A DNA stretch of 37,557 nt, taken from the IMG/VR virus record IMGVR_UViG_3300037245_000544, positions 1 to 37,557 of that record. One strand, 5' to 3'. Below, one piece after another: positions 1-37,557 of this stretch (positions within the stretch are counted from its first letter, which is position 1; every line of letters begins with the position of its first letter). Below the pieces are notes generated by a model. That model worked only from the letters and a program-made list of their open reading frames with translations. It was not told the DNA's origin and ran no database searches. Origin of the DNA: a virus. A program made the position numbers and the translations under genes.

Positions 1-3
1 GAG

Positions 4-345
4 GTGAAGCGTAAGCGTAAGCCTAAGAGCCAGAAGCAACTTGGAAACATCTTCGGCAATATGATAGCCAAGATAGAGCATGAGGCAAACGAAGTCCGTC
101 AGGATGGCGTGGACGGGCTTATTAAGTACCTTAAGGATCTTGACATCCCTAAAGGTGTAGAAGCTACTCCGGACTTTATAAAGAATGTCTTGTACACGGT
201 AGCCCCAACATTTAACGGGCTTGGCAAAGAAGTCACTCTAAGCAAGATGGACACAAAGCAAGCGTCCGACTTCTTCAAGAGGGCAGCGAATATAATGTCA
301 GGGTATGTCCCTATACCAGACCCAACTAAAGGAATTAAGGAGTAA
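4..345 (+). CDS. Hypothetical phage protein, possibly 5'-truncated
   Basis: The 113-residue protein begins MKRKRKPK and is strongly basic at the N-terminus, then mixed alpha-helical. I recognise no family. It is read from a GTG at position 4, but the reading frame is still open at the window edge and no ribosome binding site is visible, so the true start may lie outside. It is followed after three bases by the next small gene, suggesting one early operon. Confidence 0.55.
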   Translation: MKRKRKPKSQKQLGNIFGNMIAKIEHEANEVRQDGVDGLIKYLKDLDIPKGVEATPDFIKNVLYTVAPTFNGLGKEVTLSKMDTKQASDFFKRAANIMSGYVPIPDPTKGIKE

Positions 346-348
346 ATA

Positions 349-519
349 ATGAGCGAACTATTCACCTATGAAGAGTTAGAGGCTAAGGTGATTTACCAGG
401 ACATACGGCTCTGTAAACAGACCGCCCTGCTCCGCCATCTTGCCGCCTCTGCCTGTGACCATTGCAATCCTATAAGTAAGCGGGACTGTGAGACGTGTTG
501 GGCTAAGGATTATAAATAA
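349..519 (+). CDS. Small Cys-rich protein (two CxxC knuckles)
   Basis: This 56-residue protein starts MSELFTYEEL. Its C-terminal half holds two Cys pairs, CDHC and CETC, separated by nine residues, a spacing that suggests a small zinc-binding fold. A good AAGGAG ribosome binding site lies just upstream, inside the end of the preceding gene. Its TAA stop overlaps the ATG of a 12-codon reading frame that leads into the next gene. No family is recognised. Confidence 0.6.
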   Translation: MSELFTYEELEAKVIYQDIRLCKQTALLRHLAASACDHCNPISKRDCETCWAKDYK

Positions 520-557
520 TGCCCGACCTAACCCCACACCAGTTTAAGGGACAATAA
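519..557 (+). CDS. 12-residue coupling peptide ORF (tentative)
   Basis: A 12-codon frame (MPDLTPHQFKGQ) begins in a TAATG overlap with the gene before it and ends in a TAATG overlap with the gene after it. An AAGG motif near its 3' end may serve the next gene. It may exist only to carry ribosomes from one gene to the next. There is no evidence that the peptide itself has a role. Confidence 0.3.
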   Translation: MPDLTPHQFKGQ

Positions 558-1087
558 TGACCTGCTCCACCTGTAAACACTACTACCCTTACTCGCACAA
601 GCATGAGAAGGATTTTGACGGCATATGCCGCTTCAACCCTCCCCTGCACGTGAGCATGAAGCCAAGATATATCAGTGTCAAAGCGGTGGGGTGGTGTGGA
701 CAGTGGAAGACTATGAAGACCCGTAAGCAGACCAAGAACAAGATCGAATACAGCGACGAGTTCAAAGCCTTCTACGAGGCGTACCCAAAGAAGAACTCGC
801 CTGACGTAGCTTGGCGGTCATGGAGCGATGAGACAGTTCTGCTCCCTGAACACTACCAATTAGTGATTGAACGGGCTAAGGCCTACGCTGAGGCGTGTGT
901 GAGCGAAGCTAAGGACATGCAGTATGTGAAGCACCCCTCGACATGGCTTAGGGCGGGGGATTGGAAGACTAAAACCGAGAAGAAGCTAGGGACAAAGGAT
1001 TGTATTGAGTGTGGCGCGCCCTACGCTTCTGGACATAAATACGTTGTAAAGGGTAAATACAGATGCGAGAAATGCAGAAAGAAATAA
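557..1087 (+). CDS. Zinc-ribbon protein with phage replication-protein-like motif
   Basis: The 176-residue protein has an N-terminal Cys cluster (MTCSTC, later C and WCGQW). A central block FYEAYPKK, AWRSW, YVKHPSTWLRAGDW follows, then a C-terminal CxxC...CxxC ribbon (CIECG, CEKC). The YPKK...W...HPSTWL...W pattern is common in the C-terminal parts of phage replication-initiator or O-like proteins and their relatives. A role in replication initiation or loading is therefore an inference. Start ATG is set by the TAATG overlap with the upstream mini-ORF. Confidence 0.6.
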   Translation: MTCSTCKHYYPYSHKHEKDFDGICRFNPPLHVSMKPRYISVKAVGWCGQWKTMKTRKQTKNKIEYSDEFKAFYEAYPKKNSPDVAWRSWSDETVLLPEHYQLVIERAKAYAEACVSEAKDMQYVKHPSTWLRAGDWKTKTEKKLGTKDCIECGAPYASGHKYVVKGKYRCEKCRKK

Positions 1088-1124
1088 AATGGCCGCTTCT
1101 TGACAAGGCGTTGAACTTTCAGGG

Positions 1125-1148
1125 GCGGGCGTTTTGATCGGCGTCCGC
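1125..1148 (+). terminator. Weak hairpin after the first early genes
   Basis: A 7-bp stem (GCGGGCG with CGTCCGC, one G-U pair) encloses a 10-base loop and is followed by an AT-rich run, TCTAATATT. It lies 38 bases after the stop codon at 1087 and before the next promoter. The T-tract is poor, so this is only a possible terminator. Confidence 0.35.
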
Positions 1149-1177
1149 TCTAATATTAAAAATAATTACAAACTGAT

Positions 1178-1205
1178 TTGACTTTTGATTTATATCGGGT
1201 ATAGT
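1178..1205 (+). promoter_or_regulatory. Sigma-70-type promoter
   Basis: TTGACT at 1178-1183 and TATAGT at 1200-1205 are separated by 16 bases, close to consensus. The predicted start of transcription is near 1212, exactly where the first arm of the pseudoknot begins. It would drive the early genes from 1365 onward. Confidence 0.75.
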
Positions 1206-1211
1206 TTAAGA

Positions 1212-1314
1212 GCCATGAGAAACAACCATAACAATCAAGAAACCTCACGAACCACACCGGAGTCCCTCCAGCTCCACTTTTCTCATGGCGAGATCATAGC
1301 GTTCGTGGGGTTTT
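1212..1314 (+). ncRNA. Structured leader or small RNA, H-type pseudoknot
   Basis: Two long inverted repeats are interleaved. Arm A, GCCATGAGAAA (1212-1222), is perfectly complementary to TTTCTCATGGC (1279-1289). Arm B, AAACCTCACGAAC (1240-1252), pairs with GTTCGTGGGGTTT (1301-1313) with one G-U pair, and one further G-U pair extends it to 1314. The order A-B-A'-B' is that of a pseudoknot. The region lies between a strong promoter and the gene at 1365 and contains no convincing ORF. Stem B' ends in TTTT, so it could also terminate a short RNA of about 100 nt. Function is unknown: regulatory leader, riboswitch-like element or free small RNA are all possible. Confidence 0.6.
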
Positions 1315-1364
1315 CAATTAACTAACGCCCATAAGGGCATAACTTTTAATGAAGGAGTATTACA

Positions 1365-1634
1365 ATGAGTACAACATCAACACCAGTATATGTATCAACG
1401 AGAACTAAAAGCAGTTACAAGATTAACGCCAAAGCGATAGTCCTCACAACCCACAAGGGCACTAACATGCTTATCGAGACGGAAGAAGTCCCCGTTCTGG
1501 ACGACGTGCTTTACAAGGGTTTCTACAGCGAGGACTTAGCGAAGTATCAGGCCCGTAAGGACATCGAGAAGATGATTAAAGGTGGACTGAAAGTGAAGAT
1601 GGAAGATGTCGAGGTAGCCGCCCGCCCTTTTTGA
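1365..1634 (+). CDS. Hypothetical early protein with frameshift-prone end
   Basis: The 89-residue protein starts MSTTSTPVYVSTRTK with a good GGAG site 10 bases upstream. It is the first gene after the promoter and pseudoknot leader. I recognise no family; the second half looks helical and charged. The end is odd: the last codons read CGC CCT TTT TGA, which is both a -1 slippery heptamer (C CCT TTT) and a +1-prone TTT before TGA. Coding sequence appears to continue in another frame. Confidence 0.65.
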   Translation: MSTTSTPVYVSTRTKSSYKINAKAIVLTTHKGTNMLIETEEVPVLDDVLYKGFYSEDLAKYQARKDIEKMIKGGLKVKMEDVEVAARPF

Positions 1635-2452
1635 AGCTAAAGAATCCTACTGCATCCAGAGCGTCCACCTCGACAGAGATATGCAACGCAGCCTTAGAAG
1701 CTATGAGCAGCACCTCGTCGACGCAATGCGATACCTCTACGGGCCAAAGTTCTTCGCCTAAGCCCTACTCCCCCGCTGTAGGGGATGTGGTGGAGTTTGA
1801 GCGAGAAGGCATGACGTGTAAGGGCTTAATATTCCTGATGAATGGTATTGTTGGGATTGTATCAGGGTGGCACTATGGTGATGGTAAGTACACAGTTTCA
1901 TCTTCTGTCTGGTTTGATTTTGCCATGAAAACCGCAAGAAAAATAGGCGAAACCGACTCAATAAGGAATGTGACTATTACTACTAGAGCCAAAGAAATCG
2001 CCAAAGCCTACTTCGCCCAGCCCACCTTCAAGGTAGGGGACAGGGTTAAGGTGGTAAGGAAGGGTTCTGTATCTTGTGGGCACGATGTTGGGTCTATAGG
2101 GGAAATCACCTCAATAGACGAAGACACCGGTAATCCTCGCGTGAAATGTGGGCATCTATCTCTTTGGCATAGTCTGGACTCTCTTGAACCCGCCCCAGCC
2201 CCCACCCTAACCGGCACATACGAAGAACGCCAGAAGCAGTGGCTGGAATATCATGGGCTTAAGGTTGGGAGTAAGGTTAAGGTTGTGCGGAAGTTTAAGG
2301 AAGACGAAGATGGATGCGATTGCATGGAAAGCTCAGAGAAGGACGATGCGGTTGGGTCGGTATTTACAGTTATTGAGATACGGGAAACGTACATAGTTGT
2401 AAGTCGCCTAAAAGATAATTGCTTCCCCTACTCAGCCCTCGAACCCGCATAG
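1631..2452 (+). CDS. Tandem SH3-like repeat protein
   Basis: The protein carries three similar beta-barrel starts: AVGDVVEF (about residue 50), FKVGDRVKVV (about 133) and LKVGSKVKVV (about 210). Each is followed by G-rich strands such as GSIGEITSI and GSVFTVIEI. This is the pattern of small SH3/KOW-like domains. The start is uncertain. TTG at 1631 overlaps the previous stop, ATG at 1703 is also in frame, and the first 45 residues are Ser/Thr-rich and overlap coding-like sequence in another frame. A -1 frameshift from the upstream gene would also enter this frame. Function unknown; nucleic-acid or protein binding is a guess. Confidence 0.6.
   Translation: MKLKNPTASRASTSTEICNAALEAMSSTSSTQCDTSTGQSSSPKPYSPAVGDVVEFEREGMTCKGLIFLMNGIVGIVSGWHYGDGKYTVSSSVWFDFAMKTARKIGETDSIRNVTITTRAKEIAKAYFAQPTFKVGDRVKVVRKGSVSCGHDVGSIGEITSIDEDTGNPRVKCGHLSLWHSLDSLEPAPAPTLTGTYEERQKQWLEYHGLKVGSKVKVVRKFKEDEDGCDCMESSEKDDAVGSVFTVIEIRETYIVVSRLKDNCFPYSALEPA
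1633..1761 (+). other. Coding-like 42-codon stretch in the +1 frame after 1365-1634
   Basis: From GAA at 1633 to TAA at 1761 one frame reads EAKESYCIQSVHLD, then a helical, well-mixed sequence ending RYLYGPKFFA. Its codons look genuinely coding (many TAC, ATC, CTC, GAC). It would join the 89-residue gene if the ribosome slips +1 at TTT TGA, giving about 131 residues. Otherwise an ATG at 1681 gives only 26 codons. A one-base sequencing error in the run of five T is the simplest alternative. Confidence 0.4.
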
Positions 2453-2507
2453 AGAAACCCATACAGGGGGCAGGCAATAAGGTCTGCCCCGGAAGGAATA
2501 AAGACTA

Positions 2508-2945
2508 ATGGCTAAAGCTAAAAAAGGTACTCTGACGTGGTGGAAAAAGAAAGCATGGGAAGCGTTCTCTAGATGGGTTCGGCTTCGCGATGCTATTGAA
2601 ACCACCGGGACCAAGACCGACCTTATCTGCTGTACGTGTAGCAAGCAGTACCCGGCGTTTGGGGTGGGTTGCGCCCAAGCAGGGCATTACGTCCCCGGTC
2701 GGTCACATATCCTCCTATTCGAGCCACACGGCGTCCACGGGCAATGCTACAACTGCAACTGCACCTTGAAGGGCAACCCCCAGAACTACCGTGACTTTAT
2801 GATTAAGAAATACGGGGTAGAAGAGACTACGCGAATAGAACAATCAAGGTTTAACAGGACTTTTAAGTACCGGACATTTGATCTTGAAGAAATCAGGGAT
2901 AAATATGTACTGGCTTATAACGAACTTTTAACGGAGATTAAATAA
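2508..2945 (+). CDS. ninG: NinG/Rap-like recombination protein
   Basis: The 145-residue protein matches the NinG family of lambdoid phages. It has an N-terminal WKKKAWEAFSRWVRLRDA, a Cys-rich core (ICCTCSKQY), then GHYVPGRS, VHGQCYNCN, GNPQNYRDFMIKKYG and a helical tail. Family knowledge: NinG (Rap) is an HNH-like, zinc-binding protein that acts on branched recombination intermediates. It is shorter than lambda NinG (about 200 residues) but the core appears intact. A GGAAGGA site precedes ATG 2508. It ends in a TAATG overlap with the next gene. Confidence 0.88.
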   Translation: MAKAKKGTLTWWKKKAWEAFSRWVRLRDAIETTGTKTDLICCTCSKQYPAFGVGCAQAGHYVPGRSHILLFEPHGVHGQCYNCNCTLKGNPQNYRDFMIKKYGVEETTRIEQSRFNRTFKYRTFDLEEIRDKYVLAYNELLTEIK

Positions 2946-3115
2946 TGATTTGCTACCTCGATCAATGGTGGTGCAAGAAATACAAGGACTGCGCCAACCC
3001 CTGTAACCGTGCCTTAACCCCCGAAGTGCAGGCCAACGCCGATAAGTGGTGGGGCGAAGGCGAAGCTCCTATCGAAGTGCAAGTTAACCCAAGATGTTTT
3101 AAGGAGATACAATAA
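2945..3115 (+). CDS. Small Trp/Cys-rich protein
   Basis: This 56-residue protein begins MICYLDQWWCKK. It has a four-Cys N-terminal half (CYLDQWWC, DCANPC) that may bind a metal, then an acidic, Trp-containing tail. It is bracketed by TAATG overlaps on both sides, which strongly supports translation within the early operon. No family recognised. Confidence 0.65.
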   Translation: MICYLDQWWCKKYKDCANPCNRALTPEVQANADKWWGEGEAPIEVQVNPRCFKEIQ

Positions 3116-3597
3116 TGGACACGATCAAAGCACTAAAGAAAAACGAGCGACCCTTTGGCCTTATGACGGCAGAGATGCAGGCGAAGGCGAAGGAGATAGG
3201 GATTGGGGAGTTCTGGGTATACATTGAATTCGGGCAAAACCAAATGACATCACCTGCTGTATGGGGCAAGCACCCAGATAGGTTTAATTGGGGTGAAACC
3301 GTTAAGCTCCGCCCCGACTACGAACCAAAGCCGGAGATTGTGGAGTGCGAGGTGAAGGCAAACCGCCACGGACTTCATTTTGTAGACGACGAAGGTCGAT
3401 GCCTTGGAATTGGCATGGCTATAAATTACCCCGACTTCATCGGCTTTAAGTATGCTGGAGGTGTTGTTTCGACGTCGCCAAGGCATTACTACGACGGGAT
3501 CGAAGGGGAGCAGACTTGGCAAATCTACGAGTCTAAGCTATTAACTAAATACGAAGTCCTCACCCCAACCCACGTCCTATTCAGCAAGAAAGGTTAA
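3115..3597 (+). CDS. Conserved-type phage protein of unknown function
   Basis: The 160-residue protein begins MDTIKALKKNERPFGLMT. The RPFGLMTAEMQ opening and the WGETVKLRPDYEPKPE block resemble a family of short phage accessory proteins seen next to early genes. I know no function for that family. It starts in a TAATG overlap with an AAGGAG site upstream and ends five bases before the next start. Confidence 0.7.
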   Translation: MDTIKALKKNERPFGLMTAEMQAKAKEIGIGEFWVYIEFGQNQMTSPAVWGKHPDRFNWGETVKLRPDYEPKPEIVECEVKANRHGLHFVDDEGRCLGIGMAINYPDFIGFKYAGGVVSTSPRHYYDGIEGEQTWQIYESKLLTKYEVLTPTHVLFSKKG

Positions 3598-3601
3598 GGC
3601 A

Positions 3602-4180
3602 ATGGCAAAGATAAGAATTCTGTTTTACAAAGCCAAATGGGGTGACGGCCATCTAATGGACAACCTCATCAACTTCTGGACATGGTTAATCAGTGCCAAG
3701 AACCGTAAGGTTGGGCCTTATAGCCATGTAGAGATATGGACGCCGTGGTCAATGGACACTTTCCATGTCAAGGCCGCAGACGGAACTATCCTTGACAATG
3801 TCGGCACGCTCTGGACCTCTACCATGCGAGGCAAAGACAACGGTACAGTCAAGCGGCCGGCTAGTGAGGTTATACAGAATCCCAAACGCTGGGACTATGC
3901 CGAAATAGAAGTGACGCATGATGATTACGATAGAATGGTGCTATGGATGAAGATAGAGGTTGACTTCAATTCAGGTTACTCTATGCGAGATTTATTTAAG
4001 TTCTTCGGGCTTGGAATACTAGCCGACAAGAAAAAGAATATCTGTAGTGAGTTTTCCAATAACGCTATTCATCAAGCATTTGGCATTGACGATGACGAAG
4101 TCGTCTCCCCCCGCCGCCTTGCCTGGAAGCTGGTACAGGCTGGGTGTGTAATTAAACCTCTTAAGGAGATAGAAGCATGA
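3602..4180 (+). CDS. Permuted NlpC/P60-like (YiiX-type) cysteine hydrolase
   Basis: The 192-residue protein has YSHVEIW near residue 40 and KNICSEFSNNAIHQAFG near residue 140, followed by VSPRRLAWKL. A His-containing strand before a CSE motif is the order of the circularly permuted papain-like NlpC/P60 families, in which Cys and His are catalytic. Such enzymes cut peptide, amide or ester bonds. Here a cell-wall or lipid target is possible but not shown. There is no signal peptide. It could be the lytic enzyme, since no classical lysozyme was seen. The next gene overlaps by ATGA. Confidence 0.6.
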   Translation: MAKIRILFYKAKWGDGHLMDNLINFWTWLISAKNRKVGPYSHVEIWTPWSMDTFHVKAADGTILDNVGTLWTSTMRGKDNGTVKRPASEVIQNPKRWDYAEIEVTHDDYDRMVLWMKIEVDFNSGYSMRDLFKFFGLGILADKKKNICSEFSNNAIHQAFGIDDDEVVSPRRLAWKLVQAGCVIKPLKEIEA

Positions 4181-4590
4181 GTAAAGAGAAAGAACTAAAG
4201 GCAAAGTTTTTCTTTTGTCCTAAATATGGGAAAGCCGAACGATGCCCAATGGTGAAGTCCGCCTCCGACCTCCAACAGAGACTGGATGTGGCAGAGAAGG
4301 GGCTTCGTGAAGTCGGCGACCTATGCAGTAATTGCAACGGGTTAGATGATGCACAGGCTATCGCGTACGGACATGGAGCTGTCAAGAAGGATGGGTGCGA
4401 CCAATGCTGGATTGATAGGCTTGAAGATAAGAACTCCGGCCTCCAACAGGCCCATGACAAGGCAGTGCAGGCGTTGCAGATATTAGACCCTTGCGAGATG
4501 TGCGAACACGACTTCGATGGAAAAGAATACTCATGTCCTTGTTACTTTAAAAGAACACAAGACGAAGCCCTTAAGGAGATAACCAAATGA
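4177..4590 (+). CDS. Cys-rich hypothetical protein
   Basis: The 137-residue protein contains several Cys pairs: FFCPKYGKAERCP near the start, LCSNCN and GCDQCW in the middle, and DPCEMCEHD with CPCYF near the end. Helical heptad-like stretches lie between them. The layout suggests two or three zinc knuckles joined by coiled coil. It is coupled to both neighbours by ATGA overlaps and has an AAGGAG site. No family recognised. Confidence 0.65.
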   Translation: MSKEKELKAKFFFCPKYGKAERCPMVKSASDLQQRLDVAEKGLREVGDLCSNCNGLDDAQAIAYGHGAVKKDGCDQCWIDRLEDKNSGLQQAHDKAVQALQILDPCEMCEHDFDGKEYSCPCYFKRTQDEALKEITK

Positions 4591-4838
4591 AAACCCTACT
4601 AATAATCCTACTTCTGACCCTGACCGGCTGCGCACAACATGTAAGCACCGAGACACTCATCAGGGACGGCGTAGAATACCGCTCAGTGGTCAAACAGAAC
4701 TTATTCCTATGGTACAAGACTAAGGCTATTGACCACAGAACAGACTACTCCAGCATGGTTATAGGCGATACTGCACCTGACCCTAACACCGCCTCTGCTA
4801 TTGTTGAGGGTGCTGTGTCTGGGCTAATTAGGATATGA
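4587..4838 (+). CDS. Small lipoprotein
   Basis: The 83-residue protein has a textbook lipoprotein signal, MKTLLIILLLTLTGC, with the lipobox LTGC and Cys at residue 15, followed by a soluble segment. It would be exported and lipid-anchored. Phage lipoproteins act in lysis (o-spanin) or surface exclusion; neither can be chosen here because no partner spanin is evident. Coupled by ATGA to the previous gene. Confidence 0.75.
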   Translation: MKTLLIILLLTLTGCAQHVSTETLIRDGVEYRSVVKQNLFLWYKTKAIDHRTDYSSMVIGDTAPDPNTASAIVEGAVSGLIRI

Positions 4839-4839
4839 T

Positions 4840-4977
4840 ATGACAAAACAACAGATATTACCAACACTTCTAATAGTAATAGACTTAGGTGCGGCGTTTA
4901 TGTACTTCCCCGACGACTGGCGAAAGGTTGTTTACTGGATTGCGGCGGCAGCACTTACTTATGTTGTAACCTTTTAA
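4840..4977 (+). CDS. Small two-span membrane protein
   Basis: The 45-residue protein starts MTKQQILPTLLIVIDLGAAF. It has two hydrophobic segments (about 5-22 and 31-45) joined by a polar turn with PDDWRK. Similar tiny proteins with a DLGAA...DWRK..YW.AAA.LT..VTF pattern are frequent in phage genomes, with unknown role; a holin-like function is possible but unproven. It starts one base after the lipoprotein stop. Confidence 0.65.
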   Translation: MTKQQILPTLLIVIDLGAAFMYFPDDWRKVVYWIAAAALTYVVTF

Positions 4978-4986
4978 GGAGGTATC

Positions 4987-5316
4987 ATGGAAACCGATAT
5001 ATGCCTAACCTGCAATACAATCAAGCCCATCTCTGAGCTATGCAAGGACAGGTCTCTCAAGACCGGCTACAAGAAGCTGTGTAAGCCCTGCCTTAGTAAG
5101 AAGTGCAAGAAGTATTGGGCAAAGAAAATAAGGAACAACACCGACAACATGTACGCTACTGGCGTAGACCCAGAAGTGCGTGAGGCTATCATGGATTTAG
5201 AGATGCCTGTCTGGAAGGAGCGGTTTGAGGTTATCAAACGATACAAGCTGGACATCGAAGATGACTCTGACTCAGACAATATAGAACGGGTACTGGCCCT
5301 GCATGGGCTGAGTTAA
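4987..5316 (+). CDS. Zinc-finger protein, last gene of the left early operon
   Basis: The 109-residue protein starts METDICLTCNTIKPISEL and has CLTC...CKPCLSKKC within its first 40 residues, followed by a KKYWAKK basic stretch. This is the N-terminal zinc-finger style often found in front of HNH nucleases, but no HNH motif follows. The C-terminal half is acidic and helical. It has the strongest ribosome binding site nearby, TAAGGAGGT. DNA binding is an inference. Confidence 0.65.
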   Translation: METDICLTCNTIKPISELCKDRSLKTGYKKLCKPCLSKKCKKYWAKKIRNNTDNMYATGVDPEVREAIMDLEMPVWKERFEVIKRYKLDIEDDSDSDNIERVLALHGLS

Positions 5317-5368
5317 ATCCCCCCGCCGTGATAGCGAGGGGCCGGAGGAGATGAAAATGTTATATAAA

Positions 5369-5414
5369 CCCCTACCCCTTTTATGGATAGCGACTAAGTA
5401 TCCAAGGGCAGGGG
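5369..5414 (-). terminator. Hairpin terminator of the late operon, at the convergence point
   Basis: CCCCTACCC (5369-5377) pairs with GGGCAGGGG (5406-5414) with one mismatch, and an inner perfect stem TGGATA/TATCCA (5384-5389, 5399-5404) sits in the loop. Read on the minus strand it is followed by TTTATATAACATTTT, as in a rho-independent terminator. It lies just past the last minus-strand gene and also faces the plus-strand operon ending at 5316, so it may stop both. Confidence 0.55.
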
Positions 5415-5422
5415 CCAAGGAA

Positions 5423-5521
5423 TTATTTCTTTTTACTCTTTCCAAGTTTACCTTTAGTCTTGCGGACAAGCTTGCCCTTTGTTTTTTTCTTGAGTCCCTG
5501 TGGCATTATTCTCTTTCCCAT
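5423..5521 (-). CDS. Lys-rich 32-residue protein
   Basis: A 32-residue frame starts MGKRIMPQGL and continues almost entirely as Lys, Gly and Arg with duplicated KTKGKL units, ending SKKK. It overlaps the end of the upstream membrane-protein gene by 16 bases and is the last frame before the terminator. An internal ATG (MPQGL) with a nearby AAAGAG could be the real start. Such polycations can bind DNA or capsid interiors, but no function is known here. Confidence 0.5.
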   Translation of the reverse strand: MGKRIMPQGLKKKTKGKLVRKTKGKLGKSKKK

Positions 5522-5742
5522 TCTTTAACTATATCATAAATACGCTCTACGTTATTTTCCATGTTCCGCATCCATTCTTTTTGAACGCCCTCGGATATAG
5601 CCTGTTTCTTTTCTATGGCGTCCATCCTCCCGTCTACATTAGTGTATATCACGAAGCACCCAATCATTGCCCCGGCTATAGCTGAGATAATCTTTATGCT
5701 TGTGTATGTCTTGTCTAGGTTAATCCTTACTCTATCTGTCAT
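5506..5742 (-). CDS. Single-span membrane protein with coiled-coil tail
   Basis: The 78-residue protein starts MTDRVRINLDKTYTSIK. It has one hydrophobic segment at about residues 16-35 followed by a charged helix rich in Glu, Lys and Asn. This resembles holin- or i-spanin-like phage proteins, and its place at the end of the late operon would suit a lysis role, but no specific family is recognised. An AAAGGAG site lies just before the ATG. Confidence 0.6.
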   Translation of the reverse strand: MTDRVRINLDKTYTSIKIISAIAGAMIGCFVIYTNVDGRMDAIEKKQAISEGVQKEWMRNMENNVERIYDIVKEWERE

Positions 5743-5753
5743 GATGTACTCCT

Positions 5754-7910
5754 TTAAAAATCTCTGCCTCTTAAGCCGCCTACGTTGCGGGGTTGCTGTT
5801 TCTTGTCTTTTGGGAGTATTTTCGCGTCTCTAAGTAACGACTTGTTAAGCTTTGCTACAATTCCAGGTATCCGCTTCGAGCCTTTAGGCATTTTCAATAA
5901 GCCTCTGATCAGTGCGCTAGAAGCAGGCTTACTTGCGGCCAATGCCCACGCTGCCGGAGCTATAGCCACAGTTCCACCTGCTAACATTGTAACAGGGTTA
6001 TCATTTACAAAAGGCAGACCGCCTACTGCGGCAATACCTCCGCCTGTTTGTATACCCTTAATAAACAACACCCCCAGTGCGTTCTTTTTATTCTGGGTTA
6101 TCTTTGCAAACTCCCTAAGCCTTCTGAGGCTCTTTGCCTGCTTAGGGCCAAGCAATTCTTTTGATGCCGCTAGTCCAAACTTCTTTATATTAGTTTCTAG
6201 CTTGTGGGATATTATCTTGCCAGTCTGCGAGTCTGTTGATCTTGCTATAAGGTCTTCATACCACGTCCTTTGTAGCTGATTCCATGTCTCGACACCGCTC
6301 TCGTTAACCTTACCTTTAATTGTTTTCGTTAGGCCGTTTCTTATGTTCTTGATGTTGTCTATACCGTTATCTGGAAACAATGTCTCCACCGCCCTAGCCT
6401 TCGCTCTTGGGTCGTCTAGCTTATTGATTAACTTTAGTGGGAAGGCATCATTGAAAGCCTTCTTCCCGGTGCGGTAAGCGACCCTGAGATTCGCGTGAAG
6501 CAACTTAGCCTCCTTGCTTGCACCTTTAACTGATATAGGGTCTGTCAAGGCTTCATCAGCAAGGGATGCGAGTTTCTTAACTGCTCCCTGTGCAGCATCG
6601 CCGCTTATATCTAGGGATTTTATCTTTTTTGTCAAATTAGTTTTCACTCGTCGCATACCTTTGTATGTGATGAAGTTGGGCATCTTGTCTATTTTTGCAA
6701 TCTCCGAAACAAGTTCGGCGCTCTCTGCTACTCCACCTGTTTGTAACATCTCGAATATTTCTTTTTCTGCGAAGTCTTTTATGCCAGCCGTAGATACAGA
6801 AGCTGTTTTTGTAAGGTCGTCAAGCTGCGACCATGCAGGAGAGAATACTTCATCAAAGGTAGAGTCCACGCCAATTATTGCAGACCTTAGAGAGTCGGCC
6901 ATAATATCGGGCTCTAATTTAGACATTCCTTCCGCAATATCGCCAGCTATTATCTTACTCATCTTTACTATAGCTCTATCTGCTGGCTCGTCAATAAGTT
7001 GCTTCATTAGTTCCTTGCCGCCAATGCCGCTTCTAGCAACTGACTCTCCGAACTTTATCACGAACTTCTTGTCGAGTTGAGCCGGAGAGAACCTTCCCCC
7101 TAACTCTACAAACGAACTTGCCAATGCCGCCGCCCTTGGCGCTATCTTCTTAATGAGTGGAGAAAATATAAAACCACCAGCCTTTGCCACGCCTAATCCA
7201 GCGGCGTCTAATAAGCCTTCTACTGTGCCACCTTTTAAAGCAGGTCCAATTGCTTCCCTTGATGCCGCACTGACCTGCTCACCAAACTCGCCTAGGGATT
7301 CTGGGAATGGGTCTTCTTCGGCAGATTTCGCAAACTCAGTTGCAAATCTGCCTGCTGCTCCACCGACAACAGCGCCGGGAGGGCCAGCGGCTATGCCACC
7401 AACTATTCCGCCTATTGTCTGTAAGCCTTCGTCTGAGCCTACGAAATCTGATATGGCATCAATCTGGGCGTCTGTCCGTTTATTGCTCGCTATCATTGCT
7501 TCTTCGTTCTCAGTCATCACTTCAACGGCATCTTCTCTTGATAAGCCACTCGCTTCAAGCTTTGCTAGTTTCTTCCTCATCCCACGTCTACGGAAAGGAT
7601 CACCTTCAACGTCAGACCTTATGAATCTTGGGAGTGCCGCTTCTCTCTGGGCTTCATTGGCTTGCCCAATCGCCCTCCCTGCTATTTCTGCTAGTCGCGG
7701 GTCTGGCGCAGCGGAGCCCTGTACTGCGGATTGAGGTATTGCAGCATTGATTGACGCGTCTGCATCCTGTATGGCAGGGGCTTGTGCAGGCTGGGCTGGA
7801 GCCTGCTTACGTTGGATTGCCGCCTGTATCTGCTCGTCATTGACGCCTGTTTGTTCTGCCTGTTGCTTTCGTGCTATGGCAGCTTGTATTTGTTCTTCTG
7901 TTACAGCCAT
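5754..7910 (-). CDS. Large internal-virion / ejection-type protein
   Basis: The 718-residue protein is mostly alpha-helical. It opens with a duplicated unit, EEQIQAAIARKQ and DEQIQAAIQRKQ, within 35 residues, then an Ala/Pro/Gln-rich linker. Near residue 165 a Gly/Ala-rich hydrophobic stretch (IGGIVGGIAAGPPGAVVGG) could enter a membrane. A second one lies near residue 630. The C-terminus is basic. Large helical proteins with glycine-rich membrane segments encoded after the tail genes are typical of podovirus internal virion proteins that escort DNA into the cell. That role is inferred from position and composition; no enzymatic motif is visible. Confidence 0.6.
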   Translation of the reverse strand: MAVTEEQIQAAIARKQQAEQTGVNDEQIQAAIQRKQAPAQPAQAPAIQDADASINAAIPQSAVQGSAAPDPRLAEIAGRAIGQANEAQREAALPRFIRSDVEGDPFRRRGMRKKLAKLEASGLSREDAVEVMTENEEAMIASNKRTDAQIDAISDFVGSDEGLQTIGGIVGGIAAGPPGAVVGGAAGRFATEFAKSAEEDPFPESLGEFGEQVSAASREAIGPALKGGTVEGLLDAAGLGVAKAGGFIFSPLIKKIAPRAAALASSFVELGGRFSPAQLDKKFVIKFGESVARSGIGGKELMKQLIDEPADRAIVKMSKIIAGDIAEGMSKLEPDIMADSLRSAIIGVDSTFDEVFSPAWSQLDDLTKTASVSTAGIKDFAEKEIFEMLQTGGVAESAELVSEIAKIDKMPNFITYKGMRRVKTNLTKKIKSLDISGDAAQGAVKKLASLADEALTDPISVKGASKEAKLLHANLRVAYRTGKKAFNDAFPLKLINKLDDPRAKARAVETLFPDNGIDNIKNIRNGLTKTIKGKVNESGVETWNQLQRTWYEDLIARSTDSQTGKIISHKLETNIKKFGLAASKELLGPKQAKSLRRLREFAKITQNKKNALGVLFIKGIQTGGGIAAVGGLPFVNDNPVTMLAGGTVAIAPAAWALAASKPASSALIRGLLKMPKGSKRIPGIVAKLNKSLLRDAKILPKDKKQQPRNVGGLRGRDF

Positions 7911-7918
7911 GTTAACTC

Positions 7919-9247
7919 CTAGAGATTCTGTAGCTGTTCTACGGTTAAGTTATCTAAGTCGGCTTCATTAAGGGTGTTGCGGTTGATGTTTCCGGCTGCC
8001 GCATTGACGGCCTCGCTTTCACTTGCGCCTTGTTTGCTTCCGATAAGCTCCGCTCTTTTAAGCGTGCCAAATATCAATCCGGGGTCAACTTTTTGCCTCT
8101 TTGATAAGTCCTCAAATCTATCAAATGCCCTATTATGCAGACTAGCAGATATATTAAATAAAGCCTCTCCCATTTCCAAGATAGACCTCCTATCGTCGTC
8201 GCTGACCGCAATACCACCTTTTGCTAATTTTGGAATAAATGCTTCTATTCTACTTAGAACAGCAGCACCGTTTCCAGTTCTTTCGTACTCGCTCTCTCTT
8301 ACAACTGAGTCAGGGTCAAGCATCTTCTGGAATGACACGGCCAGTGCTTGGTCTGAGGCTATCCTACTCTTGCTATCTTTGTCTGTAGATATTCTAGTTG
8401 CCTCACGTATATCCCCAAGAGACTTTTGCACCACATTAAACGCCTTAACGTGGGTAGCTGCATCAAATTCCTTCCTTAGCGTATTAGACCTTTTAAATTC
8501 CTCATCTCTGGTTTTTGGTGGTTCTAAGAATGCCATAGCTTCAAGGTCATCAGGAGTAAGGTCTTCGCCTGCGGCAAGTTTCTTTGCAAGGCTTGCCCTG
8601 AACTTGTCAGGAGAGTCTATTACTTCTTGGATTAGATTTGGTGCAGATGGCAAACCCGCAACCTCTGTAAAGCCCTGTGCATTGAATTTATTCCTAGTCT
8701 CTTGTACTTTATCGGCTGCAACCCTTATGTTCCTCGTCTTACCACTTGGACCAAGAAAAGCTAAATCTAATGGCCCTTGTCTCTTTGCGCCTGTAGCACT
8801 GACCTCTATGCCACTTGCAGTAGTGCCTTTAGCTGCCCCGCCTGTTGGGGCTGCCTGGCCTATCTGCTCTGCGGTTGGAGCTTGCTGTAGCATCTTTCGC
8901 CTAGCCGACTGTATGAATGGCCTAAAGTCAGCACCGCCGGGCACATTAATGCCAATCTCTGCGAGACCGTCTTCAACGAACTTCTGGGCAATGTCATCAT
9001 TGCCGCCAGATCGTCTTGCCGCAGCCGTGATAACGTCAGTCACAGATTGAATCTGTGACGCACCTCGTTGCTGTTGACTGCGAGCAATCCTAGCTTCATC
9101 CCTAACAGTTCCGACCGGGTCAATTGCACTTCCTATAGCACTGAATCCCTTATGTATGTTACCGGGAAGGTCTGCCACTCCTTGAAGTATGTTTCCGGGC
9201 AAGTCTACCAATTCGCTTAGGAAGTTTCTTTCTTGTTCTTTTGCCAT
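7919..9247 (-). CDS. Probable internal-virion protein
   Basis: The 442-residue protein begins MAKEQERNFLSELVDLPGN, with the motif DLPGNI repeated ten residues apart, then Gln/Arg-rich and long helical segments. No catalytic motif is seen. It sits between the 718- and 289-residue proteins in the same operon, eight bases before the former, so it is most likely a second component of the ejection machinery. Function is inferred only from context. Confidence 0.55.
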   Translation of the reverse strand: MAKEQERNFLSELVDLPGNILQGVADLPGNIHKGFSAIGSAIDPVGTVRDEARIARSQQQRGASQIQSVTDVITAAARRSGGNDDIAQKFVEDGLAEIGINVPGGADFRPFIQSARRKMLQQAPTAEQIGQAAPTGGAAKGTTASGIEVSATGAKRQGPLDLAFLGPSGKTRNIRVAADKVQETRNKFNAQGFTEVAGLPSAPNLIQEVIDSPDKFRASLAKKLAAGEDLTPDDLEAMAFLEPPKTRDEEFKRSNTLRKEFDAATHVKAFNVVQKSLGDIREATRISTDKDSKSRIASDQALAVSFQKMLDPDSVVRESEYERTGNGAAVLSRIEAFIPKLAKGGIAVSDDDRRSILEMGEALFNISASLHNRAFDRFEDLSKRQKVDPGLIFGTLKRAELIGSKQGASESEAVNAAAGNINRNTLNEADLDNLTVEQLQNL

Positions 9248-9269
9248 TGTTATATCCTATATTAAATTA

Positions 9270-10139
9270 CTATTTTCCGCCGCCGCCGCCGCCGCCGCCG
9301 ACATCCCCCGACGCAGAAGTAGTCGAAAACCTGCCACGTTGATTCAAATTGCTAATCTCAATACCGAGCAATCCCATAATTTGCTCAAACTGACCCGGAT
9401 CAAAGAATCTTTGGGCATCAGCAAACGCTTCTTGCTCTGCGAATATCTCTTGCTGCTGCTGTCGCTGTTCTGCTCCTGCGAAGTCAAAGACACTTCCACG
9501 TCCAGCCAGTCTTGCACCTGCAACCTGCTCTGGTTGTGTACCTGCTTGGAATCCAAATGGGATAGAACTAAGCGTTCTGCTTGCCCGTCCTTCTTGTAGA
9601 GCTCTATTTGCGTTCTCTACGTCAAACAAGAAACCTGCTCGTTCTGAGGCTAGGTCTTGACCGACTCTTTCACCAGCCCTTGATACTTCTTGGGCCCTTG
9701 CGGTAGACTGGAAACCGGGGCCTGCAAACTGTTCCTCTATTAGAGGCTGCTGGAAGTCTCTGAACTCTCTCTGTCTTGGCGCGACTCTGGTTTGTTGGAA
9801 TACCTCACCAGCCCTCTCAGGAGATATTAACTCGCCGCCGCCCTCACCTCTCAGCAATCCGCCGAGCGCCTCGTTCGTTTCGCCCTGCAAAGGTATCCCC
9901 CTATCAGCACTGAATGTATCCAGAAATCCACTAAGCGCTTGCGGGTCAATAGCCTGTTCCTGTAATGGAGTGAACGCAGATACTCTGTCGCCTGTAAATG
10001 TGTCTGGTGTGCCGGTAAACGTTCCCCTACCAAACGCGGTTGCTATCAGACCCTCTATCGCTTGCGTCTGTGCCACAGACCTAGACCTTGATTGTGTTTC
10101 CGTTGTATTTCTTGTTTCTGATCCGCTTCCGCCGCCCAT
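9270..10139 (-). CDS. Virion-associated protein with poly-Gly tail
   Basis: The 289-residue protein begins MGGGSGSETRNTTETQSRSR and ends in eight Gly followed by Lys. The middle carries FAGPGFQSTARAQEVSRAGE and a long Ala/Arg/Glu/Gln-rich helix. I recall similar Gly-capped, Gln-rich proteins upstream of the ejection proteins of several podoviruses, of unknown function. The poly-Gly end is encoded by a CCG repeat on the plus strand. It follows the GNAT-like gene after one base. Confidence 0.55.
   Translation of the reverse strand: MGGGSGSETRNTTETQSRSRSVAQTQAIEGLIATAFGRGTFTGTPDTFTGDRVSAFTPLQEQAIDPQALSGFLDTFSADRGIPLQGETNEALGGLLRGEGGGELISPERAGEVFQQTRVAPRQREFRDFQQPLIEEQFAGPGFQSTARAQEVSRAGERVGQDLASERAGFLFDVENANRALQEGRASRTLSSIPFGFQAGTQPEQVAGARLAGRGSVFDFAGAEQRQQQQEIFAEQEAFADAQRFFDPGQFEQIMGLLGIEISNLNQRGRFSTTSASGDVGGGGGGGGK
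9277..9300. repeat. (CCG)8 microsatellite
   Basis: Eight uninterrupted CCG units encode the C-terminal poly-Gly run of the 9270-10139 protein on the minus strand. Because the unit is one codon long, expansion or contraction would change only the number of Gly residues. Confidence 0.95.
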
Positions 10140-10140
10140 G

Positions 10141-10575
10141 TTAGATGTCCTTATATATTTCTGTACCGTAATCGTATTTTATTGTTTTAAAGCCCCATCG
10201 CCTAACGTATAGCTTTGCTGCTCGGAGTGGCTTTCCGCTTATTCTTGTGTAGCCTCTTCCCTTTGCCCACTCTATCAACTTATCAAGCACTTCATCAACA
10301 ACCTTCCTTGGCAAGTCGAGCGACGAATGAGATTCCCATATCCAAGCATCTTCGTCTCTGCCATAAGCAACTGCTATCCCCTTAACTTCGTCGCCATCAA
10401 GCACTAAGCAGACACACGTATTGTGCTGTTGGTGTAACATCCTCTCAAAAGCCTCTATGAAACAATCAGCTTTCGATTGCCTTCTATCGGTAAACCACGG
10501 GACTAGCTTAAGAGCGTCAATGGGGCTGACTGTTCTTATTACCTTGTATTTAGTTTTTTCTAAAGTCGCTTCCAT
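10141..10575 (-). CDS. GNAT-like acyltransferase domain protein
   Basis: The 144-residue protein has the layout of a small GNAT fold: CLVLDGDEVKGIAVAYGR as central strands, then a helix (VVDEVLDKLIEWAKGRGYTR) and the final LYVRRWGFKTIKYDYGTEI. The usual Q/RxxGxG/A acetyl-CoA loop is not obvious; the corresponding segment reads LDLPRKVVDE. Similar proteins occur next to phage structural genes. The substrate is unknown, and it may be structural rather than catalytic. Confidence 0.55.
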   Translation of the reverse strand: MEATLEKTKYKVIRTVSPIDALKLVPWFTDRRQSKADCFIEAFERMLHQQHNTCVCLVLDGDEVKGIAVAYGRDEDAWIWESHSSLDLPRKVVDEVLDKLIEWAKGRGYTRISGKPLRAAKLYVRRWGFKTIKYDYGTEIYKDI

Positions 10576-10583
10576 TTTATTTC

Positions 10584-11363
10584 CTAATTATCTACTAATA
10601 CTAAATCAAATCCGCCAACCGTATCGAATGTGGATGACGCCGTTACTAACGCAATCCTTATGTCTGTCTTTTCTGGCAGAGGTCCAGCCGGTACACCATA
10701 CTCATACTGCCAATGGCTTGACCCCAGATTAACACAACCAACCTCGCCTTGCACAAGCCACGCGCCGTTAAGGCCATTATTTAGACGCATCAGCCAACGA
10801 AAAGTACCATTCTCTGCTGTCTTGGCATCCGTGGCTAACGCAACGTAACCTTTTACAAAGTAACCTGTTTTGCCGTTTGGTATGGTATATAGCGTATGTA
10901 GCGTTTGTCCGTCAGTAGCCCCTATGAAAATTCCTACATCCCCAATCGTAACACCGCTTCCGGTTGCTCGCGCATATACAGTGATGTCGCCGATGTTTGA
11001 GTTGCTTGATCCTGCCTCATGTACCCACGCCCTGAATAGCCTAATGTAAGTATTACTTAGTTGTACTACCCCTAGTCCATTAAGTACAACTGTCTCTTGT
11101 TGTTCGTCCCAATTACTATCAAGACCTTGAACGATTATTTGGAGAGCACCCGTTGACCCTCCTGCGCCGTCTTCAGCACTTGTACTGACGGCATCGACAG
11201 CTACTGCGGCCGTAGGATAGAAAGGGTATATCCCTCCGCCTCCCCATACGTCGTCGCCAGCATCAGTATCGGAGTTGTGACCGAACTTATTTATGTGTGA
11301 ATGGCCGGGAATATTCCCTTTGGCTACTTCCAACATGAAATCTTTGGTTAGCGTTCTACTCAA
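10584..11363 (-). CDS. Virion structural protein (GHSHINKFGHN family)
   Basis: The 259-residue protein starts MSRTLTKDFMLEVAKGNIPG and continues with GHSHINKFGHN and DVWGGGGIYPFYP. This N-terminal signature belongs to a family common among podovirus virion proteins, especially in environmental phages. The rest is beta-rich with many Gly, Thr and Asn. It lies in the tail-gene cluster and overlaps the previous gene by 4 bases. Exact location in the virion is unknown. Confidence 0.65.
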   Translation of the reverse strand: MSRTLTKDFMLEVAKGNIPGHSHINKFGHNSDTDAGDDVWGGGGIYPFYPTAAVAVDAVSTSAEDGAGGSTGALQIIVQGLDSNWDEQQETVVLNGLGVVQLSNTYIRLFRAWVHEAGSSNSNIGDITVYARATGSGVTIGDVGIFIGATDGQTLHTLYTIPNGKTGYFVKGYVALATDAKTAENGTFRWLMRLNNGLNGAWLVQGEVGCVNLGSSHWQYEYGVPAGPLPEKTDIRIALVTASSTFDTVGGFDLVLVDN

Positions 11364-11791
11364 AACCAGCCCTCCGTATCTTCAAAGTTTATTATAAGCA
11401 CATCTCCATCAAGTAAACAGTAATCCTCATTCAAACTAAGAAGTAAATCAGGACCATCTGGAGATAATGTCAGCGTATTGCCAGAAGTACCTACATTAGC
11501 TATCCTGTATTGCGTACCATTGACTCCCTCTGGTAGCGTTATAGTTACCACTCCTCCATCGGTATCTGTGAATACAACATGGTAGGTAGCGTCAAGAGTG
11601 GTATTAGATGTAACCCTATCTATCTTGTTTATCATCCCGCCTTTGAATGTTATTGTGCCTGTATCAATATCAACAAATATCCCCTGATACAATCTGAATA
11701 TATCCCTGTAATGGTCGCGCAACTGCTCCTCTACGGAACGGTTGTCCTTGAGCTCATGTATTATCTCACGACTAATTAGGTTATCTGTCAT
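11360..11791 (-). CDS. Beta-rich tail fibre-like protein
   Basis: The 143-residue protein has a helical, charged N-terminal 35 residues and then a beta domain: TLDATYHVVFTDTDGGVVTITLP followed by GTQYRIANVG and NTLTLSPDG. The last block is a recurrent motif in phage tail fibre and tail spike tips. It overlaps the upstream tail gene by 11 bases. A small fibre or a host-recognition accessory are both plausible. Confidence 0.55.
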   Translation of the reverse strand: MTDNLISREIIHELKDNRSVEEQLRDHYRDIFRLYQGIFVDIDTGTITFKGGMINKIDRVTSNTTLDATYHVVFTDTDGGVVTITLPEGVNGTQYRIANVGTSGNTLTLSPDGPDLLLSLNEDYCLLDGDVLIINFEDTEGWF

Positions 11792-13910
11792 CTTGCAATT
11801 GTGGTTCCAATATCTTATATTCGCTTATCTGGAAATTACTACCAGAGATGTTATCAAATTCATACTGTATTCGTTTTGAAGACACATTATGATACTTCTT
11901 ATACTCTTTCCACTGACTCGTTACGTCTATTGTGAAGTCCCCAAGCCATCCTGTGTCAGATGTATCGAAGTTGTTTATCCTGTATCTTAGTTTAACTGAG
12001 CCATTAGTAGGATCATTAGGACACGCCCTCGCTGTGATAGAAAGTCCGACCCATCTCTTGAATAGGTCTGGTTGGTCGAAGTCGTCTACGCTAGTCGGAT
12101 GACGTGATATAATATCAGACCCGCCATAATCCGTATTAGTTGCATCAAATTCATACACAAACCCCGAGTTGTCACCGATCATCAATCGTGCCTGCTTCAA
12201 GACCTCTTCTATTTCCTCCCTGTATGTTGCGCCTGACGCATCAAAGAAAGTAAATACTGTAAGGGTAGATGAGTCTGGGATATTATTTGAGTTGTCGGCA
12301 AAAGCATTGCCAGTAGTATCTCTTGGCGCAATAGTAAACCTAAAGTCAGCAACTCCAGGCCCTTGGCTTACACCTGAAACAGTGTAGAAATGAGTACCAA
12401 ACGGCATATTAACTCCATCTGATCCGTCAGCTATCTTCAATATAGGACGGTTTGCAAAGTCAGTAGTAATGTCAGTCCCTGCACCTGTAGGTGTAATATC
12501 AAAGGTTAGCCCGCCTGCCGTAGCAAATATAGTTGAATAGTCAAATGTCTGGTCAATAGTGTTTGTAGTTAAATCACCTTCAAGAACATCGCCATACCGT
12601 ATAGTAGTATCGCTAATGGTTTGCTGTGATATATCTGACTGATACAGGCTTAGTGTGTCTAGCTCTTTATTATAGGAGTCACCTGTAACGAATGTCTGAG
12701 AGCCAACAATAGCCAAAGCACTTATGCCTGTAGTTCCATTGTATTTATCCTTGAAGTCCCTTACCTGCCATGCGCCTGTTCTTATATCAAGGCCGTAGGC
12801 CATAGTAGAAAAACTCTCGCCTTCAAGAACAATGTAAATCCAAAGCCGTTTATTGTTCTCATCAAAACTCATCCACGATCTTACGGCAAATTCCGAACTT
12901 AGTTGCTGTTGCAGGAGTGGGTGTATCTTATCTCCAAGTCGTTCCTTCACAGTCCCACCGAAATAAGCATACACATTGAAGTCTGTGCCTATGAAGTAAT
13001 GGACATTATTCTTAGCGTACAGGAGATGAGGAGCAAGCAACCCAAGGTCTGGTATCATTGGGCGGGGGTCAAATACCGTAGTCCCGCCGACATAGTTCAT
13101 GTCCCATATACCGGTTGTCTGGTAAATGATGTGGGTCCCGCCAAGCGGTGCAGCCCATAGGTTAGACCCACCTGTATCAATTAGCGTCACCGCCCCAGAG
13201 CCTCCACCAGACCATGTCTGAGGTCTGTTTGGCCTTGGCCATCGCACTGTCTGGTTATTTGGAAGCCATGAATTAGACGATGTAACAAATGTCTGTGGAT
13301 TTAAGAGAATAAGCCTTGATCTAAAATCCGATACATGGATAGCTCTATGGGTTGTCCCGTCATGGTAGCCGTCGCCGCCGAGGAGGTCTGCATAGTCAGT
13401 TTCAAATCTACCAGCCCATCTCTGTATGTTGTCTAATCCACCATTAGAGATTATAGAATGAAAAAAGGATTGTGCCTGATTAGAGTCGTCGTTCAGAAAT
13501 ATCGCGTCTGGATCAACAGAGCCGTATCCATTAGCAGACTCAGTGAAACTCACCGGATTTGGATACTGAGAGGACATTGTAAGCCCAGACTGAGTTAAGC
13601 CGTTCCAGTTATTATTTACTCTGTCATGCTCGAATATCTTCCTACCTGTCACTGCAAGCAAATGGTTATATCCATCAAGCTCCCTAAACGGTGCAAGTCC
13701 AAGTATATTCGTATTGGAAGCCTTGCTACCGTATTCTACGTCAAGCCCAGTAGTTACATCAACAGCAATGAACCCCTCTGGAGTGGTCATCATACCATTC
13801 TCGTAGAGCAGGTTCTGCGTACGGCGACCAGCCTCCTCTTGTGTTATAAGAGTGTCCGGCAGTGTCGCGTTGATCCCCATAGAGGGTGCTTGTATCAATT
13901 TTGCTGGCAT
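11781..13910 (-). CDS. Tail tubular / gp10-like tail protein
   Basis: The 709-residue protein starts MPAKLIQAPSMGINATLPDT. It continues with RRTQNLLYENGMMTTPEGF, GLAPFRELDGYNHLLAVTG and repeating propeller-like beta blades. The opening (a stretch listing parameters of a path or surface, then propeller blades) resembles P22 gp10-type tail stabilisation proteins and the beta-propeller part of T7-like tail tubular protein B. It would close the portal channel and connect it to the tail needle or spikes. The assignment rests on N-terminal resemblance, size and neighbourhood. Confidence 0.55.
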   Translation of the reverse strand: MPAKLIQAPSMGINATLPDTLITQEEAGRRTQNLLYENGMMTTPEGFIAVDVTTGLDVEYGSKASNTNILGLAPFRELDGYNHLLAVTGRKIFEHDRVNNNWNGLTQSGLTMSSQYPNPVSFTESANGYGSVDPDAIFLNDDSNQAQSFFHSIISNGGLDNIQRWAGRFETDYADLLGGDGYHDGTTHRAIHVSDFRSRLILLNPQTFVTSSNSWLPNNQTVRWPRPNRPQTWSGGGSGAVTLIDTGGSNLWAAPLGGTHIIYQTTGIWDMNYVGGTTVFDPRPMIPDLGLLAPHLLYAKNNVHYFIGTDFNVYAYFGGTVKERLGDKIHPLLQQQLSSEFAVRSWMSFDENNKRLWIYIVLEGESFSTMAYGLDIRTGAWQVRDFKDKYNGTTGISALAIVGSQTFVTGDSYNKELDTLSLYQSDISQQTISDTTIRYGDVLEGDLTTNTIDQTFDYSTIFATAGGLTFDITPTGAGTDITTDFANRPILKIADGSDGVNMPFGTHFYTVSGVSQGPGVADFRFTIAPRDTTGNAFADNSNNIPDSSTLTVFTFFDASGATYREEIEEVLKQARLMIGDNSGFVYEFDATNTDYGGSDIISRHPTSVDDFDQPDLFKRWVGLSITARACPNDPTNGSVKLRYRINNFDTSDTGWLGDFTIDVTSQWKEYKKYHNVSSKRIQYEFDNISGSNFQISEYKILEPQLQDDR

Positions 13911-13913
13911 TTG

Positions 13914-14891
13914 TTATGTCCCTAGTGGCATCCACATTACGAGCGTTGTATCATTGCCACCTGATGCAGTTGTTACCACTTTCCATGTGTCGCCTTTTTT
14001 AACTGGCATCATTGCAAATATCTTATTACCTGTCGTAGCTGCGCCATGGAATGCTGACCCAGGCCTTGATGTGGCTGTTGGTGTCTGCATGTCTAATGAC
14101 AGAATACCCGCACCTGTTGCTACCTGCGATGCAACAACGAATCCATCTGTCGCTGCCGTATACTCTGTATCGGTAAGCACCGAATCAGCACCGCCATCTT
14201 TATCTCTATCGTTCCACACTCCAAAGGTTTTTATATTATTAGCAACATAAGCCTTTACACTTTGCTGGCTTGGAAATGAAGCCGAGGCATCTGAGGCCAT
14301 GTCATCTTCGTCAAGAAATCCGCCACTATCAGTAAAGCATGTCGTAGGGCCAAAAGAGCCGTCTACTATGAGGTACCCAGACATACTTGAGTCACCGCTT
14401 GAAGCAAAATCAGAAACATCAGCGCTGTTTTCTACGTACAATGATTCTGCTATTGAAACATCTTTTAGGAAAGAATGTTGTCCGTTCCATGTAACATCTC
14501 TACCGCCCCACTGCTTATCAGGGTTAAGCATCATTACTGTAAAGTCAGTAGCCGCCGTAGACTCTGCTGCTTCTGTAGAGCACCATAATCTAGCGTCCTG
14601 CGAACCGTCCCACGCCCATACAAGGCCTCTGCCTTGATATGTGCCGTCAGACACTATCGGAGCTGTAATATCACCGCCTGCATCTGTTATCTCCATGCCA
14701 AGGATACCGGCGCCGCCGGGCTTGTGTATTCCACCAACAGTATTGTCGGCGAAGTCGGTGTGCCCGCTGGCCATCCTTAAGCGAACGCCTATCCTAAAGT
14801 CGTTAAACTCCTGATAATCAAGGCCGTGTGGCTGGTCTACGTCAAGGGTTTCGTTCCAACTTGAGCCATTTCCGTCACTATGTGCTGTCAT
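13914..14891 (-). CDS. Tail fibre protein
   Basis: The 325-residue protein is rich in Asp, Gly, Ser and Thr. It includes the short block DEDDMASDASASFPSQQSVKAYV, a form of the DxMxSDSxxxxPSQQSVKAYV motif very common in phage tail fibres. The C-terminal end is beta-rich (TWKVVTTASGGNDTTLVMW). It begins in an ATGA overlap with the last sugar gene (14888-14891), so sugar synthesis and fibre translation are coupled. It could be the fibre that carries or binds the sugar; that is inference. Confidence 0.65.
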   Translation of the reverse strand: MTAHSDGNGSSWNETLDVDQPHGLDYQEFNDFRIGVRLRMASGHTDFADNTVGGIHKPGGAGILGMEITDAGGDITAPIVSDGTYQGRGLVWAWDGSQDARLWCSTEAAESTAATDFTVMMLNPDKQWGGRDVTWNGQHSFLKDVSIAESLYVENSADVSDFASSGDSSMSGYLIVDGSFGPTTCFTDSGGFLDEDDMASDASASFPSQQSVKAYVANNIKTFGVWNDRDKDGGADSVLTDTEYTAATDGFVVASQVATGAGILSLDMQTPTATSRPGSAFHGAATTGNKIFAMMPVKKGDTWKVVTTASGGNDTTLVMWMPLGT

Positions 14892-15466
14892 TTTAGTATC
14901 TCACAAACATCTAAGTAATCTTCCATTGTGTCTATTGACTTCCCTTCTCTCTTAGGAGAGGGTATTCTCATTTTATTAGCATATAATCGCATATTACCTG
15001 TAACATGTTCCTTATCTTTACCATACCGAATAAGCGTTTCCAGCTTAAATACCTCTACGTCAAACCCATCGCCACCGTCACTGTCTGAGTTATAAATAAA
15101 CTCTAGCCCAGATGACTTGAACTGGAATATTGCCTCATCTATTATTTTAGGGCTTATCAAAGGGCAGTCAGACGTAACACGAACTATCGTATCTATGTTA
15201 AACTTCTCTGCTGCTTCAATATACCTCTGGTAAACATCATCTTCTGAGCCTATATAAACATTCTCGTATTCCAAGTCCTTGTCAGGCGTAGCTAAAATTA
15301 CCTTATCAGCCAACTTGCTATGCTCGCATTGATGGATTACCTCATCTAATACACATCTTCCAGTAGGAAGCATCAGCATAACCTTTGCCGGTAATCGTGT
15401 ACTGCCCAATCTAGCTTGTATTATTATCCCTACGATCTGAATAGCCTCGCAGAACAGTGTGGACAT
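14888..15466 (-). CDS. SpsF/CMP-sugar synthetase-type cytidylyltransferase
   Basis: The 192-residue protein carries IIIQARLGSTRLPAKVM (residues 14-30), VILATPDKD, GSEDDVYQRYIEAAEKF and IVRVTSDCPLISPKIIDEAI. These are the nucleotide-binding and metal-site motifs of the CTP_transf_3 (SpsF/NeuA/KdsB/PseF) family. The reaction expected is CMP transfer to a sugar acid, which fits the PseF step of the pathway. It is shorter than the usual 230-250 residues. The ATG start at 15466 overlaps the upstream gene by 37 bases and has no clear ribosome binding site. CMP-Pse versus another activated sugar cannot be decided. Confidence 0.8.
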   Translation of the reverse strand: MSTLFCEAIQIVGIIIQARLGSTRLPAKVMLMLPTGRCVLDEVIHQCEHSKLADKVILATPDKDLEYENVYIGSEDDVYQRYIEAAEKFNIDTIVRVTSDCPLISPKIIDEAIFQFKSSGLEFIYNSDSDGGDGFDVEVFKLETLIRYGKDKEHVTGNMRLYANKMRIPSPKREGKSIDTMEDYLDVCEILK

Positions 15467-16704
15467 TGCATATGCTCTGGCAATTCCACTGGTTTATCCG
15501 TAAACATTCTCTTAACTTTATCGAAATACGACTGATTAAGGATGTAAAAAGGTTCTTTGCATATCCCGCACTGTGACGGTGTAAACAAGTTCTTCATGTC
15601 TTTCACGATGTACGGCAATTCATAGTCTCTATGAGCCTTTGGCCAGCACTGCTTAAACGACCCTGTGACCTTACATATCTCGTCAGCAGCCCTTTCAGTG
15701 GCTCTGCCATCCATTTGCCCGTAACGGCCATCCTCAAGCTCTTTAAGCACCTTCTCGTCGGCATTTGAACCCATGCCAACCTGAATATCGTCGGTATCCT
15801 TAAGATACGGAGAAACCTTAGACAAAGGTGAGTTTGGAGTCTGGAACCAGTTGGTAGTAAACTTTCTATTAACGTCACCGTACTGGTAAGCTGGAAGCCC
15901 AAGTAAATGAGCTTCGATAGCCATAGTTGAACCTGAATGTATTAGGGCATCACAGTTGCATAAGAGCTCAGTCGCTGTTGATTCTGTATCTATCGGTACG
16001 CCTAACTTCTTGTATTCTGCAATATCAATGCCAGGATGAGGCCTTAATATAAGGTTGAACTTAGCTTCTTGCTTCAAGACCTGTATTAGCTCGATATACT
16101 TCTGCTTGCCTTCGTCTTCTTTGGAATAGGCTTTAATCTCGTCTATTTGAAGGTCAGGTGCGCTATCTGCGAACCCCCATGACGATCCTATTAGAAGGTT
16201 TGACTTCTTTGGGTCAAGGCCATGCTTCTCATTAAAGGCTTCACGTCCCCTGAATTCGTCGAGGTTCTTATGGTAGATGTCAACCGCGAATGAGCCACAC
16301 GCTTTTACTGGGAATCCACAGCCTCTACGGTTAAGTATCTCGGCTTCGTCGTCGCCCCAGACTAATTCAAGGTCAGCTTCATATGGATATAAGCCTATGA
16401 TGTTTCTTTGTTTGTCAATGTTATCCATAGCATTGAAGTCTTGCCATGAGCATGATGCTTCGGTATGGCGTGTTACTACGCCTATTCCCCAGCCCTTACA
16501 GGTTTCTACGAAGTCTCTTGAATATGGGTTTCGCACCGGAGGAACTACTACTACGTCAGGCTGTATCTTTAGGATTGTATCACGTCCTTTACGGAGACAA
16601 GGCTCTACAAATACCTCATGCTTGCGCTTACGAAGTTCATCTGCTAACTGTCGGTCTATTAGTTTATCCCGTTGCGGGGATGCTGTTAGTATTACTATTT
16701 TCAT
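15430..16704 (-). CDS. GT-B-like surface-carbohydrate protein with zinc ribbon
   Basis: The 424-residue protein begins MKIVILTASPQRDKLIDRQL. It has a Rossmann-like N-terminal half and a C-terminal nucleotide-sugar-like half: NLILRPHPG, then CDALIHSGSTMAIEAHLLGLPAY. That motif set is typical of GT-B proteins such as surface-carbohydrate biosynthesis proteins, CDP-glycerol-type transferases and UDP-GlcNAc epimerases. The last 50 residues add a CGIC...CPHC zinc ribbon. It may transfer the finished sugar, or fill the UDP-sugar hydrolase (PseG) step, although it lacks PseG sequence features that I know. Confidence 0.6.
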   Translation of the reverse strand: MKIVILTASPQRDKLIDRQLADELRKRKHEVFVEPCLRKGRDTILKIQPDVVVVPPVRNPYSRDFVETCKGWGIGVVTRHTEASCSWQDFNAMDNIDKQRNIIGLYPYEADLELVWGDDEAEILNRRGCGFPVKACGSFAVDIYHKNLDEFRGREAFNEKHGLDPKKSNLLIGSSWGFADSAPDLQIDEIKAYSKEDEGKQKYIELIQVLKQEAKFNLILRPHPGIDIAEYKKLGVPIDTESTATELLCNCDALIHSGSTMAIEAHLLGLPAYQYGDVNRKFTTNWFQTPNSPLSKVSPYLKDTDDIQVGMGSNADEKVLKELEDGRYGQMDGRATERAADEICKVTGSFKQCWPKAHRDYELPYIVKDMKNLFTPSQCGICKEPFYILNQSYFDKVKRMFTDKPVELPEHMQCPHCSARLFRS

Positions 16705-16705
16705 G

Positions 16706-17401
16706 TTATTTCCTTTGTACTAGTCGTTTCTCTAAGTGACCACCGAAGCCACTCTTGAATTTTGATATGTTCTTTTCTTTTTCAGTCCCTTCCAGTTTCT
16801 CGCCAAGCTCAAATCGCTTCAAACCTTCTTCCTTACAAAACTCAATAGCCGCCCATATAATAGAATGGGAGTTTGCTCTTGGAAGTGAGGCGGCACAGGC
16901 GTAATAACAGCAATACTTGTTCTTGTAAAACAATGCCGCTGAGATCAATGTTCCGTCCTTATAGAGTTCGACAACAAATGCTTCACCGCATTCTATCATC
17001 TGCTGTTGGATGTCCCACGTCTTGTCGCTACGAGTTGACCTTCCAGCTACTTTCCGGTGCAACTCCTTCAAATGATACACAGTAGGGACGAAAACTATTC
17101 CATCAACCTTGTTGATTATGCTCCTGTAAGACTTGCGAACATCCTTCTTTAATCCATCTAAAGTGAGGTCTATGACGTAAAAATGGCATTCCTCGAACTT
17201 CTTGCCAGTCATCTGCATAATAGTAGTAGTCTCTGAGGCTACCCCATTAACGAGATAATCAGTGTAAGGACGGGCTTCGCCGTACTCTTTGCAATACTCA
17301 ATATCAAGCTCTGAATTCAGTGCAGTCAATTGAGAAGTAAAGGCTATCGTAGTATTTTCCGTTCCAGAACTTCCTGTTTCGCAGTATTGTTTTGTATCCA
17401 T
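16706..17401 (-). CDS. FemAB-like (GNAT) acyltransferase
   Basis: The protein shows KSYRSIINK (near residue 90), HSIIWAAIEFCKEEGLKRFELG and NISKFKSGFGG (211-221). These match the FemAB/Acetyltransf_6 family, where the final KF..GFGG segment is conserved. Such proteins add acyl or aminoacyl groups to amino sugars or peptidoglycan. Here it may acylate an amino group of the sugar. The ATG at 17401 overlaps the upstream gene by 98 bases with only a weak AGAG site, so a start nearer residue 24-32, for instance a TTG, is possible. Confidence 0.65.
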   Translation of the reverse strand: MDTKQYCETGSSGTENTTIAFTSQLTALNSELDIEYCKEYGEARPYTDYLVNGVASETTTIMQMTGKKFEECHFYVIDLTLDGLKKDVRKSYRSIINKVDGIVFVPTVYHLKELHRKVAGRSTRSDKTWDIQQQMIECGEAFVVELYKDGTLISAALFYKNKYCCYYACAASLPRANSHSIIWAAIEFCKEEGLKRFELGEKLEGTEKEKNISKFKSGFGGHLEKRLVQRK

Positions 17402-17798
17402 TATATTTCTCTATTACTCTATACCAGAATTTAATTCCTGGGTTACATTCGTAACATTCACCTGTTACTGTTTGAAGGTTCATTTTGTTAAAGGCTTCGT
17501 CTAATAGCATATCAACGCAATCAGAACCAACACCATCTGCTCTGTTTTCTGGATTAACTATCAGCGATATTTCAGCTAATCCGTTTTCCCATTCAACATC
17601 AGTAAGTCCGCCAACAGCTAATAGGTTGCTTTCGTGCCTAAAGGCGAAATACTTATGATTCGTCTTATCAAGTTGTTGTTGCCAATCATATTGCTTTGTT
17701 ATACTAGTAAAGCCGGGAGTTCTCAATGTCTCCCTTGCTTCATTGCGCCATGCGGCTATTTCGCCACAGTCTCTTACCAGGAGGCTATCAAGGATCAT
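17304..17798 (-). CDS. PseH-like GNAT N-acetyltransferase
   Basis: The 164-residue protein has WRNEARETLRTPGF, YFAFRHESNLLAVGGLTDVEW, ISLIVNPENRADGVGSDCV and the ending NGYKTILRNRKFWNGKYYDS. The Y-x-GF/Y-K..G.LR/R..W.G.Y.DS ending is shared with RimJ/RimL-type and PseH acetyltransferases. PseH acetylates the 4-amino group of UDP-4-amino-4,6-dideoxy-AltNAc in pseudaminic acid synthesis. Position after an aminotransferase (4-bp ATGA overlap) fits that job. The exact sugar is inferred. Confidence 0.7.
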   Translation of the reverse strand: MILDSLLVRDCGEIAAWRNEARETLRTPGFTSITKQYDWQQQLDKTNHKYFAFRHESNLLAVGGLTDVEWENGLAEISLIVNPENRADGVGSDCVDMLLDEAFNKMNLQTVTGECYECNPGIKFWYRVIEKYNGYKTILRNRKFWNGKYYDSLYFSIDCTEFRA

Positions 17799-19015
17799 TT
17801 AACCAACCTTAGCGTCTCTTTAGCCACTTCGCCTTCCAATAGGTCTTCTAGGTTGTCCTTGTGCTTCCTGAGCATCCTAATGGCGTGCCTGATAGCTTCT
17901 ATCGCTTCATCAGTGTCGTGCAAGCCGTGAGCCGCTGTAATGAACTGAGCATGGCCAAATAGTATACCCTTCTTTAAACACTCTTGCCAGAACACTGTCT
18001 TGTGCAAAGGACTTGGGAACCGGAAAAACGTCCGGCATGGATAACCAATACACTCAGCATCTATTCCATCGTTCTGAGCGGCGGTATTAAATGCCTGTTT
18101 TAAAGCGGCTCCCCTGTCCCAGATATGCTTAATCACGCCCCTTTCTTCGATTACCTTGATAGTTGCAAGCGCCGCGGTAATTCCAACCAAGTCGCCACCG
18201 AAAGATGAAGATACAAAACAATCACCTTCGAGTACCCTCATTACATCTTCCCGGCCACCTACTGCCGAGATAGGAAATCCATTGCCCATCGCCTTACTTA
18301 AACACATAAGGTCTGGTTCAATGTTGAACATGTTTGCCGCACACCACTTTTGAGTCCTGAATCCAGTCACTACTTCGTCAAAGATAAGCAAGCACTTGTT
18401 CTGCAAACACATCCTTTTGACTTTCTCAAGGAAATTATGCTTTGGCTTCTCGTATACATAAGGTTCCATTATTACCGCTGCTACTTCTTTACACTTCTTA
18501 AACATGGCTTCAAGGGAACCTATGTCGTTAAATTCAAAAGGATATACCCTAGATTTTGCACATCCCTGATTCTTTGGAGTTGTCTGGTTGTACCATTCGT
18601 GCCATCCATGATACCCACAACATAGTACTGTTTCCTTTTTGGTAAACGCCCTAGCTATCTTTATCGCTGCACTTGTCGCCTCACTGCCTGTCTTAAGGAA
18701 TCTTACCATCTGGACAGGGAAGTGTTCTTTTATCTTCTCTGCCAGTAATGTTTCTGATTCGTGAGGCATTGGGAAGTTTATTCCATGCCTCATCTGCTCC
18801 ATTACAGCCTTGTTTACCGTCTCATCAGCGTGGCCTAGTATATTAACCCCCAGAGAGCCTGTGAAGTCGATATACTCGTCTTCTCCTGCAACTACGTGGC
18901 AACCATACCCCTCGTCGATAAAAACCGGATACACGCCGTCTACGTACTTTGATGGCATCTTAGATAAGGTCTGTACGCCGTCTGGTATTACTTTTTGTGT
19001 TCTACTGAAATTCAT
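17795..19015 (-). CDS. Class III aminotransferase, GSA-aminomutase-like (PseC-like role)
   Basis: From ATG 19015 the protein has 406 residues, starting MNFSRTQKVIPDGVQTLSK. It has the fold-type I PLP motifs RFLKTGSEATSAAIK, GYHGWHEWY, LIFDEVVTGFR and LSKAMGNGFPISAVGGR, whose Lys (about residue 241) should bind PLP. The family is glutamate-1-semialdehyde aminomutase and relatives. In sugar loci such enzymes are thought to aminate a keto sugar, the job of PseC, which belongs to a different aminotransferase family. A longer start at 19060 exists, but AAAGGAAAAC upstream of 19015 favours the short form. The 4-base stop overlap links it to the PseH-like gene. Confidence 0.8.
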   Translation of the reverse strand: MNFSRTQKVIPDGVQTLSKMPSKYVDGVYPVFIDEGYGCHVVAGEDEYIDFTGSLGVNILGHADETVNKAVMEQMRHGINFPMPHESETLLAEKIKEHFPVQMVRFLKTGSEATSAAIKIARAFTKKETVLCCGYHGWHEWYNQTTPKNQGCAKSRVYPFEFNDIGSLEAMFKKCKEVAAVIMEPYVYEKPKHNFLEKVKRMCLQNKCLLIFDEVVTGFRTQKWCAANMFNIEPDLMCLSKAMGNGFPISAVGGREDVMRVLEGDCFVSSSFGGDLVGITAALATIKVIEERGVIKHIWDRGAALKQAFNTAAQNDGIDAECIGYPCRTFFRFPSPLHKTVFWQECLKKGILFGHAQFITAAHGLHDTDEAIEAIRHAIRMLRKHKDNLEDLLEGEVAKETLRLVK

Positions 19016-19026
19016 TTTGTTTTCCT

Positions 19027-19185
19027 TTATCTTACGCCTACATCTTGGGTTTCGCCGCATTTCTTACACTCTCTCTTTTGGAGTGCTTCTGTGTCGGTAT
19101 ATTCTATGCCGTATTTTACATTTGGAAACTCACGCTCATATACCTTCTTATTTACCCATTCGTGTCTACATTGTCGATCAGACAT
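19027..19185 (-). CDS. 52-residue zinc-ribbon protein inside the sugar cassette
   Basis: A small gene starts MSDRQCRHEWVNKKVYE and has CRHEW near the N-terminus and CKKCGETQ near the end. The C, H and CxxC residues could hold one zinc ion. It has a near-perfect ribosome binding site (AAAAGGAGATGAG), overlaps the end of the dehydratase gene by 34 bases and ends 11 bases before the aminotransferase ATG. It is short and easy to miss. No family is recognised; it might be a regulatory or scaffolding partner. Confidence 0.7.
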   Translation of the reverse strand: MSDRQCRHEWVNKKVYEREFPNVKYGIEYTDTEALQKRECKKCGETQDVGVR

Positions 19186-20072
19186 CTCATCTCCTTTTGG
19201 GTGTATTTTTCTGAGTTCTTACTGCTTATGCCAACATCAGTCCTGAATACGACAAATTCACTCTGGTTCATCTCAACAGCATAGACATATTGACCATCTA
19301 CATTGATGGACTCATGTATCTTCTCTCCTGGCCTTATACCTACTACTCGTAACTCACAGTCTGGAATGATTGTCCTTGCAAGATTTCTCATTTCCATTGA
19401 CTTCATAACTGGAACAAAAGTCCCTAGTTCATTGTACGCATAAGCGGCTATAACAAGGTTGGCCGCTTCATCTAACGTAATAAAGAACCTAGTCATATCC
19501 ATATCCGTAATCGGGAGGGTGGTCGCACCATCATTTTTTAACTTAAGGAAGTAAGGTATGACCGACCCTCTCGATCCTATGACGTTCCCATATCTCACTG
19601 AGGAGAATTTGGTTACTGCGTATGAATTAGCGGCCTGCCAAAGCTTCTCGGCGGCCATCTTAGTAGCACCATACAGGTTTATCGGGTTTACAGCCTTATC
19701 AGTAGAGATGAATATAGCCTTTTTAACGCCACAATCTATACATGCTTCGATTACATTCTGTGTACCGTAAATGTTCGTCTTTACGGCCTCTGTAGGGTTG
19801 TATTCCATAGCAGGAACTTGCTTGAGCGCCGCCGCGTGAATCACTATGTCCACGTCTCTTAGGGCAAGTTTCAAGCGTTCTTTATCCCTTACATCACCTA
19901 TAAAGTAACGTATCTTATCGTAATCATAAGTCTTCTGCATTTCGGATTGCTTATACTCATCCCTACTGAAAACTATAACCTTATTCGGTATGAACTTGTC
20001 AAAGATCGTTTCAACTAACTTCTTACCGAGCGAGCCTGTCCCGCCCGTTATCAATATGTTCTGTTTGTTCAT
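19152..20072 (-). CDS. pseB: PseB-type UDP-GlcNAc 4,6-dehydratase
   Basis: The 306-residue SDR protein has the NADP loop GGTGSLG (10-16), SRDEYKQSEMQ, HAAALKQVPAMEYNPTEAVKTN, STDKAVNPINLYGATK (123-138, with the D/K and YxxxK catalytic residues), SVRYGNVIGSRGSVIPYF and GIRPGEKIHE. These match the inverting dehydratase that starts pseudaminic acid synthesis from UDP-GlcNAc. It is about 25 residues shorter than typical PseB, lost mainly at the C-terminus. Its ATG has an AAAGGA site and overlaps the synthase gene by 50 bases. Confidence 0.88.
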   Translation of the reverse strand: MNKQNILITGGTGSLGKKLVETIFDKFIPNKVIVFSRDEYKQSEMQKTYDYDKIRYFIGDVRDKERLKLALRDVDIVIHAAALKQVPAMEYNPTEAVKTNIYGTQNVIEACIDCGVKKAIFISTDKAVNPINLYGATKMAAEKLWQAANSYAVTKFSSVRYGNVIGSRGSVIPYFLKLKNDGATTLPITDMDMTRFFITLDEAANLVIAAYAYNELGTFVPVMKSMEMRNLARTIIPDCELRVVGIRPGEKIHESINVDGQYVYAVEMNQSEFVVFRTDVGISSKNSEKYTQKEMRCLIDNVDTNG

Positions 20073-21009
20073 TTTTGTTTCCTTTAATTAAGTCGCCTAT
20101 ACTATAGTCTTTAGTCGCTGTTTCTTCTGGTGTCATCGTTCCAATAAATGTAGTCCTGAGAGATTTAGTCTTTCCTTTCGTCGATTCTCCCTTCTTAATA
20201 GCCTCTGTTACTACCATTGACCTACGGTAAGTCTTTGGCATATCATAAGTTACCTTGCCAATGCACTGCTTGGCGCATCTTACAACTTCGACCATAGCAC
20301 AAAACTCTGGTGGTGTCAAGCTAAAACTTCCGTCTGTCCCTTCTTTATCTAAGCAAATATGCTTCTCAATTACCTCTGCACCTAACGTAGTTGCTATCGC
20401 CGCCGCGAATATACCTTTAGTATGGTCTGAGAAACCTATCTTGCATCCATATCTCATCTGCATATCTGGTATAGTAGCCAAATTCAAGTCGTGTAATTCA
20501 GCAGGATAGTTTGAGGTACATTTCAGTAGGGTTATATCATTATGGTACTTCTGTATTATCGTGATCGCGTTTCGTATCTCTTGCTCTGACGCTGTACCAG
20601 TAGACAATATAATAGGCTTATTAGTTCTTGCAACAGCCTCAATAAGAATAAGGTCATTGATCTCGAACGATGCTATCTTATATCTTGGCATATTGAGCGA
20701 TTCAGCCTTCTTTAGTGAGTCAAGGTCGAATACCGATGGGAATAACTCAACTCCAAAGTCCTTAGCGGTCTTCTGGAGGTCTGGTATCCACTCGTAAGGC
20801 AATGCTGTTTTTCGGTAAAGAGAATAAAGTCTCTCGTTCCACGGATCACCAGCTATGAACTGAGGCTTGTCAAGGTCAAGGGTCATAGAGCCAGGGGTGA
20901 ACATCTGGATTTTAACAGCGTCAGCACCACTATTGGCCGCATATACGACCAACTCCAAGGCTGTCTTAAGGTCTTGATTATGATTTCCAGATATTTCAGC
21001 TATAATCAT
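20023..21009 (-). CDS. pseI: PseI/NeuB-family nonulosonate synthase
   Basis: The 328-residue protein matches sialic-acid-type synthases: AEISGNHNQDLKTA (4-17), GADAVKIQMFTPGSMTLD, LLKCTSNYPAELHDLNL, KIGFSDHTKGI, VIEKHICLD and a C-terminal SAF-like part (RSMVVTEAIKKGES). The ERLYSLYRKTALPYEW segment is the PseI variant rather than NeuB or LegI. The enzyme condenses PEP with a six-carbon amino sugar to give a nine-carbon acid. Its start overlaps the adaptor stop (ATGA). The last 17 codons run into the next gene and are probably not conserved. Confidence 0.88.
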   Translation of the reverse strand: MIIAEISGNHNQDLKTALELVVYAANSGADAVKIQMFTPGSMTLDLDKPQFIAGDPWNERLYSLYRKTALPYEWIPDLQKTAKDFGVELFPSVFDLDSLKKAESLNMPRYKIASFEINDLILIEAVARTNKPIILSTGTASEQEIRNAITIIQKYHNDITLLKCTSNYPAELHDLNLATIPDMQMRYGCKIGFSDHTKGIFAAAIATTLGAEVIEKHICLDKEGTDGSFSLTPPEFCAMVEVVRCAKQCIGKVTYDMPKTYRRSMVVTEAIKKGESTKGKTKSLRTTFIGTMTPEETATKDYSIGDLIKGNKNEQTEHIDNGRDRLAR

Positions 21010-21764
21010 CTGTAATCCTGTCCATTATTCACTATATCGTCACTGAATAAATCGCCGTCCCATGAATGTATCTCGTCTTCATCCCTTCTTCGTTTTTCTA
21101 TCCAGCCAAAGTCCTGCCCTGGCAATGGGTCTGGATTGCTGAACTTCCTCATCCCTAGTTGATATTTAACTTCATCACCTATTGCTTGCCATGCCTGCGC
21201 CACTGTATACAGTATAATCCCCTTATCACATCTGTCGAGCTCGCTGACGGTTGTTGACTCTGTAGTGAAGTCAACTGGCCATCTATCCCCTATCACTCTT
21301 AATGGGACGCCTGTGTGCCCTGTGTCGGCAAGTGGACGTATCTCTATCTGATCTCCACGCTGTGTATATCTAAATGGCTTGCCAAGTCCAACGTCAGAGT
21401 GTGTTGGGTCTGATGTTCTGTCCCATTCGTCGATATGTGTATATCTTAGTCTTACTGAATCTTGACCGTCCTTGTAGTGTATTCCAAATACCCTGTTAAT
21501 CACGCTCACAGTGGTATCTGTCATAGCGGTAGCAGTTTCGTCCCCTACGGTTAAATCTACTAAATCCCATCTTAATTGGGTATCAGTGCACCAGCTACAA
21601 ATATCAACCTCAAGCGACTTCATACCTGGTAAGAAGCGGGCTATTTCACGTTGGGCTTCGTTCTGCCATCGCGTAACCCTAGTAACGTCAATGAGTTCTG
21701 TATCCTCATTACGTCCTACTAAGGCTTGGACTTCATCTGTTATCTTTGCACCTGTAAGAGCCAT
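21006..21764 (-). CDS. Head-tail adaptor / connector protein
   Basis: The 252-residue protein begins MALTGAKITDEVQALVGRNE and continues WQNEAQREIARFLPGMKSLE, then a mixed domain with FRYTQRGDQIEIRPLADTG. The T..I...V....R......I.RW.NEAQ.EI.R pattern is typical of phage head-tail adaptor proteins that sit under the portal in short-tailed phages. It lies downstream of portal and capsid genes and immediately before the sugar cassette, to which it is coupled by an ATGA overlap. Confidence 0.7.
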   Translation of the reverse strand: MALTGAKITDEVQALVGRNEDTELIDVTRVTRWQNEAQREIARFLPGMKSLEVDICSWCTDTQLRWDLVDLTVGDETATAMTDTTVSVINRVFGIHYKDGQDSVRLRYTHIDEWDRTSDPTHSDVGLGKPFRYTQRGDQIEIRPLADTGHTGVPLRVIGDRWPVDFTTESTTVSELDRCDKGIILYTVAQAWQAIGDEVKYQLGMRKFSNPDPLPGQDFGWIEKRRRDEDEIHSWDGDLFSDDIVNNGQDYR

Positions 21765-21809
21765 GTCTACCTCAAAGTATGGGGAGACCCGAAGGCCTCC
21801 CCTTTAAAG

Positions 21810-22082
21810 TTACCAACCAAAAGCTACGTAAGTAATTACTACGCCACTTGTAGTTTCATTGGTCGTAGCAGCAATGACTCCGTTAGAGACCTCTGCCATT
21901 GATGTAAGCGAACAACTCCCATCTCCACTTTCAGAAATGAAGGAGATTACGCGTGTGAACTGGGTTGGTATGCTAATATCAGCTGACCCACCTTGTGTCC
22001 ACTCGCCTGTTTCCACTCTCAGGCCACCTGCGCCCAAAGTGCCAGCCCGTTGAAAGACAGTACTATTATCACCAAAACTCAT
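21810..22082 (-). CDS. Small beta-rich head protein
   Basis: The 90-residue protein starts MSFGDNSTVFQRAGTLGAGG and is rich in Gly, Ser, Thr and Val, ending VVITYVAFGW. A GAAAGGAG site is upstream. Its location between capsid and adaptor genes suggests a capsid decoration or minor structural protein. No family is recognised. Confidence 0.55.
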   Translation of the reverse strand: MSFGDNSTVFQRAGTLGAGGLRVETGEWTQGGSADISIPTQFTRVISFISESGDGSCSLTSMAEVSNGVIAATTNETTSGVVITYVAFGW

Positions 22083-22096
22083 AATATACTCCTTTC

Positions 22097-22792
22097 TTAT
22101 TCAGCCGAAGCGTCTGTATAACCATTGAGTAGCCCAGAAGTGTAATCCATTGGAGCGATTACAGCGCGAGCCGTATCAATCGCCACAGAGAATGTACCTG
22201 GGATGTCAACGGTAGCAGTTGTATCAGCACCAAGTTTACTATCGGCAGTTCCACGGAACAATGATACGTCATTGACCGGACAAACCCCGCCGACCCAGAA
22301 CCAACCAAGGCCGTAACCATAACCCCTATCAGCGTTGTCGCCAGATAGAGAACTATCGCCAGCAATGCTAGTAGAGCAAGGAAGAGCCATTGGAGCACCC
22401 TTCGTTCCATCCCAAGCGGCAGCAGTATAACAACGTGCAAGCATGAAATACGGAGGCGTACTACCTTCACCGATTACTACCTCACGGGTTGTGTCTGCGT
22501 GTGCACAGAATGGAAGTCCGTCACTGTAGTCAGCACTAATATCTACTGCTGAATAGTCGTGGTACGCCAGGTATTGCATTGTATACATACCCGGAGCAGC
22601 AGACGCATCAGAATAGATACTTCGCTTTTGACCGATTGGAATTGGCGGTTGGTCAACGTACTTCGTAATATCAGATGTATTACAGTTTTCCGTTGTGTTA
22701 TCCCACCCATCAGTAGGAATACCCAGATTCTGGTTAGCTTCACCTTGGAAGCCGTCGTTCAGGATAATGTGTGTTAATTTCAAATTAGCCAT
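22097..22792 (-). CDS. Virion structural protein, possibly decoration
   Basis: The 231-residue protein starts MANLKLTHIILNDGFQGEAN and is Asp/Gly/Ala/Thr-rich with several Tyr and Cys, beta-like throughout. It follows the major capsid gene by 14 bases with a GAAAGGAGG site, implying high expression. That placement fits a head decoration or stabilising protein, but there is no recognisable family. Confidence 0.55.
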   Translation of the reverse strand: MANLKLTHIILNDGFQGEANQNLGIPTDGWDNTTENCNTSDITKYVDQPPIPIGQKRSIYSDASAAPGMYTMQYLAYHDYSAVDISADYSDGLPFCAHADTTREVVIGEGSTPPYFMLARCYTAAAWDGTKGAPMALPCSTSIAGDSSLSGDNADRGYGYGLGWFWVGGVCPVNDVSLFRGTADSKLGADTTATVDIPGTFSVAIDTARAVIAPMDYTSGLLNGYTDASAE

Positions 22793-22806
22793 TTAAGGCC
22801 TCCTTT

Positions 22807-23844
22807 CTAAGATACGTTAGACAGCCAAATAGAACTATTAGGCTTCCAACACATAAAGTTACCTTTCAACAGGATTCTGGCAAGCCAGAAATCAAACCCG
22901 TTACTGTTTTCTCCCTGCCACTTGAAGTCCGTCATCTTGAAGTTACGGGCAGTATGAATTCTGAGTTCCCAGAAGGACATATTCAAAATTGTTACCCATT
23001 TCTTCGTGGTAGACGATCTCTGTAAGAAGGGAACGCTTACTATTTCGCCGCCGTCAAGTCGCATCTTGTCAAAGCCCTGAGTGACCATATCGCCACTTGG
23101 TGCGTTGTAGATAAGTTTCGACTCCATCTCTGCTCTAAGCTTGTTAAAGAGGGTTGGGCACATGAACGTGGACAAGTCCGTAGGCTTTTCCATGTAATGC
23201 TGTACGTCGGTTTCTGCAACCCACTTACGGTGGTTTGCAATGGTTAGATTTGTAGCATCGTCCTGATTCGAGCTTGATGTGTTAATTCCAAGATCGTTAG
23301 GATCAGCACCCTGCCACCAATCGTTTACATTAGTACTAAAGGTTCTCGAAACACTTCCATAAGTCGTGTCATGGTTAAGAGCCGATACAATACTCTGGAA
23401 TGGTTTTCCGCCGTCTGATTGAGGGGTAGTTGTACCCTTGTTCCAGACAACTCTATCCAAGTATCGCCTTATATCCTTCTGACCCTTCTTAGTGAGGTGT
23501 TCCGCTAAATTCAATAGCTGTATTTCGCTATCGGAGGTCAATATGTTTTCCGTCTGTTCGTCTGCGTCATACCTAAGTGGCATTTGTGCATACTTCCAGC
23601 TAAACGAGGGCTTGTCCAGAGTCGTTTTCTTCTGGTCAGTCAACGGTTCATTAACTGTGTATTCCTGAACGGTATCATCTATCGTCTCAGTATCTACAAG
23701 TTTCTGAATAGTTAAGCCACCATCAAAAGTGATCTGGTTCTGCCTTTGCAGTCGCTCGATCATCGGAATACCATAAAAGACCTGATCTACCAGAGTTCTG
23801 TCAAAGAGCTCTCTGGTTGCTTTCGTAAGGTCTGCTGTACTCAT
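22807..23844 (-). CDS. Major capsid protein
   Basis: The 345-residue protein begins MSTADLTKATRELFDRTLVD, contains LRYDADEQTENILTSDSEIQ, and ends FWLARILLKGNFMCWKPNSS. Its size, the position right after a coiled-coil scaffold gene and the C-terminal strand pattern (..L.GN..C..P.......) identify it as an HK97-fold coat protein. Its start codon shares a base with the scaffold stop (TAATG). It is the natural substrate of the phage co-chaperonin encoded upstream in the same operon. Confidence 0.78.
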   Translation of the reverse strand: MSTADLTKATRELFDRTLVDQVFYGIPMIERLQRQNQITFDGGLTIQKLVDTETIDDTVQEYTVNEPLTDQKKTTLDKPSFSWKYAQMPLRYDADEQTENILTSDSEIQLLNLAEHLTKKGQKDIRRYLDRVVWNKGTTTPQSDGGKPFQSIVSALNHDTTYGSVSRTFSTNVNDWWQGADPNDLGINTSSSNQDDATNLTIANHRKWVAETDVQHYMEKPTDLSTFMCPTLFNKLRAEMESKLIYNAPSGDMVTQGFDKMRLDGGEIVSVPFLQRSSTTKKWVTILNMSFWELRIHTARNFKMTDFKWQGENSNGFDFWLARILLKGNFMCWKPNSSIWLSNVS

Positions 23845-24539
23845 TATGTTTCTTTCGTTAGTTTAAATGTTTTCTTCATGTCGTCTATGACATTTTTTAA
23901 AGTGCCCTGATTCTCTCTGCTCTTTGGAGCAGGTGTCTTAGAGCCCTTTCCAGTGTCGGTTACAGGCGATTCTTTCTTCTTTTCTGCTCCTGCAAGTTCG
24001 GTATAGCAATCTCTTAGCAGGGTAAAAGCTTCGTATGTGCTTTGTGGTGCTAACACGATACCTTCTTTTACTCTGTCTTCTGCCATGATGTTTGCCTTTG
24101 ACCGATACTTCGGGTCGAACTCTTTGTCAAGATCAGTGCAAAGTTTGTCTCTTACTGCGTCACGTTGTGTCTGATCTCTACGTTTGAGTTCTTCCTGTTC
24201 GTAATCAGATATTTTGTTTGACTGTGTATCTAGTTTGGTAGTCAAACCACTTATCTGACTTTGCAGGGCTTCCATATTCGCCCTAACAGATTCATCTACA
24301 ATGTCTTTATCCATTTCATGGTATTGAGACTTATTAGATGTTTGTGCCTTAAGTGCGCTAAGTTCCTGCTCAAGACCAGCCAATCTGGTATTGCTTTCAG
24401 TATACTTAGTCTCTAGTTCAGATTTAGCTAGACGTTCCTTCCGGAAGTTTGCATCATTCTGTGACGCATACTGCCTTTGAAGGTCAACTTCTTTTTGTAA
24501 ATCAACTACCGCACTGTCCACTTCTGTTTCTTCCGACAT
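23844..24539 (-). CDS. Capsid scaffolding protein
   Basis: The 231-residue protein begins MSEETEVDSAVVDLQKEVDL and is an almost unbroken charged coiled coil (Glu, Lys, Gln, Ser) with a basic C-terminal tail (DDMKKTFKLTKET). This composition, between the portal and capsid genes, is characteristic of internal scaffolds. The C-terminal basic helix would bind coat protein. A GGAAAG site is seen before ATG 24539. The role is inferred from context and composition. Confidence 0.75.
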   Translation of the reverse strand: MSEETEVDSAVVDLQKEVDLQRQYASQNDANFRKERLAKSELETKYTESNTRLAGLEQELSALKAQTSNKSQYHEMDKDIVDESVRANMEALQSQISGLTTKLDTQSNKISDYEQEELKRRDQTQRDAVRDKLCTDLDKEFDPKYRSKANIMAEDRVKEGIVLAPQSTYEAFTLLRDCYTELAGAEKKKESPVTDTGKGSKTPAPKSRENQGTLKNVIDDMKKTFKLTKET

Positions 24540-24550
24540 AATACTTTCCT

Positions 24551-24655
24551 TTATTCATTGGTCTCTTTTAGCAGTTTGGCCACGCGGCCCTTTTGCTTAT
24601 CCAGCTTTTCCAGGAATATTGCCCTGGTTAACTTTTTGTTGAAATCCTTGTTCAT
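24551..24655 (-). CDS. 34-residue basic protein overlapping the portal 3' end
   Basis: A hidden frame starts ATG at 24655, reads MNKDFNKKLTRAIFLEKLDK and continues as a charged helix to TAA at 24551. The first 59 bases overlap the portal gene in another frame, and the rest fills the otherwise empty gap before the scaffold gene. The continuous amphipathic helix argues for real coding. Its ribosome binding site is weak (GAGAG), so it could be read by reinitiation. Confidence 0.45.
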   Translation of the reverse strand: MNKDFNKKLTRAIFLEKLDKQKGRVAKLLKETNE

Positions 24656-26657
24656 TCACTCTCTGTTCAATAGCAGGTAATACTTCTGCTTCAAATCTCT
24701 TTATCAGTTGTTGCAGGGCACTTCTTGGGTCAGTCTCTCCAGACTTAACAGCCTCTATCAACTGATTAAAGGCTAAGAACTGTGTCCATGACTCATACCG
24801 CTTAAGTATCTTCTTCCAGCCGGGTATTTCAAGTTCCCTTAATAGGATGTCCGTCATCGGAGATGCTATTGGCTGAGTAACTATCTGATTAGCTGTAAGA
24901 TAGGACTGTTGCCTTTTCTCTTTATCAAACGGCAACGTCAGAGCAGGGAGAATGTCTACATCGAACTTTGTATTCTTTAACCCCTCTGTTATCTGCTGAA
25001 TACCAAGCGAGTTGTCTTCTCCAGTTATCCTTACCCATCTACCCGGCTCGTACTTATCTTTTATGATCTCGGCGAGTAGACTTGCTGTTTCTCGTATCCA
25101 TTCATCTTGGAATACACTTTGTAACTGGATTCTATCATTACTTGATATTGCAAGTATATTAGACTCTGCCGCTGTCATCTTACCGGGTTGCTTCTCGCCC
25201 TTAGCGATACTCTGCAACCCTTGTATGTTTTTGAACTCCTGAGCAAACAGGCTGTAAAGCTGTGTTGCAGCAGGTGGTATCTGTGAAGGTTCTACAAATT
25301 TAATCCTTTGTCCCTTGATCGCTCCAAGTGCCACACGTATCACAGAACCAGCACCTTTGCCGATTCGATACATGGCCTTGTCTTTGCCCTTTGGTGCTCG
25401 TATCGCACCTTCCTCAATCATTACCTTCCTATCACCGTACTGCTTCATGTTATTGAATAGATGAGATGTAGAGACGTTTATCATGTCCTGAGTAGACTTG
25501 TATAACTGAACTGCGTCGATACCCTGCCACATATGAGGAAGGAGATAGTGAGGAGTTATGACAAAAGGCCACCGTGAGTATTTATACGGCTCGTCAGAAA
25601 GAATTACATCGCCAACATGTAGGATTACTCTGCCTCTTGGATACACTGGAATCTTTTCTGTACCTGTGGTTCGTGTTGGGAAATCTTCTGGCTCTATTGG
25701 TTGACCAGTTTCTGCATCTAAGAATATTCCACCTTGCTTTATAATCTGGCCTCTAGCGATAAGTTCTTCTGGCGGTATACTTTCTTCTGTTTCCCTACTC
25801 TTTTCAAGTGGGTCTGATATAAAAGTCTCATTTATCTTGACGAGTTTCACGGACGCTTTTTGCTTTGTATCGTCATTAGGTTTGTTAAGTTTGTCTGACC
25901 GCAGAATAAGATTCAGGAGCATACCAGCGCCAACCCTTTTAGTACCGGGATCAATTCCGCCTTTGCCTTCGCCGGGGTATGTACCTGTCGAGGATAGTTG
26001 ACCACGAATACTTGTGAATGAACTCTCGCTTGGCCCATCTACGAATTTATCAGCCTCTTCTTCTAGTTCCTTTTTATGGTCTGGGAATAACTTAATCGCT
26101 TCTTCAAGGTCGATAACTCTTTCAGTTCCACAATCGCCATCGTCGATCCGCTCGTCGTCTGTAGCCCAGAACTCTGCTGGATGCCACAGTCTTGTTTTTA
26201 CATTGCCTATAAATGCCTGCTGTTCAACATCCCATTCGTCCTTGTCTTGCCAGAAAGTCTTCGTGACAGAATATCCGAATAACTGTTGGTCGAGGATAGT
26301 CTGCATCTGTTCACGACGCATACCCCTGCCATTAAGTCCCTTAGTCCACAGCCATTGGAGAAGTGCTTGCCATGCTTCGGCGGCTTCGGAGTCTGAGTCT
26401 TCCCACGGTTCTGCTACTATTGTATGTGCATTCCTTGTGAGCTTTGCTATCTCGGCTATATGGGCAGGCCAGATATAATTAAGAACAACCCAGTCCCAGT
26501 CCTTATGAACCTTCTGTCCCTCAAGTTGGTCTGAGAAGTAGTACCTGATAGAAGTCTGCCACATTGATGCCCAGTCACCTGTTCTGGTCATACCAGCGGT
26601 CTCTACTATCTTTAAGTATTCAAGCAGGCCTTCTTTAGTTGTTAGGTCTTTTTCCAT
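24597..26657 (-). CDS. Portal protein
   Basis: The 686-residue protein has the features of P22-like portals: an N-terminal helical part (WASMWQTSIRYYFSD), PFVITPHYLLPHMWQGIDAV, a central helix with NNMKQYGDRKVMIEEGAIRA, then GLQSIAKGEKQPGKMTAAE, and a Gln-rich helical C-terminus. Portals form the twelve-fold ring at one capsid vertex through which the terminase packages DNA. Position two bases after the preceding gene and before the scaffold is canonical. Confidence 0.82.
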   Translation of the reverse strand: MEKDLTTKEGLLEYLKIVETAGMTRTGDWASMWQTSIRYYFSDQLEGQKVHKDWDWVVLNYIWPAHIAEIAKLTRNAHTIVAEPWEDSDSEAAEAWQALLQWLWTKGLNGRGMRREQMQTILDQQLFGYSVTKTFWQDKDEWDVEQQAFIGNVKTRLWHPAEFWATDDERIDDGDCGTERVIDLEEAIKLFPDHKKELEEEADKFVDGPSESSFTSIRGQLSSTGTYPGEGKGGIDPGTKRVGAGMLLNLILRSDKLNKPNDDTKQKASVKLVKINETFISDPLEKSRETEESIPPEELIARGQIIKQGGIFLDAETGQPIEPEDFPTRTTGTEKIPVYPRGRVILHVGDVILSDEPYKYSRWPFVITPHYLLPHMWQGIDAVQLYKSTQDMINVSTSHLFNNMKQYGDRKVMIEEGAIRAPKGKDKAMYRIGKGAGSVIRVALGAIKGQRIKFVEPSQIPPAATQLYSLFAQEFKNIQGLQSIAKGEKQPGKMTAAESNILAISSNDRIQLQSVFQDEWIRETASLLAEIIKDKYEPGRWVRITGEDNSLGIQQITEGLKNTKFDVDILPALTLPFDKEKRQQSYLTANQIVTQPIASPMTDILLRELEIPGWKKILKRYESWTQFLAFNQLIEAVKSGETDPRSALQQLIKRFEAEVLPAIEQRVNEQGFQQKVNQGNIPGKAG

Positions 26658-26659
26658 TA

Positions 26660-26968
26660 TTATCCTTTGTACCTTGCTCTATAACCACCGACTCCGCCGC
26701 CGCCAGTTAAAGAACCAGTTGAACCATTACCGCCAACACCGTAATCTACACCATTTAATACTTGTGGTTCTGTTGGTAGTGTCAATGTGCCAGGATTGCC
26801 ACCAGAAGTATGCCCTTCTAAGACAAACTGAACTGCTGGAATATCGCCAACAGCAAGTTCACCTTCAAAGGTAGCTTCGCGTCCGTAAAATATACCATCT
26901 TCCACGTCAGCTTCTATCGGGTATATTTCGCCAATACCCATTCCAACTCTGCCTATTCCTGCCATCAT
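26660..26968 (-). CDS. Small glycine-rich protein with duplicated DG/NGVxYG motif
   Basis: The 102-residue protein starts MMAGIGRVGMGIGEIYPIEA. It has two related blocks, VEDGIFYGREATFEGEL and VLNGVDYGVGGNGSTGSL. Comparable V..GV.YG...G.L repeats occur in phage tail and capsid-surface proteins. It ends in poly-Gly and YRARYKG. Its ATG overlaps the previous gene by four bases. Structural role inferred. Confidence 0.55.
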   Translation of the reverse strand: MMAGIGRVGMGIGEIYPIEADVEDGIFYGREATFEGELAVGDIPAVQFVLEGHTSGGNPGTLTLPTEPQVLNGVDYGVGGNGSTGSLTGGGGVGGYRARYKG

Positions 26969-27756
26969 ACGGCTTCGTCCTCCGACTTACCTATTGTCTG
27001 AGTTACGGCAGTTATGTTTGAGACGCCGTCAATCTGTTTTAGTTGTTTCTTTAGTATTTCGGTAGCTGTACCTTTGAGGAAAATTATCCTTCGAGCAGGA
27101 GTTTGTCCGTAATCTAGCTTTTCGTCACCTTCAAGTAGATTCAAGATTGCATCAACAACAGTGTCAATTATGTCCTGCTTTGCCTCTGTTGCAACATCAG
27201 CAGTTATTCTTGCCATTTCTGTATCATATTCACTTGCTGGAGCCCTAGTGCTCACATTTGCATCTAGTTGCGTATTGTACTCGCCAGATGGAGCTCTGCT
27301 TGATATGTTTGCATCAAGCCTTGTACTGTTAGAGTCCATTTCCTGTCTATTCTCAACTGCTGTAGGGACTACGCCAGCAGCGTCTGGGACGGTAATGTTC
27401 GCATCGTCCGTCCCGCGCATAAACCTATTCTCAATAGAGAATGAGCCGATGAAGGCATTGATTATTTGGGAATCTACGGTTATGCCAATGAGCTTAACTT
27501 CGTAGTTAGACCCTGTAGTATACTGAGCGTCGGCACTTGTATCTACGATGACGAGGTGTGCGCCTGTATCTCCACTGTGGTTGAGTGATAGAGTTACGCC
27601 AGCATCAGGGTCTCCAAGAACCGTTCCATCCTTTGAGATTTCTACATCAGTCGTGGCAAGGTCTGTGACTGTAACACTAGCTCCATCAGAATTAAACGTA
27701 TTAAACGCTAATTCAATAGTAGCATCTTCGTCTATGTCGCCGTAATATTTACTCAT
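26965..27756 (-). CDS. Virion protein with Ig-like domain and repeated coiled segment
   Basis: The 263-residue protein begins with a beta domain (IELAFNTFNSDGASVTVTDL, then STADAQYTTGSNYEV-like strands to NAFIGSFSIENR). This is the N-terminal layout of a phage structural protein family I recall. It continues with two 17-18-residue repeats, LDANISSRAPSGEYNT and LDANVSTRAPASEYDT, then a helical tail. The repeats probably form a trimeric stalk. Likely a fibre or head-surface protein. Confidence 0.6.
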   Translation of the reverse strand: MSKYYGDIDEDATIELAFNTFNSDGASVTVTDLATTDVEISKDGTVLGDPDAGVTLSLNHSGDTGAHLVIVDTSADAQYTTGSNYEVKLIGITVDSQIINAFIGSFSIENRFMRGTDDANITVPDAAGVVPTAVENRQEMDSNSTRLDANISSRAPSGEYNTQLDANVSTRAPASEYDTEMARITADVATEAKQDIIDTVVDAILNLLEGDEKLDYGQTPARRIIFLKGTATEILKKQLKQIDGVSNITAVTQTIGKSEDEAV

Positions 27757-27877
27757 TCTTCATCCTTTGTTTACACCTTGGACATTTTGGAGCTAACACA
27801 AAAAGCACTTTCTTACTCTTTGTATTGTGGCAACTGCAAAACTTGTTTCTGCAATACCATATTATAGCTTTAGCCAT
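27749..27877 (-). CDS. 42-residue zinc-ribbon protein
   Basis: A small gene starts MAKAIIWYCRNKFCSCHNTK and ends CPRCKQRMKNE. The Cys pattern CRNKFCSCH...CPRC suggests one zinc site, as in Com-type or rubredoxin-like ribbons. It begins two bases before the spike gene stop and overlaps the next start by eight bases (ATGAGTAA), which supports translation. Com-like proteins regulate translation in Mu, but this link is only by resemblance. Confidence 0.6.
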   Translation of the reverse strand: MAKAIIWYCRNKFCSCHNTKSKKVLFVLAPKCPRCKQRMKNE

Positions 27878-27879
27878 TA

Positions 27880-30459
27880 TTAACTTCCTATCAAACTATC
27901 AATATAACTCACAATATCAGACGCTGTCATTACGCCTGTAAGGTCAAGATCATGTATAGTGCCATTCATGCCGTTCGCGGCGTCTATATCTCCCCAACGC
28001 ACAAGAATATCAGCAAGGCCCAAAGCACTATAATCCTCAGCTGCTCCGTCAACCGTTTCAATCGTCCGTCCATGCCCTACGCTTAGATGGATATTAGAAT
28101 CGCCATCATCGCCAAACTGGACGGCAAAGACAATGGCCTGTCCCTTCTTGAACCAAAGTGCCGCTGTTGCAACCAAGTCATTTGCCGCACCACTGACAAC
28201 ATGCAACTTGAACTTCTGATCGTCGGAGTCATAGTACAGGTCTGCAAAGATCGTTGTACTTATTCGCCATGACCGGATATAGAAGTCACCACCTATTGCA
28301 TCGTACCAACTTGACTGAGCAAAAGGCGTGAACGTAAATATATGCGTACCTTTTTCCGCAGTGTTCCAGTTAAGGTCATACTTGGCGGCTGCTCGTGGCG
28401 TGCCGCCGATCTGCCATGAACTTGATTGATCGCCATCGGCTGATATTTGTACGTTATCAATGAGAATATCAGTGTTCGTCCCAACATCTACCGACGCACC
28501 TATCCTGATACCAAGAATATCCCCGTCAGCAGCATCAACAAGTGTTGGCTTGATGTATAGCGTTTTCCACTCACCCGGCCGTAGTACCGCGTTAGTTACC
28601 AAGCTGGCATCCAGTGCGGTATTTGTTGCAGGATCACCGTCATCTTTGCAGAATCTAACAGTTATCATGGTTGGCTTGGCTGTAGTTGGTAATCCAACCA
28701 TGATCGAGCCTGATACTATATCTGCTTCCGAAACAGCTACACCAAATGCTGATGCTGCTGTTCTTGTTGCAAAGATTGTCTGATTGTCACCCCTTGAACA
28801 CCTTATGGCGTATGTTCCATTAGGTATTGACGGAATGTCCGCTGTGCCTGCTGTGACCTGTTCAATGGTCGCGGACTCAGAACTGACATAATCAAGGAAG
28901 TCTCCATCCTCGTAAGATGAATTTCCGGGAATTGTGAGTTGGTTGGTTATCGCCAGTTCACAGGTTACACCTTTTCTTGATGACACAGATTCAGGTGGAG
29001 TGATTGTAACATGGGCCATGCCGCCTACGTTTAGTTTCAAAGCAGCAAGAATCTGGCCGTCAAACCATACTAACGACTGCCATCCCAGCGTATTGACTGC
29101 TTGTGCCCTGTAAATACACGTCCAGTTTACTAAGTCGGTAGTTGCGTAAATTGCATTAGTAGAGCCGCTGACTGATGGAGTTGTGTCGTAAGTTCCGGCA
29201 TATATAATTCCATCGTTCTGCATTAACGTAAAGAAGAAACCGCGAAGAGTTACCCTGTCTTGATCTTTGAATATCGGAGTAGCTTCGCCGCTGTAAACAT
29301 CTAACAGGAATAAGCCCTCTTGCGTATCATCTGCACATAAAAGTTTTGTAGGATGGCCAATATCCTGAAGGGCAATAGGTTGTATTATATTTTGCCCGAT
29401 AGTTGTTAATTCTGCCCACGTAACGCCATCATCGTCCGAGAAATATATATTTGATTTAACATTGTCACCAGAACATGCGATGATTCTTCCGGTTGCCTCT
29501 AACTGTCCCATGCCATGCCAATGCGTTATGACACCTGCTCCGGGGTCAAGAGCGGTTGACCAGTTATGCCCTTTGTCCGTAGACCGATATATGAACCTCC
29601 CCGGCGTCAAATATTCACTCATTAAGGATGTACCGGCAGAAGTTAAAAGGTAACTCCAATGAGCCGTAGTGACACCTGTTGCCGAAAGCGAGAAGTCTCC
29701 GCCGTCCAGTTTTGCTCTTGTGAAGGCCATCGACGTAGAACCTTCTGTCCATGTACCATAGAAAACTTTATTATCCCCACCAGTTGTACCCTCAGTGCAG
29801 ACGCAATTGCCTAGATCATCAGTTGGGAATAGGTACGCAATCGTGGTAAGGTCTACTGCTTGACCCTGTGAAGAATAAGGCAATGAATTATCCAAAGAAG
29901 TCCCTATGAAGTCAGCTCCTGACCTACTACCAAATACTCTACCTAGTGTCTCTGATGCGTAAGCAATTCTCAACTGCGTATTTCCGACAAATGAATTTGC
30001 AGAATCCTCATCCATGCTTGATACTATGCCCGCAACCGGCATTGACTTATCTTTGATCTCGTTAATTCCAAGGGATAACTGTTCTGTAAAAGCTTCGCTG
30101 TTACGACTGTACCGCCCAACGAAACCCCGATCATCGGCATTGATCACTACAGCGTCAATATCAGGCAGGATAGCAAAGCCCATACCATTACCAGACTTAG
30201 CAAGCGTTACAGTGCCTTCGACCAATTCCAGTACATCAACATAGTCGGTGTCAAGCAGTACGGTATCAGACATTGTGTAAGTGCCGGGGGCTAAGAGCAA
30301 CGCCCTGCGATTATTCGCAGAAAGAACTCCCATCTTGCTATCGTTATTTGACGACTTGAGTTGGTCATAAGCAGATTGTAAGTCATCCCCAGGCGAAACT
30401 GGAGATGAACTACCATTTTCTATTTCTTCTGCTGCACCTGAATATCTACCTCTGGTCAT
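27880..30459 (-). CDS. Tail spike with sialidase-type Asp-box repeats
   Basis: The 859-residue protein has an N-terminal part (GDDLQSAYDQLKSS, RRALLLAPGTYTMSDTVLL) like the start of tailspike beta-helices. A beta-propeller-like region follows with Asp boxes STDKGHNW (293-300), SDDDGVTW (341-348) and a degenerate TTDLVNW (440-446). The C-terminal 350 residues look like one or two jelly-roll, LamG-like carbohydrate-binding domains. S-x-D-x-G-x-x-W boxes are the hallmark of sialidase-fold (BNR) propellers. I cannot see the Arg triad or Tyr/Glu pair with certainty, so it may bind rather than cleave glycans. Probable receptor-binding spike. Confidence 0.65.
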   Translation of the reverse strand: MTRGRYSGAAEEIENGSSSPVSPGDDLQSAYDQLKSSNNDSKMGVLSANNRRALLLAPGTYTMSDTVLLDTDYVDVLELVEGTVTLAKSGNGMGFAILPDIDAVVINADDRGFVGRYSRNSEAFTEQLSLGINEIKDKSMPVAGIVSSMDEDSANSFVGNTQLRIAYASETLGRVFGSRSGADFIGTSLDNSLPYSSQGQAVDLTTIAYLFPTDDLGNCVCTEGTTGGDNKVFYGTWTEGSTSMAFTRAKLDGGDFSLSATGVTTAHWSYLLTSAGTSLMSEYLTPGRFIYRSTDKGHNWSTALDPGAGVITHWHGMGQLEATGRIIACSGDNVKSNIYFSDDDGVTWAELTTIGQNIIQPIALQDIGHPTKLLCADDTQEGLFLLDVYSGEATPIFKDQDRVTLRGFFFTLMQNDGIIYAGTYDTTPSVSGSTNAIYATTDLVNWTCIYRAQAVNTLGWQSLVWFDGQILAALKLNVGGMAHVTITPPESVSSRKGVTCELAITNQLTIPGNSSYEDGDFLDYVSSESATIEQVTAGTADIPSIPNGTYAIRCSRGDNQTIFATRTAASAFGVAVSEADIVSGSIMVGLPTTAKPTMITVRFCKDDGDPATNTALDASLVTNAVLRPGEWKTLYIKPTLVDAADGDILGIRIGASVDVGTNTDILIDNVQISADGDQSSSWQIGGTPRAAAKYDLNWNTAEKGTHIFTFTPFAQSSWYDAIGGDFYIRSWRISTTIFADLYYDSDDQKFKLHVVSGAANDLVATAALWFKKGQAIVFAVQFGDDGDSNIHLSVGHGRTIETVDGAAEDYSALGLADILVRWGDIDAANGMNGTIHDLDLTGVMTASDIVSYIDSLIGS

Positions 30460-30947
30460 TAGTAACCTCGTATCAAACAGTTATTTGCTGCGCTTATGTC
30501 AGTATATACATTCTTAAGGTACTTATACCCTATCGCGTCTGTTCGTATCTTAGCCACCCTATTATTGCCTCCTGCGTCAGAAACGCTTATATCAGAGATA
30601 TGGACATCTGAGGCGACCGTGAGCGTATCATAGGCCAAGGCTGTGAAGTCATCTGAAATCTTAGCCGTACCAACCGTACCGGAGATTTCGGCAAGCATCT
30701 CAGCAGGCCCATTACCTGTTGCCATGCCCCATAGTTGCCATGTGCCATTTGTGTTCGCGGTATTATCAGCTTGGTATGGGATCATCTCAATACCATTGGA
30801 AGCAGGGTCAACCGGATACCACCCAAGAGAAACATCTGCACTTTCTCTTGCAGATGGCTTAAAGTCCGTAATCGTAGCCTCATCGGAAGCGGGATCGGCT
30901 TTTCTCATCTTCTCGTAAGCGCCTTGAAAGGTATGTAGCATTGTCAT
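30459..30947 (-). CDS. Virion-type beta protein
   Basis: The 162-residue protein begins MTMLHTFQGAYEKMRKADPA and ends YLKNVYTDISAANNCLIRGY. It is rich in Asp, Ala, Thr and Gly with beta-like strands (WQLWGMATGNGPAEMLAEIS). Its stop shares a base with the spike gene start, so the two are translated together; it may assist spike assembly or form the spike base. No family recognised. Confidence 0.55.
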   Translation of the reverse strand: MTMLHTFQGAYEKMRKADPASDEATITDFKPSARESADVSLGWYPVDPASNGIEMIPYQADNTANTNGTWQLWGMATGNGPAEMLAEISGTVGTAKISDDFTALAYDTLTVASDVHISDISVSDAGGNNRVAKIRTDAIGYKYLKNVYTDISAANNCLIRGY

Positions 30948-30949
30948 AA

Positions 30950-31144
30950 TTAAGCTCCTGTTTCGTCTATATCAATATCTTCATAATCGTCATAAGGCAT
31001 GTTTGTTTTTATCTTATACGCCAGTGACATCGTTTTGGTCATACATTTGCACATTATCGTATACATAACTATTAAACCGCTTATAAACGATAGTATTGGA
31101 ATTGTCAAGCAAAAAATAATAAATATTAGCTGATTATCTAACAT
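30950..31144 (-). CDS. Single-span membrane protein
   Basis: The 64-residue protein starts MLDNQLIFIIFCLTIPILSF. It has one long hydrophobic segment (about 6-31), then Cys and basic residues, and an acidic tail (DDYEDIDIDETGA). It overlaps the terminase stop by one base and sits between terminase and spike genes. A role at the inner membrane is likely; a specific function is not apparent. Confidence 0.55.
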   Translation of the reverse strand: MLDNQLIFIIFCLTIPILSFISGLIVMYTIMCKCMTKTMSLAYKIKTNMPYDDYEDIDIDETGA

Positions 31145-32799
31145 TATTCGTCTCCTGTGTCTATTGCACCTAAATATGCAAGGTCATTAAGGTTAGCACC
31201 TTCGGTATCTGGCTCTCCGGTTTCGTCGAACTGGTATGGAGTCCCAATAGGGCATCTTAAGTGTATTTGAACTGCTATCATGGCCGAAAACAGCACGTCA
31301 TCATGCTTTCCGGTATTATGTATGGGCTTTCCAGTCTTATCACGGATAAAAGTGGTCATCTCATCGAATATCCAAGGTAGATTGACCTCCATACCGTCCC
31401 TGATACACTGAATCAATCCATCAGTTAGCCATTTACGGGTTATCATGGTAGTGCGCCAGCCAAGGTTGTCTGTGTTCTCTACAGCGAGCGTCTCGTCGTG
31501 GCTTTGTCTATTGAATATGTTGGGATAGCCGAATTCCTTCAATTTTTGGAGAACGATCATACCGTTTGGTATCTCAGGTGCCACAAAAGCAGTATTATAG
31601 TAGATTCCAGCATTAATAAGCTGTTCTGCTACGTCAATCTGTTCCCCCCGCCCTTTATAAGCGGCTACGAAGTGTCCTGCCCTGTCAAAGACTGTCATGC
31701 CGTGGAAGTCCACAGCGGCGCGGTCATTAGATGGGTCAACGCTCTTGCCTTCCATCGTATCACAGCCGATGGTGTACTGGTGGCCTTCTTCTACCTCTCT
31801 GTATATCTGCCAGCAGTTCAATCTATGGTCAACCTCATCAAGATAAACCTCACCTCTCCTATCGAATAGCCCATATTTGACTTGTTTTAGAGTTCTTTCT
31901 TGTTTTTGCAGGATACCTGCCGAGAATACTGGATTACCGGACTGCTGGAAGGCTTCAAGAGGAGTAGCTGGGTATTCTTGCTTAAACAGCGAAATGTCGC
32001 CTTGACATTTATTTTTTATAGCCCACTTACGCCACGCCAACTGCTCCTTCCGCAGTCCATGTTTCTCAAATATCTGAGTTTCCTCAGCATCAAGTTTGAA
32101 ATCACCCGTAATAGGTCTTTGGTAGTCTGGAAAGATGAACCAGGGTAAAAAGATAGGAAGATAGTTATTTAGGTCCTGTGTCTCCTCCCAATCGGTCAAA
32201 GCCTGCCAGAAAATATCGTGAAACGCGTCACCAACTCCATTAGCCGTACTCTCAATAAGAATAGCCGTATCCTTAGAGTCTGGAACCTCCTGTGCAGCAC
32301 CACCAAACTGTTCTTTTGCCCTGTCCCAGAAGGCAAACTCAGTAGCATGGAAATAATGCGTAAGGCCACCGCGACCAAGAACACCCTTACCCGACGTTTG
32401 ACATAAAAACGATGAACGATGCGGGTCTTCATAGGTTATCTCCTTACGGGAGCTATACTTAGTCTTCTTAACTGAATAGGACGGCATCTGGTTCTGGAAC
32501 ATGGTAGCCATCTTAAATACCTTGTCAGTAGCGTCACTATCCGCTGAACAGACACAGGCAAATCTATTCTCATGCCTGTTTATGTCACAGAAGAACCTTC
32601 CTTCGGTATATGTAGAAACTCCTTCACGCCGAGCCTTCAAGACGATGGCGCGAACAGGAAGTCCTTTCTCATGCTGGAGTTGCAAGGTCTTATGAACCAT
32701 TAACTGCGCAGGGTTACACTTCAAATAAAGAACATCCCCGTACATAGAGACGATCTTTAGGTTATCTGCCATCCAAGTTAAATAGTCAAAGTGACCCAT
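31144..32799 (-). CDS. Terminase large subunit
   Basis: The 551-residue protein has the packaging ATPase and nuclease layout. It shows an atypical Walker A (VLKARREGVSTYTEGRF, near residue 60), a Walker B-like strand HYFHATEFAFW (about 149-159), then AILIESTANGVGDAF. A C-terminal RNase-H-like nuclease follows, with TIGCDTMEGK and TGKHDDVLFSAMIA. It cuts concatemers and pumps DNA into the head. ATG 32799 was chosen over a TTG three bases upstream because AGGA lies at a suitable distance. TerS is encoded about 1.1 kb upstream in the same operon. Confidence 0.88.
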   Translation of the reverse strand: MGHFDYLTWMADNLKIVSMYGDVLYLKCNPAQLMVHKTLQLQHEKGLPVRAIVLKARREGVSTYTEGRFFCDINRHENRFACVCSADSDATDKVFKMATMFQNQMPSYSVKKTKYSSRKEITYEDPHRSSFLCQTSGKGVLGRGGLTHYFHATEFAFWDRAKEQFGGAAQEVPDSKDTAILIESTANGVGDAFHDIFWQALTDWEETQDLNNYLPIFLPWFIFPDYQRPITGDFKLDAEETQIFEKHGLRKEQLAWRKWAIKNKCQGDISLFKQEYPATPLEAFQQSGNPVFSAGILQKQERTLKQVKYGLFDRRGEVYLDEVDHRLNCWQIYREVEEGHQYTIGCDTMEGKSVDPSNDRAAVDFHGMTVFDRAGHFVAAYKGRGEQIDVAEQLINAGIYYNTAFVAPEIPNGMIVLQKLKEFGYPNIFNRQSHDETLAVENTDNLGWRTTMITRKWLTDGLIQCIRDGMEVNLPWIFDEMTTFIRDKTGKPIHNTGKHDDVLFSAMIAVQIHLRCPIGTPYQFDETGEPDTEGANLNDLAYLGAIDTGDE

Positions 32800-32860
32800 C
32801 AAACCATCCTAAAATAATAGCACCTAAAGCACCAAACATTAAATAACCAAGAACGGTCAT
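32786..32860 (-). CDS. 24-residue hydrophobic peptide (tentative)
   Basis: The frame MTVLGYLMFGALGAIILGWF plus DGSL starts in an ATGA overlap with the GroES-like gene stop and ends 14 bases inside the terminase gene. It would span the membrane once. It fills the gap exactly, and coupling at both ends is the only support; it may simply relay ribosomes. Confidence 0.4.
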   Translation of the reverse strand: MTVLGYLMFGALGAIILGWFDGSL

Positions 32861-33126
32861 TCCAACACCGCCAATACATGCTCCTCAAAACACATAGTAT
32901 GCTTACCATCGTCAAACTCATACTCACTACCCTTGAACTGGCCAAGAAGAACCTTGTCGCCAGCCTTAACCTCAGAACAGTCTGGGCCACAGCAGAGGAC
33001 GGTGCCGGTAGTAGTCTTCTGGGCCTTAGGTAGTACAATCCTACCAATCTTGTCCACAACCTCTAAATCCACAACCAGCTTTTTACCGATTGGGGTGAAG
33101 GCCGAAGTGTTACAGTTTATTCGCAT
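32857..33126 (-). CDS. GroES/Cpn10-like co-chaperonin
   Basis: The 89-residue protein reads TPIGKKLVVDLEVVDKIGR then IVLPKAQKTTTGTVLCCGP, VKAGDKVLLGQFKGSEYEF and ends FEEHVLAVLE. These match the Cpn10 fold: the start strand, the mobile-loop region, the GTV..VG turn, VK.GDKVL.G and the final E..ILAV.E. The mobile loop is short (about DKIGRIVLP), with IVLP as the likely GroEL contact. Phage co-chaperonins such as T4 gp31 replace host GroES for folding coat protein. It lies ahead of terminase and capsid genes. Confidence 0.85.
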   Translation of the reverse strand: MRINCNTSAFTPIGKKLVVDLEVVDKIGRIVLPKAQKTTTGTVLCCGPDCSEVKAGDKVLLGQFKGSEYEFDDGKHTMCFEEHVLAVLE

Positions 33127-33173
33127 GTTTTATTCCCTTACCTATCTTAACATTCCTGTTTTAGTCATTATTC

Positions 33174-33452
33174 TTAAACCCCACATATTACCATGTTTTG
33201 CTTAAGTTCATTTAGTCTCTTTGTTGGCAACTCAAACCACTCGCCACGTACTAAGTGGTAATCAAGCGATCTATGTGTCTGCGCCTCAGCAGTTCTAGCC
33301 GCACTCCTTGATGTAAAGCCACAAGTCAGAATTAAATGGAGCTTGTAAGGACATCCAGTTTGTAACCCAGCCAACCTCTCTAATGTGTTCTCAGCGATAC
33401 CAATTTTATAATATTCGCTATCACCACACTGAATTATATACATATAACACAT
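33174..33452 (-). CDS. T5orf172/Mug113-type GIY-YIG-like protein
   Basis: The 92-residue protein has YMYIIQCGDSEYYKIGIAEN, then RLAGLQTGCPYKLHLILTCG, a helix with ARTAEAQTHRSLDYH and finally GEWFELPTKRLNEL. This is the T5orf172 (Mug113) pattern, a compact GIY-YIG nuclease relative. The key residues would be the Y.I.. strand, KIG, R, E and H. It could cut DNA or be a small homing-type or anti-competitor nuclease. A GAAGG site lies 8 bases before ATG. Confidence 0.78.
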   Translation of the reverse strand: MCYMYIIQCGDSEYYKIGIAENTLERLAGLQTGCPYKLHLILTCGFTSRSAARTAEAQTHRSLDYHLVRGEWFELPTKRLNELKQNMVICGV

Positions 33453-33455
33453 AAG

Positions 33456-33644
33456 TCAAACCTTCGTTTCTATTGAATGCGTCGGGTTTATACCAGAGGT
33501 AACCCCATATAAGACATGATAAACGAGGGTAACGAAGCTTGGATTAACGAAAGGGCCGAAAAAGGTCACCTTTTTAGAATTAGAATCGCTCATAATCGCC
33601 GTTTCTGTCGAACCGCTCGCGTTTATACTTATATCACTACTCAT
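33456..33644 (-). CDS. Small hypothetical protein
   Basis: The 62-residue protein starts MSSDISINASGSTETAIMSD and turns hydrophobic in the second half (TFFGPFVNPSFVTLVYHVLY). An AAAGGA site lies upstream and the next gene starts three bases after its stop. It may be membrane-associated, but no family is recognised. Confidence 0.5.
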   Translation of the reverse strand: MSSDISINASGSTETAIMSDSNSKKVTFFGPFVNPSFVTLVYHVLYGVTSGINPTHSIETKV

Positions 33645-33885
33645 GTTCTAGTCCTTTCTTGTCCTGTAATTGGAAAGTGGGGGGGCGTGTGTGTGAGGGT
33701 GTGATACACCGCATAGGGGGGGGTGGGGGGGGGCACGTACCCCCTTGGGGTGCCCTGTCCTGCCCTAGGCCCGTACACGCCTGTTTAAGCCCGTCCCGCT
33801 CCATACCCTGCCATTGTTCCCGTAACGGGGCTAATGCCTTACATGGGCTGTGTGTGGGCTTGTGCGTGGTGTGGGCCTGTGTCAT
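33637..33885 (-). CDS. 82-residue His/Pro-rich frame across poly-C tracts (tentative)
   Basis: An ATG at 33885, two bases after the TerS stop, opens a frame starting MTQAHTTHKPTHSPCKALAP. It includes six Pro from the C8/C9 tracts and ends in ATGAGTAG overlap with the following gene. An AAGAGG site is 10 bases upstream. This exact gap-filling fit suggests translation, though the amino acid composition is unusual and the region could instead be a non-coding signal. If translated, slippage in the homopolymers would change the frame. Confidence 0.4.
   Translation of the reverse strand: MTQAHTTHKPTHSPCKALAPLREQWQGMERDGLKQACTGLGQDRAPQGGTCPPPPPPMRCITPSHTRPPTFQLQDKKGLEHE
33679..33733. repeat. Homopolymeric G tracts G7, G8-T-G9
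   Basis: On the plus strand there are seven G (33679-33685), eight G (33716-33723), one T, then nine G (33725-33733). Runs this long are rare in the rest of the window. They are prone to replication slippage and can form G-quadruplexes. They lie just downstream of the TerS gene in transcription order. Confidence 0.9.
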
Positions 33886-33887
33886 AC

Positions 33888-34409
33888 TTAGAACCTCTTG
33901 GCTATAGCCGTCTCTGTGGTGGCATAGGCCGTGAGGATGCCTGCATTGGCCTCTATACGGTCTATCTCCTCCTTGCACCAGGTCAGGCGCAGGGCAGGGT
34001 CTGAGGGGATGTCGGCGTTGAGGTTGATGGCTATTTCCTTGAACATTGCCTTGTGCTTGCCTAGCAGCTCCATGCTCCTAATCCTGTCACCATTATTAAC
34101 CATTACAGCTCCATCCCCCGTTACAGGGAACGCCAGCTCCTTTAATCCTTGTACTATCTGCTCTACTGTTACATCGGCTTTACGGGCTAATTCCTGTTCT
34201 TTGGTGTGTACTACTACTAATGCCTTTTCAGTGAATATTTGCTTTATGTTATGGTTTGCGAACCTTGCTACGTATCCTGCTCCTATTGCTGATTGTGTTT
34301 GGTTCTTATAGGTTTGCTTTGAAGGGTCATTATCGTTGTATATCCCCGGTGTGGTGTATAGCCTTACTGCTTCTGCCTGTTTAGCTGATAATGTGGTACT
34401 GATTGACAT
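33888..34409 (-). CDS. Terminase small subunit
   Basis: The 173-residue protein begins MSISTTLSAKQAEAVRLYTT. It contains KNQTQSAIGAGYVARFANHN, a helix-turn-helix-like opening typical of TerS, then VTVEQIVQGLKELAF and DRIRSMELLGKHKAMFKEIA. The R...RSMELLGKH...FKE block is diagnostic of Terminase_2-type small subunits, which recognise the pac/cos site. It is an early gene of the late operon, upstream of TerL. Start ATG 34409 is three bases after a small membrane-peptide frame. Confidence 0.82.
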   Translation of the reverse strand: MSISTTLSAKQAEAVRLYTTPGIYNDNDPSKQTYKNQTQSAIGAGYVARFANHNIKQIFTEKALVVVHTKEQELARKADVTVEQIVQGLKELAFPVTGDGAVMVNNGDRIRSMELLGKHKAMFKEIAINLNADIPSDPALRLTWCKEEIDRIEANAGILTAYATTETAIAKRF

Positions 34410-34412
34410 TGA

Positions 34413-34508
34413 TTAACCTATTATGTTTATTATTGAGTCTATTGCGGTTATTATGAGTATACCTGTGATTACTCCACTAATGAAGGTTAATACTTGTTTA
34501 CCGCTCAT
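34413..34508 (-). CDS. 31-residue membrane peptide (tentative)
   Basis: The frame MSGKQVLTFISGVITGILII continues hydrophobic to residue 30 and ends three bases before the TerS gene. It would be the first gene of the late operon. There is no convincing Shine-Dalgarno sequence (GGTGCGAAT only). It may instead be a leader. Confidence 0.4.
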   Translation of the reverse strand: MSGKQVLTFISGVITGILIITAIDSIINIIG

Positions 34509-34549
34509 ATTCGCACCAAATTAGACTTGTTCGGTTCTTGTTAGGGTCT

Positions 34550-34578
34550 ATGTTACCCCTTTGTTAGGTATATTGCAA
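34550..34578 (-). promoter_or_regulatory. Putative late-operon promoter
   Basis: Read on the minus strand, TTGCAA (34578-34573) and TAACAT (34555-34550) are spaced by 17 bases. That is a reasonable sigma-70 match, four of six in each box. Transcription would begin near 34543 and enter the 31-residue frame and TerS. Confidence 0.45.
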
Positions 34579-34582
34579 GGGA

Positions 34583-34605
34583 AATCTTTTTATTTATTAA
34601 AGATT
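34583..34605. repeat. 7-bp inverted repeat, AATCTTT...AAAGATT
   Basis: The two perfect arms are 9 bases apart and lie in the AT-rich space just upstream of the minus-strand -35 box, between divergent promoters. It could be an operator for a dimeric regulator, or a weak hairpin. Confidence 0.4.
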
Positions 34606-34670
34606 CTCATATCCGGTATAAGCCTTGGTTATTGCTTAAAGCCTGTTTAGGTGTATTTAGAAGGTGTCTT

Positions 34671-34700
34671 TCGTATTATCTCGTATTTCTTCGTATTTTC
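34671..34700 (+). repeat. Three tandem 10-bp TCGTATT repeats
   Basis: TCGTATTATC, TCGTATTTCT and TCGTATTTTC follow one another at exactly 10-base spacing (34671, 34681, 34691) and stop four bases before the -35 box at 34704. A spacing of one helical turn puts the same face of DNA toward a regulator, so these look like activator or repressor sites. Confidence 0.7.
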
Positions 34701-34703
34701 TAT

Positions 34704-34732
34704 TTGACTTATTGGTGTTTATAGACGATAGT
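34704..34732 (+). promoter_or_regulatory. Early rightward promoter
   Basis: TTGACT (34704-34709) and GATAGT (34727-34732) are spaced 17 bases apart. The ATTTGACTT context is shared with the promoter at 1178, suggesting the two early promoters are read by the same polymerase. Transcription would start near 34739 and precede the AAGGAG site of the first gene. Confidence 0.55.
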
Positions 34733-34768
34733 ATAGTTATGGCAATTGTGCCTTACAAGGAGTTTATT

Positions 34769-34996
34769 ATGTTACAGAGAGAATGGAACATTCAGCAATT
34801 GAACATGAGACGGATCGAAGACCTCAATAAATGCACCAACTCAAGCGAGTATAGCATGGCCGATGCAATTTGCAAGAAGGAAATACTTGACCTTGCGAAG
34901 TCTAAAACTAAACTGTCACCTATTGATATTGCTATCTTAAACAGCTTATTCCCTCTTGGCACTGTATTAGCCCTGCCTGCCGCTGTCAACGCTTAG
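34769..34996 (+). CDS. Small helical early protein
   Basis: The 75-residue protein starts MLQREWNIQQLNMRRIEDLN and ends with a hydrophobic stretch (IAILNSLFPLGTVLALPAAV). An AAGGAG site sits 7 bases before ATG 34769. The frame is open further upstream, but the promoter start near 34739 makes that region untranslated. It is the first gene of the right-hand early operon and no family is recognised. Confidence 0.6.
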   Translation: MLQREWNIQQLNMRRIEDLNKCTNSSEYSMADAICKKEILDLAKSKTKLSPIDIAILNSLFPLGTVLALPAAVNA

Positions 34997-35007
34997 CCCT
35001 TAACTCC

Positions 35008-35030
35008 CTGCCGCGCCCCATTAGCGGCAG
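35008..35030 (+). terminator. Rho-independent terminator
   Basis: CTGCCGC (35008-35014) and GCGGCAG (35024-35030) form a perfect 7-bp stem with a 9-base loop, followed by TTTGTTAATT. It lies 12 bases after the stop at 34996 and could attenuate transcription into the following genes, which have their own AAGGAG sites. Confidence 0.7.
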
Positions 35031-35063
35031 TTTGTTAATTGTTAATCTTTATTTTAAGGAGTT

Positions 35064-35279
35064 ATGACTATGATAACAGGAAGTAATGATAAACGAAGAG
35101 ATCACATCGAATTAGGATACAAGACTTATACAGGCAAGTGCTTCACTCAACAAATATGGGTTGACACTTATAACCGTATACAAGACCGTATCAACGCCTT
35201 TATTGATGCTGGTGCTGTAGTGCCCGAAAGCCTGTTAAATGAGTCTCATCGTTATTTCAGGGATATTGCAACCCTATAA
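35064..35279 (+). CDS. Small early protein
   Basis: The 71-residue protein starts MTMITGSNDKRRDHIELGYK and is a mixed alpha/beta polypeptide (QQIWVDTYNRIQDRINAFID). A TTAAGGAG site is directly upstream. Its gene is followed by AAGGAGG at its stop codon. No family recognised. Confidence 0.6.
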   Translation: MTMITGSNDKRRDHIELGYKTYTGKCFTQQIWVDTYNRIQDRINAFIDAGAVVPESLLNESHRYFRDIATL

Positions 35280-35292
35280 GGAGGCCCGTCCC

Positions 35293-35361
35293 ATGTTTGA
35301 CCCTTATTTTGCTTTTACGTTTTTAGTTTGTTATTTAATTGTTAAGTGTATTTTTAATTAG
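35293..35361 (+). CDS. 22-residue hydrophobic peptide
   Basis: ATG at 35293, preceded by AAGGAGG at a suitable distance, opens MFDPYFAFTFLVCYLIVKCI plus FN. It would cross the membrane once. The strong ribosome binding site supports translation; a function is unknown. Confidence 0.5.
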   Translation: MFDPYFAFTFLVCYLIVKCIFN

Positions 35362-35375
35362 AAAGGTTGTGTATT

Positions 35376-35705
35376 ATGAAAGCTACGTTGCGAAAAAATG
35401 GTGATTATATGGTTACGGTGAAAGTGAGACACAACCTATCTCTCGCTGATATACTTCTTGCCGCCGCACACAAAGAATGGTACAGTCGAGGCTCTACTGA
35501 ATCTCTTGCGGAGATACTAAAAAGAGCTAAGGATGAGTTTCAGGATCACGGGGACTCTTGGAGGGAACATGTGGAAGATGATCTGCCTGAAATAGCTGTA
35601 ATTGCATTAAAGTACTTGAAACACTTTGAAATTAGACTCACTCAAACTTTCGGCTTTGCATCTTTCACTAACGCACAAAGGGAAATTAAAGAATATATGG
35701 AATAA
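35376..35705 (+). CDS. Hypothetical early protein
   Basis: The 109-residue protein starts MKATLRKNGDYMVTVKVRHN and has a helical body (DILLAAAHKEW, SLAEILKRAKDEFQDHGDSW) ending in REIKEYME. ATG 35376 follows GAAAGG by nine bases and is preferred to an upstream TTG. No family is recognised. Confidence 0.6.
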   Translation: MKATLRKNGDYMVTVKVRHNLSLADILLAAAHKEWYSRGSTESLAEILKRAKDEFQDHGDSWREHVEDDLPEIAVIALKYLKHFEIRLTQTFGFASFTNAQREIKEYME

Positions 35706-35720
35706 GCCCATCACTAACCG

Positions 35721-35736
35721 GCCCCTTATCCGGGGC
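35721..35736 (+). terminator. Short GC hairpin after 35376-35705
   Basis: GCCCC (35721-35725) pairs with GGGGC (35732-35736) across six bases, then TTGTTGG follows. An outer ACC/GGT pair extends it. The T-run is weak, so it is a possible terminator or attenuator before the methylase gene. Confidence 0.4.
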
Positions 35737-35780
35737 TTGTTGGTAATTGACTTTATTAACTTTTATTAAGGGTTAGGATT

Positions 35781-36554
35781 ATGAAATACATGGGCAGTAA
35801 AAGACGGCTAGCAAAGTATATCTCGCCGATAATACAGGGCTTTATTGAATCCGGCAACTACAAGACCTACATCGAGCCTTTTGTTGGCGGCGCTAATATG
35901 ATTGAAGCTGTTAAATGTGACGTTCGGTGCGGGTCAGATGTAAATAAATATTTAATTGCCTGTTTAAAGGTGGCTGCAGACGGTAATGCTGAAATATTCC
36001 CCGACAAGATCACCGAAGAGGAATACAATACCATCAAAGATCATAAAGCTTGTTACGCCGAGTGGCTTGTTGGCTTTTGTGGCTTCAACGCTACCTTTGG
36101 CTCTAAGTGGTTTGGCGGCTATGCTAGGCCTCGCAAAGGCACAGGATACGATAGGGACGTTATATGCGGAAAGAACGCCCTGATTAAACAGGGGCCTCTT
36201 ATCGAGGACGTAGACTTCACCTGTCATTCTTATAAGAATTGGGCTCCTGAGAATTGCGTTGTCTATTGTGACCCACCATACCAAGGAGCAACCGGATACA
36301 AAGACAAGTTTAATCACATTGATTTTTGGAATTGGTGCCAGAAGTATGCTAGGCCTGAATTTAACAACGTGATATTGGTATCGGAATACACCGCACCTAG
36401 TTTTTGCACTGAAGCCATCTGGACTAAAGAGATTGAAAACACGCTATCTAAGGATGCCAAGGGCAAAAAAGGCATTGAGAAGCTGTTCTGGGTTAAGGAC
36501 CGAAACAGCACGCAACGTAGAATACCTAAGAATAGCAAAGGTTTACCTTACTAA
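35781..36554 (+). CDS. D12-class adenine-N6 DNA methyltransferase (Dam-like)
   Basis: The 257-residue protein has the D12-class motifs in the usual order: KYMGSKRRLAKYI (2-14), the AdoMet site YIEPFVGGANM (30-40) and the catalytic VYCDPPYQGATGYK (161-173). The target-recognition region lies between. DPPY is the standard methylation site. It would methylate adenine in a short sequence such as GATC, which I cannot determine. No restriction partner is adjacent, so it probably protects phage DNA or regulates phage genes. It is close to the normal size of phage Dam proteins. Confidence 0.88.
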   Translation: MKYMGSKRRLAKYISPIIQGFIESGNYKTYIEPFVGGANMIEAVKCDVRCGSDVNKYLIACLKVAADGNAEIFPDKITEEEYNTIKDHKACYAEWLVGFCGFNATFGSKWFGGYARPRKGTGYDRDVICGKNALIKQGPLIEDVDFTCHSYKNWAPENCVVYCDPPYQGATGYKDKFNHIDFWNWCQKYARPEFNNVILVSEYTAPSFCTEAIWTKEIENTLSKDAKGKKGIEKLFWVKDRNSTQRRIPKNSKGLPY

Positions 36555-36560
36555 CTCATC

Positions 36561-36600
36561 CCCCGCCCGCTCCAGGCGTACGCTGCAAGGCAAGGCGGGG
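36561..36600 (+). terminator. Hairpin after the methylase gene
   Basis: CCCCGCC (36561-36567) pairs with GGCGGGG (36594-36600). The 26-base loop contains a palindrome, GCGTACGC (36576-36583). ACTTAACTTT follows. It probably terminates or attenuates transcription past the methylase. Confidence 0.5.
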
Positions 36601-36630
36601 ACTTAACTTTATACTTTGAAAGGGTTTATA

Positions 36631-36675
36631 ATGAATGAATCAGACGACAAACTACTTGAGGAGATTTTAAAATGA
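36631..36675 (+). CDS. 14-residue leader peptide ORF (tentative)
   Basis: ATG at 36631 after GAAAGGG opens MNESDDKLLEEILK and stops in an ATGA overlap with the next gene. Its own GAGGAG forms the ribosome site for that gene. It is likely a translational coupler rather than a functional protein. Confidence 0.4.
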   Translation: MNESDDKLLEEILK

Positions 36676-36932
36676 GAACCAGAACCAAGGGCATTACAAT
36701 TCAGGAATTGCGGTATACCAGAACAGGCTGCTCAACAGAGATCGCCCGCCTATCGCATGAGATCGACCTTGCAAGAGGTAATATGGCTAAGCAGGCCGCT
36801 CTTATCGCCCTTAAGCATCGCCAGGTAGACAGGCGTAAGGGCGTCAATGATGATATTCTTGCCGCTGAAAAGGAAATCAAGCAGTTAAACCGGAGTTATA
36901 AACAGAAACCGTATTCGAAAGGAAGAAAATGA
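36672..36932 (+). CDS. Basic coiled-coil protein
   Basis: The 86-residue protein starts MRTRTKGITIQELRYTRTGC and consists of a charged helix (EIARLSHEIDLARGNMAKQA) ending in a very basic tail. It is coupled by ATGA to the preceding frame and to the lipoprotein gene after it. No family is recognised; a partner of the lipoprotein is possible. Confidence 0.6.
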   Translation: MRTRTKGITIQELRYTRTGCSTEIARLSHEIDLARGNMAKQAALIALKHRQVDRRKGVNDDILAAEKEIKQLNRSYKQKPYSKGRK

Positions 36933-37162
36933 AGAAGTTAATGTTAATCGCAGTATTGTTAGTGACAGGCTGCCTCCCCAACACGCGCCGGGGCTGGAGT
37001 CAAGACACAATTAACCGTGAAACAGAGACGATCCAAGCCATGAATCAGCAGATATACACTGAAAACAAGGTGTTACTGCCTATGAAGATGGATCAGGTTG
37101 AAGAGGCTGTCGGATGGCAGGAAAGAATGAGAGCTATTCGGGCTCGTCAAGAGGCTAAATGA
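36929..37162 (+). CDS. Small lipoprotein
   Basis: The 77-residue protein starts MKKLMLIAVLLVTGCLPNTR, a lipoprotein signal with lipobox VTGC and Cys at 15. The mature part is helical and charged. Size and Lys/Arg/Gln-rich helix resemble phage outer-membrane lysis or exclusion lipoproteins, but the partner is not identifiable. Overlaps both neighbours (ATGA, TGATG). Confidence 0.75.
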   Translation: MKKLMLIAVLLVTGCLPNTRRGWSQDTINRETETIQAMNQQIYTENKVLLPMKMDQVEEAVGWQERMRAIRARQEAK

Positions 37163-37287
37163 TGCAGTTTATTATGGATCAGTTTTTTGTTACGAAAGAC
37201 GGACTATTTATGTCTTGGTCGCTTGTTGCAGGCGTTCTCGCATTCAACTGGATTATGACGAAGATAGTGCGTACATTTAAGAAGTAA
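37162..37287 (+). CDS. 41-residue membrane protein
   Basis: The protein starts MQFIMDQFFVTKDGLFMSWS and has one hydrophobic segment (about 17-34) and a basic end (KIVRTFKK). It begins in a TGATG overlap with the lipoprotein stop and is followed by a strong terminator. Its placement beside a lipoprotein suggests a membrane role. Confidence 0.6.
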   Translation: MQFIMDQFFVTKDGLFMSWSLVAGVLAFNWIMTKIVRTFKK

Positions 37288-37294
37288 TTAACCG

Positions 37295-37324
37295 CCCCCT
37301 GCCTTTATTGGTGGGGGGTTTTTT
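37295..37324 (+). terminator. Strong rho-independent terminator
   Basis: CCCCCTGCC (37295-37303) pairs with GGTGGGGGG (37310-37318) through nine base pairs including two G-U, with loop TTTATT, followed by TTTTTT (37319-37324). It is the clearest terminator in the window and ends the right-hand early operon. Confidence 0.88.
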
Positions 37325-37339
37325 GAAAGAGAGGTACTA

Positions 37340-37557
37340 ATGAAGATTTTAATGGACACAGGCGTTAAATGCCCCGTATGTAATAAGGCTCTACTTTGCG
37401 GCGACATTGTTAATGATGATAAAGTCACAGCCTGTAATGAGTATGACACCCTTAAGGCTAAAATATACAGCTTAGAGCTTGAAAACATCGCCTTGCGCGG
37501 TGCTGAGAGTGCAGCAATTCAGGAAATCAATGCTTTAGAGGCTAAAGCTGAGTTGTT
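37340..37557 (+). CDS. Zinc-knuckle/coiled-coil protein, 3'-truncated by the window
   Basis: The partial protein starts MKILMDTGVKCPVCNKALLC and continues as helix (TLKAKIYSLELENIALRGAE) without a stop before the end of the window. CPVC and a second Cys pair could hold zinc. A GAGAGG site lies 6-7 bases before the ATG. No family recognised. Confidence 0.6.
   Translation, partial: MKILMDTGVKCPVCNKALLCGDIVNDDKVTACNEYDTLKAKIYSLELENIALRGAESAAIQEINALEAKAEL

Follow-up and report, generated by a model that had tools for sequence, protein, structure and literature searches.

A recurrent pseudoknot-capable leader element with a 5′-terminal AUG and a terminator-like stem in uncultured phages

Organization of the leader element

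The window analysed here, a virus record, comprises 37,557 bases. On its plus strand, a leader element lies between a sigma-70-type promoter (1178..1205) and the first gene of a downstream operon (1365..1634), both on that strand as well. The promoter, TTGACT-N16-TATAGT, matches the consensus at 10 of 12 positions. The predicted transcription start (approximately 1211–1212) falls on the first base of the element because the promoter ends at 1205, in agreement with the sequence-only reading, which had placed the element at the predicted transcription start of a sigma-70 promoter. This is the only promoter match within positions 900–1700, a region in which about 1.1 such matches per shuffle are expected by chance; hence, the assignment in the window rests on position and on recurrence in relatives, where a similar sequence (GGGTATAGT/GGGTATAAT) occupies the same position.

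The element consists of two interleaved stems whose strands follow the order A-B-A′-B′, separated by loops L1, L2, and L3 of 16, 26, and 11 nt, respectively. Strand A (1212..1222, GCCATGAGAAA), situated at the predicted 5′ end of the RNA and including an AUG, pairs with A′ (1279..1289, TTTCTCATGGC) over 11 bp with no mismatch. Strand B (1239..1252, GAAACCTCACGAAC) pairs with B′ (1301..1314, GTTCGTGGGGTTTT): the core, 1240–1252 with 1301–1313, contains 13 bp including one G-U, and an extra G-U extends it to 14 bp (1239–1252/1301–1314). The L1 linker (1223..1238, CAACCATAACAATCAA) is A/C-rich and contains no G. L2 holds the hairpin C (1259..1275), in which GGAGU and GCUCC (1259–1263/1271–1275) pair around a CCCUCCA loop; a hairpin is found at this place in only some of the relatives. 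The CUCC of the loop was considered as an anti-Shine-Dalgarno seed and rejected, since only the window and one relative (G003a) possess it.

Both inverted repeats and the 26-nt stretch between B and A′ are therefore present as the sequence-only reading described them, and they exceed chance as it had supposed. None of 100 shuffles of the whole window (100 × 37.5 kb), made with dinucleotide composition preserved, equals the summed stem score of 59, the maximum being 55. The folding z-score is −2.6 for 1205–1320 and −3.9 for 1237–1320. By itself, B:B′ has a folding energy of −28 kcal/mol (−28.1 when enforced alone), and A:A′ enforced alone reaches −23.4 kcal/mol.

Downstream of B′, a spacer (1318..1364) includes a hairpin, GCCCATAAGGGC, as well as AAGGAG, the Shine-Dalgarno sequence for the gene that follows. 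This gene encodes 89 amino acids with no assigned function.

Recurrence of the layout in related phages

Twelve complete members of this element are present in seven uncultured phage contigs (G000, G003, G005, G006, G008, G009, and G010), together with an incomplete one in L002, where A lies beyond the contig end. Each complete member possesses the same layout, namely a promoter, A, an A/C-rich linker, B, A′, B′, and a T-rich tail, while the stem sequences differ; this recurrence of the architecture with divergent sequence is well supported. The dimensions vary as well: A spans 9–17 nt (in G008c, 15 pairs with an internal loop), the linker 11–34 nt, B 8–17 nt, and L3 0–11 nt, with computed duplex energies of −10 to −22 kcal/mol for A:A′ and −14 to −28 kcal/mol for B:B′.

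The members in G005, G006, G008, and G009 come from a scan for a promoter followed by interleaved stems, in contigs fetched via a conserved neighbouring protein (window 3602–4180). At a promoter score of at least 9 and a stem score of at least 49, nine sites occur in 316 kb of real sequence, compared with zero in shuffled genomes totalling 3.8 Mb. Since members were searched for with a promoter filter, the promoter is not independent evidence within the members; their start sites are predicted ones. G003, whose terminase is 87% identical, contains a complete A-B-A′-B′ of the L002 type behind a similar promoter. Furthermore, the linker common to the window and G008a (ACCATNACAATCAA), used as a query, led to L073 (contig G010, with two members). 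Contigs fetched by the linker pattern (522 kb) contain as members only the original site in G008a and the newly located one in G010, and no copy is present in four annotated phages that have a helicase or terminase in common with the members; the module thus seems restricted to a limited group of uncultured phages. A scan of viral contigs with the promoter pattern gave seven matches, of which only the already known G003 contig has the element. The window has no close relative among isolated phages, whose collection contains no DNA or protein relatives of the region, of the portal, or of the homologue that G005 has of the 3602 gene, and scans of prokaryote genomes for the terminase or the 3602 protein gave no match.

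The window segment 1318–1634 matches L002:75–390, covering the first operon gene (97% identical) and the 40–50 nt ahead of it, including the spacer hairpin and the Shine-Dalgarno sequence. In L002, the pseudoknot region ahead of this segment is replaced by an unrelated sequence of the G003a type, still with a long B:B′ stem. The same gene and spacer behind a different pseudoknot suggest that the leader is exchanged as a module between related phages. The recurrence of the element as a module before different operons was overlooked in the sequence-only reading, together with the 5′-terminal AUG, the frame that stays open through the element, and the A/C-rich linker.

The 5′ AUG, its open frame, and the linker

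In the window, a putative leaderless ORF (or one with a 3–4 nt leader) extends over 1215..1325, comprises 36 codons (MRNNHNNQETSRTTPESLQLHFSHGEIIAFVGFSIN), spans the element, and ends 11 nt past B′. An AUG preceded by no Shine-Dalgarno sequence lies 6–10 nt past the −10 box in 11 of the 12 members, at or within a few nucleotides of the predicted RNA 5′ end; in L073, it lies 18 nt past the box, approximately 11 nt away from where transcription is predicted to begin. The AUG of G006 and that of G009b are situated 8–10 nt upstream of A and are hence themselves unpaired. The searches did not filter for the AUG, with the single exception of the linker pattern that led to L073.

In 10 of 11 members, the frame set by this AUG remains open throughout B′, versus 7 of 22 other frames (Fisher p = 0.0017), in a comparison that leaves out the first codon because of the ATGA artefact and in which the A/C-rich linker by itself somewhat reduces the chance of stop codons. 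Between the AUG and B′, one stop codon occurs in the AUG frame, versus 20 and 13 in the other two; the ORF of G009a has its stop between A′ and B′. The twelfth member, found later, is open in the AUG frame as well. However, the stop codon is no closer to the downstream start in this frame than in the others (within 20 nt in 8 cases, versus 6 and 4), and translational coupling to the next gene via the stop codon is therefore not supported, although the ATGA overlaps in G006 and G008b are striking.

Pooled over the members, the linkers are G-poor and 71% A+C, compared with 50% in the genomes. A review reports that leaderless translation is enhanced by CA repeats following the start codon and inhibited by structure surrounding that codon, and that attenuation can be a function of small leaderless ORFs (PMC9031893). 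Both the composition of the linkers and the position of A fit these rules. Among the remaining strong promoters in these genomes, most lead to Shine-Dalgarno starts or lie within coding sequence, and two lead to plain leaderless genes; leaderless starts thus appear, from such arrangements, to be used in these phages. On the minus strand at 33923 of G006 (an HNH-like gene) and at 5679 of G007, a strong promoter is followed by a leaderless AUG with no pseudoknot, which looks like a plain leaderless phage gene in each case.

Terminator features of B:B′ and covariation of A:A′

In all 12 members, B:B′ is a G+C-containing hairpin followed by a U-tract, with at least five T in the 9 nt past the G-C part of B′; about seven of these tracts are strong, the good ones being those of G005, G008a/b/c, G003b, and G010 a/b. 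In most members, B:B′ thus looks like an intrinsic terminator, a resemblance that was overlooked in the sequence-only reading; the terminator that it had listed among several options agrees with these tails. In the window, the tail past the G-C part of B′ (TTTTCAATT) is a weak U-tract, as in G003a, G006, and G009b, and the window B:B′ would be a weak-to-moderate intrinsic terminator. Because it ranks with the weaker terminators of the set, polymerase would there be more likely to pause or to terminate in part than to stop completely.

Compensatory changes accompany the recurrence of the stems. Between the window and G005, A:A′ contains three two-sided changes in 11 pairs, and between G008a and L073, three in 12 pairs, with no broken pair in either comparison; one two-sided change also exists in the small hairpin between G003a and L002. 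Covariation in related phages, which the sequence-only reading had named as a check, is thus observed in both homologous A:A′ comparisons, and it agrees with the pseudoknot-capable leader RNA, beginning at the predicted start, that this reading had proposed. Most members are too diverged for alignment, yet both helices form in each by predicted pairing. The scan allows G-U pairs in the stems, so that by itself it is no proof of RNA over DNA.

The strands of A/A′ and B/B′ share no nucleotides in any of the 12 members. Given these disjoint strands and the loop lengths, the coexistence of A:A′ and B:B′ in one molecule is plausible. In G008a, G008b, G008c, and the second G010 member, A′ adjoins B′ (L3 of 0–1 nt); in such a geometry, direct stacking of A:A′ onto the terminator stem would be possible, and the linker would then cross the helix.

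A proposed attenuation mechanism and competing readings

The element, with its 5′-terminal AUG and terminator-like B:B′, is best read as a transcription attenuator, in which a pseudoknotted intrinsic terminator in the leader RNA would be coupled to leaderless translation; we give this reading an even chance. Transcription would begin at the first base of A, placing the AUG 0–4 nt from the 5′ end. A ribosome arriving early on this AUG would cover A and keep it unpaired, and would then advance via the open A/C-rich linker into B, blocking the terminator B:B′ and permitting readthrough into the operon. If no ribosome arrived before approximately 75–100 nt were made, A′ would pair with A and hide the AUG, B would pair with B′, the polymerase would stop, and an RNA of approximately 100 nt with both ends paired would be released. 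The architecture, its recurrence with divergent sequence, the compensatory changes, the open AUG frame, and the terminator-like tails are observed in the sequences; use of the AUG, termination by B:B′, coexistence of the two helices, and the direction of control are inferred.

A stable trans-acting phage small RNA is a possible but doubtful reading. The promoter and terminator would bound a pseudoknotted RNA of approximately 70–105 nt, protected by its paired ends and directed at host or phage targets, with the AUG incidental. The members with good U-tracts would release such an RNA, and G005 has an additional copy of A (GCCATGAAAG; L028:7183–7194 and 7283–7292) situated at the ribosome-binding site belonging to the following gene, where A′ could also pair. 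Further copies of A as a downstream target occur nearby only in G005, and matches to A in the window are no more numerous than expected. A common target would predict a conserved loop or seed, which the members do not possess; moreover, the AUG frame stays open, and the element directly precedes a gene, mostly one with its own Shine-Dalgarno-like sequence.

Mutually exclusive pairings that form no pseudoknot are unlikely. Here, A:A′ would form first as an antiterminator or delay, B:B′ would serve as the terminator, and a protein, an sRNA, or the ribosome would decide between them. The interleaved order suits such a switch, and the energies of A:A′ and B:B′ in the window are near enough for competition, whereas classical antiterminators overlap the terminator and these two pairs of strands do not; the L3 of 0–11 nt and the long linkers suit a stacked pseudoknot instead.

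It is improbable that the element is a short leaderless gene for a meaningful peptide, such as a regulatory small protein, whose translation is limited by RNA structure. The open AUG frame, which runs on for 93–139 codons in G003a, G005, G008a, and G008b, is what such a gene would have. However, a terminator inside a coding region would be odd, the window peptide is not conserved as such, and the leader peptides in general show no conservation beyond a few N-terminal residues of homologous members, their C-terminal halves being dictated by the stem sequences. A DNA-level element, either an origin or protein-binding repeats, is very improbable: a replication-initiator-like gene lies immediately upstream in the window, but members elsewhere adjoin unrelated genes, and the G-U pairs, the fixed position at the predicted start, and the terminator tails do not suit it.

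If the attenuation mechanism is true, it joins leaderless translation and transcription termination, which are mostly studied apart, in a phage switch that reads the translation state of the host. More tentatively, and with somewhat less than an even chance, the members may represent regulatory RNAs of phages that form a class by their layout and not by their sequence, with 70S leaderless initiation gating a pseudoknotted terminator. Operons would then be switched by the state of the host translation machinery (initiation factors and free 70S) and not by a metabolite, with modules swapped between phages, as between the window and L002. In addition, the element would place leaderless initiation in a physiological context; what such initiation does in regulation is still largely open (PMC9031893).

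Comparison with known regulatory RNAs

Sequence conservation is the usual route to structured RNAs; here, little apart from the layout is kept, and family models would miss the element. The leader-peptide attenuators of the His, Trp, and Phe operons also have, ahead of the operon, a short leader ORF that overlaps RNA structures and an intrinsic terminator. Classical attenuators of this kind rely on a Shine-Dalgarno sequence and on control codons, and their antiterminator has bases in common with the terminator; the phage element would work similarly, but without control codons or a base-sharing antiterminator. The H-type pseudoknot riboswitches preQ1 and SAM-II likewise contain interleaved helices and an A-rich linker in a leader, sometimes linked to termination. 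Whereas these riboswitches possess conserved ligand-binding bases, all stems of the phage element vary freely. The riboswitch-like control suggested in the sequence-only reading is unlikely, because no core sequence for ligand binding is conserved, stems and loops differing among members; nor does Rfam, at gathering and permissive thresholds, contain a matching family. The His operon leader (RF00514) is rejected at 16.6 bits against a cut-off of 49 (E 2.1).

Among phage leader RNAs with long-range pairing, the C4 antisense RNA of phages P1 and P7 (RF01695) and the STAXI motif (PMC2864571) are also comparable. C4 has no match at the gathering score nor, for the window, at E ≤ 10. STAXI, a pseudoknot near phage DNA-handling genes that occurs in two or three tandem repeats (PMC2864571), has no match at the family cut-off nor, in the window, with E allowed to reach 10. 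The mycobacterial leaderless short-ORF attenuators likewise possess a 5′-terminal AUG and a short ORF before an operon, and, as summarised in PMC9031893 for the polycysteine sORFs of Canestrari et al. (2020), translation of the ORF sets the expression of the next genes. Unlike these sORFs, the phage element has an interleaved pseudoknot and an intrinsic terminator within the ORF, belongs to a phage and not to the host, and has no regulatory codon run; the leader peptides of the members contain neither polycysteine codons nor any common codon run. A description of a pseudoknot combined with a terminator and a leaderless ORF was not found in open-licence papers, which does not establish its absence from the literature.

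Additional observations on neighbouring sequences

The genes behind the element in G006, G008a, and G010 (minus strand, 14011) look HNH- or zinc-finger-like, with a near-cutoff Pfam match (HNH_3) only in G006. A membrane-like protein of 45 amino acids encoded at 4840–4977 of the window is 84% identical in G005 (L028, approximately 6998–7132), where it lies directly upstream of the element. At 33675–33760 of the window, intergenic G runs (gggggggcgtgtgtg...gggggggtgggggggggg) form an unusual simple sequence between late-region ORFs. Meanwhile, L042:7483–7923 contains short-repeat ORFs (GYGSGYGS...) that are open in several frames on both strands.
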